Shown here: in pieces, positions 1 to 64,000 of the stretch
Numbering within the stretch: the stretch's first letter is position 1
Layout of the letters: each line of letters starts with the position of its first letter
From: Janibacter sp. DB-40
GTDB taxonomy: Bacteria > Actinomycetota > Actinomycetes > Actinomycetales > Dermatophilaceae
Assembly: GCF_029510815.1 (NCBI RefSeq)
Contig: NZ_CP120360.1
Span: 868,001-932,000, forward strand
DNA length: 64,000 nucleotides
Reading direction: 5' to 3'
Notes under the pieces: model-generated
Seen by the model: only the letters and a program-made list of their open reading frames with translations
Databases searched by the model: none
Told to the model about the DNA's origin: nothing
Translations under genes and position numbers: made by a program

Positions 1-1941
1 CTCGCCCTCGGTGCCCAGGTGGTACTTCACGTCGCCGGAGCCCTGCACGGACTTCGGGTCCAGCTTGCCCTCGAACTCGCGGAAGATCTGCCCGTAGGAC
101 TTGCCGGCGAGGTTGGCCAGGACGTTCAGCCGGCCACGGTGGGGCATGCCGATGCAGACCTCGTCCATGCCCTCCGCGGCGGAGCGGGACATGATCCGGT
201 CGAGGACCGCGATGACCGACTCGCCACCCTCGAGGGAGAAGCGCTTCTGCCCGACGAACTTCGTCTGCAGGAAGGTCTCGAAGGCCTCCGCGGCGTTGAG
301 GCGGCGCAGGATGCGCAGCTGCTCGTCGCTCGTGGTCTTCTTGTAGCCGACCTCGACGCGCTCCTGCATCCAGGCACGCTGGGCGGGGTCTTGGATGTGC
401 ATGTACTCGATGCCGGTGGTGCGGCAGTACGAGTCACGCAGGATGCCCAGGATCTTGCGCAGCTTGAGGAAGGGCTCGCCGCCGAAGCCGCCGGTGGCGA
501 AGTGGCGCTCGAGGTCCCACAGCGTCAGGCCGTGGCTGGTGATGTCGAGGTCGTCGTGGTGACGCTGCTTGTACTCCAGCGGGTCGATGTCGGCCATGAG
601 GTGGCCGCGGACCCGGTAGGAGTGGATCAGCTCCTGCACACGGGCGACCTTGTTGATGTCGTCGTCGTGCGTCGCGGAGATGTCCGGCGCCCAGCGCACG
701 GGCTGGTACGGGATGCGCAGGCTCGCGAAGATCTCGTCGTAGAAGCCGTCCCCGCCGAGCAGGTACTCGTGCATCAGGCGCAGGAACTCGCCCGACTGCG
801 CGCCCTGGATGACGCGGTGGTCGTAGGTGGAGGTGAGCGTGAGGAGCTTGGAGACCGCGTTGCGGTTGATCGTCTCGGCGCTCGCGCCCTGCCACTCGGC
901 CGGGTAGTCGAGGGCGCCGACGCCGATGATGGCGCTCTGGCCCTTCATCAGCCGCGGGATGGAGTGCACGGTGCCGATGCCGCCGGGGTTGGTCAGCGAG
1001 ATGGTCGTGCCGGAGAAGTCGTCGAGGGTGAGCTTGTTGCCCCGGGCCTTCTTGACGACCTCCTCGTAGGCGCGCCAGAAGTCGGTGAAGTTCATCCGGT
1101 CCGCGGGCTTGATGGAGGGGACCATCAGCTGGCGGCCGCCGTCGCTCTTCTCCAGGTCGATGGCGATGCCCAGGCCGATGTGGCCCGGCTCGACGACGAC
1201 CGGCTTGCCCTTCTCGTCCGTGTCGTAGTGCACGTTCATCGAGGGGATGCGCGTGAGCGCCTTGACCATCGCGTAGCCGATGATGTGGGTGAAGGAGACC
1301 TTGCCACCGCGGCTGCGCTTGAGGTGGTTGTTGATGACGATGCGGTTGTCGATGAGCAGCTTCGCCGGGACGGCGCGCACGCTCGTGGCGACGGGGACCT
1401 CGATGGACTCCTCCATGTTGGTCACCACGCGTGCTGCGACACCGCGAAGGGGGGAGCGCTCCTCCTCCGGGACCTCCGCCTTGTCGTCCGAGGAGATGTC
1501 CTTGGTCGGGGAGGGCTTCTCAGCCGTCTTGACCTCGGCTTCGGCCTTCTTGGCCTCGGTTTGCTTGGCCTCAGTCTTCTTCGGCTCGCTCTTCTTAGGC
1601 TCGGCCTTCTTCTCCTCGGCCTTCTTCGGCTCGGCCTTCTTCGGCTCGGCCTTCTTGGGCTCGGCCTTCTTCTCCTCGGCCTTCTTCGGCTCCGCCTTCT
1701 TCGACTCGGCCTTCTTGGGCTCGTCCTTCGCCGGCTCGGACTCGGAGGAGGGGGCCGCCCCCTTCGCCGTCGTCCCGTTGCCGCTACCACCCTCGCCGGG
1801 CTCGTAGTTCTCGAAGAACTCCCACCACGCCTCGTCGACGTTGTTGCGGTCCTGCTTGAACTGCTCGTACAGCTCGTCGACCAGCCACTCGTTGGGGCCG
1901 AAGTCGGTCAGGGAAACGGAGCCATCCTGGGGGTCAGGCAC
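1..1941 (-). CDS. kgd: Multifunctional 2-oxoglutarate decarboxylase/dehydrogenase E1 (5' part)
   Basis: This is the N-terminal 647 codons of the large actinobacterial Kgd (SucA-type) enzyme of the TCA cycle; the gene runs off the left edge. The short N-terminal helix (residues about 12-40, ending WWEFFE) is followed by a Lys/Glu/Ala/Pro repeat linker (about 60-145). An E2-type succinyltransferase domain comes next, with the DHRVIQG active-site motif near residue 374. The thiamine-diphosphate E1 domain then begins, with [12 protein letters not shown] near 600. Family members are about 1,230 residues, so roughly half is present. GTG at 1939-1941 is chosen because an AAAGAGG ribosome site lies about 10 bases upstream and the protein begins at the expected place. 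The nearby ATG at 1946 is out of frame and stops at once. The ABC exporter genes lie 158 bases upstream on the same strand. Confidence 0.97.
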
Positions 1942-2099
1942 GGCGCATACGCCTCTTTCATCACAGTTGCGAACCGGGGCCCGAAGTCACCGCGGACCCC
2001 TCCTGTGGACAAGCCTAACGTGAGCAACGCCATGCGCGGTCGGGCGGCCACGATGTGTCGCGATCCGATCGACCGACGGCCCGTGGCGGCGACGAGCGG

Positions 2100-2899
2100 T
2101 CAGCTGATGTCGGCACGCACCGTGCGCCACGACCCGATGCCGGCGAGCACCACGGCGTACCCGGCGAGCACGAGCGCACCGGCCCACCACTCGAGCTGCG
2201 CGGCCCCGGCGGTGGGGCCACCGGTGACACCGCCGACCATCGCCTGGGTCGCCGCCGACGGCAGGTACTGGGCCACGTCCTGCCCCCAGTCCCAGAAGGT
2301 GAAGGCGAAGCCGACCAGCGGCTCGACGATCCACGCCACGCCGACGGAGATGAGCAGTGCCGCGACCTGGTTGGGGATGAGGATGCCGGCGCCCAGGCCG
2401 ATGAGCGCCCACAGGCCCAGCACGAGCAGGCTCAGCGCCAGCGTGCGGCCCACCCCCGCGGAGGGGAAGATCTCGGCGCCGCGGGCACTGAGCACGGCGG
2501 CGCCCACGCCGACCGAGCCGGCGAGCGAGACCACGCCGTACATGGCGCCGATGACCAGCAGGGAGAGGACCTTCGCGCCCATGACAACGGAGCGCTTCGG
2601 CACCGCGAGGAAGGTGGAGGTGATCGTCTTGTGCCGGTACTCGCTACCGATCTGCATGACCCCGACGGCCAGCGTGAGCAGGTAGGCCACCCCCAGCCCG
2701 GCGGTGTAGACCGACTTGGCGACCTCCTCTGGGCTGCCGCCGAACTGCTGCTCGGGCGGGGTGCCGGTCTGGTCCATCGTCATCAGGAAGCCGAAGAGCG
2801 CCGCGAAGCCCGCGCTGACGACGAAGACGGCGATGGCCATGCCCCACCACATGCGGGTGGTGAAGTACTTGCGGAACTCGGCTCGGATCGCGCCCGGCA

Positions 2900-2900
<1 letters not shown>
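2100..2900 (-). CDS. ABC transporter permease, ABC-2 type
   Basis: This is a 266-residue integral membrane subunit of an ABC exporter. It has about six hydrophobic segments (near residues 20-42, 66-84, 105-125, 145-170, 175-200 and 235-256). The motif GSEYRHKTITST after the second segment is typical of ABC-2 permeases related to bacteriocin/drug resistance exporters. Its ATG overlaps the TGA of the preceding ATPase gene (TGATG at 2898-2902), so the two subunits are translationally coupled and should form one transporter. The substrate cannot be told from sequence. kgd follows 158 bases downstream on the same strand but probably has its own signals. Confidence 0.9.
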
Positions 2901-3883
<983 letters not shown>

Positions 3884-4039
3884 GTGCGTAAGTCCCCTGT
3901 CGCAGTGTGGTGTCCGGCACCCATGCAACCACTGGAGCAGGTGTGTCCCCAAGCGACATCCCGAAGGGGGTGGGCCCGGGTCGTCCTGCCCCGTCCGCCC
4001 GGAAGGTCGCCGTCGTCCCGTCACCGAGCGCGGTGACCG

Positions 4040-4045
4040 TAGAAT
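4040..4045 (+). promoter_or_regulatory. Putative -10 box (TAGAAT) for the CNNM gene pair
   Basis: TAGAAT fits the actinobacterial TANNNT -10 consensus and ends nine bases before the ATG at 4055. No clear ribosome-binding site separates them, so the mRNA is probably leaderless or nearly so. The -35 region is not recognisable. Confidence 0.45.
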
Positions 4046-4054
4046 CCCGACATC

Positions 4055-5374
4055 ATGACCATCGGTCTCCTCGTCCTCGCCCTCGTCCTGACCCTGGGCA
4101 CAGCGCTCTTCGTGGCCGCCGAGTTCTCCCTCGTCGCTCTGGACCGTCCGGCCGTCCAGCGGGCCGTCGACGCCGGTGACGCGCGGGCGCGGCCGGTGCT
4201 CGGCTCCCTTCGCCGCCTGTCGACGCTGCTGTCCGCCTGCCAGGTGGGGATCACCGTCACCACGCTGGCCCTGGGGTACATCGCCAACCCGGCGATCGGG
4301 TCGCTCATCTCGCCCGGGCTGGAGGCGCTGGGCATGTCCGAGGCGGCCGCGTCGCGCAGCGCCGGCGGTGTCGCCCTGGTGATCGCCACCGTCTTCTCGA
4401 TGATCCTCGGCGAGATGGTCCCCAAGACCCTCGCCGTCTCCGCACCCCTCGGCACCGCCAAGGTCGTCGCCGTGCCGATGCGCGTCGTCGGCGCGATCTT
4501 CAAGCCCGCGATCGTCGTGCTCAACGGCTCGGCCAACTGGGTGCTCCACCGCATGGGTGTCGAGCCGCAGGAGGAGCTGTCCGCCGCGCGCAGTCCCGCC
4601 GAGCTGGCCTCCCTCGTGCGCACCTCCGTCGAGGCGGGGACGCTGGACTCGGGCACCGGCCGGCTCGTCGCGCGCTCGCTGGGCTTCGGGGAGCAGACGG
4701 CCGCCGACGTGATGACGCCGCGCAACCGGGCCAGCTCCATCGACCGCACCGCTACCGCCGAGGAGCTCGTCGCGCTCGCGCGCCGCACCGGGCACTCCCG
4801 ATTCCCGGTCACCGCCGGCGACGACTGGGACGACATCGACGGCGTCGTCCACGTCAAGAAGGGCATCGCCGTCCCGCACGACCGACGCGACTCCGTCCCG
4901 GTCTCCGCGCTGATGATCGACGCCGTGCTCGTCCCCGAGACGCTGCGCCTGGACCCGCTGCTGCTGCAGCTGCGCGAGGCCGGCCTGCAGATGGGGGTGG
5001 TCGTCGACGAGTACGGGGGGACCGCCGGGCTGGTGACGCTGGAGGACCTCGTCGAGGAGATCGTCGGGGAGGTCCACGACGAGCACGACCGCGTGCAGAC
5101 CACGGGCCGCTCGCTCGGCGACGGCAACTGGACCGTCCCGGGACTCTGGCGTCCCGACGAGGTCCACGACCGGATCGGTGCGCCGGTGCCCGACGGTGCT
5201 GCGTACGAGACCGTCGGCGGCTGGGTCATGGCCGAGCTCGGACGCGTCCCCGAGGTCGGTGACGTCGTGCGGATCGACGGCTGGGAGGTGACCGTGGTCG
5301 ACATGGACAACCACCGGGTGGACCGGCTGCGGTTCGGCCGGCAGGTCGATGCCCAGGACGGTGTGTCGGAGTGA
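4055..5374 (+). CDS. CNNM/CorC-HlyC family membrane protein (first paralogue)
   Basis: This is a 439-residue protein of the family called hemolysin-like or CNNM, linked to divalent cation (Mg/Co) efflux. An N-terminal DUF21 membrane domain (about 1-190) carries FVAAEFSLVALDRP and GEMVPKTLAVS. A pair of CBS domains follows (about 210-335, with VVVDEYGGTAGLVTLEDL), then a C-terminal CorC_HlyC domain (about 350-430). The start follows a good -10 box by nine bases. The stop overlaps the GTG of a paralogue by four bases, so the two are made together and may form a heteromeric transporter. The actual ion is not determinable here. Confidence 0.93.
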   Translation: MTIGLLVLALVLTLGTALFVAAEFSLVALDRPAVQRAVDAGDARARPVLGSLRRLSTLLSACQVGITVTTLALGYIANPAIGSLISPGLEALGMSEAAASRSAGGVALVIATVFSMILGEMVPKTLAVSAPLGTAKVVAVPMRVVGAIFKPAIVVLNGSANWVLHRMGVEPQEELSAARSPAELASLVRTSVEAGTLDSGTGRLVARSLGFGEQTAADVMTPRNRASSIDRTATAEELVALARRTGHSRFPVTAGDDWDDIDGVVHVKKGIAVPHDRRDSVPVSALMIDAVLVPETLRLDPLLLQLREAGLQMGVVVDEYGGTAGLVTLEDLVEEIVGEVHDEHDRVQTTGRSLGDGNWTVPGLWRPDEVHDRIGAPVPDGAAYETVGGWVMAELGRVPEVGDVVRIDGWEVTVVDMDNHRVDRLRFGRQVDAQDGVSE

Positions 5375-6402
5375 CCCCGGTTCTCATCACCGTCGCGCTG
5401 CTGCTGGCCAATGCCTTCTTCGTCGGCGCGGAGTTCGCCGCGATGGCCGCCCGCCGCAGCCAGCTCGAGCCCCTGGCCGACGAGGGCAACAAGCGGGCCG
5501 CCGTGGCCGTCGAGGCCATGCAGCACACCGGGGTCCTGCTCGCGACCTGCCAGCTGGGGATCACGATCTGCTCGGTGCTCCTGGGTGCGATCTCCGAGGC
5601 GGCGCTGCACCACGCGCTGCACCCGGTGATGGTCAGCGCGGGTGTGCCGGACGCCTTCACCGACGCCACCTCGCTCGTGCTGGCCATCCTCATCGTGGTC
5701 TACCTGCACGTCGTCGTCGGCGAGATGGTCCCCAAGAACCTCGCCATCGCCGGGCCGGAGCGCTCCGCGATGTGGCTCGTGCCGCCGCTGATGTGGGTGA
5801 TGAAGGTCGCCAAGCCGGTCATCCTCGGGATGGACTGGGTGTCGAAGGCCTTCGTCCGGGCGATGGGCATCGACCCCAAGGACGAGGTGGGCGCTGCCTT
5901 CACCGCCGAGGAGGTCCAGCACATCGTCGCCGAGTCCCACAAGGAGGGGCTCGTCGAGGCGGACAAGTACGGCCTCGTCGGTGCGGCGCTGGAGTTCTCC
6001 GACAAGGACGCCGTCGACGTGGCCATCACTCCCGGGGAGCTGGTCACCGTCGCGCCCGGCGCCACACCCGACGACATCGAGCGGCTCGTGGCCAAGCACG
6101 GCTTCTCCCGCTACCCGGTCGCCGGTGACGGGGGAGACCTCAGTGGCTACCTCCACCTGAAGGACGTGCTCTACGCCGACGAGGAGGAGCGCAGCCAGGC
6201 CGTCCCGCCCAAGCGCATGCGCCGGATGGCCACCGTCCGCCCGGACGACGAGGTCGAGGACGTGCTGCGGACCATGCAGCGCACCGGCACCCACGTCGCC
6301 CGCGTCGTCGGCGACGACGGCCGCGTCAGCGGTGTGGTCTTCCTCGAGGACGTCATCGAGGAGCTCGTCGGTGAGGTGACCGACTCGACCCAGCGCGGCT
6401 GA
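5371..6402 (+). CDS. CNNM/CorC-HlyC family membrane protein (second paralogue)
   Basis: This 343-residue protein is paralogous to the upstream gene. It has a DUF21 membrane domain (about 1-190, with FFVGAEFAAMAARRSQ and GEMVPKNLAI) followed by two CBS domains (about 205-335). It ends right after the second CBS domain and lacks the CorC_HlyC domain of its partner. GTG 5371 overlaps the upstream TGA (GTGA), so translation is coupled. Paired copies of this family, one full and one shorter, are common in actinobacteria from my general knowledge. Confidence 0.92.
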   Translation: MTPVLITVALLLANAFFVGAEFAAMAARRSQLEPLADEGNKRAAVAVEAMQHTGVLLATCQLGITICSVLLGAISEAALHHALHPVMVSAGVPDAFTDATSLVLAILIVVYLHVVVGEMVPKNLAIAGPERSAMWLVPPLMWVMKVAKPVILGMDWVSKAFVRAMGIDPKDEVGAAFTAEEVQHIVAESHKEGLVEADKYGLVGAALEFSDKDAVDVAITPGELVTVAPGATPDDIERLVAKHGFSRYPVAGDGGDLSGYLHLKDVLYADEEERSQAVPPKRMRRMATVRPDDEVEDVLRTMQRTGTHVARVVGDDGRVSGVVFLEDVIEELVGEVTDSTQRG

Positions 6403-6444
6403 CCCCCTTCGTCCGGGTGTGTCTCTCTCGCACGTCCCACGATT

Positions 6445-6458
6445 ATCGGGTCACCCGA
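6445..6458. repeat. Palindromic site ATCGGGTCACCCGA, copy 1
   Basis: This short inverted repeat (ATCGGGT-C-ACCCGA) lies 42 bases after the second CNNM gene. An almost identical palindrome occurs at 10145-10159 next to the tRNA-Arg gene. It could be part of a weak terminator or a protein-binding site. Confidence 0.5.
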
Positions 6459-6478
6459 GAATCTGGAGACTCCTCGTC

Positions 6479-6538
6479 ATCAGGTGGTCGCTTGGTGCGT
6501 CATGGAGCGGGTCTTGTCGCACGAAGTGACCACCTGAT
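6479..6538. repeat. Interspersed hairpin repeat, copy 1
   Basis: This is about 60 bases with imperfect 20-base inverted arms. The left arm begins TCAGGTGGTC at 6480 and the right arm ends GACCACCTGA at 6537, with two mismatches and an 18-base loop. Two further copies lie at 6585-6641 and 24467-24528. All are intergenic and just downstream of genes, which suggests a small REP- or MITE-like family or a processing/termination hairpin. Confidence 0.8.
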
Positions 6539-6584
6539 GTGTTGGCCGGGACGCTTGGGCCCGGGTGCCGCTCCTCCTTCCCAA

Positions 6585-6641
6585 CAGGTGGTCAGTTGGT
6601 GCGTGATGAGGCGGGTCTTGTCGCACGAAGTGACCACCTGA
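6585..6641. repeat. Interspersed hairpin repeat, copy 2
   Basis: This second copy of the hairpin repeat lies 46 bases after copy 1 in the same orientation. Its right arm is identical to that of copy 1 over 20 bases, and its left arm differs at a few positions. The frame of the following gene stays open back through this repeat, but nothing supports translation there. Confidence 0.8.
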
Positions 6642-6691
6642 GCCGGGGTGTGGAGAACTTCGCGGCGCGGAGAGGCTCCCCGGGCACGCTG

Positions 6692-7642
6692 ATGGGCGTG
6701 GCACGACCCCTGAACTTCCCGGAGCCCTTCCACGAGGGCAGCTTCCGGGTGCGCGATGCGCGGGACGCGGTCCCGGGCGGGAGCCTGCGAACCCTGGCCA
6801 ACCCGTACCGAGGGGTGCGCTGCCACGACGCCCCGGACACCGTCGTCGAGCGGTTCGGGGCGCTGCGTTTGGTGTGCCCCGGGGACCTCGCCCTGTCGCA
6901 CTGCTCCGCGGCCGAGGCGCTCAACCTGCCGCTTCCACGGGAGTGCGAGCACGACGCCGTGCACGTCATGGGTCCGTGTGCACGGATCCGGAGGCGAGGG
7001 GTGGTCGCCCACCGCGGACTCGACCGGCGTGAGGTGACGACACTCCGCGGCATCCCGGTGACCGGTCTGGCCGACACCTGGCTGGACCTGGCTCCCTTCG
7101 TCAGCCTGGAGGACCTCGTCGTCATTGGTGACGCAGTGGCCAGGCGCCTGGGTGGGACCGATCCGCTGCGCGCGCTGCTGGGCCGTCGCGTCCCGGGGGT
7201 GCGCCGGGCCCGCGAGGCGCTGGAGTGGATCCGGGTCGGGTCGCGCTCGCCGATGGAGACGCGCTCACGCGTGCTCTTCGTGCGCGCCGGGCTGCCCGAG
7301 CCGGAGCTGAATGTCGACATCAGCGATCCCGATGGCGGCTGGCTGGCGACGGGGGACCTCGTGTGGCGCGAGGCGAAGGTCGTGGGGGAGTACCAGGGCG
7401 CGGACCACTTCGGTGACTACGAGCGTGGGGACGACGACATCGTCCGACGGAGGCTGGTGGAGGCGGCCGGATGGACGTACGTCGACTTCACCAAGGACGA
7501 CTACTTCCGGCGCCCGCGGCGACTGGTCCTGGTGCGTCGAGTGGCCGACGAGCTCGGCTGCGCGCTGGACCCCGGCGGCATCCGCACGATCTCCGAGCGG
7601 GCCGGCCTGCCCGGGCGACCGTTGCGCGCCTGCGGCGGGTGA
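6692..7642 (+). CDS. DUF559-type protein with C-terminal nuclease-like fold
   Basis: This 316-residue protein belongs to a large actinobacterial group of uncharacterised proteins whose C-terminal part (about residues 180-300) resembles the DUF559/Vsr PD-(D/E)XK nuclease fold. Visible features are SPMETRSRVLF, LVWREAKVVGEYQGADHF and a WTYVDFTKDDYF stretch. The acidic and lysine residues could form the metal site. The N-terminal half resembles the AbiEi-like regulatory part often found in this group, but weakly. ATG 6692 is chosen as the first start after the hairpin repeat, and the ribosome site is poor. It is single-copy here, with no toxin partner visible. The function is unknown. Confidence 0.7.
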   Translation: MGVARPLNFPEPFHEGSFRVRDARDAVPGGSLRTLANPYRGVRCHDAPDTVVERFGALRLVCPGDLALSHCSAAEALNLPLPRECEHDAVHVMGPCARIRRRGVVAHRGLDRREVTTLRGIPVTGLADTWLDLAPFVSLEDLVVIGDAVARRLGGTDPLRALLGRRVPGVRRAREALEWIRVGSRSPMETRSRVLFVRAGLPEPELNVDISDPDGGWLATGDLVWREAKVVGEYQGADHFGDYERGDDDIVRRRLVEAAGWTYVDFTKDDYFRRPRRLVLVRRVADELGCALDPGGIRTISERAGLPGRPLRACGG

Positions 7643-7739
7643 CCGCGCGTATGGGGACGACACGCGCGTGCCACCATTCCCCCAGCCCTTCGCGAGGAGC
7701 ATGCTGGGGGTAGTTGAAACACAGGAGGAGGAACACGAC

Positions 7740-9296
7740 ATGTCGACCACCAAGGCTCCGGTCGCGCGACGAGAAGGTTTCTCGACGCGCCGGGTCTTCA
7801 TCTTCGCCGCGATCGGCTCCGCCGTCGGTCTGGGCAACATCTGGCGATTCCCGTACGTGGCGTACGAGGGTGGTGGTGGCGCCTTCGTCATCCCGTACCT
7901 CGTCGCGCTGCTCCTCGCGGGGATCCCGATGCTGTACCTCGACTACTCGATCGGGCACAAGTTCCGCGGGTCCGCTCCGCTGTCGTTGCGGCGGCTGCAC
8001 CGCGGCGCCGAGTGGCTCGGGTGGTGGCAGACGCTCATCTGCATCGTCATCGCGATCTACTACGCGGCCATCCTCGCGTGGGCGGTGAAGTACACGATCC
8101 TCTCCTTCGACAAGGGATGGGGAGACGACCCGGAGGGCTACCTCTTCGGCACCTACCTGCAGGCCGCCGAGACGCCCGGCCCGACGCTGGACTTCGTCCC
8201 CGGCATCCTGCTGACGATGATCATCATGTGGGCCATCATCATCGGGGTGCTCGCGCTGGGGGTGCAGACCGGTATCGGACGGCTCGCGCTGGTCTTCATC
8301 CCGATCCTCGTCGTGGCCTTCCTCGCCCTCGTGGTCTTCGCGCTGACGCTCGACGGTGCCGGCCAGGGCCTCAACGCGTTCTTCACGCCCGACTGGGCGG
8401 CGCTGGGGGACACCGGCGTGTGGATCTCGGCGGTCGGACAGATCTTCTTCAGCCTGTCCGTCGGCTTCGGCATCATGATCACCTACGCCAGCTACGTCAG
8501 CCGCAGGACCGACATGACCGGCTCCGGTGCGGTCGTGGCCTTCTCCAACTCCGGCTTCGAGCTGCTGGCCGGCATCGGTGTCTTCGCGGCGTTGGGCTTC
8601 ATGGCGCAGGCCGCCGGGAGCTCGGTCAGCGAGGTCGTCTCCAGCGGGATCGGGCTGGCGTTCGTCGCCTTCCCCGCGATCATCAACGAGGCCCCGGCCG
8701 GCGCGCTGCTCGGCGTGCTGTTCTACGGCTCGCTCGTCCTCGCCGGGCTGACCTCGATGATCTCCATCGTCGAGGTCGTCATCGGCGCGGTCCGCGACAA
8801 GATCGGGATCTCCCGCAGGGCGGCGACCTTCGTCGTCGGGGTCCCGATGGCGGTCCTGAGCACCGTGATGTTCTCGACCACCGGGGGGCTCTACCTGCTC
8901 GACACCATGGACGCCTTCGTCAACTCCTTCGGCATCGTGGTCGTCGCCGCCGTGATGATGCTCGCCATCGCCTTCGTCTTCCGGAAGCTGCCGGTGCTGC
9001 GCGAGCACATGGACCGCATCGGCTCGATCAAGCTCAAGGGCTGGTGGCCGGTGCTCATCGCGGTCGTCGTCCCGGTGCTGCTGGTCGTCATGCTCGTCCA
9101 GGAGCTGCAGTCGAAGATCGCCGAGCCGTACGGGGGCTACCCGGCCGAGCTGCTCAACGTCTTCGGCTGGGGCATGGCCATTGCCCTGCCGATCATCGCG
9201 ATCGTCCTGTCGCTGGTCCCGTGGCGTGGGGACGTCGACCTCGAGAATGCACCCGAGGAAGCTGCTGAGCTCGTCGATGGAGGTGAGAAGGCATGA
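7740..9296 (+). CDS. Sodium-dependent NSS-family amino-acid transporter, large subunit
   Basis: This is a 518-residue sodium:neurotransmitter-symporter homologue with about 11-12 membrane helices. The family hallmark GSAVGLGNIWRFPY is in helix 1 (about residues 25-38). It is followed by the four-base-overlapping small gene typical of MetP/MetS-like methionine/alanine importers, so it probably imports a neutral amino acid with Na+. ATG 7740 has an excellent ribosome site (AGGAGGAGG, 7723-7731). A possible short leader region (7643-7739) precedes it, but I see no riboswitch there. Transcription should stop at the hairpin at 9452-9499. Confidence 0.93.
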   Translation: MSTTKAPVARREGFSTRRVFIFAAIGSAVGLGNIWRFPYVAYEGGGGAFVIPYLVALLLAGIPMLYLDYSIGHKFRGSAPLSLRRLHRGAEWLGWWQTLICIVIAIYYAAILAWAVKYTILSFDKGWGDDPEGYLFGTYLQAAETPGPTLDFVPGILLTMIIMWAIIIGVLALGVQTGIGRLALVFIPILVVAFLALVVFALTLDGAGQGLNAFFTPDWAALGDTGVWISAVGQIFFSLSVGFGIMITYASYVSRRTDMTGSGAVVAFSNSGFELLAGIGVFAALGFMAQAAGSSVSEVVSSGIGLAFVAFPAIINEAPAGALLGVLFYGSLVLAGLTSMISIVEVVIGAVRDKIGISRRAATFVVGVPMAVLSTVMFSTTGGLYLLDTMDAFVNSFGIVVVAAVMMLAIAFVFRKLPVLREHMDRIGSIKLKGWWPVLIAVVVPVLLVVMLVQELQSKIAEPYGGYPAELLNVFGWGMAIALPIIAIVLSLVPWRGDVDLENAPEEAAELVDGGEKA

Positions 9297-9436
9297 CCAC
9301 GACGGCAATCATCATGATGATCATCATGATGCTGACCATCTGGGGTGGGCTCCTGCTCGCGATCATCAACCTGGGCAAGCGCGGCAACGTCGCGCGCGAG
9401 GACGTCCGCGGCGCAGAGGTGCACCGAGACCTCTGA
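9293..9436 (+). CDS. metS: Small subunit of NSS transporter (MetS-like)
   Basis: This is a 47-residue single-helix membrane protein. The hydrophobic segment (about residues 4-28) is rich in Ile and Met and contains MMLTIWGGLLLAIINL, and a charged tail follows. Its ATG overlaps the stop of the transporter gene (ATGA). In Corynebacterium the equivalent MetS is needed for MetP activity. Its size, position and helix pattern match that family well. It is easily missed because of its length. Confidence 0.85.
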   Translation: MTTTAIIMMIIMMLTIWGGLLLAIINLGKRGNVAREDVRGAEVHRDL

Positions 9437-9451
9437 CCCGCGCCCGCAGGA

Positions 9452-9499
9452 ACCGCGGTCGACCCCTGTCCGGCAGGGGCCGACCGCGGTACCTTTTTT
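9452..9499 (+). terminator. Rho-independent terminator after the NSS transporter genes
   Basis: A strong stem (ACCGCGGTCG-a-CCCCTG pairing with CAGGGG-c-CGACCGCGGT) is followed by CCTTTTTT. It is the only hairpin in the window with a clear T-run. Confidence 0.92.
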
Positions 9500-9530
9500 G
9501 TGGGGGGAATCAGTCACTACGGGGGGAACC

Positions 9531-10022
9531 ATGAGCATCGAGATCCAGCAACCGCAGCCGCACGACATCGTCGGTGACACCGTGATGATCGCCGGCACCG
9601 CCGGGGGAGCCTTCGAGGCGAACTTCAACTACCGCGTCACCGAGGGGCACGACGAGGTCACGGGGCACTTCATGGCCGGCGACGGGATCGGGGGCCACGG
9701 CCAGTTCCAGGTCTCGGTCGACGTGTCCGCCGCGGCCTTCACCCTGCACACCGCGTTCGTCGAGGTCTTCCACGTCTCCGCGCGGGACGGGGCCGAGCTC
9801 GGCACGCGGGTGGTGCCGGTCATCCTCGGTCGGCTGCTCGTGCCGGGGTACCGCACCTACCTCGAGCACGTCGTCAGCTCGGGCGAGACGCTGTGGGGCA
9901 TCGCGCAGACGCACTACGGCAACGGCAGCCTCTACCACCGGCTGGTGCACGCCAATCCCGGCATCACCAACCCCAACCAGATCAGCGTGGGTGACCTCAT
10001 CCGGGTGCCGCGGGCCCTGTGA
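9531..10022 (+). CDS. LysM-domain protein with Gmad2-like N-terminal domain
   Basis: This 163-residue protein has an N-terminal immunoglobulin-like domain (about 5-100) resembling Gmad2 domains of spore/germination-type proteins. A C-terminal LysM module (about 113-160) contains SGETLWGIAQTHYGNG, HANPGITNPNQI and GDLIRVP. LysM binds peptidoglycan, so a cell-envelope role is likely. No signal peptide or membrane segment is visible, which is odd for such a protein; it may be secreted by another route or act inside. ATG 9531 follows a GGGGGGAA ribosome site. Its mRNA probably ends in the perfect hairpin at 10099-10143. Confidence 0.82.
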   Translation: MSIEIQQPQPHDIVGDTVMIAGTAGGAFEANFNYRVTEGHDEVTGHFMAGDGIGGHGQFQVSVDVSAAAFTLHTAFVEVFHVSARDGAELGTRVVPVILGRLLVPGYRTYLEHVVSSGETLWGIAQTHYGNGSLYHRLVHANPGITNPNQISVGDLIRVPRAL

Positions 10023-10098
10023 GTCCCTGCGGGGCGCGAAGGGGGCGCGCCCCCGCGCGAACCGCATCCCGTGGTCCCTCGCGGACCTGTGCAAGAGA

Positions 10099-10143
10099 AA
10101 CCCCGGGTTCGCACGAGTAAGAAACTCGTGCGAACCCGGGGTT
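10099..10143. terminator. Perfect 20-bp hairpin between the LysM gene and tRNA-Arg
   Basis: The arm AACCCCGGGTTCGCACGAGT is repeated in inverted form after a five-base loop. It lies downstream of both the LysM gene (plus strand) and the tRNA-Arg gene (minus strand), so it can serve as a bidirectional terminator. No T-run follows on the plus strand. Confidence 0.75.
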
Positions 10144-10144
10144 C

Positions 10145-10159
10145 ATCGGGTCACCCGAT
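10145..10159. repeat. Palindromic site ATCGGGTCACCCGAT, copy 2
   Basis: This perfect 7-1-7 palindrome is immediately next to the 20-bp hairpin and 16 bases from the tRNA 3' end. It shares 14 bases with the site at 6445-6458. Confidence 0.5.
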
Positions 10160-10175
10160 AAACGTGTGACCCACG

Positions 10176-10251
10176 TGGCGCCCCCGGCAGGATTCGAACC
10201 TGCGGCCCCTGGTACCGGAAACCAGTGCTCTATCCCCTGAGCTACGGAGGC
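10176..10251 (-). tRNA. tRNA-Arg (anticodon CCG)
   Basis: This is a 76-base cloverleaf read on the minus strand. The acceptor GCCTCCG pairs with CGGGGGC, the D-arm is AGCTCAGGGGATAGAGC, the anticodon stem CTGGT/ACCAG encloses TTCCGGT (anticodon CCG), and the T-arm is GCAGG-TTCGAAT-CCTGC. An encoded CCA lies at 10176-10178. It decodes CGG, a codon expected to be common in this genome. It sits head-to-head with argS, whose product charges it. Confidence 0.96.
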
Positions 10252-10335
10252 AGTGGGTGATGCCGCATGAGATTAACACCAGCGCGCGCCGTCCCGAGAA
10301 TCGATCCGCCGCGACAGGGCCTGCGCCCCCGGACC

Positions 10336-10341
10336 TAGACT
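10336..10341 (+). promoter_or_regulatory. Putative -10 box (TAGACT) for argS
   Basis: TAGACT ends eight bases before the GTG start of argS. This spacing and the lack of a ribosome-binding site suggest a leaderless transcript. Confidence 0.5.
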
Positions 10342-10349
10342 GAGCGATC

Positions 10350-11993
10350 GTGACCCCCGAAGAGCTCTCTGCAGCGATCCGCGCCGCCCTCTCCGCCACC
10401 GTCGAAGCGGGCGACCTGTCCGTCGAGGTACCGACCGAGATCCGCGTGGAGCGACCCAAGCAGAAGAAGCACGGGGACTGGACGACCAACATCGCCCTGC
10501 AGCTCGCCAAGCCCGCCGGGATGAAGCCGCGGGACGTGGCCACCCTCGTGGCCGACCGCCTGCGCGAGGCCGAGGGCATCTCCGCGGTCGACATCGCCGG
10601 GCCCGGCTTCCTCAACATCACCCTCGAGACCGCCTCGGCCGCTGAGCTCGCGCGCTCCATCGTCGAGGCCGGCGCCGTCTACGGCCACAACGAGGCGATG
10701 GTCGGGCACACGGTCAACGTCGAGTTCATCTCCGCCAACCCGACCGGCCCCCTCCACATCGGCCACACGCGCTGGGCCGCGCTCGGCGACTCGATGCGCC
10801 GGCTGCTCGTCGCCTCCGGTGCCGACGTCACCGCCGAGTACTACATCAACGACGCGGGCGCGCAGATGGACACCTTCGGCGCCTCGGTCCTCGCCCGGGC
10901 GAAGGGGGAGCCCACCCCCGAGGGCGGCTACCCCGGGCCGTACGTCGACGACCTGGCGGCCACCGCCCTTCGCCTCCGTCCCGACCTGCTCGACCTGCCG
11001 CACGACGAGGCGCTCGCCGTGGCCCGCCAGATCGGGTACGAGACCCAGCTCGGGGACATCCGCGCCACGCTGGTGGACTTCGGCGTCGAGTTCGACGTGT
11101 GGTTCTCCGAGAAGAGCCTCCACGAGGGCGGCGCGGTCGACGCCGCGATCGAGCGGCTGCGCGAGCAGGGGCACGTCGACGACCGTGACGGCGCGGTGTG
11201 GCTGCGCACGACCGACTTCGGCGACGACAAGGACCGCGTCATGGTCCGCTCCGACGGCGTGCCGACCTACTTCGCCGCCGACGCCGCGTACTACCTGAGC
11301 AAGAAGGACCGCGGCTTCCCGGAGAAGATCTACCTCCTGGGCGCCGACCACCACGGCTACGTCAGCCGCCTGAAGGCCATCGCCGCCTGCGCCGGGGACG
11401 ACCCCGACCGCAACATCGAGATCCGCATCGGCCAGCTGGTCAACCTCGGCGGCGCCAAGTTGTCCAAGCGCGCCGGCAACATCATCGAGCTGCGGGACCT
11501 CATCTCCTGGATCGGCACCGACGCCGTGCGCTACTCGCTCGGGCGCTACCCCGCGGACTCGCCGCTGAACCTCGACGGCGAGGAGCTGCGCAAGCAGACC
11601 AACGACAACCCCGTCTTCTACGTCCAGTACGCCCACGCGCGCACCTTCAACGTCGCTCGCCTTGCTGCCGAGGACGGCATCGACCGCGACGCGGGCTTCG
11701 ACCCGGGCCTGCTGTCGCACCCGACCGAGGCGACGCTGCTGGCCGCGCTCGGTGACTTCCCGCGGGTCGTCGCTCACGCCGCCCAGCTGCGCGAGCCGCA
11801 CCGCGTCGCCCGCTACCTCGAGGGCCTGGCCACCCACTTCCACAAGTGGTACGACACCTGTCGCGTGCGCCCGCACCGCGACGAGGAGATCACCGACACC
11901 CACCGCACGCGCCTGTGGCTCAACGACGCCACCCGCCAGGTGCTGTCCAACGGGCTCGACCTGCTCGGCGTCTCGGCGCCCGAGCGGATGTGA
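10350..11993 (+). CDS. argS: Arginyl-tRNA synthetase
   Basis: This 547-residue class I synthetase attaches arginine to tRNA-Arg. It has the N-terminal Add-1 domain (about 1-95), the HIGH motif within SANPTGPLHIGHTRW (about 129-143) and a KLSKRAGN loop near 370 in place of KMSKS. The C-terminal DALR anticodon-binding domain follows (about 420-547). GTG 10350 follows a -10 box at leaderless spacing. It heads the argS-lysA-hom-thrC-thrB run and is divergent from tRNA-Arg(CCG). lysA begins seven bases after its stop. Confidence 0.97.
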   Translation: MTPEELSAAIRAALSATVEAGDLSVEVPTEIRVERPKQKKHGDWTTNIALQLAKPAGMKPRDVATLVADRLREAEGISAVDIAGPGFLNITLETASAAELARSIVEAGAVYGHNEAMVGHTVNVEFISANPTGPLHIGHTRWAALGDSMRRLLVASGADVTAEYYINDAGAQMDTFGASVLARAKGEPTPEGGYPGPYVDDLAATALRLRPDLLDLPHDEALAVARQIGYETQLGDIRATLVDFGVEFDVWFSEKSLHEGGAVDAAIERLREQGHVDDRDGAVWLRTTDFGDDKDRVMVRSDGVPTYFAADAAYYLSKKDRGFPEKIYLLGADHHGYVSRLKAIAACAGDDPDRNIEIRIGQLVNLGGAKLSKRAGNIIELRDLISWIGTDAVRYSLGRYPADSPLNLDGEELRKQTNDNPVFYVQYAHARTFNVARLAAEDGIDRDAGFDPGLLSHPTEATLLAALGDFPRVVAHAAQLREPHRVARYLEGLATHFHKWYDTCRVRPHRDEEITDTHRTRLWLNDATRQVLSNGLDLLGVSAPERM

Positions 11994-12000
11994 GGCGGTC

Positions 12001-13479
12001 ATGGCGACGAACATGAGGGCCCACGAGGCCGGGACCCTGCACGCCGACGGTTACGGCATCACGCCCAACTGGCTGCCCGAGCCGGAGGACCTGTCCGCGC
12101 TGATGCCGCAGCTGTGGGCGCGCAACACCGCCCGCGACGACAGCGGCGCGCTGACCGTGGCCGGGGTGCCGGTCACCGACATCGCCCGTGACTTCGGCAC
12201 CGCCGCCTACGTGCTGGACGAGGACGACTTCCGCGCCCGGGCGCGTGCCTTCCGCGACGACTTCTCCGCCGGCTTCGAGTCGCTCGGCGGCGCCGACGTC
12301 TACTACGCGGGCAAGGCCTTCCTGTGCACGGCCGTCGCCCGCTGGATCATGGAGGAGGGTCTCTTCCTCGACACCTGCTCCGGTGGTGAGATGGCCGTCG
12401 CGCAGCGGGTCGGCTTCCCGCCGGAGCGCATCGCCCTGCACGGCAACAACAAGTCGCGCGCCGAGCTGCGCCAGGCGCTCGAGTGGGGTGTCGGCCGCAT
12501 CGTCGTCGACTCCTTCGCCGAGATCGACCGCGTCGCCGAGATCGCGGGCGAGCTGGGCGTCGTCGCGCCGGTGATGGTCCGCGTGACCGTCGGCGTCGAG
12601 GCGCACACCCACGAGTTCATCGCCACCGCGCACGAGGACCAGAAGTTCGGTTTCTCCCTCGCAGGAGGGTTCGCCCGGGAGGCGGTCGACCGGATCGTGG
12701 CGAAGGGGGAGTCGCTGCACCTGCTCGGTCTGCACAGCCACATCGGCAGCCAGATCTTCGACACCTCCGGCTTCGAGATCGCCGCCCGCCGGCTCATCGA
12801 GCTGCACACCGAGATCGCCGACGCGCACGGCGTATACATGGCGGAGATGGACCTCGGCGGCGGGTACGGCATCGCCTACACCTCCGAGCACGACCCGCTC
12901 ACGCCGCGGCAGCTCGGCGAGCAGATGGGCGGCCTCGTCGAGCGCGAGCTGAAGGCCTTCCACGAGGAGCACCCCGAGGCGCCCGCGCCGCGCGTGTCCA
13001 TCGAGCCGGGCCGCGCGATCGCCGGCCCGAGTGCCTTCACGCTCTACGAGATCGGCACGATCAAGGACGTCGAGGTCACCTCCGAGCTGACCCGCACCTA
13101 CGTCAGCGTCGACGGCGGCATGAGCGACAACGTGCGCACCGCCCTCTATGGCGCGGACTACTCCTGCGCCCTCGCCTCGCGCACCTCCGAGGCGCAGCAG
13201 CGCCTGGTGCGTGTCGTCGGGCGCCACTGCGAGAGCGGCGACATCGTCGTCATGGACGAGTACCTGCCCGAGGACATCACCGCCGGTGACCTCATCGCGG
13301 TGCCGGGCACCGGGGCGTACTGCCGATCGTTGTCCAACCAGTACAACCACACCCCGCGGCCCCCGGTCATCGCCGTCCGCGACGGTGCCGCGCGAACCAT
13401 CGTGCGTCGCGAGACGATCGATGACCTGCTCGCGCTCGACGTCGACGACACCCCCATCCCGTCCCAGGAGGTCCGATGA
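12001..13479 (+). CDS. lysA: Diaminopimelate decarboxylase
   Basis: This 492-residue PLP enzyme performs the last step of lysine synthesis (meso-DAP to lysine). The PLP lysine is in VYYAGKAFL near residue 104. HSHIGSQ, EPGRAI and the CESGD active-site segment follow in the expected order of fold-III decarboxylases. ATG 12001 lies seven bases after argS, and the frame is open upstream only because of antisense-like composition. Its end overlaps the hom start by four bases (ATGA), so lysA and hom are coupled. Confidence 0.96.
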   Translation: MATNMRAHEAGTLHADGYGITPNWLPEPEDLSALMPQLWARNTARDDSGALTVAGVPVTDIARDFGTAAYVLDEDDFRARARAFRDDFSAGFESLGGADVYYAGKAFLCTAVARWIMEEGLFLDTCSGGEMAVAQRVGFPPERIALHGNNKSRAELRQALEWGVGRIVVDSFAEIDRVAEIAGELGVVAPVMVRVTVGVEAHTHEFIATAHEDQKFGFSLAGGFAREAVDRIVAKGESLHLLGLHSHIGSQIFDTSGFEIAARRLIELHTEIADAHGVYMAEMDLGGGYGIAYTSEHDPLTPRQLGEQMGGLVERELKAFHEEHPEAPAPRVSIEPGRAIAGPSAFTLYEIGTIKDVEVTSELTRTYVSVDGGMSDNVRTALYGADYSCALASRTSEAQQRLVRVVGRHCESGDIVVMDEYLPEDITAGDLIAVPGTGAYCRSLSNQYNHTPRPPVIAVRDGAARTIVRRETIDDLLALDVDDTPIPSQEVR

Positions 13480-14819
13480 CCACCGCGGTACCGAGGCCGG
13501 ACCAGACCGCCTCGTCCCACCCCCTTCGCGTCGCCCTCCTCGGCGGAGGCACCGTCGGCGGCTCCGTCGCCCGGATGCTGCTCGAGCAGGCCGACGACCT
13601 CGAGCAGCGCATCGGGCGCCGCCTGGAGATCGTGGGCATCGCCGTGCGCCGGGCCGGGCGGGACCGCTCCGACCTGGGCGTCGACGCGAGCCTCTTCACC
13701 ACCGACGCGGCGGAGCTGGTCACCCGCGCGGACATCGTCGTCGAGCTCATCGGCGGCATCGAGCCGGCCCGCGGACTGATCCTGAGCGCGATGGAGCACG
13801 GCGCCTCGGTCGTCACCGCCAACAAGGCGCTCCTGGCCGAGGACGGCGCGAGCCTGCACACGGCCGCCACCGACAACGGCGTCGACCTGTACTACGAGGC
13901 CTCGGTCGCCGGCGCGATCCCGATCCTGCGCCCGATCCGCGACTCGCTCGCGGGTGACTCGATCAACCGCGTCATCGGCATCGTCAACGGCACGACCAAC
14001 TTCGTCCTCGACGCGATGGACACCACCGGGGCCGGGCTCTTCGAGACCGTCGAGCGCGCCCAGGCCCTCGGGTACGCCGAGGCCGACCCGACAGCCGACG
14101 TCGAGGGCTTCGACGCCGCGGCCAAGGCCGCGATCCTGTCCTCCCTCGCCTTCCACTCGCGCGTGAGCACCGAGGACGTGCACCGCGAGGGCATCACCGG
14201 CGTCGGCGCCCGTGACATCCAGGCCGCGCAGGACATGGGCTGCACCGTCAAGCTGCTCGCGATCTGCGAGAAGGTCGAGACCCCCCGCGGCACGGGCATC
14301 TCCGCCCGCGTGCACCCGGCGATGATCCCGCTGACCCACCCGCTGGCGTCGGTGCGCGAGGCCTACAACGCCGTCTTCGTCGAGGCCGAGGCCGCCGGCG
14401 ACCTGATGTTCTACGGCCAGGGCGCCGGGGGAGACCCGACCGCCAGCGCCGTCCTCGGGGACATCGTCGCCGTCGCCCGCACCCGGGTCACCGGTGGCCG
14501 CGGGCCCGGGGCGAGCAGCTACGCCAACCTGCCGGTGCTGTCGATGGGCGAGGCGATCACCCGCTACCACGTCAGCCTCGACGTCGATGACCGCTCCGGT
14601 GTGCTCGCGGCCGTCGCGACGAAGTTCGCCGAGCACGACGTCTCGATCGAGACGGTGCGCCAGCAGGTCGTCACCGACGAGGAGGGCGACCCGCGCGCCA
14701 TGCTGATCATCGTCACCCACGCGGCCACCGATGCCGCGCTCTCCGCGACGGTCGACGGGCTGGCCCAGCTCGACGCGGTCAACGAGGTCACCTCCGTCAT
14801 GCGCGTGGAAGGGAACTGA
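13476..14819 (+). CDS. hom: Homoserine dehydrogenase
   Basis: This 447-residue enzyme reduces aspartate semialdehyde to homoserine for threonine and methionine synthesis. The NAD(P)-binding [12 protein letters not shown] is at about 19-30, ANKALLAE follows, and the catalytic region includes [14 protein letters not shown] near 165-180. A C-terminal ACT domain (about 360-447) suggests allosteric feedback, as known for threonine in actinobacteria. It overlaps lysA by four bases, and thrC begins two bases after its stop. Confidence 0.97.
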
Positions 14820-14821
14820 CC

Positions 14822-15922
14822 ATGGCCCACCAGTGGCGCGGCGTCATCACCGAGTACGCCGACCGGTTGCCGATGCTGGCGGGTGCGCCGGTCGTCACCC
14901 TGCGCGAAGGGGGGACCCCCCTCATCCCGGCCGAGCACCTCTCCGAGCTGGTCGGCGCGCAGGTGCACGTCAAGTACGAGGGCCTCAACCCGACCGGCTC
15001 CTTCAAGGACCGCGGGATGACCGCAGCCATCTCGATGGCGGCGGCGAAGGGGGCCGAGGCCGTTATCTGCGCCTCCACCGGCAACACCTCCGCGTCGGCG
15101 GCGGCGTACGCCACCAAGGCCGGGATGACCTGCGCGGTCCTCGTGCCCGAGGGCAATATCGCGATGGGCAAGCTCTCCCAGGCGATCGCGCACGGCGCCA
15201 CGCTGCTGCAGGTCGACGGCAACTTCGACCACTGCCTCGAGGTCGCCCGCAAGCTCGCCGAGAGCTACCCGGTCGAGCTGGTCAACTCGGTCAACCCGGC
15301 GCGCATCGAGGGGCAGAAGACCGCGTCCTTCGAGGTCGTCGACGCGCTCGGGGACGCCCCGGACATCCACTGCCTGCCCGTCGGCAACGCCGGCAACATC
15401 ACCGCCTACTGGCGCGGGTACCGCGAGTACGCGAGCGCGACCGAGGGCCTCGGGGGCACGCTGGACGCCGTCGCCACCCGGACCCCGCAGATGTGGGGCT
15501 TCCAGGCCGCCGGGTCCGCGCCGATCGTGCTGGGGCACCCGGTCGACGAGCCCGACACCATCGCCACCGCGATCCGCATCGGCAACCCCGCCTCGTGGAC
15601 CCAGGCCGAGCAGGCACGCGACGAGTCCGGTGGCTCGATCACCTCGGTGACCGACGAGGAGATCCTCCATGCGCACCGCATCCTCTCCGCGCGGGAGGGG
15701 ATCTTCGTCGAGCCGGCCTCCGCGGCGTCGGTCGCCGGCCTCCTCAAGGCGAGTGCCGCCGGTCAGGTGCCGGCGGACGCGACGATCGTGTGCACCGTGA
15801 CCGGCCACGGCCTGAAGGACCCGCAGTGGGCCCTGAAGAACGCTGACGGCTCCGACGTCACCCCGGTGCGGGTGTCCGCAGACGCCTACGCGGTCGCCAG
15901 CGAGCTCGGTCTGCAGGGCTGA
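14822..15922 (+). CDS. thrC: Threonine synthase
   Basis: This 366-residue PLP-dependent enzyme converts O-phosphohomoserine to threonine. The PLP-binding lysine lies in [10 protein letters not shown] (about 57-66). The phosphate-binding [15 protein letters not shown] and the [13 protein letters not shown] stretch fit the short, actinobacterial class of threonine synthase. The start ATG 14822 lies two bases after hom, and GGAAGGG sits just upstream at the end of hom. Confidence 0.97.
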
Positions 15923-15925
15923 ACC

Positions 15926-16864
15926 GTGGCCATCCCCGTCGGCACCGGCGTGACCCTGCGGGTGCCTGCGTCCAGTGCCAACCTCGGGCCCGGCTTCGAC
16001 TGCGTCGGTCTGGCACTCGGCGTGTGGGACGAGGCGACGGTCACCGTCATCGACGGTCCGGGTCCGATCATCGAGGTCACGGGGGCCGGCGCCGACGCGG
16101 TGCCGCGTGATGCGAGCCACCTCGTCCACCGCACGATGGTCACCGCCTGGGAGCACCTCGGGGTGGAGCCGCCCGCGGGGGTGCACCTGAGCTCCCGCAA
16201 CGCGGTCCCGCACGGTCGCGGTCTCGGCTCCTCGGCGACCGCCATCGTCATGGGCGTGGCTGCGGCACAGGCGCTCTCGTCCCTGGGCTCCGGTGGCGAC
16301 GGGCAGCTCGACCTCGACACCATCAACACCATCGCCTGCGCGCTCGAGGGCCATCCCGACAACGCCTCCGCCAGCGTCTTCGGCGGTGCGACGCTCTCGA
16401 CCACCGACGCCGGTGAGCCGCTCCCGACGACCCGGACCGTCCCCCTTCGCCTCGACCCGCGGATCGTCCCCGTCGTGCTCGTGCCGGACCAGCAGCTGAG
16501 CACGCACACGGCCCGCTCGGTCCTGCCCGACGTCGTGCCGCTGGCCACCGCTGCCGCCAACTCCGCGCGCGTCGGCCTGCTCGTGCACGCCCTGACCACG
16601 GACCCCGGGCTGCTCACCGCCGGCACGACCGACCTGCTCCACCAGGAGTCGCGCCGACCGAGCTACGCCACGAGCATGGCGCTCGTCGACGCCCTGCGCG
16701 CCGAGGGCCTCGCCGCCACGATCTCCGGTGCGGGTCCGTCCGTGCTCACGCTGACGACGAGGGACCACGTCGACGAGGTCGGCGCCATCGCCGCCGCGCG
16801 CGAGACGAGCTGGCGGGTGCTCACCCCGGGCGTCCCGGACCGCGGCGTCCACCTCGTCGGCTGA
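15926..16864 (+). CDS. thrB: Homoserine kinase
   Basis: This 312-residue GHMP kinase phosphorylates homoserine. The N-terminal PASSANLGPGFDCVGLALG (about 13-31) and the ATP loop GRGLGSSATAIVMG (about 94-107) are diagnostic, and the C-terminal GHMP motif ISGAGPSVLTL is near 270. GTG 15926 follows the thrC stop by three bases, and no separate ribosome site is clear, so translation is probably coupled. It is the last gene before the tandem repeat array preceding rho. Confidence 0.96.
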   Translation: MAIPVGTGVTLRVPASSANLGPGFDCVGLALGVWDEATVTVIDGPGPIIEVTGAGADAVPRDASHLVHRTMVTAWEHLGVEPPAGVHLSSRNAVPHGRGLGSSATAIVMGVAAAQALSSLGSGGDGQLDLDTINTIACALEGHPDNASASVFGGATLSTTDAGEPLPTTRTVPLRLDPRIVPVVLVPDQQLSTHTARSVLPDVVPLATAAANSARVGLLVHALTTDPGLLTAGTTDLLHQESRRPSYATSMALVDALRAEGLAATISGAGPSVLTLTTRDHVDEVGAIAAARETSWRVLTPGVPDRGVHLVG

Positions 16865-16873
16865 GGCGCGTCA

Positions 16874-17081
16874 GGCTCGTCGCAACTGCTTAGGCTCCTG
16901 CGAAGGGGAGGGGGCGGCTCGTCACAACTGCTTAGGCTCCTGCGAAGGGAGAGGGGTGGCTCGTCGCAACTGCTTAGGCTCTTGCGAAGGGAGGGGGTGG
17001 CTCTTCGCAACTGCTTAGGCTCTTGCGAAGGGAGGGGGTGGCTCGTCGCAACTGCTTAGGCTCTTGCGAAGGGAGAGGGGG
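16874..17081. repeat. Five tandem copies of a 41-42 bp repeat upstream of rho
   Basis: Units start at 16874, 16916, 16958, 16999 and 17040. Each carries the core CAACTGCTTAGGCTC followed by CTGCGAAGGG or TTGCGAAGGG, and short inverted ends (GCAA / TTGC) allow a hairpin. The linkers between cores are conserved too (GGAGGGGGTGGCTC type), so these are tandem repeats, not CRISPR spacers. A related three-copy array lies at 25621-25746 before prfA. Confidence 0.92.
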
Positions 17082-17112
17082 CGGGTGCGTAGGTCTGGCA
17101 GGGAGGCAGTGA

Positions 17113-17118
17113 TACATT
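17113..17118 (+). promoter_or_regulatory. Putative -10 box (TACATT) of rho
   Basis: TACATT lies just after the repeat array and about 190 bases before the rho start, implying a long 5' leader. That leader (17125-17309) contains a small hairpin ATCCCG/CGGGAT at 17245-17263 and a possible 30-codon frame (ATG 17165 to TGA 17257). The assignment is tentative. Confidence 0.35.
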
Positions 17119-17309
17119 GGAACTGCTCCACCGAACCCCATGCGTCGGCGAACCAGTCGAGGGCATGTGCGGACAGGAGCACTTCCCCTACGTGAGCGTC
17201 TGCGCCGATGGGTGTGACGCACGGTCGTGGGGTTCTCATCAGATATCCCGCCCTTGACGGGATTCATCAGGCCTGCCATGGGCGGGCACGACGAGGGAAA
17301 GGGTCCTTC

Positions 17310-19379
<2,070 letters not shown>

Positions 19380-19544
19380 GCGACCCGCCCCCTTCGCGCA
19401 CGTGGCCGCCACCCCGCCGGGTGGCGGCCACCTGCTGTCCGTACGGCCGCCGACCCCGTTGACCTGCAAGACGTCCGGTCGTCGCGGTTCGCCGTTCGCG
19501 GCTATCCTGCCCACGCACGCGCAGTGGTCGACATCGGAGGACGT

Positions 19545-19919
19545 ATGGCGCAGGGGGTGGTCCTCGTGGCGGACGACGATGCCGACATCAAGGACCTGGT
19601 CGCTTTCAAGCTGGAGAACGCCGGGTACTCGGTCCTCTCGGTCGCGGACGGCGATGACGCGCTGCGCCAGGTGCGTGAGCAGCGCCCGCAGCTGGCGGTG
19701 CTCGACGTGATGATGCCCGGGTTGTCCGGCCTCGACGTGCTCCGCGAGATCCGGGCGGACGAGACCCTCGCCGCCACCAAGGTCATCCTCCTGACTGCCC
19801 GCGCCCGCGACGTCGACGTCGACGCCGGGTTCAGCACCGGTGCGGACGACTACCTCACCAAGCCCTTCAGCCCGCGTGAGCTGGTGCACCGGGTCGCCCT
19901 GCTGATGGGGCGAGGCTGA
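19545..19919 (+). CDS. Single-domain response regulator (receiver only)
   Basis: This 124-residue CheY-like receiver has no output domain. The acidic pocket D10-D12, phospho-acceptor D54 in LDVMMPG, T84 in LLTARA and K106 in LTKPFSP are all present, so it should be phosphorylated. ATG 19545 is preferred because GGAGG lies six bases upstream; GTG 19524 is an in-frame alternative. The next gene begins three bases after its stop, and a histidine kinase ends the cassette (22477-24459). It probably acts by binding a protein partner such as the HEAT-repeat protein or the glycosyltransferase. That role is inference. Confidence 0.9.
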   Translation: MAQGVVLVADDDADIKDLVAFKLENAGYSVLSVADGDDALRQVREQRPQLAVLDVMMPGLSGLDVLREIRADETLAATKVILLTARARDVDVDAGFSTGADDYLTKPFSPRELVHRVALLMGRG

Positions 19920-19922
19920 CCG

Positions 19923-21023
19923 GTGGACGAGGTCGTCGTCCAGCCGTGGGTGCTGCGGCTGAGCCTGTGGGTGGTGCTCGCGACCTTCGTCGTGCTGCTC
20001 GCCACCATCGTCATGGCTCGTCTGGTGCGCAGCCGCCGACGTCGGGTGATCACGCGCGAGCTGGCACCCGTGCGTCGCGACATCGTCGCCATCGCTGCCG
20101 GTGACGACGAGGACGGGGCCGCCGACGCGAGACTGCGCGCACTCCACGGACACAGCGTGGAGCTCGTCGAGCCCCTCCTCGTCGGCTACCTGAGCAAGGT
20201 CCGCGGTGCGCCCGCGCAGCAGATCGTCGACATCCTCGTGGCCCACGGTCTGGTCCGGCGGGCGCGTGCGGGGCTGTCCGCCTGGTCGGGCACGCGTCGG
20301 GCCCGCTCGGCCTGGGTCCTGGGCGTCATGGGTGTCCGGGAGGCGACGAGCGAGATCGTCCCGCTGCTGCGGGACCGCGACCGCGGGGTGTCGGTGACGG
20401 CGGCCCGCGCGCTCGGGATGCTGGGTGACAGCGGCTGCGCAGCCGCGCTCCTGGCCGCGGTGGCCCCCGGACGCCGAGGACGAGGGGAGCTGCCGGTCTG
20501 GGTGGTCGTCGAGGCGCTCGGCGCCCTGGGGCCCGACTCCGCAGCGGTCGTCGGCGCGGCCCTGGACAGCCCGGACGCCTCGACCCGCACGGCTGCGGCG
20601 ATGACCATCGGACGGGCCCAGCACCTGTCCCAGCGTGAGCGCCTGCGCTCGCTCGTGGACCAGGAGCGGGACCCGGCGGTCCTCGCGGCCATCGCCGACT
20701 CCCTCGGCGAGCTGGGTGACCCCGCCGACGTGACCGCCCTTGCCGACATGACCGCACCCACCCTCCCCAGGTCGGTGCGGCTGGCCGCCGCCCGGGCGCT
20801 CGGGGCCATCGGCGACCGCGGAGCGGCCGTGGCGCTGACCGTCCTGCTGGCCGACGAGGACCTGCGAGTGGGCGAGCTCGCCGCGGACGCGCTCATCGGC
20901 CTGGGGGAGGGCGGGGTCGAGGTGCTGCGTGAGGCGGACGCGGCCGAGGGGCCGGCAGCGGCAGCCTCCGCCCACGGACTGGCCATGCACTCCCTTCGTC
21001 ACCCGATGGCCAGGGGCGCGTGA
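19923..21023 (+). CDS. Membrane-anchored HEAT-repeat protein
   Basis: This 366-residue protein has one N-terminal membrane helix (about 10-32), a basic segment (RSRRRR) and then a cytoplasmic alpha-helical solenoid of HEAT-type repeats (about 60-345). Repeated blocks such as SAWVLGVMGVREATSEIVPLL, AARALGMLGDSGCAAALLAAV and AARALGAIGDRGAAVALTVLL are visible. HEAT solenoids usually scaffold protein partners. It lies between a receiver and a glycosyltransferase, and its TGA overlaps the next ATG (TGATG). It may couple the phosphorylation state to the synthase. I know of no characterised homologue. Confidence 0.8.
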   Translation: MDEVVVQPWVLRLSLWVVLATFVVLLATIVMARLVRSRRRRVITRELAPVRRDIVAIAAGDDEDGAADARLRALHGHSVELVEPLLVGYLSKVRGAPAQQIVDILVAHGLVRRARAGLSAWSGTRRARSAWVLGVMGVREATSEIVPLLRDRDRGVSVTAARALGMLGDSGCAAALLAAVAPGRRGRGELPVWVVVEALGALGPDSAAVVGAALDSPDASTRTAAAMTIGRAQHLSQRERLRSLVDQERDPAVLAAIADSLGELGDPADVTALADMTAPTLPRSVRLAAARALGAIGDRGAAVALTVLLADEDLRVGELAADALIGLGEGGVEVLREADAAEGPAAAASAHGLAMHSLRHPMARGA

Positions 21024-22480
21024 TGGAGGAGGTCCTCGAGCCCGCCACCCCTGTCGTCGAGGCGATCTTCGGCGCCGTCGCGCTGCCCGTGCTGATCTAC
21101 TTCCTGCTGATCAACACCTCCTACCTCGTGCTCGTCGTCGCCGCGGCCCTGGAGTTTCGTCGCTCCACCCGGCAGCTGCCCTTCGCCGGGCGCGAGGAGC
21201 TCCTCGGCTCCGGACTGGTGCCGGGGGTCAGCGTCGTCACCTCGATGTACAACGAGGAGGTGGGGATCAAGGTCGCCACGCAGTCGATGCTCGCCCTGCA
21301 CTACCCGCGGCACGAGGTGATCGTCGTCGACGACGGCAGCAGCGACGGTGGCTTCGAGGTTCTGCGTGCTGCCTTCGACCTCGTCGAGGTGCCCCGACGG
21401 ATGCCCACGGACGTGGCGGTGCGCGAGGTCGCGACCTCCGTGCACGTACCGCGCAACGGCCGGACGCGACTGACCGTGGTGCGCAAGCCGAACTCCGGCC
21501 GCTCCGACTCCCTCAACGTCGGGGTCAACTTCGCCACCCAGGACCTCGTGGTCTTCGTCGACTCCGACTCCGTCCTCGATCCGGACGCCCTCCTGGCGGT
21601 GGCGCGACCCTTCGCAGAGGACCCCGTGCGCATGGTCGCCGGCGGAGGGGTGATCCGCGCCGTCAACGGGTGCAGCGTCCGTGGTGGCCGCGTCACCGAG
21701 GTGCGGATGTCGACGAGCTGGCTGGCGCGCATCCAGGTCGTGGAGTACCTGCGTGCCTTCCACCTCGGTCGCTGCGGCTGGTCGCGCCTGAAGTCACTCA
21801 TCCTCATCAGTGGCGCCTTCGGGGTCTTCCGCCGGGACGTGCTCGTCGAGGTCGGTGGGCTCGATCCGGGGAGCATCGGCGAGGACTTCGAGCTGGTCAT
21901 GCGGGTGCACCGGCACATGCGCCGCACCGGCCGTGACTACCGCGTCCAGTTCATCACCGAGCCGATCTGCTGGACCGAGGTCCCCGAGACGACGGCGGTG
22001 CTGCGCAAGCAGCGGCGGCGCTGGCACCGTGGTCTGTGGGAGACGCTGTGGGCCTACCGTTCGATGCTGCTCAACCCGCGCTACGGGCGCGTCGGCCTCA
22101 TCGCGGTGCCCTACTACTGGCTCTTCGAGCTCATCGCCCCCGCCCTGGAGCTGTTCGGGCTGGTCCTCGTCGTCGTGGGCTGGCTCCTCGGGGTCGTGGA
22201 CATGGGGTACTTCCTGCTCTTCATGGCCGTGGCCTACGGCTACGCCATGCTCGTGACCCTGGCGGCCATGACCGTCGAGGAGCTCAGCTTCCACAAGTAC
22301 CCGCGGTGGCGTGACCTGGTGAGCACCGCCGCCTCCGCCGTCGTGGAGAACCTCGGCTACCGACAGGCGACCGCGATCTGGCGCCTCGAGGGATGGGCGC
22401 AGAGCCTGGCCGGCCGCAAGCAGGAGTGGGGCACGATGACCCGCACCGGATTCGACACCGCGGACCGGTCGGACGGATGA
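21023..22480 (+). CDS. Processive family-2 glycosyltransferase, membrane-bound
   Basis: This 485-residue protein is of the cellulose/poly-GlcNAc/hyaluronan synthase type. It has an N-terminal membrane helix (about 12-42) and a GT-A catalytic domain with VSVVTSMYNEE (about 72-82), VVDDGSSDGG, the metal-binding FVDSDS (near 177), GEDFEL (near 285) and the processive signature QRRRW (near 329-333). Two to three C-terminal helices follow (about 370-425). It would polymerise a sugar nucleotide and export the chain. ATG 21023 overlaps the upstream stop; GTG 21020 is possible. It is coupled to the kinase gene by ATGA. The sugar is unknown. Confidence 0.88.
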   Translation: MEEVLEPATPVVEAIFGAVALPVLIYFLLINTSYLVLVVAAALEFRRSTRQLPFAGREELLGSGLVPGVSVVTSMYNEEVGIKVATQSMLALHYPRHEVIVVDDGSSDGGFEVLRAAFDLVEVPRRMPTDVAVREVATSVHVPRNGRTRLTVVRKPNSGRSDSLNVGVNFATQDLVVFVDSDSVLDPDALLAVARPFAEDPVRMVAGGGVIRAVNGCSVRGGRVTEVRMSTSWLARIQVVEYLRAFHLGRCGWSRLKSLILISGAFGVFRRDVLVEVGGLDPGSIGEDFELVMRVHRHMRRTGRDYRVQFITEPICWTEVPETTAVLRKQRRRWHRGLWETLWAYRSMLLNPRYGRVGLIAVPYYWLFELIAPALELFGLVLVVVGWLLGVVDMGYFLLFMAVAYGYAMLVTLAAMTVEELSFHKYPRWRDLVSTAASAVVENLGYRQATAIWRLEGWAQSLAGRKQEWGTMTRTGFDTADRSDG

Positions 22481-24459
22481 GCCCACGCAACACCGTCGCC
22501 CGTGTCCTCGAGCGCCTCGTCTCCCTGGTGTCCCTGGTCATCCTGCTGATCTCGCTGCTCTCGGTCGCCTCGATCCTGGTCATCCAGCACGAGGTGAGCC
22601 AGTCCACGAGCACGATCAGCCCGCTCGTCGACCGCAGCGCGCGGATGCGGATCGAGGCCACCGAGGCCCACGCCAACTACCGCGCCTACCTGCTGACCGA
22701 GGAGCCGCAGTTCCTCGAGCGGTACCGGGAGGCCAAGGCGACCTTCACGCAGGGACAGCGCGAGCTGCTCGAGGCGTCCGCCAGGGCGGGTGTCGAGGAG
22801 GAGCTGACCAAGACCTTCGTGGAGGCCGGGAGCCGCTGGTTCGAGGTGGCCGACGAGGACATCGCGACCGGCGCCGACGCGCGGACGCAGGCGCTGGGCC
22901 CCAACGCCAGCGCCTTCGACCAGCTGACCGACGCGCACGACTCCCTCGTGCAGGACATCGCCGAGGCCCGCCAGGACCGCCGCGACCGCTACAGCACGGC
23001 CATGAACGGCGCGGTGGTGGTCATGGGGCTGGCCACGCTGATCGCCCTGGCGGTCACCGTCCAGCAGAGCCGCCGCGCACTCGCTCGTCTGGCGCGCCCC
23101 CTCCAGGCCCTGCAGCAGGTCGTCGCCCGGCACCAGCGGGGCGCCGTGGACGAGCGCGCGGACACGACCCGCGGCGCAGACGAGGTCGTCGAGCTGGCCA
23201 GCGCCTTCAACTCCCTCGCCAGCGCCAACGCGAGGATGCAGCGCGAGCGCGAGCACCGACTCGACCTCTACCGCATCACCGGGCGCCTGCCGACGGTGCT
23301 GGGCTCGAGGGAGGGAGGCTGGGACCTGGCCTGCGAGCAGCTCGGGGCCGGCATCGGGGCGGACTCGACATCGGTCTACCGGCTCGTGGGTGAGGACGTC
23401 GCCGCGCTCATGGGCAGCTGGGACACCTCCGGTGCCGACTTCCCGCGCGCCGTGCAGGAGCTCGCCATCCCGGGGCTGTCCCGGATGCTCTCCGACCTGC
23501 CCATCCTGCGGGCGCGGACCCGCGCCGAGATCGAGGCCACCTTCCCGGAGGAGCTGCAGGAGGTGGCCCGCCGCCGGTCGCTGGAGGGCTGGGTCCTGCT
23601 GCCGATGTGCTTCCAGGACGAGGCCGTCGGGGCCTTGTCCGTGGTCACCAGCGAGCCGCACGAGTGGGACGAGGCGGAGATCCAGGCCATGGAGCGGGTC
23701 GCCGAGTACGCGGCGCACACCCTCGTCGAGCAGCGCTACGTCGCCTCGCTGGAGGATCTCGACCAGCAGAAGTCGACCTTCATGGCGACGACGAGCCACG
23801 AGCTGCGTACCCCGCTGACCTCGATCGCGGGGTACCTCGAGCTCCTCGAGGACGGTGACTACGGCCGGCTGAGTGAGCCGCAGGCGCGGGCGCTGGACGT
23901 GATCGCCCGCAACGTGGAGCGGCTGCGCAGCCTCATCGACGACCTCCTCCTGCTCAACCGGCTGGACAGCGGTGAGGCCAACACCCAGCGCCGGGTCCAC
24001 GACATCGCCCACAGCACGGCACGAGTGGTCGAGCAGCTGGCTCCCGTGGCCACCGCCGCCGAGGTCGACCTCGTCCTCGAGCAGCCCGAGGCCCCCGTCC
24101 GGGCGCGTGTCGACCCGGCGCAGATCGAGCGCGCGATCGGCAACCTCGTCAGCAACGCGGTGAAGTTCACCCCTGCCGGGGGAGTCGTGCGCCTGACGAC
24201 CGGGGTCCACGGTGACGAGGTGCGCATCGTCTGTGCGGACACGGGGATGGGGATCCCTGCCGCGGACCAGGAGCGGCTCTTCACGCGGTTTTTCCGCGCG
24301 AGCAACGCCCAGCAGGGGCAGGTCCCCGGCACGGGGCTCGGGCTGGTCATCGTCGAGTCCATCGCCGCAGCGCACTGCGGCCGTGTCGACCTCGCCTCGA
24401 CCGAGGGGGAGGGCACCACGGTCACCCTGACCCTCCCGCTCGCGCCGCGCGAGGGATGA
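22477..24459 (+). CDS. Sensor histidine kinase (CHASE3-like, HAMP, GAF, HisKA, HATPase)
   Basis: This is a 660-residue membrane kinase. Helix 1 (about 15-38) is followed by a periplasm-facing CHASE3-like helical domain (about 40-175, with RIEATEAHANYRAYLL), helix 2 (about 178-198), HAMP (about 200-255) and a GAF domain (about 265-420). HisKA carries the phospho-histidine H441 in TSHELRTPL, and the ATPase domain has NLVSNAVKFT, DTGMGI and GTGLGL. ATG 22477 overlaps the glycosyltransferase stop by four bases. It is the obvious phosphodonor for the receiver at the start of the cassette. A hairpin repeat follows seven bases after the stop. Confidence 0.93.
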   Translation: MSPRNTVARVLERLVSLVSLVILLISLLSVASILVIQHEVSQSTSTISPLVDRSARMRIEATEAHANYRAYLLTEEPQFLERYREAKATFTQGQRELLEASARAGVEEELTKTFVEAGSRWFEVADEDIATGADARTQALGPNASAFDQLTDAHDSLVQDIAEARQDRRDRYSTAMNGAVVVMGLATLIALAVTVQQSRRALARLARPLQALQQVVARHQRGAVDERADTTRGADEVVELASAFNSLASANARMQREREHRLDLYRITGRLPTVLGSREGGWDLACEQLGAGIGADSTSVYRLVGEDVAALMGSWDTSGADFPRAVQELAIPGLSRMLSDLPILRARTRAEIEATFPEELQEVARRRSLEGWVLLPMCFQDEAVGALSVVTSEPHEWDEAEIQAMERVAEYAAHTLVEQRYVASLEDLDQQKSTFMATTSHELRTPLTSIAGYLELLEDGDYGRLSEPQARALDVIARNVERLRSLIDDLLLLNRLDSGEANTQRRVHDIAHSTARVVEQLAPVATAAEVDLVLEQPEAPVRARVDPAQIERAIGNLVSNAVKFTPAGGVVRLTTGVHGDEVRIVCADTGMGIPAADQERLFTRFFRASNAQQGQVPGTGLGLVIVESIAAAHCGRVDLASTEGEGTTVTLTLPLAPREG

Positions 24460-24466
24460 TGCCCGT

Positions 24467-24528
24467 GATCAGGTGGTCGACTGGTGCGAGAAGACCGCGT
24501 CGATGCCGCACGAGGTGACCACCTGATC
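24467..24528. repeat. Interspersed hairpin repeat, copy 3
   Basis: This third copy of the family seen at 6479 and 6585 ends in a perfect GATCAGGTGGTC/GACCACCTGATC inverted pair. The inner sequence has diverged (AAGACCGCGTCGATGC in the loop), while the terminal arms are kept. It lies between the kinase gene and the convergent GNAT gene, so it could serve as a two-way terminator. Confidence 0.8.
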
Positions 24529-24553
24529 CGGTACGACTCGTGCGAAGGGGGAG

Positions 24554-25120
24554 TCAGTCCGCCTCGTCGTCCGCGGACCGGTCCAGGTGCAGGCGCATCT
24601 CAGGAAAGCTGACGTCGGTGAAGCCGAAGCGCTCGTACATCGCCCGGCCCTCCTCGGTGGCGTTGAGCGAGATCACGCCGACGTCGGTCTCCTCGGTGAA
24701 CCACTCGAGCAGTGCCTCGACCGTCGCCCGGGTGAAGCCGAGCCGCCGGTGCCGGGGGAAGGTCGCGACGTTGGAGATCCGGCCGCCGTCGTCCGAGCCG
24801 AAGGGGGAGGGCATCAGGGGGACGACCTGCCCCATCGCGCACGAGACGACGGTGCCGTTGGCCTCGGCCACGACGATGCACACCCTCGGGTCGGACAGGC
24901 GCAGCTGGATCCAGCGGGAGGCGTCCTGCTGCCAGCCGATGTCGAGGACCTCGTCGGAGGAGACCCCCATGGCCTCGAACATCAACGCGCGCAGGGCGAT
25001 GATCGTCGCGATGTCACCCTGGACGGCCGGGCGGATCACCGAGCCCTCCACCGGGCCCGGGACCGGCTCCCTTCGGCGGTCCCGTCCGGGGCGTCGGGGG
25101 ATGCGGGAGGAGCGAGCCAT
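24554..25120 (-). CDS. GNAT-family N-acetyltransferase
   Basis: This 188-residue protein has a GNAT acetyltransferase domain from about residue 28. Visible are [20 protein letters not shown], the acetyl-CoA-binding region ([23 protein letters not shown], which resembles the R/QxxGxG/A loop) and the C-terminal [15 protein letters not shown]. The substrate is unknown. ATG 25120 gives a Pro/Arg-rich N-terminus; GTG 25039, next to the start of the domain, is an alternative. It is convergent with the kinase gene and divergent from rpmE. It interrupts the rho-rpmE-prfA order known from other actinobacteria. Confidence 0.85.
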
Positions 25121-25349
25121 GTCCCCATCCTGCCGCACGCCCGGCCTCGTTTCCGGGCGCCTCCGGTGCGGCGCCCGGGGTGCGGGAGGAACATCCACCC
25201 CCGCGCCGGTGTTTTGTCCGGTGTGCCGGCAATCTGGCACAATGCAACGTCGGTCCGGTTCACGACGAGCGGCACCAAGGCCGCAGCTGGACGGTCCCAA
25301 CGAGGGGCACAGCGTCGACCCGGACACATCCAGACTCAAGGAGCACCAC

Positions 25350-25565
25350 GTGCAGAAGGACATCCACCCCGCGTACGAGGCGACCACCGTCACGTGCACC
25401 TGCGGCGCCACCTTCACCACCCGCAGCACCAAGGCCGACCACGAGATCCGCGCCGAGGTGTGCAGCAACTGCCACCCGTTCTACACCGGCAAGCAGAAGA
25501 TCATGGACACCGGTGGCCGCGTGGCCCGCTTCCAGAAGCGTTACGGCCAGAAGGCCTCCAAGTAG
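25350..25565 (+). CDS. rpmE: 50S ribosomal protein L31
   Basis: This 71-residue ribosomal protein is of the zinc-binding type. CTCGATF (residues 16-18 region) and [13 protein letters not shown] supply the cysteines. It begins GTG 25350 (protein [10 protein letters not shown]), with AAGGAG upstream. Such zinc-containing L31 is usually the housekeeping form. It is followed by a good terminator and lies between rho and prfA as in mycobacteria. Confidence 0.97.
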
Positions 25566-25572
25566 CTCCCAC

Positions 25573-25616
25573 GATGCGCCGGTCAGCCCGCTCGGGCTGG
25601 CCGGCGCATCTGTGTT
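25573..25616 (+). terminator. Terminator hairpin after rpmE
   Basis: A 17-bp stem (GATGCGCCGGTCAGCCC with GGGCTGGCCGGCGCATC, one G-T pair) around CGCTC-like loop bases is followed by TGTGTTT, a modest T-rich tail. Confidence 0.8.
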
Positions 25617-25620
25617 TCCA

Positions 25621-25746
25621 CCGGCCCACCCCCTTCGCAACTGCTTAGGCTCTTGCGAGAACCCGGCCCACCCCCTTCGCAACTGCTTAGGCTCCTGCGA
25701 GAACCCGGCCCACCCCCTTCGCAACTGCTTAGGCTCCTGCGTCACA
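25621..25746. repeat. Three tandem copies of a 42-bp repeat upstream of prfA
   Basis: The period is exactly 42 (starts 25621, 25663 and 25705). Each unit has CACCCCCTTCGCAACTGCTT followed by AGGCTC and CTGCG or TTGCG. The core CGCAACTGCTTAGGCTC is the same as in the five-copy array before rho, in the same orientation, but the linkers differ. The array ends three bases before the GGAGG ribosome site of prfA. Confidence 0.92.
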
Positions 25747-25758
25747 CCGGAGGTCCAC

Positions 25759-26840
<1,082 letters not shown>

Positions 26841-26844
<4 letters not shown>

Positions 26845-27737
26845 CCTCGCTCCGGACGGAGGTGGACCAGGCGGTCGCCGTCCTCACCGGGGCGGACGTG
26901 CCCTCGCCGCGGGCGGACGCGCTGCTGCTGGCCGCCCACGCCATCGGGGCCGACCGCTCCGAGATCGAGCGCCGGATGGTCCTCGGCGGCGGGGTCGAGC
27001 CGGACGAGCTGCGGCGCCTGCGCGCACTCGTGGCCGAGCGGGCCGCCCGGGTGCCCCTGCAGCACCTCACCGGTACCGCCCCCTTCCGCCGTCTGGAGCT
27101 GCAGGTCGGGCCGGGGGTCTTCGTCCCCCGCCCCGAGACCGAGGCCGTCGTCGACCTCGCCCTCCAGGGGCTGGTCGGGCCGGGCGGTACGGACGGGACC
27201 AGCACGCCGACCGTCGTGGATCTGTGCACCGGCTCGGGGGCGCTCGCGCTCGCCGTCGCCGACGAGGTCCCCGGCGCGCACGTGACCGCCGTGGAGGTGA
27301 GCGAGCTCGCCCTGGCGTGGGCGGCACGCAACATCGAGGTCACCGGCCTGGCCGTCGACCTGGTCGCCGCGGACGCCACCACCCCGGCCGCCGGCGTGCC
27401 GGAGCTGGCCGGGCTCGTCGGCCGCGTTGACCTCGTCGTGAGCAACCCGCCCTACATCCCTGCCGGGATGGTCCCGCTCGAGCCCGAGGTCGCCGAGCAC
27501 GACCCCGCGGTCGCCCTGTACGGCGGGAGCGAGGACGGTCTGGCGATCCCGCTCGCGGTGGCCGCCACCGCCGCGGCCCTGCTGCGCCCCGGTGGTCTGC
27601 TCGTGATGGAGCACGCCGACTCCCAGGGGCAGACCCTGCCCCGCGCGCTCGCCGCCACGGGGGAGTGGGTCGACGTCGTCGACCACCCCGACCTGTCCGG
27701 CCGCCCCCGCGCGACCGTCGCCCGCCGCGCTCCCTGA
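26841..27737 (+). CDS. prmC: Release factor glutamine methyltransferase
   Basis: This 298-residue SAM-dependent enzyme methylates the GGQ glutamine of RF1/RF2. The N-terminal helical domain binds the release factor (about 1-85). The methyltransferase domain has [16 protein letters not shown] (about 127-142) and the catalytic NPPY near 202. GTG 26841 overlaps the prfA stop (GTGA). It is followed by the hairpin at 27756-27799. Confidence 0.95.
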
Positions 27738-27755
27738 CACCGACGAGCGCGGACA

Positions 27756-27799
27756 CGACGAAGGGGGTCCGGCACCCAGGTGCCGGACCCCCTTCGTCG
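27756..27799. terminator. Bidirectional terminator hairpin between prmC and a convergent small gene
   Basis: The near-perfect 20-bp arm GACGAAGGGGGTCCGGCACC is inverted across a tiny loop. It lies after prmC (plus) and 12 bases beyond the stop of the 24-codon gene on the minus strand, so it can end both. Each arm carries the CGAAGGGGG motif that recurs through the window. There is no T-run. Confidence 0.8.
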
Positions 27800-27811
27800 G
27801 TGTCGAGGACG

Positions 27812-27886
27812 TCAGAGGATGAACATCAGCAAAGCGATGATCAGCAAAACTCCCACGATCGTCCAGATGAGGCTCGAACCACGCAT
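27812..27886 (-). CDS. 24-residue hydrophobic membrane peptide
   Basis: This very small gene encodes MRGSSLIWTIVGVLLIIALL plus MFIL, a single membrane helix with a short basic N-terminus. A near-perfect ribosome site (GAAGGAGGA) lies about six bases upstream of the ATG at 27886, and the gene ends in front of a terminator hairpin, so it looks like a real transcription unit. Similar tiny hydrophobic proteins occur in actinobacterial genomes from general knowledge, mostly without known role. It could be a membrane-protein modulator or a toxin-like peptide. Confidence 0.75.
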   Translation of the reverse strand: MRGSSLIWTIVGVLLIIALLMFIL

Positions 27887-27999
27887 GTGTTCCTCCTTCG
27901 TTCACGGCACCTTGCCTAACGAGCGTCAATCTACCCACGACGGCAGCCGCCATGCGCCAACGGACACGAGGCAAATCCGGCGTGTCCCAGTGCGGGTCA

Positions 28000-28005
28000 T
28001 AAGGT
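28000..28005 (+). promoter_or_regulatory. Putative -10 box (TAAGGT) for tsaC
   Basis: TAAGGT ends seven bases before the ATG at 28013, placing the transcription start at or next to the start codon. GGAGG in between is too close to the ATG (two bases) to act as a ribosome site, supporting a leaderless mRNA. Confidence 0.5.
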
Positions 28006-28012
28006 GGAGGGC

Positions 28013-28813
28013 ATGAGTCCCGTCGTCGATGCCACCACCGACCGCGACGCGAGCATCGAGGCCTGCGTCGACGCGGTGCGCCGTGGCGAGGTCGTGGTCA
28101 TCCCCACCGACACCGTGTACGGGATCGGGGCCGACGCCTTCGACCCCGCCGCCGTCGCCGACGTCCTGGCCGCGAAGGGGAGGGGCCGGGAGATGCCCCC
28201 GCCGGTCCTCGTCCCCGACACCCGCACCGTCGACGGCCTCGCGCGCGACGTCCCGGAGCAGGCCCGCCGCCTCGTCGACGCGCTGTGGCCCGGCCCCCTG
28301 ACCCTCGTGCTGTGGGCCCAGCCCTCCCTCCACTGGGACCTCGGCGAGACCGGCGGCACGGTCGCCCTGCGCATGCCCGACGACGAGGTCGCGCTGGCCG
28401 TGCTCCGCGAGACCGGCCCGCTCGCGGTCACCAGCGCCAACCGCACCGGCGAGCCGGCCGCGACCACCGTCACCGACGCCGCCGTCCAGCTCGGCCCGAG
28501 CGTCGCCGTCTACGTCGACGGCGGCCCACGCGCCACGGTCGAGCCGTCGACGATCATCGACTGCACCGGGGAGTACCCGCAGGTGCTGCGCCAGGGCTCG
28601 ATCGACCGCGCCCGCCTCGAGGAGGTGCTCGGTGCCGACTTCGACACGGCGCCGGTCGCCCCCTTCGCCCCTGACGAGGCACCGCCCGGGTCCGCCGACG
28701 CACCCCCGGCCGAAGAGTGGAACAATCCCCAGCGTGCAGACCCGGCCGAGCCGGCCGGGAGCGAGACCCCCACCCACACGTCCACCGACACGGAGGCCAG
28801 CGATGACCGATGA
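28013..28813 (+). CDS. tsaC: L-threonylcarbamoyladenylate synthase
   Basis: This 266-residue protein of the YrdC/Sua5 family makes threonylcarbamoyl-AMP for the t6A37 modification of ANN-reading tRNAs. The core (about 8-205) shows VIPTDTVYGIGADAF, LWPGPLTLVLW and SANRTGEPAATTV. A Pro/Ala/Thr-rich tail (about 215-266) follows instead of a true Sua5 domain and looks disordered. The end overlaps glyA by 11 bases in another frame, so glyA translation is coupled. The same neighbour order (prmC, then this gene) is known from mycobacteria. Confidence 0.93.
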   Translation: MSPVVDATTDRDASIEACVDAVRRGEVVVIPTDTVYGIGADAFDPAAVADVLAAKGRGREMPPPVLVPDTRTVDGLARDVPEQARRLVDALWPGPLTLVLWAQPSLHWDLGETGGTVALRMPDDEVALAVLRETGPLAVTSANRTGEPAATTVTDAAVQLGPSVAVYVDGGPRATVEPSTIIDCTGEYPQVLRQGSIDRARLEEVLGADFDTAPVAPFAPDEAPPGSADAPPAEEWNNPQRADPAEPAGSETPTHTSTDTEASDDR

Positions 28814-30080
28814 CACCTTCTACGGATCCGACTTCGGTGCGCTGCGTGCCTTCGACCCCGAGATCGCCGGTGTGCTCACCAGCGAGCTCGACCGGATCCG
28901 TGGCGGCCTGCAGCTCATCGCCAGCGAGAACATCTCCTCCCCGGAGGTGCTCACCTCCCTCGGCTCGACGCTGAGCAACAAGTACGCCGAGGGCTACCCG
29001 GGCCGGCGTTACTACGGGGGCTGCTCCGAGGTCGACAAGGCCGAGGTGCTGGCGATCGAGCGCTGCAAGAGCCTGCTCGGCGCCGACCACGCCAACGTCC
29101 AGGCCCACTCCGGCGCCAGCGCCAACCAGGCCGTCTACGGTGCCTTCCTCGCCCCGGGCGAGAAGATCCTGGCGATGTCGCTGCCGCACGGCGGGCACCT
29201 GACCCACGGCACCAAGGTCTCCTTCTCCGGCAAGTGGTTCGACGCGGTCCACTACGGCGTCCACCCCGAGACCGAGGACGTCGACTACGACGAGATGGAG
29301 CGCCTGGCCAAGGAGCACCGCCCCAAGGTCATCTGCTCGGGCGGCTCCGCGATCCCGCGCCTGATCGACTTCGAGCGCATCCGCGCGATCTGCGACGAGG
29401 TCGGGGCGATCATGTGGGTCGACGCTGCGCACTTCATCGGCCTCGTCGCCGGCCAGGCCATCCCGAGCCCCGTGCCGTACGCCGACGTCGTCACCTTCAC
29501 CACGCACAAGGTGCTGCGCGGGCCGCGCTCCGGCGCGCTCGTGTGCAAGGAGGAGCACGCCAAGGCGCTCGACAAGGCGATCTTCCCGATGATGCAGGGC
29601 GGCCCGCAGATGCACACGATCGCGGCCAAGGCGGTCAACTTCAAGGAGTGCGCCACCCCCGCCTACCAGGAGTACGCGAAGTCCGTCATCGAGAACGCCA
29701 AGGTCCTCGCCGACGAGCTCGGCCAGCGCGGCATCCGCCCGACGACCGGCGGCACGGACACCCACCTCGCGCTGCTGGACCTGCAGGGCGTGGAGGTGAC
29801 CGGCAAGGACGCCGAGGCCCGGTGCGACGCGGCCGGCATCACGCTGAACAAGAACGCCATCCCCAACGACCCGCAGAAGCCCTCGATCGCCTCCGGCGTG
29901 CGCGTCGGCACGCCGTGCGTGACCACGCAGGGGATGGGCACGGACCAGATGGTCACCATCGCCGAGCTGATCCACACGGCCGTGACGAAGGGGGATGCCG
30001 ACCCCGACCACGAGGTCTCCCGTCAGGTGCGGGGCACCGTCACCGACCTCGTGACGCAGTTCCCGGCCTACCCCCGCTGA
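28803..30080 (+). CDS. glyA: Serine hydroxymethyltransferase
   Basis: This 425-residue PLP enzyme interconverts serine and glycine with tetrahydrofolate, feeding one-carbon metabolism. The PLP-binding lysine is in TFTTHKVLRGPRSG (near residue 237). EGYPGRRYYGGC and WVDAAHFIGLVAG are conserved parts; the second reads AHFIG where many homologues have AHIAG. ATG 28803 lies inside the end of tsaC. This gene is an addition relative to the mycobacterial order between tsaC and wecA. Confidence 0.96.
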   Translation: MTDDTFYGSDFGALRAFDPEIAGVLTSELDRIRGGLQLIASENISSPEVLTSLGSTLSNKYAEGYPGRRYYGGCSEVDKAEVLAIERCKSLLGADHANVQAHSGASANQAVYGAFLAPGEKILAMSLPHGGHLTHGTKVSFSGKWFDAVHYGVHPETEDVDYDEMERLAKEHRPKVICSGGSAIPRLIDFERIRAICDEVGAIMWVDAAHFIGLVAGQAIPSPVPYADVVTFTTHKVLRGPRSGALVCKEEHAKALDKAIFPMMQGGPQMHTIAAKAVNFKECATPAYQEYAKSVIENAKVLADELGQRGIRPTTGGTDTHLALLDLQGVEVTGKDAEARCDAAGITLNKNAIPNDPQKPSIASGVRVGTPCVTTQGMGTDQMVTIAELIHTAVTKGDADPDHEVSRQVRGTVTDLVTQFPAYPR

Positions 30081-30114
30081 TCCGCCCGGTCACCGGCGCA
30101 GGCGGAGGCAGCAG

Positions 30115-31251
30115 GTGAGGGAGTACGTCTTCGTCTTCCTCGTCGCGCTGGCGACGACCTACGTCCTCGTCCCGCTGATGCGCACGCTGGCCGTGCGCGT
30201 CGGTGCCTTCACCGAGGTGCGGGAGCGCGACGTCAACGTCGTGCCGATCCCGCGCCTCGGCGGTGTGGCGATGTTCCTGGGCTACGCCGCCGCCACGCTC
30301 GTGGCGTGGCGGCTGCCCTTCCTCAGCCAGGTCTTCGAGTCCGCCGAGCTCATCGGTGTCCTCGTCGGGGCGGGCGTCGTCTGCCTCCTCGGGGCGATCG
30401 ACGACGTGCGTGAGCTCGATGCGCTGACCAAGCTCGGTGGGCAGCTCCTCGCGGCCGCGATCATCGCCTTCGCGGGCGTGCAGTTCTTCTCGCTGCCGCT
30501 CGGGGTGGTCACGGTCCTGCCGGCACCGCTGCTGGTGATCCTGACGATCTTCGTCGTGGTGCTGTGCATCAACGCGGTGAACTTCATCGACGGCCTCGAC
30601 GGGCTCGCCGCCGGGATCGTCGCCATCGCGGCGGTCGCCTTCTTCCTCTACAGCTACGGCATCACCGCCAACATCAGCCCGCCCAACGTCTTCTCCTCGG
30701 CGACCTTCGTCGCGGCGGCACTGGCCGGCAGCTGCATGGGCTTCCTGCCGCACAACATCTACCCGGCGAAACTGTTCATGGGGGACTCCGGGGCGCTGAC
30801 GCTGGGGCTGCTCTTCGCGGCGGCGACGATCCTCAACGTCGGCCACATCGCGCCCGCCGACGTCAGCGCCAACCGGGTGGCGTCGACGATCCTGCCGCTG
30901 CTCATCCCCATCTCGATCATCCTGCTGCCGCTGATCGACGTCCTGTGGGCCGTGGTCCGGCGCACCGCCCGGGGCCAGCGGCCGTGGCACCCGGACAGCC
31001 AGCACCTGCACCACCGCATGCTGCAGATCGGCCACGGGCACCGGCGGGCGGTGCTGCTGCTGTGGCTGTGGGCGCTCGTCCTGGCGATGGGGGCCGTCAG
31101 CTTCATCTTCCTGCCGCCGGGTGCGGCCGCCGCCGGCGGAGCGGGGATGATCCTCCTCGCGGCCGGTCTGACGGCCTGGTTGCCGCGCTTCTCCCGACCC
31201 GGTCACCGGCCCAAGCAGTTCGACGACGAGGGCCGGCGGGTCGACCGGTGA
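30115..31251 (+). CDS. wecA: Undecaprenyl-phosphate GlcNAc/sugar-1-phosphate transferase (WecA/Rfe family)
   Basis: This 378-residue polyprenyl-phosphate glycosyl-1-phosphate transferase has about 10-11 membrane helices. It has the DD motif in GAIDDVRELDALTKL, the catalytic NAVNFIDGLDGLA (near 155-170), the FMGDSGALTLG loop and HLHHRMLQ (near 300). In mycobacteria the equivalent (Rv1302) starts arabinogalactan linker synthesis; here it likely starts a teichoic-acid-like or other wall polymer. GTG 30115 has GGAGGCAGCAG upstream. The Rex-type operator of the ATP synthase operon follows it. Confidence 0.92.
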   Translation: MREYVFVFLVALATTYVLVPLMRTLAVRVGAFTEVRERDVNVVPIPRLGGVAMFLGYAAATLVAWRLPFLSQVFESAELIGVLVGAGVVCLLGAIDDVRELDALTKLGGQLLAAAIIAFAGVQFFSLPLGVVTVLPAPLLVILTIFVVVLCINAVNFIDGLDGLAAGIVAIAAVAFFLYSYGITANISPPNVFSSATFVAAALAGSCMGFLPHNIYPAKLFMGDSGALTLGLLFAAATILNVGHIAPADVSANRVASTILPLLIPISIILLPLIDVLWAVVRRTARGQRPWHPDSQHLHHRMLQIGHGHRRAVLLLWLWALVLAMGAVSFIFLPPGAAAAGGAGMILLAAGLTAWLPRFSRPGHRPKQFDDEGRRVDR

Positions 31252-31272
31252 CCGGTCGATTGGGCGGCCCCG

Positions 31273-31302
31273 GGGCGCTTGTGTAAACTTTCACAAGCGC
31301 CC
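31273..31302 (+). promoter_or_regulatory. Rex-type redox operator overlapping the atp operon promoter
   Basis: The palindrome has 11-bp arms (GGGCGCTTGTG / CACAAGCGCCC) around TAAACTTT. Its core TTGTGTAAACTTTCACAA (31279-31296) matches the actinobacterial Rex operator TGTGAACNNNTTCACA at 11 of 13 fixed positions. TAAACT inside it fits a -10 box (31284-31289), so a bound repressor would block RNA polymerase. Rex control of the atpIBEFHAGDC operon is known from Streptomyces. The rex gene is not in the window. Confidence 0.8.
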
Positions 31303-31358
31303 TCGAGTACCCTTGGTGCGATCCCGCAGAGCCCCCACTCCCGTCCCGAAGTGAGCCG

Positions 31359-31778
31359 ATGACGACGCCTCCCCGCCGCACACCCGTGCAGGGCATGCGC
31401 CGAGGCGTCCTCGTCTCCGGCGTGGCCGGGACCGTCGTCCTCACGATCGTGGGGGCCATGGCGAAGGGGGCCGACGGCGCCCTGAGCGCGCTGGCCGGGT
31501 CACTGCTCGCCTTCGTCGTCATCCTCGTCGGCCTGCTGGCCATCACGGTCATCGTCGCCGGTGACCCGGCGGTCTCGATGGCCGGCGCCGGTGTCGTCTA
31601 CCTGGGCCAGCTCATCCTCCTCGTCGGCGCCCTGCTGGCGCTGCACGGCGCCAGCTGGCTCGAGGGGGACATCACCGCCTTCTCCGCGGTCGTCGCCACC
31701 GTGGTGCTGCAGGCAGGACAGGTGACCGGCTACGTCCGCTCGCGCCACGTGATCTACCCGCAGGCGGGTCGCGCATGA
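31359..31778 (+). CDS. ATP synthase protein I-like membrane protein
   Basis: This 139-residue protein has about four membrane helices (near 18-36, 42-63, 72-93 and 98-122), in the place of Rv1303 at the head of the ATP synthase operon. AtpI-type proteins help assemble the c-ring or supply Mg2+. Similarity is by size, helix pattern and position rather than by a clear motif. It overlaps the next gene by four bases (ATGA 31775-31778). Confidence 0.75.
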   Translation: MTTPPRRTPVQGMRRGVLVSGVAGTVVLTIVGAMAKGADGALSALAGSLLAFVVILVGLLAITVIVAGDPAVSMAGAGVVYLGQLILLVGALLALHGASWLEGDITAFSAVVATVVLQAGQVTGYVRSRHVIYPQAGRA

Positions 31779-32137
31779 GTGCCACGACCGGCCGCCCCGA
31801 CGCACCGCGCCTGGTGACCAAGAAGCCCGCCGACCCGTCGGCCGCCTCCCGCTACGCCGTCGACCCCAGCCGCCCCAACCCGATCGTCGCGGCGGACGCC
31901 ATGGGGTCGACCGTTCTCGCACACCTGATCACCGGACCGGTCCTCTTCGGGGGACTGGGCTGGCTGCTGGACCGCTGGCTGGGTGTCACCGTCTTCGTGG
32001 CCGTCGGCATCATCCTCGGGATGGGGCTGTCGCTCTACATCATCTGGCTCCGATACGGTACGTCCCAGGCACCCACGACCGACCACCCTGATGGGTCGAC
32101 GCGCGCTGCCGCGCCACACAACGAGGAGATTCAGTGA
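31775..32137 (+). CDS. AtpZ/AtpI-family protein
   Basis: This 120-residue protein has two membrane helices (about 47-67 and 70-92) in GSTVLAHLITGPVLFGGLGW...GIILGMGLSLYIIWLRYG, the pattern of AtpZ/AtpI helical hairpins. A charged N-terminal region and an Ala/Thr-rich tail flank the helices. It overlaps the genes on both sides by four bases, so the whole head of the operon is translationally coupled. The presence of two assembly-type genes (this and the previous one) is notable. Confidence 0.8.
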   Translation: MSATTGRPDAPRLVTKKPADPSAASRYAVDPSRPNPIVAADAMGSTVLAHLITGPVLFGGLGWLLDRWLGVTVFVAVGIILGMGLSLYIIWLRYGTSQAPTTDHPDGSTRAAAPHNEEIQ

Positions 32138-32973
32138 CCTTGACTGCGCTCGCGCCCACGCTGGCGGCCGCCGGAGGCGGGGAGAGCTACCAGCCCCCCA
32201 CCCCGGAGATCTTCTGGCAACCCCTCTTCGAGGTGGGTGGCCTGACCGTCACCAACCAGATGGCCTGGGCCGCGATCATCACCGCGGTGCTCTCCTTCGC
32301 CATGATCGCGCTGAGCAAGCGTGCGGCGGTCCTGCCGAGCAAGGGCCAGTGGCTCTTCGAGGGCTTCTACAACTTCCCGCGCAACTCCATCGCGCGCGAC
32401 ATGATCGGCACCAAGGAGTTCCGCCGGTTCGTGCCGCTGCTCTTCACGCTGTTCACGATGGTGCTGTTCTACAACCTCGCCGGGTCCTTCTTCCTGACGA
32501 TGAACCCCGTGAGCGGCAAGGTCGCCTTCCCGATCGCCCTGACGCTCGTGGTCTACGTGGTCTACCACTGGGTCGGCATCCAGCAGATGGGCCTCGGTGG
32601 CTACTTCAAGCACATGATCCCGCCGGGCCTGCCCGGGTGGATCGTGCCCTTCGTCTTCCTCCTCGAGCTCGTGACCTACCTGATCACGCGGCCGCTGACG
32701 CTGGCCCTGCGACTCTTCGGCAACATGTTCGCCGGCCACATGGTCATCTACCTCTTCGTCACCGGCGCCTTCTTCTTCCTGCTGCACGGCGACGGGGTCC
32801 TCCTGCGCCTGCTGTCGCTGCCGACCTTCGCGATGGCCGGCGTCATGCTCCTCTTCGAGATCCTGGTCCAGTTCCTCCAGGCCTTCGTCTTCGCCCTCCT
32901 GGCGGCCAGCTACATCGCCGGCGCCGTCGCCGAGGAGCACATCCCCGACGACGCCGCCGCCGGGGCGCACTGA
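32134..32973 (+). CDS. atpB: F0F1 ATP synthase subunit a
   Basis: This 279-residue proton-channel subunit of the F0 sector has five to six membrane helices. The essential arginine lies in TRPLTLALRLFGNMFAGH (near residues 188-205), and the C-terminal helix pairs with the c-ring. GTG 32134 overlaps the preceding stop (GTGA), and CGAGGAGATTCA provides a ribosome site. Confidence 0.97.
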   Translation: MTLTALAPTLAAAGGGESYQPPTPEIFWQPLFEVGGLTVTNQMAWAAIITAVLSFAMIALSKRAAVLPSKGQWLFEGFYNFPRNSIARDMIGTKEFRRFVPLLFTLFTMVLFYNLAGSFFLTMNPVSGKVAFPIALTLVVYVVYHWVGIQQMGLGGYFKHMIPPGLPGWIVPFVFLLELVTYLITRPLTLALRLFGNMFAGHMVIYLFVTGAFFFLLHGDGVLLRLLSLPTFAMAGVMLLFEILVQFLQAFVFALLAASYIAGAVAEEHIPDDAAAGAH

Positions 32974-33033
32974 GCCGCGGCCCACGCACCGCAGACCCAC
33001 AACTTCATAGCCCGCACGTACAACCAGACTTCC

Positions 33034-33052
33034 CCGCGAGATGCCCTCGCGG
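33034..33052 (+). other. Hairpin in the atpB-atpE intergenic region
   Basis: CCGCGAG and CTCGCGG pair around ATGCC in the 112-base gap before atpE. A structure here could stabilise the 3' part of the message or adjust the higher output needed for the multi-copy c subunit. This is inference. Confidence 0.5.
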
Positions 33053-33085
33053 TGGATCAGAAGAAACACGAAAGAGGAATCTCAC

Positions 33086-33289
33086 ATGGACGGCTCCCTC
33101 AACCTCATCGGTTACGGCCTCTCCGCCATCGGTCCGGCCATCGCCGTCGGGCTGATCTTCGCCGCGTACATCAACGGTGTTGCCCGTCAGCCCGAGTCGC
33201 GCAACCTGCTGCAGCCGATCGCCATCCTCGGCTTCGCCCTTGCCGAGGCGCTCGCCATCTTCGGTCTGGTGCTCGCCTTCGTCCTCTGA
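33086..33289 (+). CDS. atpE: F0F1 ATP synthase subunit c
   Basis: This is the 67-residue hairpin protein of the proton-driven ring. It has two hydrophobic helices with the polar loop ARQPESRN and the ion-binding glutamate E54 in [13 protein letters not shown] 33086 follows AAAGAGGAA. The shorter N-terminus without extra residues is usual for actinobacteria. Confidence 0.97.
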
Positions 33290-33300
33290 TTCGCCGGTAA

Positions 33301-33929
<629 letters not shown>

Positions 33930-33930
<1 letters not shown>

Positions 33931-34739
33931 TGCGAGGTTCCTCCCGCACTGCCGTCCTCGAGGGTCGTCCGGCCTTCGAGTCGGCGCTGACGTCCGGTGA
34001 CCCGGCCGTCGTGGCGGACGAGCTCTTCGCCGTGGTCGGGCTGCTCGACGACAACGCGACCCTGCGTCGCAGCGTCGCCGACCCCTCCCGCGAGGGTAGC
34101 GACAAGTCGGGTCTGGTGACCCGGCTGCTCGGCGGCAAGATCTCCGAGGGCACCGTCGGTGCCGTCGCGAGCCTGGCCGCCCAGCGGTGGTCGGCCGATC
34201 GGGACCTCACCGACACGCTCGAGCGTTTCGCCGTCGAGGCCGCGCTCAAGGGTGCCGAGGACAACCGGGCGATCGATCAGGTCGAGGACGAGCTCTTCCG
34301 CTTCGAGCGGGTCGTCGCGGGCAACCCCGAGCTGCGCGACGCGCTCGCCAACCGCCAGGGTGACCGGGCCGGCAAGGCCGAGCTCGTCAGCTCGCTCCTG
34401 GAGGGCAAGACCCGTCCGGAGACGCTGCGTCTGGCACGACAGGCCGTTCTGGCTCCGCGCGGTCGGCGCTTCTCGCGGACCATCGAGGAGTACCTCCAGG
34501 TCGCGGCCGAGCGTCGTCAGCAGTACACCGCGGTCGTCATGACGGCGGTCGACCTCACCGACGCACAGCGCACCCGGCTCTCGGACGCTCTGCAGCGGGT
34601 CTACGGCAAGGCGGTCCAGCTGCACGTCGTCCACGACGAGGACGTCATCGGCGGCCTCCGGGTCCAGATCGGCGACGAGGTCGTCGACGGGACCGTCCTG
34701 CGCCGCCTCGACGAGGCAAAGCGACACCTGGCCGGCTGA
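33930..34739 (+). CDS. atpH: F0F1 ATP synthase subunit delta
   Basis: This is a 269-residue delta subunit linking the stator to the alpha-beta head. The N-terminal half is a helical domain, and the C-terminal part has the family pattern [20 protein letters not shown], then [21 protein letters not shown]. It is about 90 residues longer than the proteobacterial form, as usual in actinobacteria. It overlaps atpF by one base. Confidence 0.94.
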
Positions 34740-34812
34740 GGCCCGAGTCCACAACCACCATGCAGACCACCCACTCGGCCCCCACCACGGCCGGCAACGA
34801 GGAGAAGACAAC

Positions 34813-36450
34813 ATGACGGAGCTTTCGATCCGTCCGGAGGAGATCCGGGACGCCCTGGACGGCTACGTGCAGTCCTACAACCCGGGCGCGGCCTCCCGTG
34901 AAGAGGTCGGCCGCGTCACCGACACCGGTGACGGCATCGCCCACGTCGAGGGCCTGCCCTCGGCCATGACGAACGAGCTGCTCGAGTTCGAGGACGGCAC
35001 GCTCGGCCTCGCACTCAACCTCGACGTCCACGAGATCGGTGTCGTCGTCCTCGGCGACTTCTCCAAGCTCGAGGAGGGCCAGGAGGTCAAGCGCACCGGC
35101 GAGGTCCTCTCGGTCCCGATCGGTGACAACTTCCTCGGCCGCGTCGTCAACCCGCTCGGCCAGCCGATCGACGGCCTCGGCGAGGTCGTCTCCGAGGGGC
35201 GTCGCGCGCTCGAGCTGCAGGCTCCGAGCGTCGTCGACCGCAAGTCGGTCCACGAGCCGCTGCAGTCGGGCATCAAGGCCATCGACGCCATGATCCCGGT
35301 GGGCCGTGGCCAGCGTCAGCTGATCATCGGTGACCGCCAGACCGGCAAGACCACGGTCGCGGTCGACACGATCATCAACCAGAAGCAGGCCTGGGAGACC
35401 GGCGACCCGAACCAGCAGGTGCGCTGCATCTACGTCGCCATCGGTCAGAAGGGCTCGACGATCGCCTCGGTCAAGGGCTCCCTCGAGGAGGCCGGCGCGA
35501 TGGAGTACACGACCATCGTCGCGGCCCCCGCGTCCGACGCGGCCGGCTTCAAGTACCTGGCCCCCTTCACCGGGTCGGCCATCGGTCAGCACTGGATGTA
35601 CCAGGGCAAGCACGTCCTCATCGTCTTCGACGACCTGAGCAAGCAGGCCGAGGCCTACCGCTCGATGTCGCTGCTGCTGCGCCGCCCGCCGGGCCGTGAG
35701 GCCTACCCGGGTGACGTCTTCTACCTGCACTCGCGTCTGCTGGAGCGCTGCGCCAAGCTCTCCGACGGGATGGGTGCCGGCTCGATGACCGGTCTGCCGA
35801 TCATCGAGACGAAGGCCGGTGACGTCTCGGCGTACATCCCGACCAACGTCATCTCCATCACCGACGGCCAGATCTACCTGCAGGCCGACCTGTTCAACTC
35901 GGACGTGCGCCCCGCCATCGACGTGGGTGTCTCGGTCTCCCGAGTCGGCGGTGACGCGCAGATCAAGCCGATGAAGAAGGTCGCGGGTCGTCTCAAGCTC
36001 GACCTGGCCCAGTACCGCTCCCTCGAGGCCTTCGCGATGTTCGCGTCCGACCTCGACCCGGCCTCGAAGCAGCAGCTGGCCCGAGGCGCCCGGCTCGTCG
36101 AGCTGCTCAAGCAGCGTCAGGCCAACCCGTTCCCGGTCGAGGACCAGGTCGTCTCGGTCTGGGCCGGTACCACCGGTCGTCTCGACGACGTCGCGGTCGG
36201 CGACATCTCGCGCTTCGAGTCCGAGTGGATCGACTACCTGCACCGCAACGAGCAGGGTCTGCTCGATGCGCTGCGTGAGCGCGGCGACTGGGAGGACTCG
36301 ACCCAGCAGGCGCTGGCCTCGGCCTTCGACGCCTTCCGTCCGACCTTCGTCGCGGGCGACGGGGACGAGGTGCCGATGGGCAGCACCGAGGAGGACGGCG
36401 ACGACGCGCTCGACTCCTCGCAGGAGCAGATCGTCAAGCAGAAGCGCTGA
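34813..36450 (+). CDS. atpA: F0F1 ATP synthase subunit alpha
   Basis: This 545-residue regulatory nucleotide-binding subunit has the P-loop [15 protein letters not shown] (near 170-184). The C-terminal tail beyond about 510 is acidic ([14 protein letters not shown]) and longer than in most bacteria. Mycobacterial alpha also has a C-terminal extension that limits ATP hydrolysis; the tail here is not obviously the same sequence. ATG 34813 follows GAGGAGAAGA. Confidence 0.98.
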
Positions 36451-36456
36451 TGTCTT

Positions 36457-36484
36457 CGGCCGGGTGCCCTCGGGCGCCCGGCCG
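36457..36484 (+). other. Hairpin between atpA and atpG
   Basis: CGGCCGGGTGCCC pairs with GGGCGCCCGGCCG around a two-base turn (one T-G pair) directly after the atpA stop. It has no T-run, and atpG follows 70 bases on, so it is more likely an mRNA stabiliser or attenuator than a full terminator. Confidence 0.6.
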
Positions 36485-36554
36485 GGGCACCTCGCACCCC
36501 TGGTCGGCCGTCGGCCGACTTCTCGACCACGAACCACCAGAGAGGCGGAAACGC

Positions 36555-38928
<2,374 letters not shown>

Positions 38929-38944
38929 TCCACCACGCACCACC

Positions 38945-38982
38945 CGGCCGCCCCCCTTCGCCCGACGAAGGGGGGACGGCCG
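38945..38982 (+). terminator. Terminator-like hairpin after atpD
   Basis: CGGCCG then CCCCCCTTCG pairs with CGAAGGGGGG, an unpaired A, then CGGCCG, around CCCGA. There is no T-run. The stem is built on the CGAAGGGG motif. It separates atpD from the downstream DUF2752 and atpC genes, each of which has its own -10-like box. Confidence 0.75.
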
Positions 38983-39002
38983 CATCCGTCGGGGGAGCGA
39001 CC

Positions 39003-39008
39003 TACACT
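39003..39008 (+). promoter_or_regulatory. Putative -10 box (TACACT) before the DUF2752 gene
   Basis: TACACT ends seven bases before an ATG at 39016. That ATG opens a 13-codon frame whose TGA overlaps the ATG of the DUF2752 gene at 39054. Confidence 0.45.
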
Positions 39009-39015
39009 GGCCGAC

Positions 39016-39057
39016 ATGAGGACAGCAGGAGACGTGCGCGGGCGGACGTGGCGATGA
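39016..39057 (+). CDS. Possible 13-residue leader peptide coupled to the DUF2752 gene
   Basis: The frame MRTAGDVRGRTWR starts at leaderless spacing (seven bases) from a -10-like box and ends with TGA overlapping the next ATG (ATGA 39054-39057). It would let ribosomes reach a downstream gene that lacks a good ribosome site. It has no protein family support; the evidence is arrangement only. Confidence 0.35.
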   Translation: MRTAGDVRGRTWR

Positions 39058-39524
39058 CGGCCGCGACCGGTCAGGGACCGCTCCCGCTCGCGCAGGGCAC
39101 GAACCGCAGCGAGCGGATCGTCGTGCTCGTCATCGCCGCCGTCAGCCTCGTCGGTCTGGGCGTCGCCCGGCTGTGGCCGGTCGCCTCCGTCGACTCCGGC
39201 GAGCCGACGTGCCTGCTGCGGATCTTTACCGGGTTGCCCTGCCCGGGGTGCGGCATGACCCGGTCGTGGGTGCACCTCGCGCACGGTGACGTGCTCACCG
39301 CCTTCGAGTACAACCTCTTCGGCCCGATCGGCATGGCCGCCGCGGCGGGGATCGTCGCCTATGTCGGTGTCGCGCTCGTCCGGCGGCGACCACCCGAGCG
39401 CCTCCTCTCGCTCGTCGACCCGAAGGTGCTGCTCGGGCTGATCACCGTGTGGCTGGCCTACTCCGCCGTGCGGATGGTCAGCCTCGGAGTGGGCCAGGAC
39501 TACTTCGCACTCGTGGTCGCCTGA
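39054..39524 (+). CDS. DUF2752 membrane protein
   Basis: This 156-residue protein has three membrane helices (about 22-41, 81-103 and 120-142) and the DUF2752 signature FTGLPCPGCGMTRSW (near 57-71), whose two close cysteines could bind a metal or form a disulfide. The function is unknown. It interrupts the usual atpD-atpC junction and sits between a terminator hairpin and the atpC promoter. An in-frame GTG six bases upstream is an alternative start. Confidence 0.85.
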   Translation: MTAATGQGPLPLAQGTNRSERIVVLVIAAVSLVGLGVARLWPVASVDSGEPTCLLRIFTGLPCPGCGMTRSWVHLAHGDVLTAFEYNLFGPIGMAAAAGIVAYVGVALVRRRPPERLLSLVDPKVLLGLITVWLAYSAVRMVSLGVGQDYFALVVA

Positions 39525-39555
39525 CCTGGTGTCCGACGCATCGCCCCACGCGGGA

Positions 39556-39561
39556 TAGCAT
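39556..39561 (+). promoter_or_regulatory. Putative -10 box (TAGCAT) for atpC
   Basis: TAGCAT lies 35 bases before the GTG at 39597, and TCGAAGGA (39583-39590) gives the ribosome site, so atpC appears to have its own promoter with a short leader. Confidence 0.5.
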
Positions 39562-39596
39562 GGAGTGGCACTCACCCCGATATCGAAGGACCCCTC

Positions 39597-39863
39597 GTGA
39601 GCTCCCTGAACGTTGAACTCGTCGCCGCAGACCGCAAGGTCTGGTCCGGAGAGGCCAGCATGGTCCGGGCCCGCACCACCGAGGGAGAGATCGGTGTCAT
39701 GCCGGGTCACACCCCGATGCTCGGTGTCCTCGTGGAGGGTGACGTGCTGATCTCGTCCCCCGAGGGTGACCAGAGCGCCTCCATCGACGGCGGCTTCTTC
39801 TCCGTCGACCACGACACCGTGACGATCGTCGCGGAGACCGTCCAGGTCCCGGCCAGGGCCTGA
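39597..39863 (+). CDS. atpC: F0F1 ATP synthase subunit epsilon
   Basis: This is an 88-residue epsilon subunit with only the N-terminal beta-sandwich (LNVELVAADRKVWSGEA, MPGHTPMLGVL); the C-terminal helices that inhibit hydrolysis in E. coli are essentially absent. Short epsilon subunits occur in several actinobacteria. GTG 39597 follows a clear ribosome site. It is separated from atpD by 668 bases and a DUF2752 gene. Confidence 0.94.
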   Translation: MSSLNVELVAADRKVWSGEASMVRARTTEGEIGVMPGHTPMLGVLVEGDVLISSPEGDQSASIDGGFFSVDHDTVTIVAETVQVPARA

Positions 39864-39870
39864 CCCAGCC

Positions 39871-40302
39871 ATGTCAACCCTGCAGGTCGTGGAGGTCCTC
39901 CTCCTTGCAGGGTGTCTGCTCCTCGCGCTGTGGCTCGTCGTGCTGTGGCTGCGCCGACGTGCGTTGGCCGCCCACGGACCGATGTGTCCCTGTGCCGTCC
40001 GCCTGCCCGGGTCGTCTCGTTGGCGACTCGGGTTGTTGCGTATGGGGGTGCGTGACCTCGACTGGTTCAGCGTGGCCGGCCTGACGACGTCCCCCTCGAT
40101 GTCGTGGGCGCGGGAGGGCATGGAGATCTCCACCCCCGCGCCGGAACCCGTCTCGCTCCCGGGCCTGGACAGCGCCGTCGCGGTGACCCTGACACGGGGC
40201 CGCGAGCACCTCGCGGACCTGGCCGTCGAGCCGAAGATCTACCCGGCCGTGCGCTCGTGGCTCGAGTCGGCCCCGCCGGGCCACAACGTCAACGTCACCT
40301 GA
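39871..40302 (+). CDS. DUF2550 membrane protein
   Basis: This 143-residue protein has one N-terminal membrane helix (about 6-28, LLLAGCLLLALWLVVLWLRRR) and a cytoplasmic domain of the DUF2550 family with RWRLGLLRMGVRDLDWF and YPAVRSWLE. It follows atpC by seven bases, exactly as Rv1312 does in mycobacteria. The function is unknown; the constant link to atpC suggests a role in ATP synthase or membrane energetics, which is inference. Confidence 0.9.
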   Translation: MSTLQVVEVLLLAGCLLLALWLVVLWLRRRALAAHGPMCPCAVRLPGSSRWRLGLLRMGVRDLDWFSVAGLTTSPSMSWAREGMEISTPAPEPVSLPGLDSAVAVTLTRGREHLADLAVEPKIYPAVRSWLESAPPGHNVNVT

Positions 40303-40318
40303 GGACGAAGGGGGCGGC

Positions 40319-40951
40319 TCACCCGCGCGTGCGACGCTGCGGGGCCTCCTCGCGGCCACCGCCCGGCTGCCACAGCACGTCGCCGCCGATCGGGAGGTTG
40401 GCGATACGGGCGAGGATGAAGAGCAGGTCGGACAAGCGGTTCAGGTAGGTCGTCGTCAGCGGGCTCACGCCGCCGACCCCGCGCTCGCCGGCCGTCTCCG
40501 TGCCGTACTCCTCGCGGGCGGCCCAGGCCGAGCGCTCGGCCCGGCGGACCACGGTCGTCGCGTGGTGCAGGTGGGCCGATGCCGCGGTGCCGCCCGGGAG
40601 GATGAAGGAGCGCAGCGGCTCGACCTGCTCGAGGTAGTGGTCGCAGTCGGCCTCGAGCTCGTCGACCCACGCCTGCTTCACGCGCAGCGGCGGGTACTTC
40701 GGCGCCTCCTGCAGCGGGGTCGACAGGTCGGCGCCCAGGTCGAAGAGGTCGTTCTGCACCCGGGTGAGGGTCGTGACGACCTCCTCGGGCAGCCCGCCGG
40801 TCGCGATGGCCACCCCGATGACCGCGTTGGCCTCGTTCGAGTCGGCGTAGGCCTGCAGGCGTGAGTCCGTCTTGCTCGTGCGGCTGAAGTCCCCGAGTGC
40901 CGTCGTGCCCTCGTCGCCGGTGCGGGTGTAGATCTTCGTCAGGTTGACCAT
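40319..40951 (-). CDS. Cob(I)alamin adenosyltransferase, PduO type
   Basis: This 210-residue enzyme makes adenosylcobalamin from cob(I)alamin and ATP. The N-terminal ATP site is YTRTGDEGTTALGDFSRTSKTD (about 8-29). ERSAWAAREE and the C-terminal LNRLSDLLFILAR are typical. It is convergent with the DUF2550 gene and occupies the place of Rv1314c. Its product is the cofactor of the MeaA-type mutase encoded 0.7 kb away and of other B12-dependent mutases. Confidence 0.95.
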   Translation of the reverse strand: MVNLTKIYTRTGDEGTTALGDFSRTSKTDSRLQAYADSNEANAVIGVAIATGGLPEEVVTTLTRVQNDLFDLGADLSTPLQEAPKYPPLRVKQAWVDELEADCDHYLEQVEPLRSFILPGGTAASAHLHHATTVVRRAERSAWAAREEYGTETAGERGVGGVSPLTTTYLNRLSDLLFILARIANLPIGGDVLWQPGGGREEAPQRRTRG

Positions 40952-41116
40952 GCCGCCATCGTCGCAGGTGCCCGCACTGACCGTGCGGTGGCCGCCACCT
41001 GACCATCCGCAGGGAGTTGTGTAATCGCATCGTGACGGCAGGGTGCAACCCCCGTGGGGAGGCGCGCGTCACACTGGGTGACATCGGTTGGCAGCAGGGG
41101 AAAGCAGGTGACCGGA

Positions 41117-41470
41117 ATGAGCGCACTGACCGCGCTGACGCCAGTGGGTGGCGACGGGGCCACCCGCGTCCGGGTGGGCGTGCCCTTCGACATCCGGCAC
41201 AGTGCCGACCTGCGTCAGGAGCTCGTGGGTGTGCTGCGCGAGGGCAGCGGCCAGGTCCTCGTGGACATCTCGGAGTCGACGGTCGTTGACCAGGCGGGCT
41301 TCGCCACGCTGCTCGGGGCGCACGCCCGCGCCGCACGGGCGGGACGGCGGCTGCGCTTCACCGGTGCCGACGAGCGCACCACCCGGCTGCTGCGCCGGGC
41401 AGGCCTGGTCCGCCTCCTCCACGACGTGGAGCAGGTGCAGCGGCCGCGCCGCCGTTCCGTGGCCGGCTGA
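41117..41470 (+). CDS. STAS-domain anti-sigma factor antagonist-like protein
   Basis: This is a 117-residue single STAS domain. The central QVLVDISESTVVDQAGFATLLGAHARA (about 48-74) resembles SpoIIAA, with V-D-Q where the phosphorylatable serine usually lies after D-S/T, so phosphorylation control may be lost or shifted. ATG 41117 has AGGTGA five bases upstream; GTG 41108 is also in frame. No anti-sigma kinase is next to it. Confidence 0.78.
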   Translation: MSALTALTPVGGDGATRVRVGVPFDIRHSADLRQELVGVLREGSGQVLVDISESTVVDQAGFATLLGAHARAARAGRRLRFTGADERTTRLLRRAGLVRLLHDVEQVQRPRRRSVAG

Positions 41471-41606
41471 GCCCGCCCTGGCCCCAGGGTTGAGGTGGAC
41501 GCGCGGACGAATCATGGGCGAGTCGGCGTCCGATCGCACCGACCCACCGCCTCGACTGTGGCGACCTTCACCGCGGATGACCCTGTGACCCCGGGCCACG
41601 CGACGG

Positions 41607-41612
41607 TACCTT
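41607..41612 (+). promoter_or_regulatory. Putative -10 box (TACCTT) for the mutase gene
   Basis: TACCTT ends six bases before ATG 41619. No ribosome-binding site is seen, consistent with a leaderless transcript. Confidence 0.45.
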
Positions 41613-41618
41613 GCCACC

Positions 41619-43706
41619 ATGGCCGAGAGCACCGATTCCCCCACTCCTGCCGCCGAGGCGGCGCGTCCCGAGCGTGACCGCCCCTGGGTGATGCGCACCT
41701 ACGCCGGTCACTCCAGCGCCGCGGCGTCCAACGAGCTGTACCGCCGCAACCTGGCCAAGGGCCAGACCGGCCTCTCGGTCGCCTTCGACCTACCGACGCA
41801 GACCGGGTACGACCCCGACCACGTGCTCAGCCGTGGCGAGGTGGGCAAGGTCGGCGTGCCGATCAGCCACATCGGCGACATGCGCAAGCTCTTCGACCAG
41901 ATCCCGCTCGGCGAGATGAACACGTCGATGACGATCAACGCCGTCGCGATGTACCTGCTGGCGATGTACCAGGTCGCCGCGGAGGAGCAGGCCGAGGCCG
42001 CCGGCCAGGACCCGGCCGAGGTCGTCGCCAAGCTCGGCGGCACGACGCAGAACGACATCATCAAGGAGTACCTGAGCCGCGGGACGCACGTCTTCCCGCC
42101 CGGGCCCTCGATGCGCCTGATCACCGACATGGTCACCTACACCGTCGGCGAGATCCCCAAGTGGAACCCGATCAACATCTGCAGCTACCACCTGCAGGAG
42201 GCCGGCGCGACGCCCGTGCAGGAGGTCGCCTACGCGATGTCCACGGCGATCGCCGTCCTCGACGCCGTCCGCGACTCCGGCCGGGTGCCGGAGGAGGAGT
42301 TCGGCAGGGTCGTCGCCCGCATCTCCTTCTTCGTCAACGCAGGCGTGCGCTTCGTCGAGGAGATGTGCAAGATGCGCGCCTTCGTCCAGCTGTGGGACGA
42401 GATCACCCGGGAGCGTTACGGCGTCACCGAGGCCAAGCAGCGCCGATTCCGCTACGGCGTGCAGGTCAACAGTCTGGGTCTGACCGAGGCGCAGCCGGAG
42501 AACAACATCCAGCGCATCGTGCTCGAGATGCTCGCCGTCACCATGAGCAAGGACGCCCGCGCCCGCGCGGTGCAGCTCCCGGCGTGGAACGAGGCGCTCG
42601 GCCTGCCGCGTCCCTGGGACCAGCAGTGGGCGCTGCGCCTGCAGCAGGTCCTCGCCTTCGAGTCCGACCTGCTCGAGTACGACGACCTCTTCGCCGGCTC
42701 CCCGGTCGTGGAGAAGAAGGTCGCCGAGATCGTCGAGGGCGCCAAGGCCGAGATCGACCGCATCCAGGAGATGGGCGGCGCCGTCCCGGCCGTCGAGTCG
42801 GGCTACATGAAGTCCGCGCTCGTCGCCAGCCACGCGCTGCGGCGCCAGCGCATCGAGGCCGGCGAGGACATCGTCGTCGGGGTCAACAAGTTCGAGACGA
42901 CCGAGCCCAACCCGCTGACCGCCGACCTCGACACCGCGATCCAGACGGTCGACGAGGGCGTCGAGGAGGCCGCGGTCGAGGCCATCCGCACCTGGCGCTC
43001 CGAGCGCGACGCCGACCCGGAGCGCGGTCCGCGGGCCGCAGCCTCCCTCGAGCGCCTGCGCGAGGTCGCCGGGACCGACGAGAACCTCATGGAGGCCTCC
43101 CTCGAGTGCGCCCGTGCCGGCGTCACGGTCGGGGAGTGGGCCCAGGCGCTGCGCGAGGTCTTCGGTGAGTTCCGCGCCCCGACCGGTGTATCCGGCTCGG
43201 TCGGTGTGGCCGACGGCGGCTCCGAGGAGCTGCAGTCGGTGCGCGATCGTGTCACCCGCACGGAGGAGGAGCTCGGCGAGAAGCTGCGCGTCCTCGTCGG
43301 CAAGCCCGGGTTGGACGGTCACTCCAACGGCGCCGAGCAGATTGCGGTGCGGGCGCGTGACGCCGGCTTCGAGGTCATCTACCAGGGCATCCGGCTCACG
43401 CCCGACCAGATCGTCTCGGCGGCCGTCGCCGAGGACGTGCACCTCGTCGGTGTCTCGATCCTCTCCGGCTCGCACATGGAGCTCGTCCCGGACGTCCTCG
43501 AGGGGCTGAGGGCGCAGGGCGCCGGCGACATCCCGGTCATCGTCGGCGGCATCATCCCCGAGTCCGACGCCAAGCGTCTGCAGGAGATGGGCGTGGCCGC
43601 GGTCTTCACACCGAAGGACTTCGGCCTCAACGAGATCATGGGCCGCTTCGTCGACATCATCCGCGAGCAGCGCGGCCTGCCCGCGCACGAGACCGCCACG
43701 GCCTGA
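41619..43706 (+). CDS. ecm: Ethylmalonyl-CoA mutase (MeaA/Ecm type)
   Basis: This 695-residue B12-dependent mutase converts (2R)-ethylmalonyl-CoA to methylsuccinyl-CoA in the ethylmalonyl-CoA pathway. The acyl-CoA-binding barrel contains VAFDLPTQTGYDPDH, MNTSMTINA, LSRGTHVFPPGPSMRL and RRFRYGVQVNSLGLTEAQPENN. The C-terminal B12 domain has the cobalt-ligand motif GLDGHSNGAEQIA (about 563-575). The closest match I recall is streptomycete MeaA, not methylmalonyl-CoA mutase MutB. ccr, an epimerase and a MeaB GTPase nearby support this. Substrate choice still needs biochemical proof. Confidence 0.88.
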   Translation: MAESTDSPTPAAEAARPERDRPWVMRTYAGHSSAAASNELYRRNLAKGQTGLSVAFDLPTQTGYDPDHVLSRGEVGKVGVPISHIGDMRKLFDQIPLGEMNTSMTINAVAMYLLAMYQVAAEEQAEAAGQDPAEVVAKLGGTTQNDIIKEYLSRGTHVFPPGPSMRLITDMVTYTVGEIPKWNPINICSYHLQEAGATPVQEVAYAMSTAIAVLDAVRDSGRVPEEEFGRVVARISFFVNAGVRFVEEMCKMRAFVQLWDEITRERYGVTEAKQRRFRYGVQVNSLGLTEAQPENNIQRIVLEMLAVTMSKDARARAVQLPAWNEALGLPRPWDQQWALRLQQVLAFESDLLEYDDLFAGSPVVEKKVAEIVEGAKAEIDRIQEMGGAVPAVESGYMKSALVASHALRRQRIEAGEDIVVGVNKFETTEPNPLTADLDTAIQTVDEGVEEAAVEAIRTWRSERDADPERGPRAAASLERLREVAGTDENLMEASLECARAGVTVGEWAQALREVFGEFRAPTGVSGSVGVADGGSEELQSVRDRVTRTEEELGEKLRVLVGKPGLDGHSNGAEQIAVRARDAGFEVIYQGIRLTPDQIVSAAVAEDVHLVGVSILSGSHMELVPDVLEGLRAQGAGDIPVIVGGIIPESDAKRLQEMGVAAVFTPKDFGLNEIMGRFVDIIREQRGLPAHETATA

Positions 43707-43754
43707 CCCCCCGGTGGTTGAGGTGTGAGTTCGCGCAGCACGCTTCTCCACGTT

Positions 43755-43789
43755 CCCTGAGGAGCTTGCGCAGCAAGCGTCTCGAAGGG
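43755..43789. repeat. Intergenic palindromic repeat (CCCTGAGGAG...TCTCGAAGGG)
   Basis: CCCTGAGGAG and TCTCGAAGGG flank the hairpin GCTTGC-GCA-GCAAGC. I recall this CCCTGAGG...CTCGAAGGG layout as a dispersed intergenic repeat in other actinobacteria. A looser relative lies at 45615-45741. Confidence 0.6.
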
Positions 43790-43803
43790 ATGGCTCGCCC
43801 CCA

Positions 43804-43809
43804 TACAGT
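43804..43809 (+). promoter_or_regulatory. Putative -10 box (TACAGT) for the 43816 gene
   Basis: TACAGT ends six bases before GTG 43816, leaderless spacing. This favours GTG 43816 over ATG 43822 as start. Confidence 0.45.
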
Positions 43810-43815
43810 GGCCGG

Positions 43816-44139
43816 GTGACCATGCACTGTCCGGCGACGCTTCTGCTCACCGCCACCCCGGAGGGCGAAGGGGGCGTGCCCGCCCTCGTCGAGCGGCTCG
43901 TCGGCGAGTCGGTGCTGGCCGTCGTCACCCCTCCGGGCGATGCCCGGGGTGCGGCGGTGGCCGCGGCACTGGACGTGCCGCTGGAGCAGGAGCCGGGCCT
44001 CGAGCTGGGCGAGCCCCCATCGGCCCTGCTCGCGGAGATCGCCGACCTGCACCGGGGCGAGACGGTGCTCGTGCTGAGCGGCGAGACCACGGACGCGGCA
44101 GCCGCCATCAGGCGGATCGAGCTGGGCGAGGCCTACTAG
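43816..44139 (+). CDS. Hypothetical protein, 107 residues
   Basis: This is a small soluble acidic protein. It opens with a hydrophobic strand (ATLLLTATPEGEGG) and has Val/Ala/Leu-rich segments (SVLAVVTPPG, ETVLVLSGETTDAAAAI) suggesting an alpha/beta fold. The pattern is faintly like a phosphohydrolase or phosphoglycerate-mutase half, but no catalytic motif is intact, so I make no assignment. Codon use matches the neighbours. It is convergent with the SPFH gene, only four bases apart. Confidence 0.65.
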   Translation: MTMHCPATLLLTATPEGEGGVPALVERLVGESVLAVVTPPGDARGAAVAAALDVPLEQEPGLELGEPPSALLAEIADLHRGETVLVLSGETTDAAAAIRRIELGEAY

Positions 44140-44143
44140 GCGC

Positions 44144-45160
44144 TCACTCCCAGTCGTCGCGCTCGTGGCTGACCGGACGCGGGTGGTCGCCCTCGGCGTG
44201 CACCTCGTGCCCGTCGTCGGACCACGCGCCGTGTGCCATCGGCGGGCCGCCTGCCGCCGGCACTCCTGCTGCTGATCCAGATGCCGTCGGACCACCCGCC
44301 GGTGAGGCGCCACCCGCTGCCGGTGAGGCGGTGCCCGCCGCCGGTGAGGCGGTGCTCGTGGCCGGGGCGGCCCCCTTCGGCGTGCTGGACTGGGCGCCCA
44401 TCCCCACGGCCGCCGCGTCGAAGAGGCGCAACAGCTCCATCGGCAGCGGGAAGACGACCGTCGAGTTCTGCTCCGCGCCCAGCTCGAGCATCGAGGAGAG
44501 CGTGCGCAGGTGCATCGCGGCCGGGTGCGCCTCCATGACCTCCGCTGCCTTGGCGAGGTTCTCGGCGGCCTCCTGCTCACCGATGGCGTGGATGACCTTC
44601 GCGCGGCGGTCGCGCTCGGACTCCGCCTGGCGGGCCATGGCGCGGCGCATGCTCTCGGGGAGCAGCACGTCCTTGACCTCGACGATCGTGACCTTGATGC
44701 CCCACGGGTTGGTCACCTCGTCGATGATCTGCTGGAGCTTGGCGTTGATCTCCTCGCGCTTGGTCAGCAGGTCGTCGAGGCTGGTCTGGCCGATGATGCT
44801 GCGCAGCGTCGTCTGGGCCACCTGCTGCGTACCGACCTGGTAGTTCTCGATGGCGAGCACCGCGCGGACAGGGTCCACGACGTTGTAGTAGGTCACCGCG
44901 TTGACCTGGACGGTGACGTTGTCCTTGGTGATCAGGTCCTGCGGGGGCACGTCGTAGGTGTGCGTGCGCAGGTCGATCTTGCGCACCTTGTCCACGATGG
45001 GCGCGACGATGATCACGCCCGGCCCCTTGGCGTCCTGGATGCGCCCGAGGCGGAAGACCACCGCGCGCTCGTACTCGGGGATGATCCTCACCGCACGGGT
45101 GACGACGTAGCCCACGGCCAGTGCCGCGATGACCAGACCGATCAGGGTGGTGTCGATCAT
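44144..45160 (-). CDS. SPFH/band-7 slipin protein
   Basis: This 338-residue membrane-scaffold protein has an N-terminal helix (about 5-25), a band-7 domain (EYERAVVFRLGRIQDAKGPGVIIVAP, then the NPWGIKVTIVEVKDVLLP segment near 155-172), a coiled-coil Ala/Glu region (about 175-215) and a low-complexity Pro/Ala/Gly tail (about 255-310). Slipins organise membrane microdomains and usually pair with NfeD. The upstream NfeD-like gene overlaps by four bases (ATGA), so they form an operon. Confidence 0.92.
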   Translation of the reverse strand: MIDTTLIGLVIAALAVGYVVTRAVRIIPEYERAVVFRLGRIQDAKGPGVIIVAPIVDKVRKIDLRTHTYDVPPQDLITKDNVTVQVNAVTYYNVVDPVRAVLAIENYQVGTQQVAQTTLRSIIGQTSLDDLLTKREEINAKLQQIIDEVTNPWGIKVTIVEVKDVLLPESMRRAMARQAESERDRRAKVIHAIGEQEAAENLAKAAEVMEAHPAAMHLRTLSSMLELGAEQNSTVVFPLPMELLRLFDAAAVGMGAQSSTPKGAAPATSTASPAAGTASPAAGGASPAGGPTASGSAAGVPAAGGPPMAHGAWSDDGHEVHAEGDHPRPVSHERDDWE

Positions 45161-45567
45161 GACTCCTCCTTGCCTTGCGGTGACTCGAGGGGTTCGACGA
45201 GCAGCTCCAGGCGGTCCACGGCCGTGATCCGCACGTCCTCGCCGGCGCGGAGGGGGACCTCGCTGCGCACCGACCACCAGCTGCCCTCGACGAAGACCTG
45301 CCCGTGGGCGCCCTCCGCCGTGCGCAGGGTGACGACCTGGCCGGGGAAGAGATCGACCCCGGTGCTGCTCGAGGGGGAGCGTCCGTAGCGGCGCCACAGC
45401 AGCACGGTCAGCACCAGGCCGACGGCTACCACGACGAACAGCGGCACGACCAGACCCCAGAGCAGTCCCCAGCCGATGCCGAGCTCGTCGGCCACCCAGG
45501 ACACCACGTCGCCGGGGTCGGGGTCCGGTGCGGGCGAAGGGAGGTGGCTCGGCTGTGTGGTTGCCAT
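45157..45567 (-). CDS. NfeD-like protein (short form)
   Basis: This 136-residue protein has one membrane helix (about 33-57) and a C-terminal OB-fold NfeD domain (about 70-130) with GQVVTLRTAEG, GQVFVEGSWWSVRSE and ITAVDRLELLVEP. It is the partner of the SPFH protein encoded just downstream. The short form lacks the protease domain of full-length NfeD. Confidence 0.88.
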   Translation of the reverse strand: MATTQPSHLPSPAPDPDPGDVVSWVADELGIGWGLLWGLVVPLFVVVAVGLVLTVLLWRRYGRSPSSSTGVDLFPGQVVTLRTAEGAHGQVFVEGSWWSVRSEVPLRAGEDVRITAVDRLELLVEPLESPQGKEES

Positions 45568-45614
45568 GCCTGCCTCCTCCCTCGGCTGCTTGTGACCAGC
45601 CTAGTGCGCAGGAA

Positions 45615-45741
45615 GGCTTCGAGGCTCAGGCCGAAGGCGGCCTTCGCGCCTCAGCCACCGGTGGCCGGGGCCGGGCGGCGACCTTCGCACGCCGAGCCCG
45701 CTGGCTGAGGTGTGAGGAGCTCTGCGACGAGCCTCGAAGCC
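45615..45741. repeat. Intergenic inverted repeat between nucS and nfeD
   Basis: GGCTTCGAGGCTC (45615-45627) returns inverted as GAGCCTCGAAGCC (45729-45741), enclosing a second hairpin around GGCCGAAGGCGGCCTTCG. It lies after nucS and before nfeD on the minus strand and may end nucS transcription. Confidence 0.6.
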
Positions 45742-45749
45742 AAGCGGGA

Positions 45750-46445
45750 TCAGAAGAGGCGGTGCATGCTCGTGTCGATGCCCTTGAGCTCGTCGTAGTC
45801 GAGGGTCACGCAGCGGATGCCGCGGTCCTCGGCGAGCGTGCGCGCCTGGGGCTTGATCACCTGCGCGGCGAAGACCCCGGTGACCGGTCGCAGCTGCGGG
45901 TCGCGGTTCATCAGCTCGAGGTAGCGGGTGAGCTGCTCGACGCCGTCGATCTCGCCGCGGCGCTTGATCTCGACGGCGACGGAGACCCCCTTCGCGTCCT
46001 TGGCGAGGATGTCCACGGGACCGATCGCCGTCATGTACTCCCGACGCACGAGGGTGTAGCCGTCCCCGAGGGTGCCGATGTGCTCGGCGAGCAGCTTCTG
46101 CAGGTGGGCCTCGACGCCGTCCTTGACCAGCCCCGGGTCGACGCCGAGCTCGTGGGAGGAGTCGTGGTGGATCTCGTGCAGGCGCACCCGCAGCCGGTCC
46201 TCGGTCTTGGCGTGCTGGACGTTCCACACGGCGACCACACCCTCGGCGGTCTCGGTCTCGTCCGGCTCCACCTCGGCCATGGCGCACGGGGGAGCCATCC
46301 AGTTCAGCGGCTTGTAGGAGCCACCGTCGCTGTGGATGAGCACCGAGCCGTCGGCCTTGACCATGAGCAGCCGGGTCGCCAGGGGGAGGTGGGCGTTCAG
46401 CCGGCCCTCGTACTCGACACTGCAGTTCGCAATCACCACTCGCAC
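45750..46445 (-). CDS. nucS: Endonuclease NucS (EndoMS, mismatch-specific)
   Basis: This 231-residue nuclease starts the non-canonical, MutS/MutL-independent mismatch repair of actinobacteria. The N-terminal DNA-binding domain has [11 protein letters not shown], and the C-terminal RecB-like PD-(D/E)XK domain has GPVDILAKD and [28 protein letters not shown]. The final MHRLF residues could serve the sliding-clamp contact. GTG 46445 is chosen because a TAGGGT -10 box lies seven bases upstream and the mycobacterial protein starts at about the same place. Confidence 0.95.
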
Positions 46446-46452
46446 GAGCCAG

Positions 46453-46458
46453 ACCCTA
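46453..46458 (-). promoter_or_regulatory. Putative -10 box (TAGGGT) for nucS
   Basis: Read on the minus strand, TAGGGT is followed by seven bases and then the GTG start, again leaderless spacing. Confidence 0.5.
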
Positions 46459-46609
46459 CGGCTCCGGCGGGCCGCGCCCAAGCGGGTCGGGTCGGCCGTG
46501 CCCGGCAGGGTCGGCCGGTGGGCCCCGGCGGTATCGCGCGGATCACCTGTGCCCACTGTCACGCCGTCGGGCACTACCACGGGGTAGGTCCGGCTGGAAC
46601 ACTCCAGAC

Positions 46610-47818
46610 ATGTCTGAATCGCGCTCTCTCGCCGACGCCCTCGTCTTTCCGTACCTGAACCATGCCGCCACGATGTTCGAGGAGAAGTACGCCTCCCGCG
46701 AGGACCTCGACAACGGCATGCGCTTCGGCTGCGGCCTGCCCAGGGGCCCGCTGACCGTCATCGACGAGCTCGGTCTGGAGACCGTGCGCGACGCGCTCGC
46801 CGCGCGCTTCGCCGAGAGCGGTGACCCGCGCCACCGGCCGAGCGAGGTCCTCGAGCGGCTCATCGCCGACGGCCGCACCGGCAAGGCGGCCGGCCGGGGC
46901 TTCTTCACCTACGAGGACGGCGAGGTCGTCGCCGACGACCTGACCCCCTCCACGGGCGGGGCGGGCGCGGCCCGGGAGATCACCACCGTCGGCGTCGTCG
47001 GCTCCGGGACGATGGCCACCGGCATGATCGAGGTCTTCGCGACCTGCGGCTTCCCCGTCACCTATGTCGCGCGCAGCCAGGAGAAGGTCGACGCGGTCGC
47101 CGCGAAGATCGCCAAGAACCTCACCCGCAAGGTCGACAAGGGCCGCATGGAGCAGGCCGACGTCGACGCGGTCCTCGCCCGCCTCACCGGCTCCCTCGAG
47201 CGCGAGTCCCTCGCCGACGTCGACATCGTCATCGAGGCGATCGCCGAGGAGATCGGCGTCAAGAACCAGCTCTTCGTCGACCTGGACCGCATCTGCAAGG
47301 ACGGTGCCGTGCTCGCCACGACGACCTCCTCGCTGTCCATCGCCGACCTGGCCGCGCAGACGACGCGCCCGCAGGACGTCGTCGGCATGCACTTCTTCAA
47401 CCCCGCGCCGGTCATGAAGCTCGTCGAGGTCATCGACCAGGAGCACACCGGACAGGACGTCCTCGACACGGTCGTCGAGCTGTGCAAGCACATCCGCAAG
47501 GTCCCGGTCCGCTGCTCCGACCGCGCCGGCTTCATCGTCAACGCCCTGCTCTTCCCCTACCTCAACGACGCCATCAAGGCGCACGAGGACGGGGCGGGCC
47601 TGGACGAGATCGACACCGCGATCACCGAGGGCTACCGCTACCCGATGGGTCCCTTCGCGCTGCTGGACGTCGTCGGCAACGACGTCGCCCTCGCGATCGA
47701 GGAGGAGCTGCTCGCCGAGTTCGGGCACGAGAGCCTCGCCCCGGCGCCGCTGCTGCGCGACCTCGTCGCCGCCGGCAAGCTCGGCCGCAAGACCGGTGAG
47801 GGCTTCCGCACCTACTGA
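46610..47818 (+). CDS. 3-hydroxyacyl-CoA dehydrogenase with an extra N-terminal C-type domain
   Basis: This 402-residue enzyme likely acts as 3-hydroxybutyryl-CoA dehydrogenase. The NAD-binding domain (about 120-295) has [13 protein letters not shown] and [15 protein letters not shown], and a C-terminal 3HCDH_C domain (about 296-402) follows. Oddly, residues 8-103 form a second copy of that C-terminal domain: LVFPYLNHA...GRGFFTY parallels LLFPYLNDA...GEGFRTY. The order is thus C-N-C. It may be a shortened form of longer double-domain actinobacterial enzymes. It lies in the acyl-CoA block with ccr and a thiolase. Confidence 0.9.
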
Positions 47819-47837
47819 GCCGTACCCCTTCGGGTGC

Positions 47838-47942
47838 GAGGAACGGCACGAGTCGGCGCTTGCCGAAGTCCCGTCGTCGGTCTGTCGGTGAGGGTCGTCC
47901 ATCGGACTTCGGCTTGAGGCGCGCCGACCCGTGCCGTTCCTC
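47838..47942. repeat. Long imperfect inverted repeat A (about 105 bases)
   Basis: GAGGAACGGCACG at 47838 returns inverted at the right end (CGTGCCGTTCCTC, to 47942). Pairing continues through GTCGGCGC and CCGAAGTCC blocks with small bulges, leaving a loop of about 30 bases. It fills most of the gap after the 3-hydroxyacyl-CoA dehydrogenase gene. Confidence 0.8.
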
Positions 47943-47984
47943 TTCCCCTGCGCCGTGCGGCAACCGGTTTGGGAGGATGGCGTC

Positions 47985-48272
47985 ATGCCACGCTCCAACC
48001 GCCGTCGACGGGACGCCCACCGTCCGCTCGCCCTGGGTGCCATGGGCTCGCAGACGACGCAGTCGTGGATGGGGCGCTCCTGGGTGGTGCGCCAGCTGAG
48101 CGGCCACAGCTCGACCCGCAGCTACACCTGCCCGGGCTGTACCCACGAGATCGCGCCCGGCACGCCGCACGTCGTCGTCTGGCCGGACGACGGCCTGGGC
48201 GGCGTCGACGACCGCCGCCACTGGCACGGCAAGTGCTGGAAGGCCCGCGACCACGGCCGCTACGGCCGCTGA
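47985..48272 (+). CDS. Conserved actinobacterial zinc-ribbon-like protein, 95 residues
   Basis: This small basic protein has SYTCPGCTHEIAPGTPHVVVWP and RRHWHGKCWKARDHG, giving a CxxC...H...HxxxC pattern that could bind zinc. I recall similar short proteins in many actinobacteria (sometimes labelled ATP/GTP-binding, without proof). ATG 47985 has GGAGG eight bases upstream. It stands alone between inverted repeats A and B. Confidence 0.78.
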   Translation: MPRSNRRRRDAHRPLALGAMGSQTTQSWMGRSWVVRQLSGHSSTRSYTCPGCTHEIAPGTPHVVVWPDDGLGGVDDRRHWHGKCWKARDHGRYGR

Positions 48273-48317
48273 GTGCCCCTCCCACCGCTCCCGGAAGCGA
48301 CCGACGCTGAGGTTACT

Positions 48318-48417
48318 CGCGGGTACGACGATCACTTGACGCGGCTGGGTGACGGTCGAGCCCGGGATCTTGGGGTTCTCGCGCGGCCCGTCGTCGCGAG
48401 TGCCCGTCGTACCCGCG
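48318..48417. repeat. Long imperfect inverted repeat B (about 100 bases)
   Basis: CGCGGGTACGACG (48318-48330) returns inverted as CGTCGTACCCGCG (48405-48417). Further pairing includes CACT/AGTG and weaker inner matches. It has the same architecture as repeats A and C but unrelated arm sequence, and lies 32 bases before the ccr terminator. Confidence 0.75.
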
Positions 48418-48448
48418 CGTCACAAGAGCGCAGCAGTTCTCCGGGCCG

Positions 48449-48496
48449 CACGACGAAGGGGGCCGCACCGGTGACCGGTGCGACCCCCTTCGCGTG
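48449..48496. terminator. Terminator hairpin downstream of ccr
   Basis: The arm CGAAGGGGGCCGCACCGGT pairs with ACCGGTGCGACCCCCTTCG (one G-T-type mismatch) around a single base. It lies 11 bases beyond the ccr stop on the minus strand. It is again built on CGAAGGGGG. Confidence 0.8.
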
Positions 48497-48507
48497 GGTG
48501 GAGCGGG

Positions 48508-49854
48508 TCAGGCGTCCTGGAAGCGGTTGATCTGCTTCTCGAACTGCGCGCGCTTGTCCGGGTTGGAGACACCCAGGCCGGCCTCGGGGGCGAGGGTGAG
48601 CACGCCGACCTTGCCCTGGTGCTTGTTGTGGTGCACGTCGAGCGTGGCCTGGCCGACCTCGTCGAGGGAGTAGGTCCGGCTGAGCGTGGGGTGGATCAGG
48701 CCGCGGCTGATCAGCGCGTTGGCCTCCCAGGACTCGCGGTAGTTGGCGAAGTGGCTGGAGATGATGCTCTTGAGGTTCATCCACAGGTAGCGGTTGTCGT
48801 ACTCGTGCATGTAGCCCGAGGTCGAGGCGCAGGTGACGATCTTGCCGCCCTTGCGCGCGACGTAGACCGAGGCGCCGAAGGTCTCGCGGCCCGGGTGCTC
48901 GAAGACGATGTCCACGTCGTGACCGCCGGTGAGCTCGCGGATCCGCTTGCCGAGGCGCTTCCACTCCTTGGGGTTCTGCTTGGTGCCGTCCTCGTTCCAG
49001 AACTGGTAGCCCTCGGCACGACGGTCGATGATCAGCTCGGCACCCATGGCGCGGCAGATCTCGGCCTTCTCGGGGGAGGAGACGACGCAGATCGGCTCGG
49101 CGCCGGCGGCCAGCGCCATCTGCACGGCGTAGGAGCCCAGGCCACCGGAGGCGCCCCAGATGAGCACGCGGTCACCGAGCTTGAGCGCGGCGCCGTTCTT
49201 GGAGATCAGCTGGCGGTAGGCGGTGGAGTTGACCAGGCCGGGGGAGGCGGACTCCTCCCAGGTGAGGTGGTCGGCCTTGGGCATCAGCTGGTTGGCCTTG
49301 ACGATGGCCAGCTCGGCGAGGCCGCCGAAGTTGGTCTCGAAGCCCCAGATGCGCTGCTGCGGGTCCATCATCGTGTCGTCGTGGCCGTCTGCGTCCTCGA
49401 GCTCGACGGACAGGCAGTGCGCGACGACCTCCTGGCCGGGCTTCCACTTGGAGACGTGGCCACCGGTGCGCAGCACAACGCCGGAGAGGTCGGAGCCGAC
49501 GATGTGGTACGGCAGGTCGTGGCGCTTGGAGTACTTGTTCAGCTTCCCGTAGCGCTCGAGGAAGGAGAAGGTCGAGACCGGCTCGAAGATCGAGGTCCAC
49601 ACGGTGTTGAAGTTGATCGCGCTGGCCATGACGGCGACGAGCGCCTCGTCGGGGGCGAGCTCGGGGATCTCGACGTCGTCGATGTGCAGCGACTTGCGCG
49701 GGTCCTTGTCGCGGGTGGCCAGCCCCTCGAACATGTCGACGTCGGCCTTGTGGACGGTCGCGGCCCGGTAGGTCTGCGGGAGGGGGAGGTTCGCGTAGGT
49801 CTCCTCGCTGCGGTCACCGGAGAGGATCGCGTCGCGGATCTGGTCGATTGCCAT
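48508..49854 (-). CDS. ccr: Crotonyl-CoA carboxylase/reductase
   Basis: This 448-residue NADPH-dependent enzyme reductively carboxylates crotonyl-CoA to ethylmalonyl-CoA, the key step of the ethylmalonyl-CoA pathway. The MDR fold is seen in IVGSDLSGVVLRTGG and the nucleotide-binding IWGASGGLGSYAVQMA. CO2-pocket residues known from the Kitasatospora enzyme have counterparts: N81 in AINFNTV, F172-E173 in WGFETN and H368 in SSHFANY. That separates it from plain reductases. ATG 49854 fits the usual length. It is convergent with the small gene at 47985. Confidence 0.96.
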   Translation of the reverse strand: MAIDQIRDAILSGDRSEETYANLPLPQTYRAATVHKADVDMFEGLATRDKDPRKSLHIDDVEIPELAPDEALVAVMASAINFNTVWTSIFEPVSTFSFLERYGKLNKYSKRHDLPYHIVGSDLSGVVLRTGGHVSKWKPGQEVVAHCLSVELEDADGHDDTMMDPQQRIWGFETNFGGLAELAIVKANQLMPKADHLTWEESASPGLVNSTAYRQLISKNGAALKLGDRVLIWGASGGLGSYAVQMALAAGAEPICVVSSPEKAEICRAMGAELIIDRRAEGYQFWNEDGTKQNPKEWKRLGKRIRELTGGHDVDIVFEHPGRETFGASVYVARKGGKIVTCASTSGYMHEYDNRYLWMNLKSIISSHFANYRESWEANALISRGLIHPTLSRTYSLDEVGQATLDVHHNKHQGKVGVLTLAPEAGLGVSNPDKRAQFEKQINRFQDA

Positions 49855-50017
49855 GTGGGTGGGCTCCTCGGCCTCGTGGGGTCGGTCGGTCTGCTGCCGC
49901 CGGGGCGACAGTCGCTGCGTGCAACTTAAGGGGGTCATGGCGCCGGTGGGACGGTGTCATGACTGACTTCACACGGCGGTGGGTGGCGTGGGGCCACACC
50001 CCGGGCGAAGGGGGGAG

Positions 50018-50461
50018 TCAGGCCTGGTGGGCGCCCGCACCGCTGCGGGCGGGCTCCACCAGCTCGACGAGGACGCCGCGGGCGTCCTTCGGGTGGATGA
50101 AGTTGACCCGGGAGTTGCTCGTCCCGCGCTTGGGGGTGTCGTAGAGCAGCCGCAGGCCGCGCTCGCGCAGGGTCGCGCAGACGGCGTCGATGTCCTCGAC
50201 GCGGTAGGCGAGCTGCTGCATGCCCTGGCCGTTGCGGTCGAGGAACTTCGCGATCGTGGACTCGGGCGTCAGGGGCGCGAGCAGCTGGATGCAGGACCCG
50301 GAGTCGCCGACGCGCATCATCGCCTCGCGCACGCCCTGCTCCTCGTTGGTCTCCTCGTGCGCGAGCTCCATGCCGAGGGAGTCACGGTAGAAGGCGATCG
50401 CGTCGTCGAGGTCGGGCACGGCGACACCGACGTGGTCGATGGCGGTGAAGAGATCTGTCAT
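50018..50461 (-). CDS. Methylmalonyl/ethylmalonyl-CoA epimerase
   Basis: This 147-residue protein of the glyoxalase/VOC fold swaps the 2R and 2S forms of methylmalonyl-CoA (and, in this pathway, ethylmalonyl-CoA). It has AIDHVGVAVPDLDDAIAFY, QQLAYRVEDIDAV and a C-terminal VNFIHPKDARGVLVELVEP. The His, Gln/His and Glu metal ligands are present. It starts seven bases after a TAGGCT -10 box and is divergent from the thiolase gene. It corresponds to Rv1322A. Confidence 0.93.
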   Translation of the reverse strand: MTDLFTAIDHVGVAVPDLDDAIAFYRDSLGMELAHEETNEEQGVREAMMRVGDSGSCIQLLAPLTPESTIAKFLDRNGQGMQQLAYRVEDIDAVCATLRERGLRLLYDTPKRGTSNSRVNFIHPKDARGVLVELVEPARSGAGAHQA

Positions 50462-50468
50462 GTCGCGC

Positions 50469-50474
50469 AGCCTA
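50469..50474 (-). promoter_or_regulatory. Putative -10 box (TAGGCT) for the epimerase gene
   Basis: Read on the minus strand, TAGGCT is followed by GCGCGAC and then the ATG at 50461, giving a leaderless arrangement. Confidence 0.5.
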
Positions 50475-50558
50475 TTGAGGCGCCGGCCCCGGCGGGAGGT
50501 GCTGGGCGTGTGAGGCCGCACACCGCCCCGGGCCCTGCCCTCCCTCCGCCCGCGTCGA

Positions 50559-50564
50559 TAGAAT
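50559..50564 (+). promoter_or_regulatory. Putative -10 box (TAGAAT) for the thiolase gene
   Basis: TAGAAT lies 65 bases before ATG 50629. GGAG (50617-50620) gives the ribosome site, so this gene appears to have a normal short leader. Confidence 0.5.
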
Positions 50565-50628
50565 CGGGGCCAACACCCGCGGTGTCGCTCCGGTGCCGCG
50601 CCATCCCACGAAAGCTGGAGGCATCCAC

Positions 50629-51828
<1,200 letters not shown>

Positions 51829-51830
51829 GT

Positions 51831-52793
51831 GTGATCCGCAGCGTCGACGTCCCCGCCCTGGTCGAGCAGACCAGGGCGGGGATGCCGCGTGCCATCGGGC
51901 GGCTGATCTCGCTGGTCGACGACCAGCACCCCGCGCTGCGGGAGGTGATGGCCGCCCTGGCCCCCCACACGGGTGGGGCGCACGTCGTCGGGTTGACCGG
52001 CTCGCCCGGCGTCGGCAAGTCCACGACGACCAATGCGCTCATCGGGGCCTACCGGGCGGCGGGCAAGAGCGTGGCGGTGCTCGCGGTGGACCCGTCCTCC
52101 CCCTTCTCCGGCGGTGCCCTGCTCGGTGACCGCATCCGCATGAGCGAGGCGGCCACCGACCCGGGGGTCTACATCCGCTCGCTCGCCTCGCGCGGGCACC
52201 TCGGCGGCATCTCGGTCGCCACGCCGCAGGCGATCCGGGTCCTCGACGCCGCCGGCTTCGACGTCGTCCTCGTCGAGACGGTCGGCGTCGGCCAGTCGGA
52301 GGTCGCCGTCGCCGGCTCCGCGGACACCACCCTCGTCCTGCTCGCCCCCGGGATGGGCGACGGGATCCAGGCCGCCAAGGCCGGGATCCTGGAGATCGGC
52401 GACGTCTTCGTCGTCAACAAGGCCGACCGCGAGGGCGCCGACTCGACCGTCCGCGACCTGCGGCACATGATCCAGATGGGGGAGGGGACGGCCCCCCGTG
52501 GCTGGCGCCGCCGGGTCGTGCGTGCCTCCGCCGTCAACGGCACCGGCGTCGACGACATCGTCGCGGCCGTCGGCGAGCACCTCGAGTGGCTGGCCGCCAG
52601 CGGTGAGCTGCGCCGGCGCCGCACCGCCCGTGCCCGCGACGAGATCTCCGCGCTCGCCGTCGCCGAGCTGCGCTCGCGGATGGGTGACCTCGGGGCCGGT
52701 GGGACGCTCGACCAGCTCGCCGGAGGTGTCGTCGACGGCAGGACGGACCCCTTCGCCGCCGCGGACGTCCTCCTCGAGTCCGTCGCCGGCTGA
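51831..52793 (+). CDS. meaB: MeaB/ArgK-type GTPase, chaperone of B12 mutases
   Basis: This 320-residue P-loop GTPase loads and protects adenosylcobalamin in acyl-CoA mutases. It has GLTGSPGVGKSTTTNAL (about 61-77), AVDPSSPFSGGALLGDRIRM, ETVGVGQSEV and NKADREGAD (G4). GTG 51831 follows the thiolase stop by two bases, so it is translated with it. Partner candidates are the MeaA-type mutase at 41619 and any methylmalonyl-CoA mutase elsewhere. Confidence 0.94.
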   Translation: MIRSVDVPALVEQTRAGMPRAIGRLISLVDDQHPALREVMAALAPHTGGAHVVGLTGSPGVGKSTTTNALIGAYRAAGKSVAVLAVDPSSPFSGGALLGDRIRMSEAATDPGVYIRSLASRGHLGGISVATPQAIRVLDAAGFDVVLVETVGVGQSEVAVAGSADTTLVLLAPGMGDGIQAAKAGILEIGDVFVVNKADREGADSTVRDLRHMIQMGEGTAPRGWRRRVVRASAVNGTGVDDIVAAVGEHLEWLAASGELRRRRTARARDEISALAVAELRSRMGDLGAGGTLDQLAGGVVDGRTDPFAAADVLLESVAG

Positions 52794-52845
52794 GGTCTGT
52801 CGCGACCCGACGACGGCTGGTGGTCCGCCCACGGTGCGCGCCATC

Positions 52846-52851
52846 TACGCT
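52846..52851 (+). promoter_or_regulatory. Putative -10 box (TACGCT) for the protein kinase gene
   Basis: TACGCT ends nine bases before ATG 52861, and no ribosome site is obvious. Confidence 0.4.
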
Positions 52852-52860
52852 GGAACGGAC

Positions 52861-54315
52861 ATGACTGACCACACCACTCCCTCCGTGATCGGTGGCCGAT
52901 ACGAGCCCGTGCGACCGATCGGCCGTGGCGGCATGGGGGTCGTGTGGCTCGCACGGGACACCGTGCTGGGCCGGTCGGTCGCCGCCAAGCAGATCGGTGA
53001 CTTCCCCGGCGAGAGCCAGGGTGAGGCCGACCGCGCGATGCGCGAGGCCCGCGCCGCGGCGGCCCTCAACCACCCCAATGTCGTCGCCGTCTACGACGTC
53101 GTCGAGCACGAGGACAGCCCCTGGCTGGTCATGGAGTACGTCGCCGGACCGACGCTGGCCACGGCCATCCGGCAGCGCGGCCCGATGACGGCGAAGGGGG
53201 CGGCGGACCTGGGTGCGCAGCTCGCCGGAGCGCTCGCCGCGGCACACCGTGCCGGGGTCGTCCACCGCGACATCAAGCCGGGCAATGTCCTCATCGGCGG
53301 TGGCCTGCCCAAGCTCGGTGACTTCGGCATCGCCCGGGCCGGCGGCACGGACGAGCAGACCCCCCAGGCCGGTCTGGTCACCGGCACCCCGAACTACATG
53401 GCCCCCGAGGTCGCGGTCGGCAGACCCCACGGAGAGGCCGCCGACGTGTGGGCGCTCGGCGCGACGATCTACTTCGCCGTGGAGGGTCACGACGCGTACC
53501 CGAGCAGGAGCAGCGCTCTCGCCACACTGCAGGACGTCGCCTCCCAGCCGCCGCGCCGGCCGGAGCGCGCCGGGCCCCTCGAGCCCGTCCTCGCCGACAT
53601 GCTCGCCCGCGACCCCGCCCGCCGCGGCACGATGCGCGAGGCACTGCGCCGGCTGGAGTCCATCGCCGCCGGTGGCGCCGACATCCCCCCGACCACGCGC
53701 ACGGCCGCAGGCGTACCGCCGTCCGGTGCGCGCGCCACGCCCCCTGCCGCCGCGGCCGGCGCAGCACCCGACTCCGACCGGAGGGCAAAGGGGGTCGGCC
53801 CCCTTCTCCTGTGGCTGCTCCTCGGCGTCCTCGCGGTCGCGCTCATCGTCTGGGGGATCCTCTTCCTCACCCGGGGTGGGACGGCGGCGGACTCCTCGGG
53901 CGCCGCGGTGTCCGGGCAGGAGCAGACCGTGATGCCGTCCGCGTCGGGGGCGGCGACCGGGGCGACCTCCTCGACCAGCAGCGAGCCGACGAGCGCGACG
54001 AGCACCGGCGAGCTCGACCTGACCGAGGAGGAGGCCACGGAGTTCATCGAGGACTACTTCACGACCGTGACCAAGGACCGGGACGCCGCTTGGGCGATGC
54101 TCGCCCCCGAGAGGCACGACGACCGGGCGGGCTACGACGAGTTCTGGTCCGGGTACAAGAAGGTCGATGCCACCGACATCAGCGTCGACACCGAGGCCGG
54201 GACCGTCTCCACCACGCTCGAGCTGAAGCCCGAGGACGGCGAGGAGCTGACCCGGCGCTACACCTATGAGCTCATCCGCATCGACGGCGACCTGAGGATC
54301 GCCGCCAACGACTGA
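52861..54315 (+). CDS. Membrane Ser/Thr protein kinase (PknB-like)
   Basis: This 484-residue Hanks-type kinase has GRGGMGVVWLA (about 21-31), the ATP lysine in VAAKQIG, the catalytic HRDIKPGNVL, DFGIA and MAPEVA, all intact. A Pro/Ala-rich juxtamembrane stretch is followed by one membrane helix (about 313-336), a Ser/Thr linker and an extracytoplasmic domain (about 375-484) with EEEATEFIEDYFTTVTKDRDAAWAML, resembling NTF2-like/DUF4878 sensor folds and not PASTA repeats. It probably senses an envelope signal. No phosphatase gene lies beside it. Confidence 0.92.
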   Translation: MTDHTTPSVIGGRYEPVRPIGRGGMGVVWLARDTVLGRSVAAKQIGDFPGESQGEADRAMREARAAAALNHPNVVAVYDVVEHEDSPWLVMEYVAGPTLATAIRQRGPMTAKGAADLGAQLAGALAAAHRAGVVHRDIKPGNVLIGGGLPKLGDFGIARAGGTDEQTPQAGLVTGTPNYMAPEVAVGRPHGEAADVWALGATIYFAVEGHDAYPSRSSALATLQDVASQPPRRPERAGPLEPVLADMLARDPARRGTMREALRRLESIAAGGADIPPTTRTAAGVPPSGARATPPAAAAGAAPDSDRRAKGVGPLLLWLLLGVLAVALIVWGILFLTRGGTAADSSGAAVSGQEQTVMPSASGAATGATSSTSSEPTSATSTGELDLTEEEATEFIEDYFTTVTKDRDAAWAMLAPERHDDRAGYDEFWSGYKKVDATDISVDTEAGTVSTTLELKPEDGEELTRRYTYELIRIDGDLRIAAND

Positions 54316-54328
54316 CCAGGAGGTCACC

Positions 54329-54628
54329 GTGCTGCTCGCCTTCTCCATCGCCCCCGCCGGTCCCGGCGAGGACGGCTCGTACGCCCCGGCGGTCGCGGCC
54401 GCCCTGCAGGTGGTCCGCGACAGTGGCCTCCCTCACGACCTCGGGTCGATGTTCACGACCATCGAGGGGGAGTGGGACGAGGTCATGGCCGTCATCAAGC
54501 AGTGCGTCGAGGCCATGGGCCCCTACGGGGACCGCGTCTCGCTGGTGATGAAGGCCGACATCCGGGCCGGGCGCACCGGTCAGCTCACCTCGAAGGTCGA
54601 CCGCGTCGAGGGGCTCCTGCGGGACTGA
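54329..54628 (+). CDS. MTH1187-family thiamine-binding protein
   Basis: This 99-residue protein of the YqgV/DUF77 fold has LLAFSIAPAG at the start, MFTTIEGEWDEVMAVIKQC and GDRVSLVMKADIRAGR. Members bind thiamine or related compounds, and the role is poorly defined. GTG 54329 has CCAGGAGG six bases upstream. It follows the kinase gene by 13 bases and is likely cotranscribed with it. Confidence 0.88.
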   Translation: MLLAFSIAPAGPGEDGSYAPAVAAALQVVRDSGLPHDLGSMFTTIEGEWDEVMAVIKQCVEAMGPYGDRVSLVMKADIRAGRTGQLTSKVDRVEGLLRD

Positions 54629-54727
54629 CCACGTCGTGACTAATTTGTGACCTTGGTGAAACTTTGTCATCGTTGATCGTCCGCCGGTAGTGGCGGGCCG
54701 TCCTGACCCTCCACCGAAAGCAGTGAC

Positions 54728-55387
54728 ATGAGCACGCTCATCCTGCGCGTCTCCGGCTCGCTCGTGGCCCTGCTCGGCCTCGTCGGTGTCATCGTCGGCG
54801 GCTGGTTCCTCAGTGCCCTGGGCACCTCCGGCACCGCGACCTTCACCGGCGAGCCCGACCAGCGCGTCGTCGTCCTCGACCCCGACGTCCTCAACCGTCT
54901 CGACTCCCCGATCGAGGTCACCGCGACCGGCAGCGGCAGCGTGTGGGCCGGGACCGCCCGACCCTCCGACGTCGAGGCACTCCTCGGCGACAGCCCCCGG
55001 AGCGAGGTCACCGGGGTCGATGTCTCCGAGTGGGCGCTGACCACCTCCGAGGTCGGCGAGGGCGAGGCGAGCGACGTCCGCGGCCTCGACATCTGGCAGT
55101 CCTCCACGAGCGGGGACGGCTCGGTCACCTCGACGATCGACCAGGCCCAGGCCCCGCAGACGCTCGTCATCACCGCGCCCGAGGGCGAGCAGGTCGAGCA
55201 GCTGGAGTACGAGGTCACCGACGACCGCTGGAGCACGATCGCGATCGTCGTGCTCGTCGCCGGCCTGGTGCTGCTGCTCCTGGGCATCGCACTGGCCCTC
55301 GCGCCCCGCCTCCTGCGCGCACGCCGGGAGCGGCGCGCCCGTCCCGGCCGACCGGCAGAGACCACCCACGAGAAGGTCCACGCATGA
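54728..55387 (+). CDS. Uncharacterised membrane protein, two helices
   Basis: This 219-residue protein has an N-terminal helix (about 8-30), an extracytoplasmic Ser/Thr/Asp-rich domain (about 35-170) and a C-terminal helix (about 174-200), followed by a basic Arg-rich tail. No family is recognised. The upstream gap (54629-54727) is unusually AT-rich for this window (around 54640-54675), suggesting a promoter region. Its stop overlaps the next ATG (ATGA), so it is coupled to a lipoprotein gene. Confidence 0.75.
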   Translation: MSTLILRVSGSLVALLGLVGVIVGGWFLSALGTSGTATFTGEPDQRVVVLDPDVLNRLDSPIEVTATGSGSVWAGTARPSDVEALLGDSPRSEVTGVDVSEWALTTSEVGEGEASDVRGLDIWQSSTSGDGSVTSTIDQAQAPQTLVITAPEGEQVEQLEYEVTDDRWSTIAIVVLVAGLVLLLLGIALALAPRLLRARRERRARPGRPAETTHEKVHA

Positions 55388-56364
55388 GCCGCCGCACCCC
55401 CTTCGTCGCCACCGTCGTGGCCCTGCCGCTCGTCCTCGCCGGATGCGGCGCCGGGACCGCCGTCGTCGGCATGCACGACGCCCCCGCAGAGAGCTCCGAC
55501 GGTGCCTCGATCACCGAGGAGACCGCGACCGACGTCACCACCCGTGTGCTCGACGACGCGGCAGCCACCCGCAAGGAAGGCGGCAAGGCCTCCGAGCAGG
55601 AGCGCAAGGCGGTCTTCTCCGGTCCCGCCCTGCGTGCGACCGACGCTGCGGCCAGGAGCAAGGACCGGCAGGAGCACGCCGGCGGTGCGACCGATGACCT
55701 GCAGGTGCTGGGTGTCAGCAGCGGGACCGAGTGGCCCCGGGCGGTGCTCGCGACCTCGCAGGTGGAGGGCACGCAGTTCCTCCACGTCCTCGTCGCGCGG
55801 GCCGCCGACCAGCCGTACCGACTGTTCGCCGACGTGCCGATGGCGGCCGGGGCCAGCGTGCCGGCGCTGGCTCCCGTCAGCGAGGGATCCGCGGTGACCG
55901 TCTCCGAGGAGCCCGGCAAGGACGTGACGAAGGCGGTCGACGCCTGGTCCGAGGGCGTCGGCCACACGCCGCCCAAGAAGGACCCCGGGGGCGTCTCCTT
56001 CGACGACGCGTTCTCGCAGGCGCTGAAGAAGAACGCGAAGGCCAAGGACGAGGACCTCGGCAACCTGGGCCGCTACCGCCAGGAGCAGTCGACGGCCGAC
56101 GTGGCCTCCGTCAGCTTCGAGCTCGTCGACGGCGGGCAGCTGAGCTTCGTGCCGATGACCCGCACGGACACGATCACCGCGAGCGACAAGCTCAAGGTGC
56201 TCAAGATCGAGGACCCGGCGATCCGCCGCGTCCTCGGCAAGGGCCAGGTCAGGAAGAGGCTCTCGGTGGAGCACGCCGAGACCCTCGCGATGGTCATCCC
56301 GGCGAAGGGGGACGCCACCGTCGTCGGTGTCAGCGACGTGCTGCAGTCGGCCGAGGGCGAGTAG
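55384..56364 (+). CDS. Putative lipoprotein of unknown function
   Basis: This 326-residue exported protein has a short basic start, the hydrophobic VATVVALPLVLAGCG lipobox with cysteine near residue 21, and a soluble domain rich in charged residues. It repeats no known domain that I can identify; the central part (VLGVSSGTEWPRAVLATSQ) could be a beta-rich fold. It is translationally coupled to the two-helix membrane protein, so the two may work together at the membrane surface. Confidence 0.78.
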   Translation: MSRRTPFVATVVALPLVLAGCGAGTAVVGMHDAPAESSDGASITEETATDVTTRVLDDAAATRKEGGKASEQERKAVFSGPALRATDAAARSKDRQEHAGGATDDLQVLGVSSGTEWPRAVLATSQVEGTQFLHVLVARAADQPYRLFADVPMAAGASVPALAPVSEGSAVTVSEEPGKDVTKAVDAWSEGVGHTPPKKDPGGVSFDDAFSQALKKNAKAKDEDLGNLGRYRQEQSTADVASVSFELVDGGQLSFVPMTRTDTITASDKLKVLKIEDPAIRRVLGKGQVRKRLSVEHAETLAMVIPAKGDATVVGVSDVLQSAEGE

Positions 56365-56412
56365 ACCTCCCCGACTTTCCCCAACCACGCACCCGTGGGG
56401 AATGATGGGGGC

Positions 56413-57375
56413 ATGACCGATCCGACCCGTAGCCTTCGTGGAGCCGTCGACCTCTCCGGCCTCGGCGGCCAGGCCCGCCCCGACGCCGCGCGCACAGGTG
56501 CGCCCGCACCCTCACCCACCCAGGCCGGGGGTGCCGCACCCGCCGGTTCCAGCGCCGACGGCCTGCTGATCGAGGCCGACGACGCCTCCTTCAACCAGGT
56601 GGTCTCCCGCACCGCCGCCGTGCCCGCCCTGGCGATCGTCTGGTCCTCGCAGCACCCGCAGAGCCGGACCCTGGTCGACGACGCCGTCGACATCGCCCGG
56701 TCCCTCGAGGGACGGCTGCAGGTCGTGGCGATCGACCTCGTGAACAGCCCCGGGGTCGCCCAGGCGCTGCAGGCGCAGGAGGTCCCGCTCGCGCTCGGCC
56801 TCGTCTCCGGTCAGCCGGTGCCGCTCTTCAGCGGGCTCGTCGACAAGGAGCAGTTCCGCCAGGTCGTCGACCAGCTGCTCCAGCTCGCCGTCCAGCACGG
56901 CGTGACCGGCCGGGTCGAGACCGGTGGTGGCGAGACGACGCCCGAGGAGACCGAGGAGGAGCTGCCGCCGCTGCACCAGGAGGCCTTCGAGGCCATCGAG
57001 CGCGACGACCTCGACGCCGCGACCGCGGCCTACGAGAAGGCCCTCGCGGAGAACCCCAAGGACACCGACGCCGAGCTCGGACTCGCCCAGGTCGCGCTGA
57101 TGAAGCGCACCCGCGATGTGGACCTCCACGCCGCCCGGGCCGCTGCCGCGGAGAACCCGAAGGACGTCGACGCGGCCCTCGTCGTCGCCGACATGGACGT
57201 CCTCGGCGGGCACGTCGAGGACGCCTTCGTCCGGCTCATCGACCTCGTGCGCGTCACCGCCGGTGACGAGCGCGAGCGGGTGAAGAACCATCTGCTCGAC
57301 CTCTTCGCCGTCGTCGGCAACCAGGACGAGCGCGTGCGCAAGGGGCGGACGACGTTGATGAGCGCGTTGTTCTGA
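56413..57375 (+). CDS. CnoX/YbbN-like thioredoxin-fold TPR co-chaperone
   Basis: This 320-residue protein has a flexible N-terminus, a thioredoxin fold (about 55-160) whose CxxC is replaced by SQHPQS-type residues, so it is not an oxidoreductase by that motif, and a helical TPR-like region (about 185-315) with DAATAAYEKALAENPKDTDAELGLAQV. It corresponds to Rv1324 by position. Such proteins protect clients from stress-induced oxidation and hand them to chaperones. An AATGAT box six bases before ATG 56413 suggests a leaderless mRNA. Confidence 0.88.
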   Translation: MTDPTRSLRGAVDLSGLGGQARPDAARTGAPAPSPTQAGGAAPAGSSADGLLIEADDASFNQVVSRTAAVPALAIVWSSQHPQSRTLVDDAVDIARSLEGRLQVVAIDLVNSPGVAQALQAQEVPLALGLVSGQPVPLFSGLVDKEQFRQVVDQLLQLAVQHGVTGRVETGGGETTPEETEEELPPLHQEAFEAIERDDLDAATAAYEKALAENPKDTDAELGLAQVALMKRTRDVDLHAARAAAAENPKDVDAALVVADMDVLGGHVEDAFVRLIDLVRVTAGDERERVKNHLLDLFAVVGNQDERVRKGRTTLMSALF

Positions 57376-57425
57376 GCCTCCACCGTGGGACGGGCGCGGC
57401 CGGTCTCGGCCCGTCTCCGGATCGC

Positions 57426-57540
57426 GGGCGAAGGACGGGGTCGTCCTTGGCGCGACGTCCGCACGACGCGGGAGTATCACTCGGCCTTGAGAGGTCGGTG
57501 CGGACGTCGGCCTGAGTCGGACGACCCCATCCCTTCGCCC
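57426..57540. repeat. Long imperfect inverted repeat C (about 115 bases)
   Basis: The left arm (GGGCGAAGG, GGGGTCGTCC, CGACGTCCGCAC) returns inverted on the right (GTGCGGACGTCG, GGACGACCCC, CCTTCGCCC), with bulges and a loop of about 35 bases. It occupies the 377-base gap after the CnoX-like gene. That gap holds no gene that I can support, only repeats. Confidence 0.8.
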
Positions 57541-57659
57541 ACTCGGTTCGGGTTCCGGCCCGAGTCGGACGACCTCACCCCTTCGCCCGCTCCGTCCGTC
57601 CCGGCGCCGGCGCCGGCGTGGGCGCCGCGCCTGAGTCGGGCCGACCCCACCCCTTCGCC
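57511..57659. repeat. Three spaced direct repeats (CTGAGTCGGACGACCCCA type)
   Basis: Related 30-base segments begin near 57511, 57556 and 57628. Each reads like GCCTGAGTCGGACGACC, then CCA(T/C)CCCTTCGCC. The first is also the right arm of inverted repeat C. Two of the three contain CCCCTTCG. Confidence 0.7.
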
Positions 57660-57693
57660 TGCTCACCCCGCTCACAGGCGCGCAGATGGGACC

Positions 57694-57755
57694 TGACGTC
57701 GATGTGTGCGGTTGGCCTACGTCCTACCGTGGGCCAACCGCCAACAACGACGTCA
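57694..57755. repeat. Inverted repeat D overlapping the glgB stop
   Basis: TGACGTCG at 57694 and CGACGTCA ending at 57755 pair, as do GCGGTTGGCC and GGCCAACCGC. The 3' end of glgB (stop codon at 57753-57755) lies within the right arm, so the hairpin can end glgB transcription on the minus strand. Confidence 0.7.
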
Positions 57756-60017
57756 CCCTCGGGCGGGGACGAGGTAGATGGCGCCGAGGCGGGGGGCGTC
57801 GACCTCGACCGAGAAGGGCTGGTCGTGCCACGGGCGTTCCTGCGCCGTGAGCTCGGTGCCGGCCTGGCTCGGGGAGCTCGCCGCGTCGAAGCCGCTGGTG
57901 TCCAGGGCGACACGCCACGTGCCGCCACGAGGGAGGCCGATGCGCAGGCGGTGGCGGTCGCTCCCGCCGAAGTTGACCACCACCACGACGACGTCCTCGA
58001 CCTCCGGACCGGCCGACCCGACCGAGCCGCTCGCGCTGCCGGCCCCGCCCGTCCCGACGGTGCCGCCGGTGCTGATCGTGCCACCGGTACGCACGAACGA
58101 GACGGTGTTGCCCGCGGCGTCGTCGGCGTCGAGCCAGCGGAACCCCTCGGGCCGGTGGTCCAGCGCCCACATCGCGGGGTGCCGGGCGGCGAAGGAGTTC
58201 AGCTCGCGCACGAGCTCCTGCACTCGCCGGTGGGCGGGGTGGTCGAGCAGGTGCCACTCCAGGGACCGGCCATCGGCCCACTCGGAGGTCTGCGCGAACT
58301 CCGTGCCCATGAAGACCAGGTGCTTCCCCGGGAAGGCCCACTGGTAGGCGTAGAACGCCCGCAGCGTCGCGAAGCGGTCACCGTCGTCGCCGGGGATCTT
58401 GTACGGCATCGAGCCCTTGCCGTGGACGACCTCGTCGTGGCTGATCGGCAGCAGGTAGTGCTCCGCGTAGGCGTACATCATCGCGAAGGTCAGCAGTGTG
58501 TGGTGGTGCGCCCGGTTGATCGGGTCCTCGCCCAGGTACCGCAGGGCGTCGTTCATCCACCCCATGTTCCACTTCAGGCCGAAGCCGAGTCCCCCTTCGT
58601 GCGTGGGCCGGGTCACGCCCGGCCAGGCGGTCGACTCCTCGGCCACGGTGATGATCCCGGGGGAGCGGCGGTAGGCCGTGGCGTTGACCTCCTGCAGGAG
58701 CTCGATCGCCTCGAGGTTCTCCCGGCCGCCGTGGACGTTGGGGATCCACTCGCCGTCCTCGCGGGAGTAGTCGAGGTAGAGCATCGAGGCCACCCCGTCC
58801 ACGCGCAGTCCGTCGACGTGGAACTCCTCGAGCCAGTACAGCGCGTTGGCGACGAGGAAGTTGCGCACCTCCGGTCGCCCGAAGTCGAAGACGTAGCTGC
58901 CCCAGTCCGGTTGCCATCCGCGCCGCGGGTCCGGGTGCTCGTACAGCGGCAGCCCGTCGAAGCGCACGAGCGCCCACTCGTCGGTCGCGAAGTGCCCGGG
59001 GACCCAGTCGAGGATCACCCCGATGCCTGCGCCGTGCAGCGCGTCGACGAGGTGGCGGAAGTCGTCGGGGGAGCCGAAGCGGGAGTTCGGCGCGAAGTAG
59101 CTCGTGACGTGGTAGCCCCACGACGGAGGGTAGGGGTGGTCCATCACCGGCATCAGCTCGACGTGGGTGAAGCCCTGCTCGCGCACGTACGCGACGAGCT
59201 CCTCGGCCATCTCCCGGTAGGACAGCCCGGGGCGCCACGAGCCCAGGTGCACCTCGTAGATGCTCATCCGTCCCACCTGCGCGTCGCGGGTGGCCCGAGC
59301 GGTCAGCCAGGCCTCGTCGTCCCACGTGTAGGTCGAGGAGGTCACCACCGAGCCGGTTGCCGGGGCGGTCTCCGCGAGGCGGGCCATCGGGTCGGCCTTG
59401 TGCCGCAGCACGTCGTCGGCGCCCCGCACGGCGAACTTGTAGACGGCCCCGGGCCCGACGTCGGGCACGAAGAGCTCCCAGACCCCGGAGGCACCGAGCG
59501 TGCGCATCGGGTGCGCCAGCTCGTCCCAGCCGTTGAAGTCACCGATGACGTGCACGGCCTTCGCCCGCGGCGCCCACACGGCGAAGGACACCCCGGTCAC
59601 CGCGCCGATCGGCCCCTCGTACTCGCGCACGTGTGCTCCGAGGACGCCCCACAGCTGCTCGTGCCGGCCCTCGTTGATCAGGTGCAGGTCCATCTCGCCG
59701 AGCGTCGGCACGAAGCGGTACGGGTCGTCCTGGACGTGCTCGAGCCCGTCCTCCCAGGTGACGAGCACCCGGTAGTCCATCGTCCGGGTCGCGTCGGCGC
59801 GCACCCCGGAGAAGATGCCGTCCTGCTCGTGGGCCAGATCGGTGACGACGCCGTCCTCGAAGCGCACCCGCACCCGGGTCGCGAGCGGTCGGCGCACGCG
59901 CACGCGCAGCCCGTCGTCCTCGAGGTGCTGACCGAGGACGTCGTGCGGCTGGGAGCCGCGGCCGTGCGCGATGGCCCAGAGGGCGCCGGGCAGGGCGGAG
60001 TCGGGGATCGGTGTCAT
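57753..60017 (-). CDS. glgB: 1,4-alpha-glucan branching enzyme
   Basis: This 754-residue GH13 enzyme adds alpha-1,6 branches to glycogen or capsular glucan. The N-terminal carbohydrate-binding modules (about 20-220) are followed by the catalytic barrel with GHFATDEWAL, the nucleophile aspartate in GLRVDGVASMLYLDY, the acid in ITVAEEST and ISHDEVVHGKGSM. A Gly/Thr/Ser low-complexity insert (TGGTISTGGTVGTGGAGSASG) lies in the C-terminal beta domain near 660-690. ATG 60017 overlaps the upstream mak stop by four bases. Confidence 0.95.
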   Translation of the reverse strand: MTPIPDSALPGALWAIAHGRGSQPHDVLGQHLEDDGLRVRVRRPLATRVRVRFEDGVVTDLAHEQDGIFSGVRADATRTMDYRVLVTWEDGLEHVQDDPYRFVPTLGEMDLHLINEGRHEQLWGVLGAHVREYEGPIGAVTGVSFAVWAPRAKAVHVIGDFNGWDELAHPMRTLGASGVWELFVPDVGPGAVYKFAVRGADDVLRHKADPMARLAETAPATGSVVTSSTYTWDDEAWLTARATRDAQVGRMSIYEVHLGSWRPGLSYREMAEELVAYVREQGFTHVELMPVMDHPYPPSWGYHVTSYFAPNSRFGSPDDFRHLVDALHGAGIGVILDWVPGHFATDEWALVRFDGLPLYEHPDPRRGWQPDWGSYVFDFGRPEVRNFLVANALYWLEEFHVDGLRVDGVASMLYLDYSREDGEWIPNVHGGRENLEAIELLQEVNATAYRRSPGIITVAEESTAWPGVTRPTHEGGLGFGLKWNMGWMNDALRYLGEDPINRAHHHTLLTFAMMYAYAEHYLLPISHDEVVHGKGSMPYKIPGDDGDRFATLRAFYAYQWAFPGKHLVFMGTEFAQTSEWADGRSLEWHLLDHPAHRRVQELVRELNSFAARHPAMWALDHRPEGFRWLDADDAAGNTVSFVRTGGTISTGGTVGTGGAGSASGSVGSAGPEVEDVVVVVVNFGGSDRHRLRIGLPRGGTWRVALDTSGFDAASSPSQAGTELTAQERPWHDQPFSVEVDAPRLGAIYLVPARG

Positions 60018-61429
60018 GGGTGTGCCTCCTGGAGCAGCCGGTCGATCGCCTCGACCGGCAGGGACAGCCACGAGGGGCGGTTGCGCGCCTCGTAGACGAC
60101 CTCGTAGAGAGCCTTGTCGAGGACGAAGGCGGTGAGCAGGACGTCGCGCTCGCGGGGGTCGGTGCCGACCTCGCCGTAGCCGCTGAGGAAGGCCTCCTGC
60201 GCCCGCGTGGCCCAATCGCGCACGTCGACGCCCGGGGCGGTGTGGGCACCGGGCCGGGTCAGTGTCCCGGCGACGTAGTCGAGCGAGCGCAGCAGCCCGG
60301 CGACATCACGAAGGGGGGAGTCCAGGGCGTTGCGCTCGGCCAGGGGGCGCAGCGGCTCGCCCTCGAAGTCGATGAGCACCCATCCGCGCCCGGGCGCGTC
60401 GAGGACCTGACCGAGGTGCAGGTCGCCGTGGATGCGCTGCATGGGCGGCCAGTCCGCCGTCTCGGCCGCATCGAGCAGGCGGTCGATCCGGCGCTCGTGG
60501 GCGGCCAGGGCGGGGACCTCGCCGAGCGCGATGCTCGCGCGGCGGCGCATCCGCCCCACGTGCTCGTGGATCGTCGCCGCGTCCGGGGCCTCGGTGGGCA
60601 GTGCCTGCGCGAGGGTCGCGTGGACCTGCGCGGTCACCCGGCCGAGCTCGCGGGCTCGCTCGTCGAAGGCGATTCCGCTCGCCGCCTGCTGCAGACCCAC
60701 CTGCCAGGCATCGGTCGTGCCGGCGAGGTACTCCTGGGCGACGGCGAGCTGGCCGTTCTCCCGACCGTCACCGTCGGGCCGGGCCCACGCGCCCTCCACG
60801 TGCCCGACGACGGCCGGGACGAAGGGGGACTGCGCCGCCGCCAGCGCCTCCTGCAGGGTGATGTCGGGGTTGTCGCCCGCGTCGAGGGTGCGGAAGATCT
60901 TGACGACCACCGGTGAGGGCGTGGCGTCGATGATGACCGAGGTGTTGGACTGCTCGCCGCCGTGGACCCGGCTGGAGGTGATGGCCGGTTGGTCCGGCCA
61001 CGTCGGGTGCGGCACGCCGTGCACGTCCGGCTCGGCGGTGTCCGAGAGCGACCCGTGCTGCGCGGCGGCACGCCCGCGGACCAGGCGGAGCAGCTGCTCG
61101 ACGTAGACCGGGTCGTGCGGGGCGTCGTAGACCCATCGGCGACCCAGCACGGAGTGGTCCATCTCGCCGACGAGCGCGCCCTCGCCGCCCTCGAGCGGTG
61201 CGCCGCGGTAGGTCAACGGCACCTGGTAGACGACGGGCGTGGCGCCGGAGTCGTCGAGCAGGACGAGCGTCTCGATGCCGACCTCGCCCGCGGGGTCGTC
61301 GAGCCGCCAGGAGTCGAGCCGTCGCAGTCGGGGGCGTCCGGTGCCGGTGTACCAGCGTTGCGCGCCGATCCAGCCCGCGACGAGCTCGACCTTGCCGGGG
61401 GAGAGCGTGGCGTCGTGGATCGTGGCCAT
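60014..61429 (-). CDS. mak: Maltokinase
   Basis: This 471-residue kinase makes maltose-1-phosphate from maltose and ATP, the donor for GlgE. The kinase-like C-terminal lobe has IHGDLHLGQVL (catalytic, near 337-347) and VLIDFEGEPLRP. The N-terminal lobe has SNTSVIIDA and VVKIFRTL. It lies between glgE (four bases upstream) and glgB (overlap). The usual partner treS, often fused or adjacent, is not in this window. Confidence 0.95.
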   Translation of the reverse strand: MATIHDATLSPGKVELVAGWIGAQRWYTGTGRPRLRRLDSWRLDDPAGEVGIETLVLLDDSGATPVVYQVPLTYRGAPLEGGEGALVGEMDHSVLGRRWVYDAPHDPVYVEQLLRLVRGRAAAQHGSLSDTAEPDVHGVPHPTWPDQPAITSSRVHGGEQSNTSVIIDATPSPVVVKIFRTLDAGDNPDITLQEALAAAQSPFVPAVVGHVEGAWARPDGDGRENGQLAVAQEYLAGTTDAWQVGLQQAASGIAFDERARELGRVTAQVHATLAQALPTEAPDAATIHEHVGRMRRRASIALGEVPALAAHERRIDRLLDAAETADWPPMQRIHGDLHLGQVLDAPGRGWVLIDFEGEPLRPLAERNALDSPLRDVAGLLRSLDYVAGTLTRPGAHTAPGVDVRDWATRAQEAFLSGYGEVGTDPRERDVLLTAFVLDKALYEVVYEARNRPSWLSLPVEAIDRLLQEAHP

Positions 61430-61433
61430 CAGG

Positions 61434-63509
61434 TCACCGTACCGAGACGATGTGGACCGGTTCGGCGTCGGCGCCGAGGCGCACGTAGTTGGCCTCGCCC
61501 CACTCCCAGTGCTCGCCGGTGACGAGGTCGGTGACCTGCAGGCGGGCGTCCCACGCGAGGCCGAGCGCGCCCATGTCCAGCCGCAGCGTCGACTCGCGCG
61601 TCGAGTGCGGGTCGAGGTTGGCCACGACGACGACGAGGTCCTCGCTGCCGTCGGGCAGGGTGCGCGACTTGGAGTAGGCGATGAGGTTCTCGTCGTCGAC
61701 GTGGTGGAAGGTCAGGTTGCGCAGCAGCTGCAGGCTCGGGTGCCCGCGGCGGATCGCGTTGAGCATCGTCAGCCAGCCGGTGAGCGACTCCCCGGACTCG
61801 GCGACCTCGTCCCAGCGCCGGTCCTTGTACTCGTACTTCTCGTTGTCGATCTGCTCCTCGGAGCCGGGGCGGGCGACGTGCTCCATCAGCTCGTAGCCGG
61901 AGTAGATCCCCCACGTGGGGACCATCGTCGCGGCGAGGGCGGCGCGCACCTTCCACGCCGCGGGCCCGCCGAACTGCATGTACGGGGTGAGGATGTCGTG
62001 CGTCGTCGGCCAGAAGCTCGGACGCATGTACGCCGCGGCCTCGCCCGAGACCTCCGTGCCGTACTCCGTCAGCTCGGCGACGGTGTTGCGCCAGGCGAAG
62101 TAGGTGTAGCTCTGCTGGAAGCCGACCTTGGCCAGGGTGTGCATCATCGCCGGCTTCGTGAAGGCCTCGGACAGCCAGATGACCTCCGGGTGGTCACGGG
62201 CCACGTCCTGGATGAGCCACTGCCAGAACTCGACCGGCTTGGTGTGCGGGTTGTCGACGCGGAAGAGCGTGACGCCGTGGTCGATCCACACCTGCACCAC
62301 GCGGCGCACCTCGGCGTAGATGCCGGCGGGGTCGGTGTCGAAGTTGACCGGGTAGATGTCCTGGTACTTCTTCGGCGGGTTCTCCGCGTAGGCGATCGTG
62401 CCGTCGGCGCGGGTGGTGAACCACTCCGGGTGCTCGGTGACCCACGGGTGGTCGGGGGAGCACTGCAGCGCGAGGTCGAGGGCGACCTCGAGGCCGTGGT
62501 CCCGCGCGTCGGAGACGAAGGCGTCGAAGTCCTCGAAGGTCCCCAGGTCGGGGTGGATCGCGTCGTGCCCGCCGTCGGGGGAGCCGATCGCGTAGGGGGA
62601 GCCCGGGTCGTGCGGGCTCGCGTCGAGGGTGTTGTTCGGGCCCTTGCGCGCGGTCGTGCCGATCGGGTGCACCGGCGTGAGGTAGACGACGTCGAAGCCC
62701 ATCCCGGCGATCGCGGGCAGCCGTCGGGCGGCCGTGCGCAGCGTGCCGGAGACCCAGTGCCCGGTGATCTCGTCGACGTGGGCGCCCTCGCTGCGCGGGA
62801 AGATCTCGTACCAGGAGCCGTACAGCGCCAGCTCGCGCTCGACGAGCAGCGGGAGGTCCGCGCTCGGCGTGACCATCTCGCGGAGGGGCAGCTCCACGAG
62901 TTCCTCAGAGGCCGGGCCGGTCGTCACGAGGTGGAGGGCCGCGGTCGGCTGGTGCCCGGGGTCGCGCAGGATCTCCACGGCGGAGCGAAGGGCGGAGCGC
63001 CCCCCTTCGCTCCGGTGCGGCTCGTCCGCGGCGCGGGTGAGCACGCGCACGCCCTCGGCCCGCATCAGCTCGGGGTCGATGTGGGCCGGGATCTTGATCG
63101 AGGCGTCGTGCACCCACGTCGCCCACGGGTCGGACCAGCCCTCGACGCGGTAGGTCCACGCGCCGGTGGTGTCGGCACCGACCTCGGCCTCCCAGTGGCT
63201 CAGCCCGGGGTTGGTGCAGGTCATCGGCTGGTGGTGCTCGGTGCCGTCCGGGGCGGTGAGGACGACGGTCGCGTTCACGGCGTCGTGGCCCTCGCGGAAG
63301 ACCGTGGCGGTCACCGTGAAGGGCTCGCCGACGACGGACTTCGCTGGGCGGCAACCGTGGTCGACGCACGGGCGCACGTCCTGGACCGGGATCCGGCCGA
63401 GCGGGTGCTGCGGCGGCGCGGACACGGGCGTGGTGGGCGAGGGCGATGTCCTGAGGTGCGACGGAGTCGCCTCGAAGGGGGGCGGATCGCCGAGGTCGTC
63501 GGTGCTCAC
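61434..63509 (-). CDS. glgE: Alpha-1,4-glucan:maltose-1-phosphate maltosyltransferase
   Basis: This 691-residue GH13_3 enzyme extends alpha-glucan chains with maltose units from maltose-1-phosphate. The N-terminal Pro/Ser-rich stretch (about 1-45) precedes the beta domain. The catalytic part has YLTPVHPIGTTARKG, LALQCSPDHPWV, the nucleophile aspartate in FRVDNPHTKPVEFW and the general acid in WLSEAFTKP. GTG 63509 is chosen because a TAACGT -10 box lies seven bases upstream. It heads the glgE-mak-glgB operon. Confidence 0.96.
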   Translation of the reverse strand: MSTDDLGDPPPFEATPSHLRTSPSPTTPVSAPPQHPLGRIPVQDVRPCVDHGCRPAKSVVGEPFTVTATVFREGHDAVNATVVLTAPDGTEHHQPMTCTNPGLSHWEAEVGADTTGAWTYRVEGWSDPWATWVHDASIKIPAHIDPELMRAEGVRVLTRAADEPHRSEGGRSALRSAVEILRDPGHQPTAALHLVTTGPASEELVELPLREMVTPSADLPLLVERELALYGSWYEIFPRSEGAHVDEITGHWVSGTLRTAARRLPAIAGMGFDVVYLTPVHPIGTTARKGPNNTLDASPHDPGSPYAIGSPDGGHDAIHPDLGTFEDFDAFVSDARDHGLEVALDLALQCSPDHPWVTEHPEWFTTRADGTIAYAENPPKKYQDIYPVNFDTDPAGIYAEVRRVVQVWIDHGVTLFRVDNPHTKPVEFWQWLIQDVARDHPEVIWLSEAFTKPAMMHTLAKVGFQQSYTYFAWRNTVAELTEYGTEVSGEAAAYMRPSFWPTTHDILTPYMQFGGPAAWKVRAALAATMVPTWGIYSGYELMEHVARPGSEEQIDNEKYEYKDRRWDEVAESGESLTGWLTMLNAIRRGHPSLQLLRNLTFHHVDDENLIAYSKSRTLPDGSEDLVVVVANLDPHSTRESTLRLDMGALGLAWDARLQVTDLVTGEHWEWGEANYVRLGADAEPVHIVSVR

Positions 63510-63516
63510 CCCCCAG

Positions 63517-63522
63517 ACGTTA
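63517..63522 (-). promoter_or_regulatory. Putative -10 box (TAACGT) for the glgE operon
   Basis: On the minus strand TAACGT is followed by CTGGGGG and the GTG of glgE. It shares the 72-base divergent region with the glgP promoter. Confidence 0.5.
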
Positions 63523-63568
63523 CCTGCGGAATGCCCTTCGCGACTTGGCGCGGTGCCCCGTGACCAGC

Positions 63569-63574
63569 CAAGAT
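63569..63574 (+). promoter_or_regulatory. Putative weak -10 box (CAAGAT) for glgP
   Basis: CAAGAT (NANNNT) ends seven bases before GTG 63582. That supports GTG 63582 rather than ATG 63573 as the glgP start, since the ATG would lie within the promoter box. Confidence 0.35.
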
Positions 63575-63581
63575 GAGGTTC

Positions 63582-64000
63582 GTGAAGGCCATTCGACGTT
63601 TCAGCGTCCGCACCGCCCTGCCCGAGCCGATCTCCGCCCTCGGGGACCTGGCGATGAACCTGCGGTGGAGCTGGCACACGCCCACCCGCGACCTCTTCGC
63701 CGAGATCGACCCGCCGTGCTGGGAGGAGGTCAACCGGGACCCGGTGCGGCTGCTGTCCGAGCTGGCGGGGGCGCGCCTGGAGGAGCTGGCCGAGGACGCC
63801 GACTTCTGCTCGCGCGTCGAGGCGGCCAAGGCCGACCTCGACCGGTACCTCGGCGCGACGCGCTGGTACCAGGAGACGACGCCGGAGGAGGGCAGCCTGC
63901 CCGCCTCGATCGCGTACTTCAGCCCCGAGTACGGCATCACCGAGGTCCTGCCGCAGTACTCGGGCGGCCTGGGGATCCTCGCCGGTGACCACCTCAAGGC
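63582..64000 (+). CDS. glgP: Alpha-glucan phosphorylase (5' part)
   Basis: This is the N-terminal 139 codons of a glycogen phosphorylase-like enzyme that releases glucose-1-phosphate from alpha-glucan; the gene runs off the right edge. The protein starts VKAIRRFSVR and contains NLRWSWHTPTRDLF, IAYFSPEYGI and the phosphorylase signature VLPQYSGGLGILAGDHLK. The same gene lies beside glgE in mycobacteria (Rv1328). Family members are about 850 residues. Confidence 0.94.
   Translation, partial: MKAIRRFSVRTALPEPISALGDLAMNLRWSWHTPTRDLFAEIDPPCWEEVNRDPVRLLSELAGARLEELAEDADFCSRVEAAKADLDRYLGATRWYQETTPEEGSLPASIAYFSPEYGITEVLPQYSGGLGILAGDHLK

Follow-up and report, generated by a model that had tools for sequence, protein, structure and literature searches.

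We found a recurring, ordered set of genes, encoding a single-domain receiver, a HEAT-repeat protein and a glycosyltransferase (GT), mostly joined by a histidine kinase in nearer relatives, which suggests an overlooked phosphorylation switch for polysaccharide production. In the window, the whole 64,000-nucleotide stretch of Janibacter sp. DB-40 DNA analyzed here, we propose that this set encodes a two-component-gated polysaccharide synthase, in which the kinase would signal through the receiver to a HEAT-GT complex, post-translationally and without c-di-GMP. We give this reading a probability of roughly 0.6. The features of the locus are as follows.

19545-19919, + strand: receiver, a single-domain response regulator without output domain (124 aa)
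19923-21023, + strand: membrane-anchored HEAT-repeat protein (366 aa)
21023-22480, + strand: GT, a membrane-embedded GT2 polysaccharide-synthase-like glycosyltransferase (485 aa)
22477-24459, + strand: sensor histidine kinase, CHASE3-HAMP-GAF-HisKA-HATPase_c (660 aa)
24467-24528, no strand: inverted repeat with two 22-nt arms (86% complementary) around an 18-nt spacer, just past the kinase stop
24554-25120, minus strand: GNAT gene, between the kinase gene and rpmE

The four genes form an accessory block of about 5 kb with rho upstream and rpmE downstream. Their tight packing, with gaps of +3, -1 and -4, had been described in a sequence-only reading of the window and proved exact to the base when read directly from the sequence. 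The same reading took the block to be an insertion between rho and rpmE, and the spacing bears this out: the two genes lie 5,970 bp apart in the window versus 888-1,019 bp in all seven genomes measured, which were taken from ten same-genus genomes without a HEAT match. One of these seven block-free genomes (G013) is 99% identical to the window in the rho stretch used, and the genus offers very close strains carrying and lacking the module. In two other genomes of the family, the spacing is 1,691 bp for G016 and 224 bp for G018. The GNAT gene had gone unmentioned in the earlier reading. A consensus scan of 19300-24700 found no terminator-like or promoter-like sites; the inverted repeat falls between converging genes and is a possible end of the block's transcript.

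Relatives' loci were selected by a search with a GT alignment alone, so the neighboring genes provide a genuine test of co-location. Among the named actinobacterial loci (the best 80 of 353), the HEAT gene is directly upstream of GT in 77 of 80, with the other three stopping at a contig edge, a receiver is present in 71 of the 72 with enough flank, and a kinase is directly downstream in 71 of 77 (52 on the same strand and 19 convergent, none counted twice). The module genes occur together far more often than chance would allow, and so pass the co-location test set in the sequence-only reading. Since the window genome contains only 17 receiver matches in 3.35 Mb, a receiver would rarely fall upstream of HEAT-GT by chance. 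In the phylum-wide set, which includes draft genomes and leaves out five contig-edge cases from 58 GT places outside the window, HEAT was found by HMM at 47 of 53 loci and a receiver at 38 of 50; receiver and kinase are less constant in farther relatives.

That this clustering is fortuitous or merely inherited, with no functional link, seems to us barely credible. Many of the loci are related, the counts are non-independent because a genus can contribute several species, and the module adjoins rho, rpmE or prfA in 34 of 139 distinct loci, or 27 of the 97 whose flanks are long enough at both ends. (The 139 leave out L012, L013 and L019, repeats of L022, L024 and L049, and L091, a near copy of L090 in one assembly.) The remaining loci lie elsewhere, however, and the module is spread over different phyla and even domains, with fusions among its genes. 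HEAT, GT and a close kinase are also jointly missing from 10 of 16 same-genus genomes, and the counts weigh against HEAT and GT being mostly apart.

Four phylum-set loci without a HEAT match despite sufficient flank carry a HEAT-looking ORF at that place: L129 matches clearly (62 bits) and L154 less strongly (21 bits), while L148 and L150 reach only marginal values for single domains. G036, initially scored as GT-only, has a HEAT gene (81 bits) and two receiver matches adjoining GT. Five loci with a strong HEAT match and no listed GT were examined (L166-L170; more such genomes exist); each has a low-scoring GT relative (118-142 bits) just downstream of HEAT, and no receiver was found in these five. 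HEAT matches occur in 183 of 396 genomes, a figure that is unusable as a module count because it includes generic HEAT proteins. All-against-all clustering of the flanking ORFs was swamped by antisense shadow ORFs in high-GC DNA and pointed to rho only, and a PHROGs comparison gave nothing useful.

Gene order and fusions bear on how the receiver might act. Where actinobacterial loci hold all three genes, the order is mostly receiver-HEAT-GT, with HEAT in the middle, and twelve phylum-set loci have a receiver that is encoded on the opposite strand yet still adjoins HEAT (L105, L108-L110, L112-L114, L116, L118, L119, L121 and L145). Both arrangements argue against the receiver acting directly on GT, with HEAT serving as a constitutive structural subunit (a co-polymerase or export adaptor) and not as a signal transducer. 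This alternative draws support from a GT-receiver fusion (P0241), from a GT-Hpt fusion (P0251) and from HEAT accompanying GT even where no receiver is nearby, and we consider it somewhat unlikely. HEAT-GT fusions are also found, in L114 (a 938-residue open frame) and P0336, and these natural fusions support a probable physical contact between the two proteins, each fusion of any kind being known from one sequence.

The receiver consists of a Response_reg domain (residues 6-117, 101.5 bits), with no other Pfam family above its cut-off, and carries the phospho-site residues D54, T84 and K106. The claims that it lacks an output domain and has intact phosphorelay residues both stood, and they extend to its relatives. 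Among 119 module receivers, the window's included, which were chosen by position so that a few may belong to no module, D54 is conserved in 117, T/S84 and K106 in all 119 and D11 in 116; the C-terminal tail extends at most 17 residues beyond that of the window receiver in 118, and 44 residues in L025. The best-scoring solved chains are OmpR/PhoB-type receivers. Despite this likeness, Pfam found no C-terminal winged-helix DNA-binding domain, and we did not class the receiver as an OmpR/PhoB transcription factor.

Single-domain receivers can act as relays, and Hpt genes adjoin GT in Mesorhizobium and Devosia. Both facts would suit a receiver that shuttles phosphate in a relay, or serves as a phosphate sink, for other kinases and regulators, its adjacency reflecting co-expression and GT being controlled by transcription only. 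Pfam, however, gives no DNA-binding gene in the window block, and the varied sites, varied phyla and GT fusion point to a physical role, making this explanation quite improbable.

The HEAT protein has HEAT_2 (72.8 bits), HEAT_PBS and HEAT domains above their Pfam cut-offs and a hydropathy-predicted transmembrane segment at residues 13-31. Its AF2 model (mean pLDDT 95.2, pTM 0.86) predicts a long N-terminal helix (residues 8-58) holding this segment, followed by an alpha-solenoid of 19 helices. Foldseek matched the model to designed alpha-Rep binders and other solenoids, which indicates a predicted HEAT-like solenoid and nothing more specific. The best-scoring NCBIfam HEAT models were those of the HEAT-like proteins CpcE (35 bits against a cut-off of 330) and NblB (30 bits against 300), both far under their cut-offs; unlike these proteins, the window protein is membrane-anchored and adjoins a glycosyltransferase.

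GT matches GT2 families above Pfam cut-offs, and its AF2 model (mean pLDDT 92.4, pTM 0.91) combines catalytic and transmembrane parts as in the processive HAS/BcsA-type fold, with structural matches to hyaluronan synthases, cellulose synthases and a mannosyltransferase. The catalytic set D..DxD..ED..Q(Q/R)xRW is complete, and its residues are nearly invariant across 139 sequences including the window's: D104 and E287 are present in 138, and D180, D182, D288, Q330, R331, R333 and W334 in all 139. The processive QRRRW motif reported earlier is confirmed, at residues 330-334. Motifs and predicted fold together characterize GT as synthase-like, probably a processive membrane synthase of HAS/BcsA type. 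GT might instead be non-processive and attach sugars one at a time to a lipid or a polymer of the cell wall, with the module controlling envelope decoration; we regard this as unlikely.

Among NCBIfam models, GT scored best with that of the poly-GlcNAc synthase PgaC/IcaA (PgaC_IcaA, TIGR03937), which we rejected at 117.6 bits against a curated cut-off of 422.3; the window block also differs from that system in having neither a deacetylase nor a small PgaD/IcaD-like partner. Hyaluronan synthases of Chlorella virus and Xenopus share just 15-18% identity with GT, and we know of no receiver or HEAT partner for them. A BcsA cellulose synthase was rejected for want of a C-terminal PilZ domain, which Pfam did not find in GT at E <= 0.1. 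BcsA is controlled by c-di-GMP and PilZ, whereas GT is paired with a receiver and a HEAT protein instead.

According to the introduction of PMC12802240, synthase-dependent polysaccharides are frequently controlled post-translationally by means of c-di-GMP. In the window genome we found no GGDEF match anywhere and no PilZ match at E <= 0.001, while the same searches of 14 control genomes found GGDEF in eight and PilZ in five. Because both are unmatched, c-di-GMP control of GT appears unlikely in this genome, in line with the earlier proposal of a mechanism without it.

The kinase has CHASE3, HAMP, GAF, HisKA and HATPase_c domains above Pfam cut-offs and two hydropathy-predicted transmembrane segments (18-36 and 175-193). 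HisKA and HATPase_c were present in all 58 kinases scanned, one from the window and 57 out of 72 from the named loci (the best 80 of 353). The sensor part varies among relatives, and at most loci of the phylum-wide set the kinase is upstream or none was found nearby, making it the least fixed of the four partners.

In the two-component gating that we favor, the CHASE3 kinase would sense an extracellular signal and phosphorylate the receiver at D54. The receiver would then dock on the cytoplasmic HEAT solenoid, held beside GT by its N-terminal helix, and the HEAT-GT complex would switch state and so start (or stop) the processive assembly of a polysaccharide, which may be a polymer of amino sugars, and its export across the membrane. 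Receiver and HEAT would thus take over the job of c-di-GMP and PilZ in cellulose synthase. We favor activation by the phosphorylated receiver through HEAT, the sign being the weakest step. Of the mechanism in the sequence-only reading, the ordered conserved set, intact single-domain receiver, synthase-like GT and improbability of c-di-GMP control have stood; phosphotransfer, receiver-HEAT binding, the polymer and the sign of control we infer.

No description of the four-gene module was found in open PMC full texts (subscription papers and preprints fall outside this scope, and most matches were judged by title and the start of the abstract), in keeping with the earlier reading, whose author knew of no such system. 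In the part of PMC12419801 covered, the sole HEAT-repeat mention is unrelated to the module. The nearest known precedent is EpsW-EpsZ of Myxococcus xanthus, in which, according to the portion of PMC12802240 covered, the single-domain receiver EpsW activates the EPS enzyme EpsZ by direct interaction, a post-translational switch of polysaccharide biosynthesis that, like the one proposed here, works through contact between proteins. EpsW takes its input from the Dif chemosensory system, unlike the window receiver, and that portion of the paper presents EpsZ as a large monotopic phosphoglycosyl transferase that initiates a Wzx/Wzy pathway. The window enzyme is GT2 synthase-like with a HEAT partner and is no monotopic phosphoglycosyl transferase, so we rejected EpsW-EpsZ type regulation in the strict sense.

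The module would be a concrete, testable answer to how synthases are gated in organisms lacking c-di-GMP parts, such as the window strain. A receiver-to-HEAT-to-synthase route would allow different kinases to drive matrix or capsule production, and it would assign a function to many proteins whose present labels go no further than HEAT-repeat protein, response regulator or glycosyltransferase family 2.

Receiver, HEAT and GT also occur together in two haloarchaea and on three alphaproteobacterial plasmids (10 of 14 plasmid records were examined, leaving out H3, H4, H7 and H13), and in Alphaproteobacteria an exporter-like gene lies in between. We see about even odds that a widespread and so far undescribed class of machine for polysaccharide secretion is common to bacteria and haloarchaea. 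In it, a two-component receiver would directly gate a processive synthase via a membrane-anchored HEAT solenoid, doing by phosphorylation what the c-di-GMP/PilZ switch does elsewhere. Lineage-specific add-ons in such a machine would include YaiO/TPR outer-membrane exporters in diderms, Hpt relays and other fused C-terminal domains.

Near alpha-4, module receivers have an acidic residue at position 93 in 80 of 119 and F at position 96 in 86 of 119, whereas six OmpR-like receivers of the window genome, compared by eye, have a hydrophobic residue at position 93 and L at position 96. These two positions are only suggestive of a signature of module receivers.

All four genes that the sequence-only reading placed between rho and rpmE match the sequence exactly, with labels agreeing with Pfam and junctions of +3 (RR/HEAT), -1 (HEAT/GT) and -4 bases (GT/HK):

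19545-19919, single-domain receiver (RR)
19923-21023, HEAT-repeat membrane protein (HEAT)
21023-22480, GT2 synthase-like glycosyltransferase (GT)
22477-24459, CHASE3-HAMP-GAF histidine kinase (HK)

A 22-nt inverted repeat lies downstream of the HK stop, and a minus-strand GNAT acetyltransferase gene separates HK from rpmE. Intergenic tandem repeats with 41-42 bp units and similar cores occur before rho (16874-17080, 5.0 copies) and after rpmE (25621-25741, 2.9 copies).

For the co-location test, we selected loci on GT alone. Among the actinobacterial named loci, the best 80 of 353 GT relatives in genome_contigs, HEAT lies at most 800 bp upstream of GT on the same strand in 77; in the remaining loci (L058, L062, L066) the sequence available before GT is no longer than 214 bp. 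Where at least 1.8 kb of upstream sequence was available, a receiver was found within 2.7 kb on either strand in 71/72 loci (all except L082) and within 1.6 kb on the same strand in 69/72. Downstream, 77 loci extend for at least 2.5 kb: in 52 a kinase on the same strand is no more than 1.3 kb away, in 19 the kinase is convergent and lies within 400 bp, and six have neither, so that 71/77 have a kinase of one kind or the other. Rare co-location, named beforehand as a refuting outcome, was not seen. A phylum-wide draw of 396 genomes, with GT counted at E <= 1e-80, yielded GT in 56, including the window's own. HEAT was detected by HMM in 47 of the 53 loci fetched; among the 50 whose flanks were long enough, HEAT is present in 46 and a receiver in 38 (near and on the same strand in 26), and a same-strand kinase lies directly downstream in only 2/44. 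Together, the two sets of counts mark HEAT-GT as the core of the module, with the receiver common and the place of the kinase dependent on lineage.

RR-HEAT-GT-HK is an accessory block. At the protein level, the nearest named relatives of the window's genome belong to Janibacter. In a set of 39 relatives, HEAT and GT are each present in 11 genomes (both in 10), and a close HK (E <= 1e-90) in five, all of which also carry HEAT and GT; among the 16 same-genus genomes, six have HEAT and five have GT and HK. The rho-rpmE gap is 5,970 bp in the window versus 888-1,019 bp in seven of the ten same-genus genomes without HEAT, those in which it was measured, and the rho stretch of one same-genus strain (G013) is 99% identical to the window's. 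Close strains are therefore set apart by roughly 5 kb. In two further genomes of the family, the gap measures 1,691 and 224 bp. In G011, a same-genus genome with HEAT and no full GT, the receiver and HEAT frames are open and the GT match stops after 24 residues (L014 8332-9862 and 11585-13132); unrelated ORFs lie beyond, two of them resolvase-like by our own reading, and the module has apparently decayed through mobile insertion or deletion.

Nor is the module tied to a single site: it adjoins rho, rpmE or prfA in 34/139 distinct loci; among the 97 loci with 3.5 kb or more upstream and 5.5 kb or more downstream of the GT start, the count is 27. Desertimonas is a much more distant relative of the window's organism than Intrasporangium, Phycicoccus, Knoellia and Terrabacter, yet its GT is 68% identical to the window's, versus 58-63% for theirs, a pattern compatible with the unit having been transferred. 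Of 14 plasmid records we opened ten; nine of these have a HEAT gene before GT (by annotation or HMM), and six have a receiver close by:

Salinirubellus (Archaea): RR-HEAT-GT
Halosolutus (Archaea): RR-HEAT-GT with a small gene between
Mesorhizobium: receivers, YaiO, HEAT, GT, then Hpt on the opposite strand
Erythrobacter: receiver, TPR gene, HEAT, GT
Devosia: receiver, TPR gene, HEAT, GT, with the GT frame broken
Emticicia: receiver, hypothetical gene, GT, YaiO

The Deinococcus, Paenibacillus, Bacteroides and Planococcus plasmid records have HEAT-GT with no receiver nearby. On the Planococcus plasmid (L164 1-7401), HEAT-GT belongs to a run of genes that includes polyphosphate polymerase-domain, DUF4956 and CotH kinase genes. 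In L166-L170 (family f34), HEAT genes are followed by low-scoring, degenerate-looking GT relatives, and no receiver was detected; these loci may represent a branch of the pair in which GT is a pseudo-enzyme.

Four fusions, each seen in one sequence, bear on contact between the parts: HEAT and GT in a single 938-residue open frame (L114), a database HEAT-GT protein lacking the usual N-terminal membrane part of GT (P0336), and GTs with a C-terminal receiver (P0241) or Hpt (P0251). Taken together, they argue for HEAT touching GT, and for the receiver touching GT or its complex. The genome with L114 (G273) has a second HEAT-GT copy as separate genes (L111). Several database GTs carry YaiO-type C-terminal parts. 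Two others, P0329 and P0344 (the latter probably from G126, L115), have a C-terminal extension of about 700 residues with no Pfam match. This extension, perhaps a glycoside hydrolase, resembles by eye the ORF just upstream of HEAT-GT in L154.

EpsW-EpsZ is a direct precedent: there, a single-domain receiver switches on an EPS enzyme through direct contact (PMC12802240). The introduction of that paper describes synthase-pathway control as frequently c-di-GMP-based. Control without c-di-GMP, as originally proposed, is well supported for this organism, since its 3.35 Mb single-contig genome has no GGDEF or PilZ match in searches that were positive in 8/14 and 5/14 control genomes, respectively. 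Alongside the anatomy, conservation, fusions and absence of c-di-GMP parts that we observe, we infer phosphotransfer, binding, a polymer and a sign of control; the best reading is that the kinase would signal to the receiver and the receiver to the HEAT-GT complex, placing the synthase under post-translational control. Full-text searches of open PMC papers turned up no description of a HEAT-GT or RR-HEAT-GT system; the components are of known kinds, and their combination and breadth appear unreported in the literature searched. In Halosolutus, a sugar-phosphate nucleotidyltransferase and glmS pair downstream of GT hints at an amino-sugar polymer.
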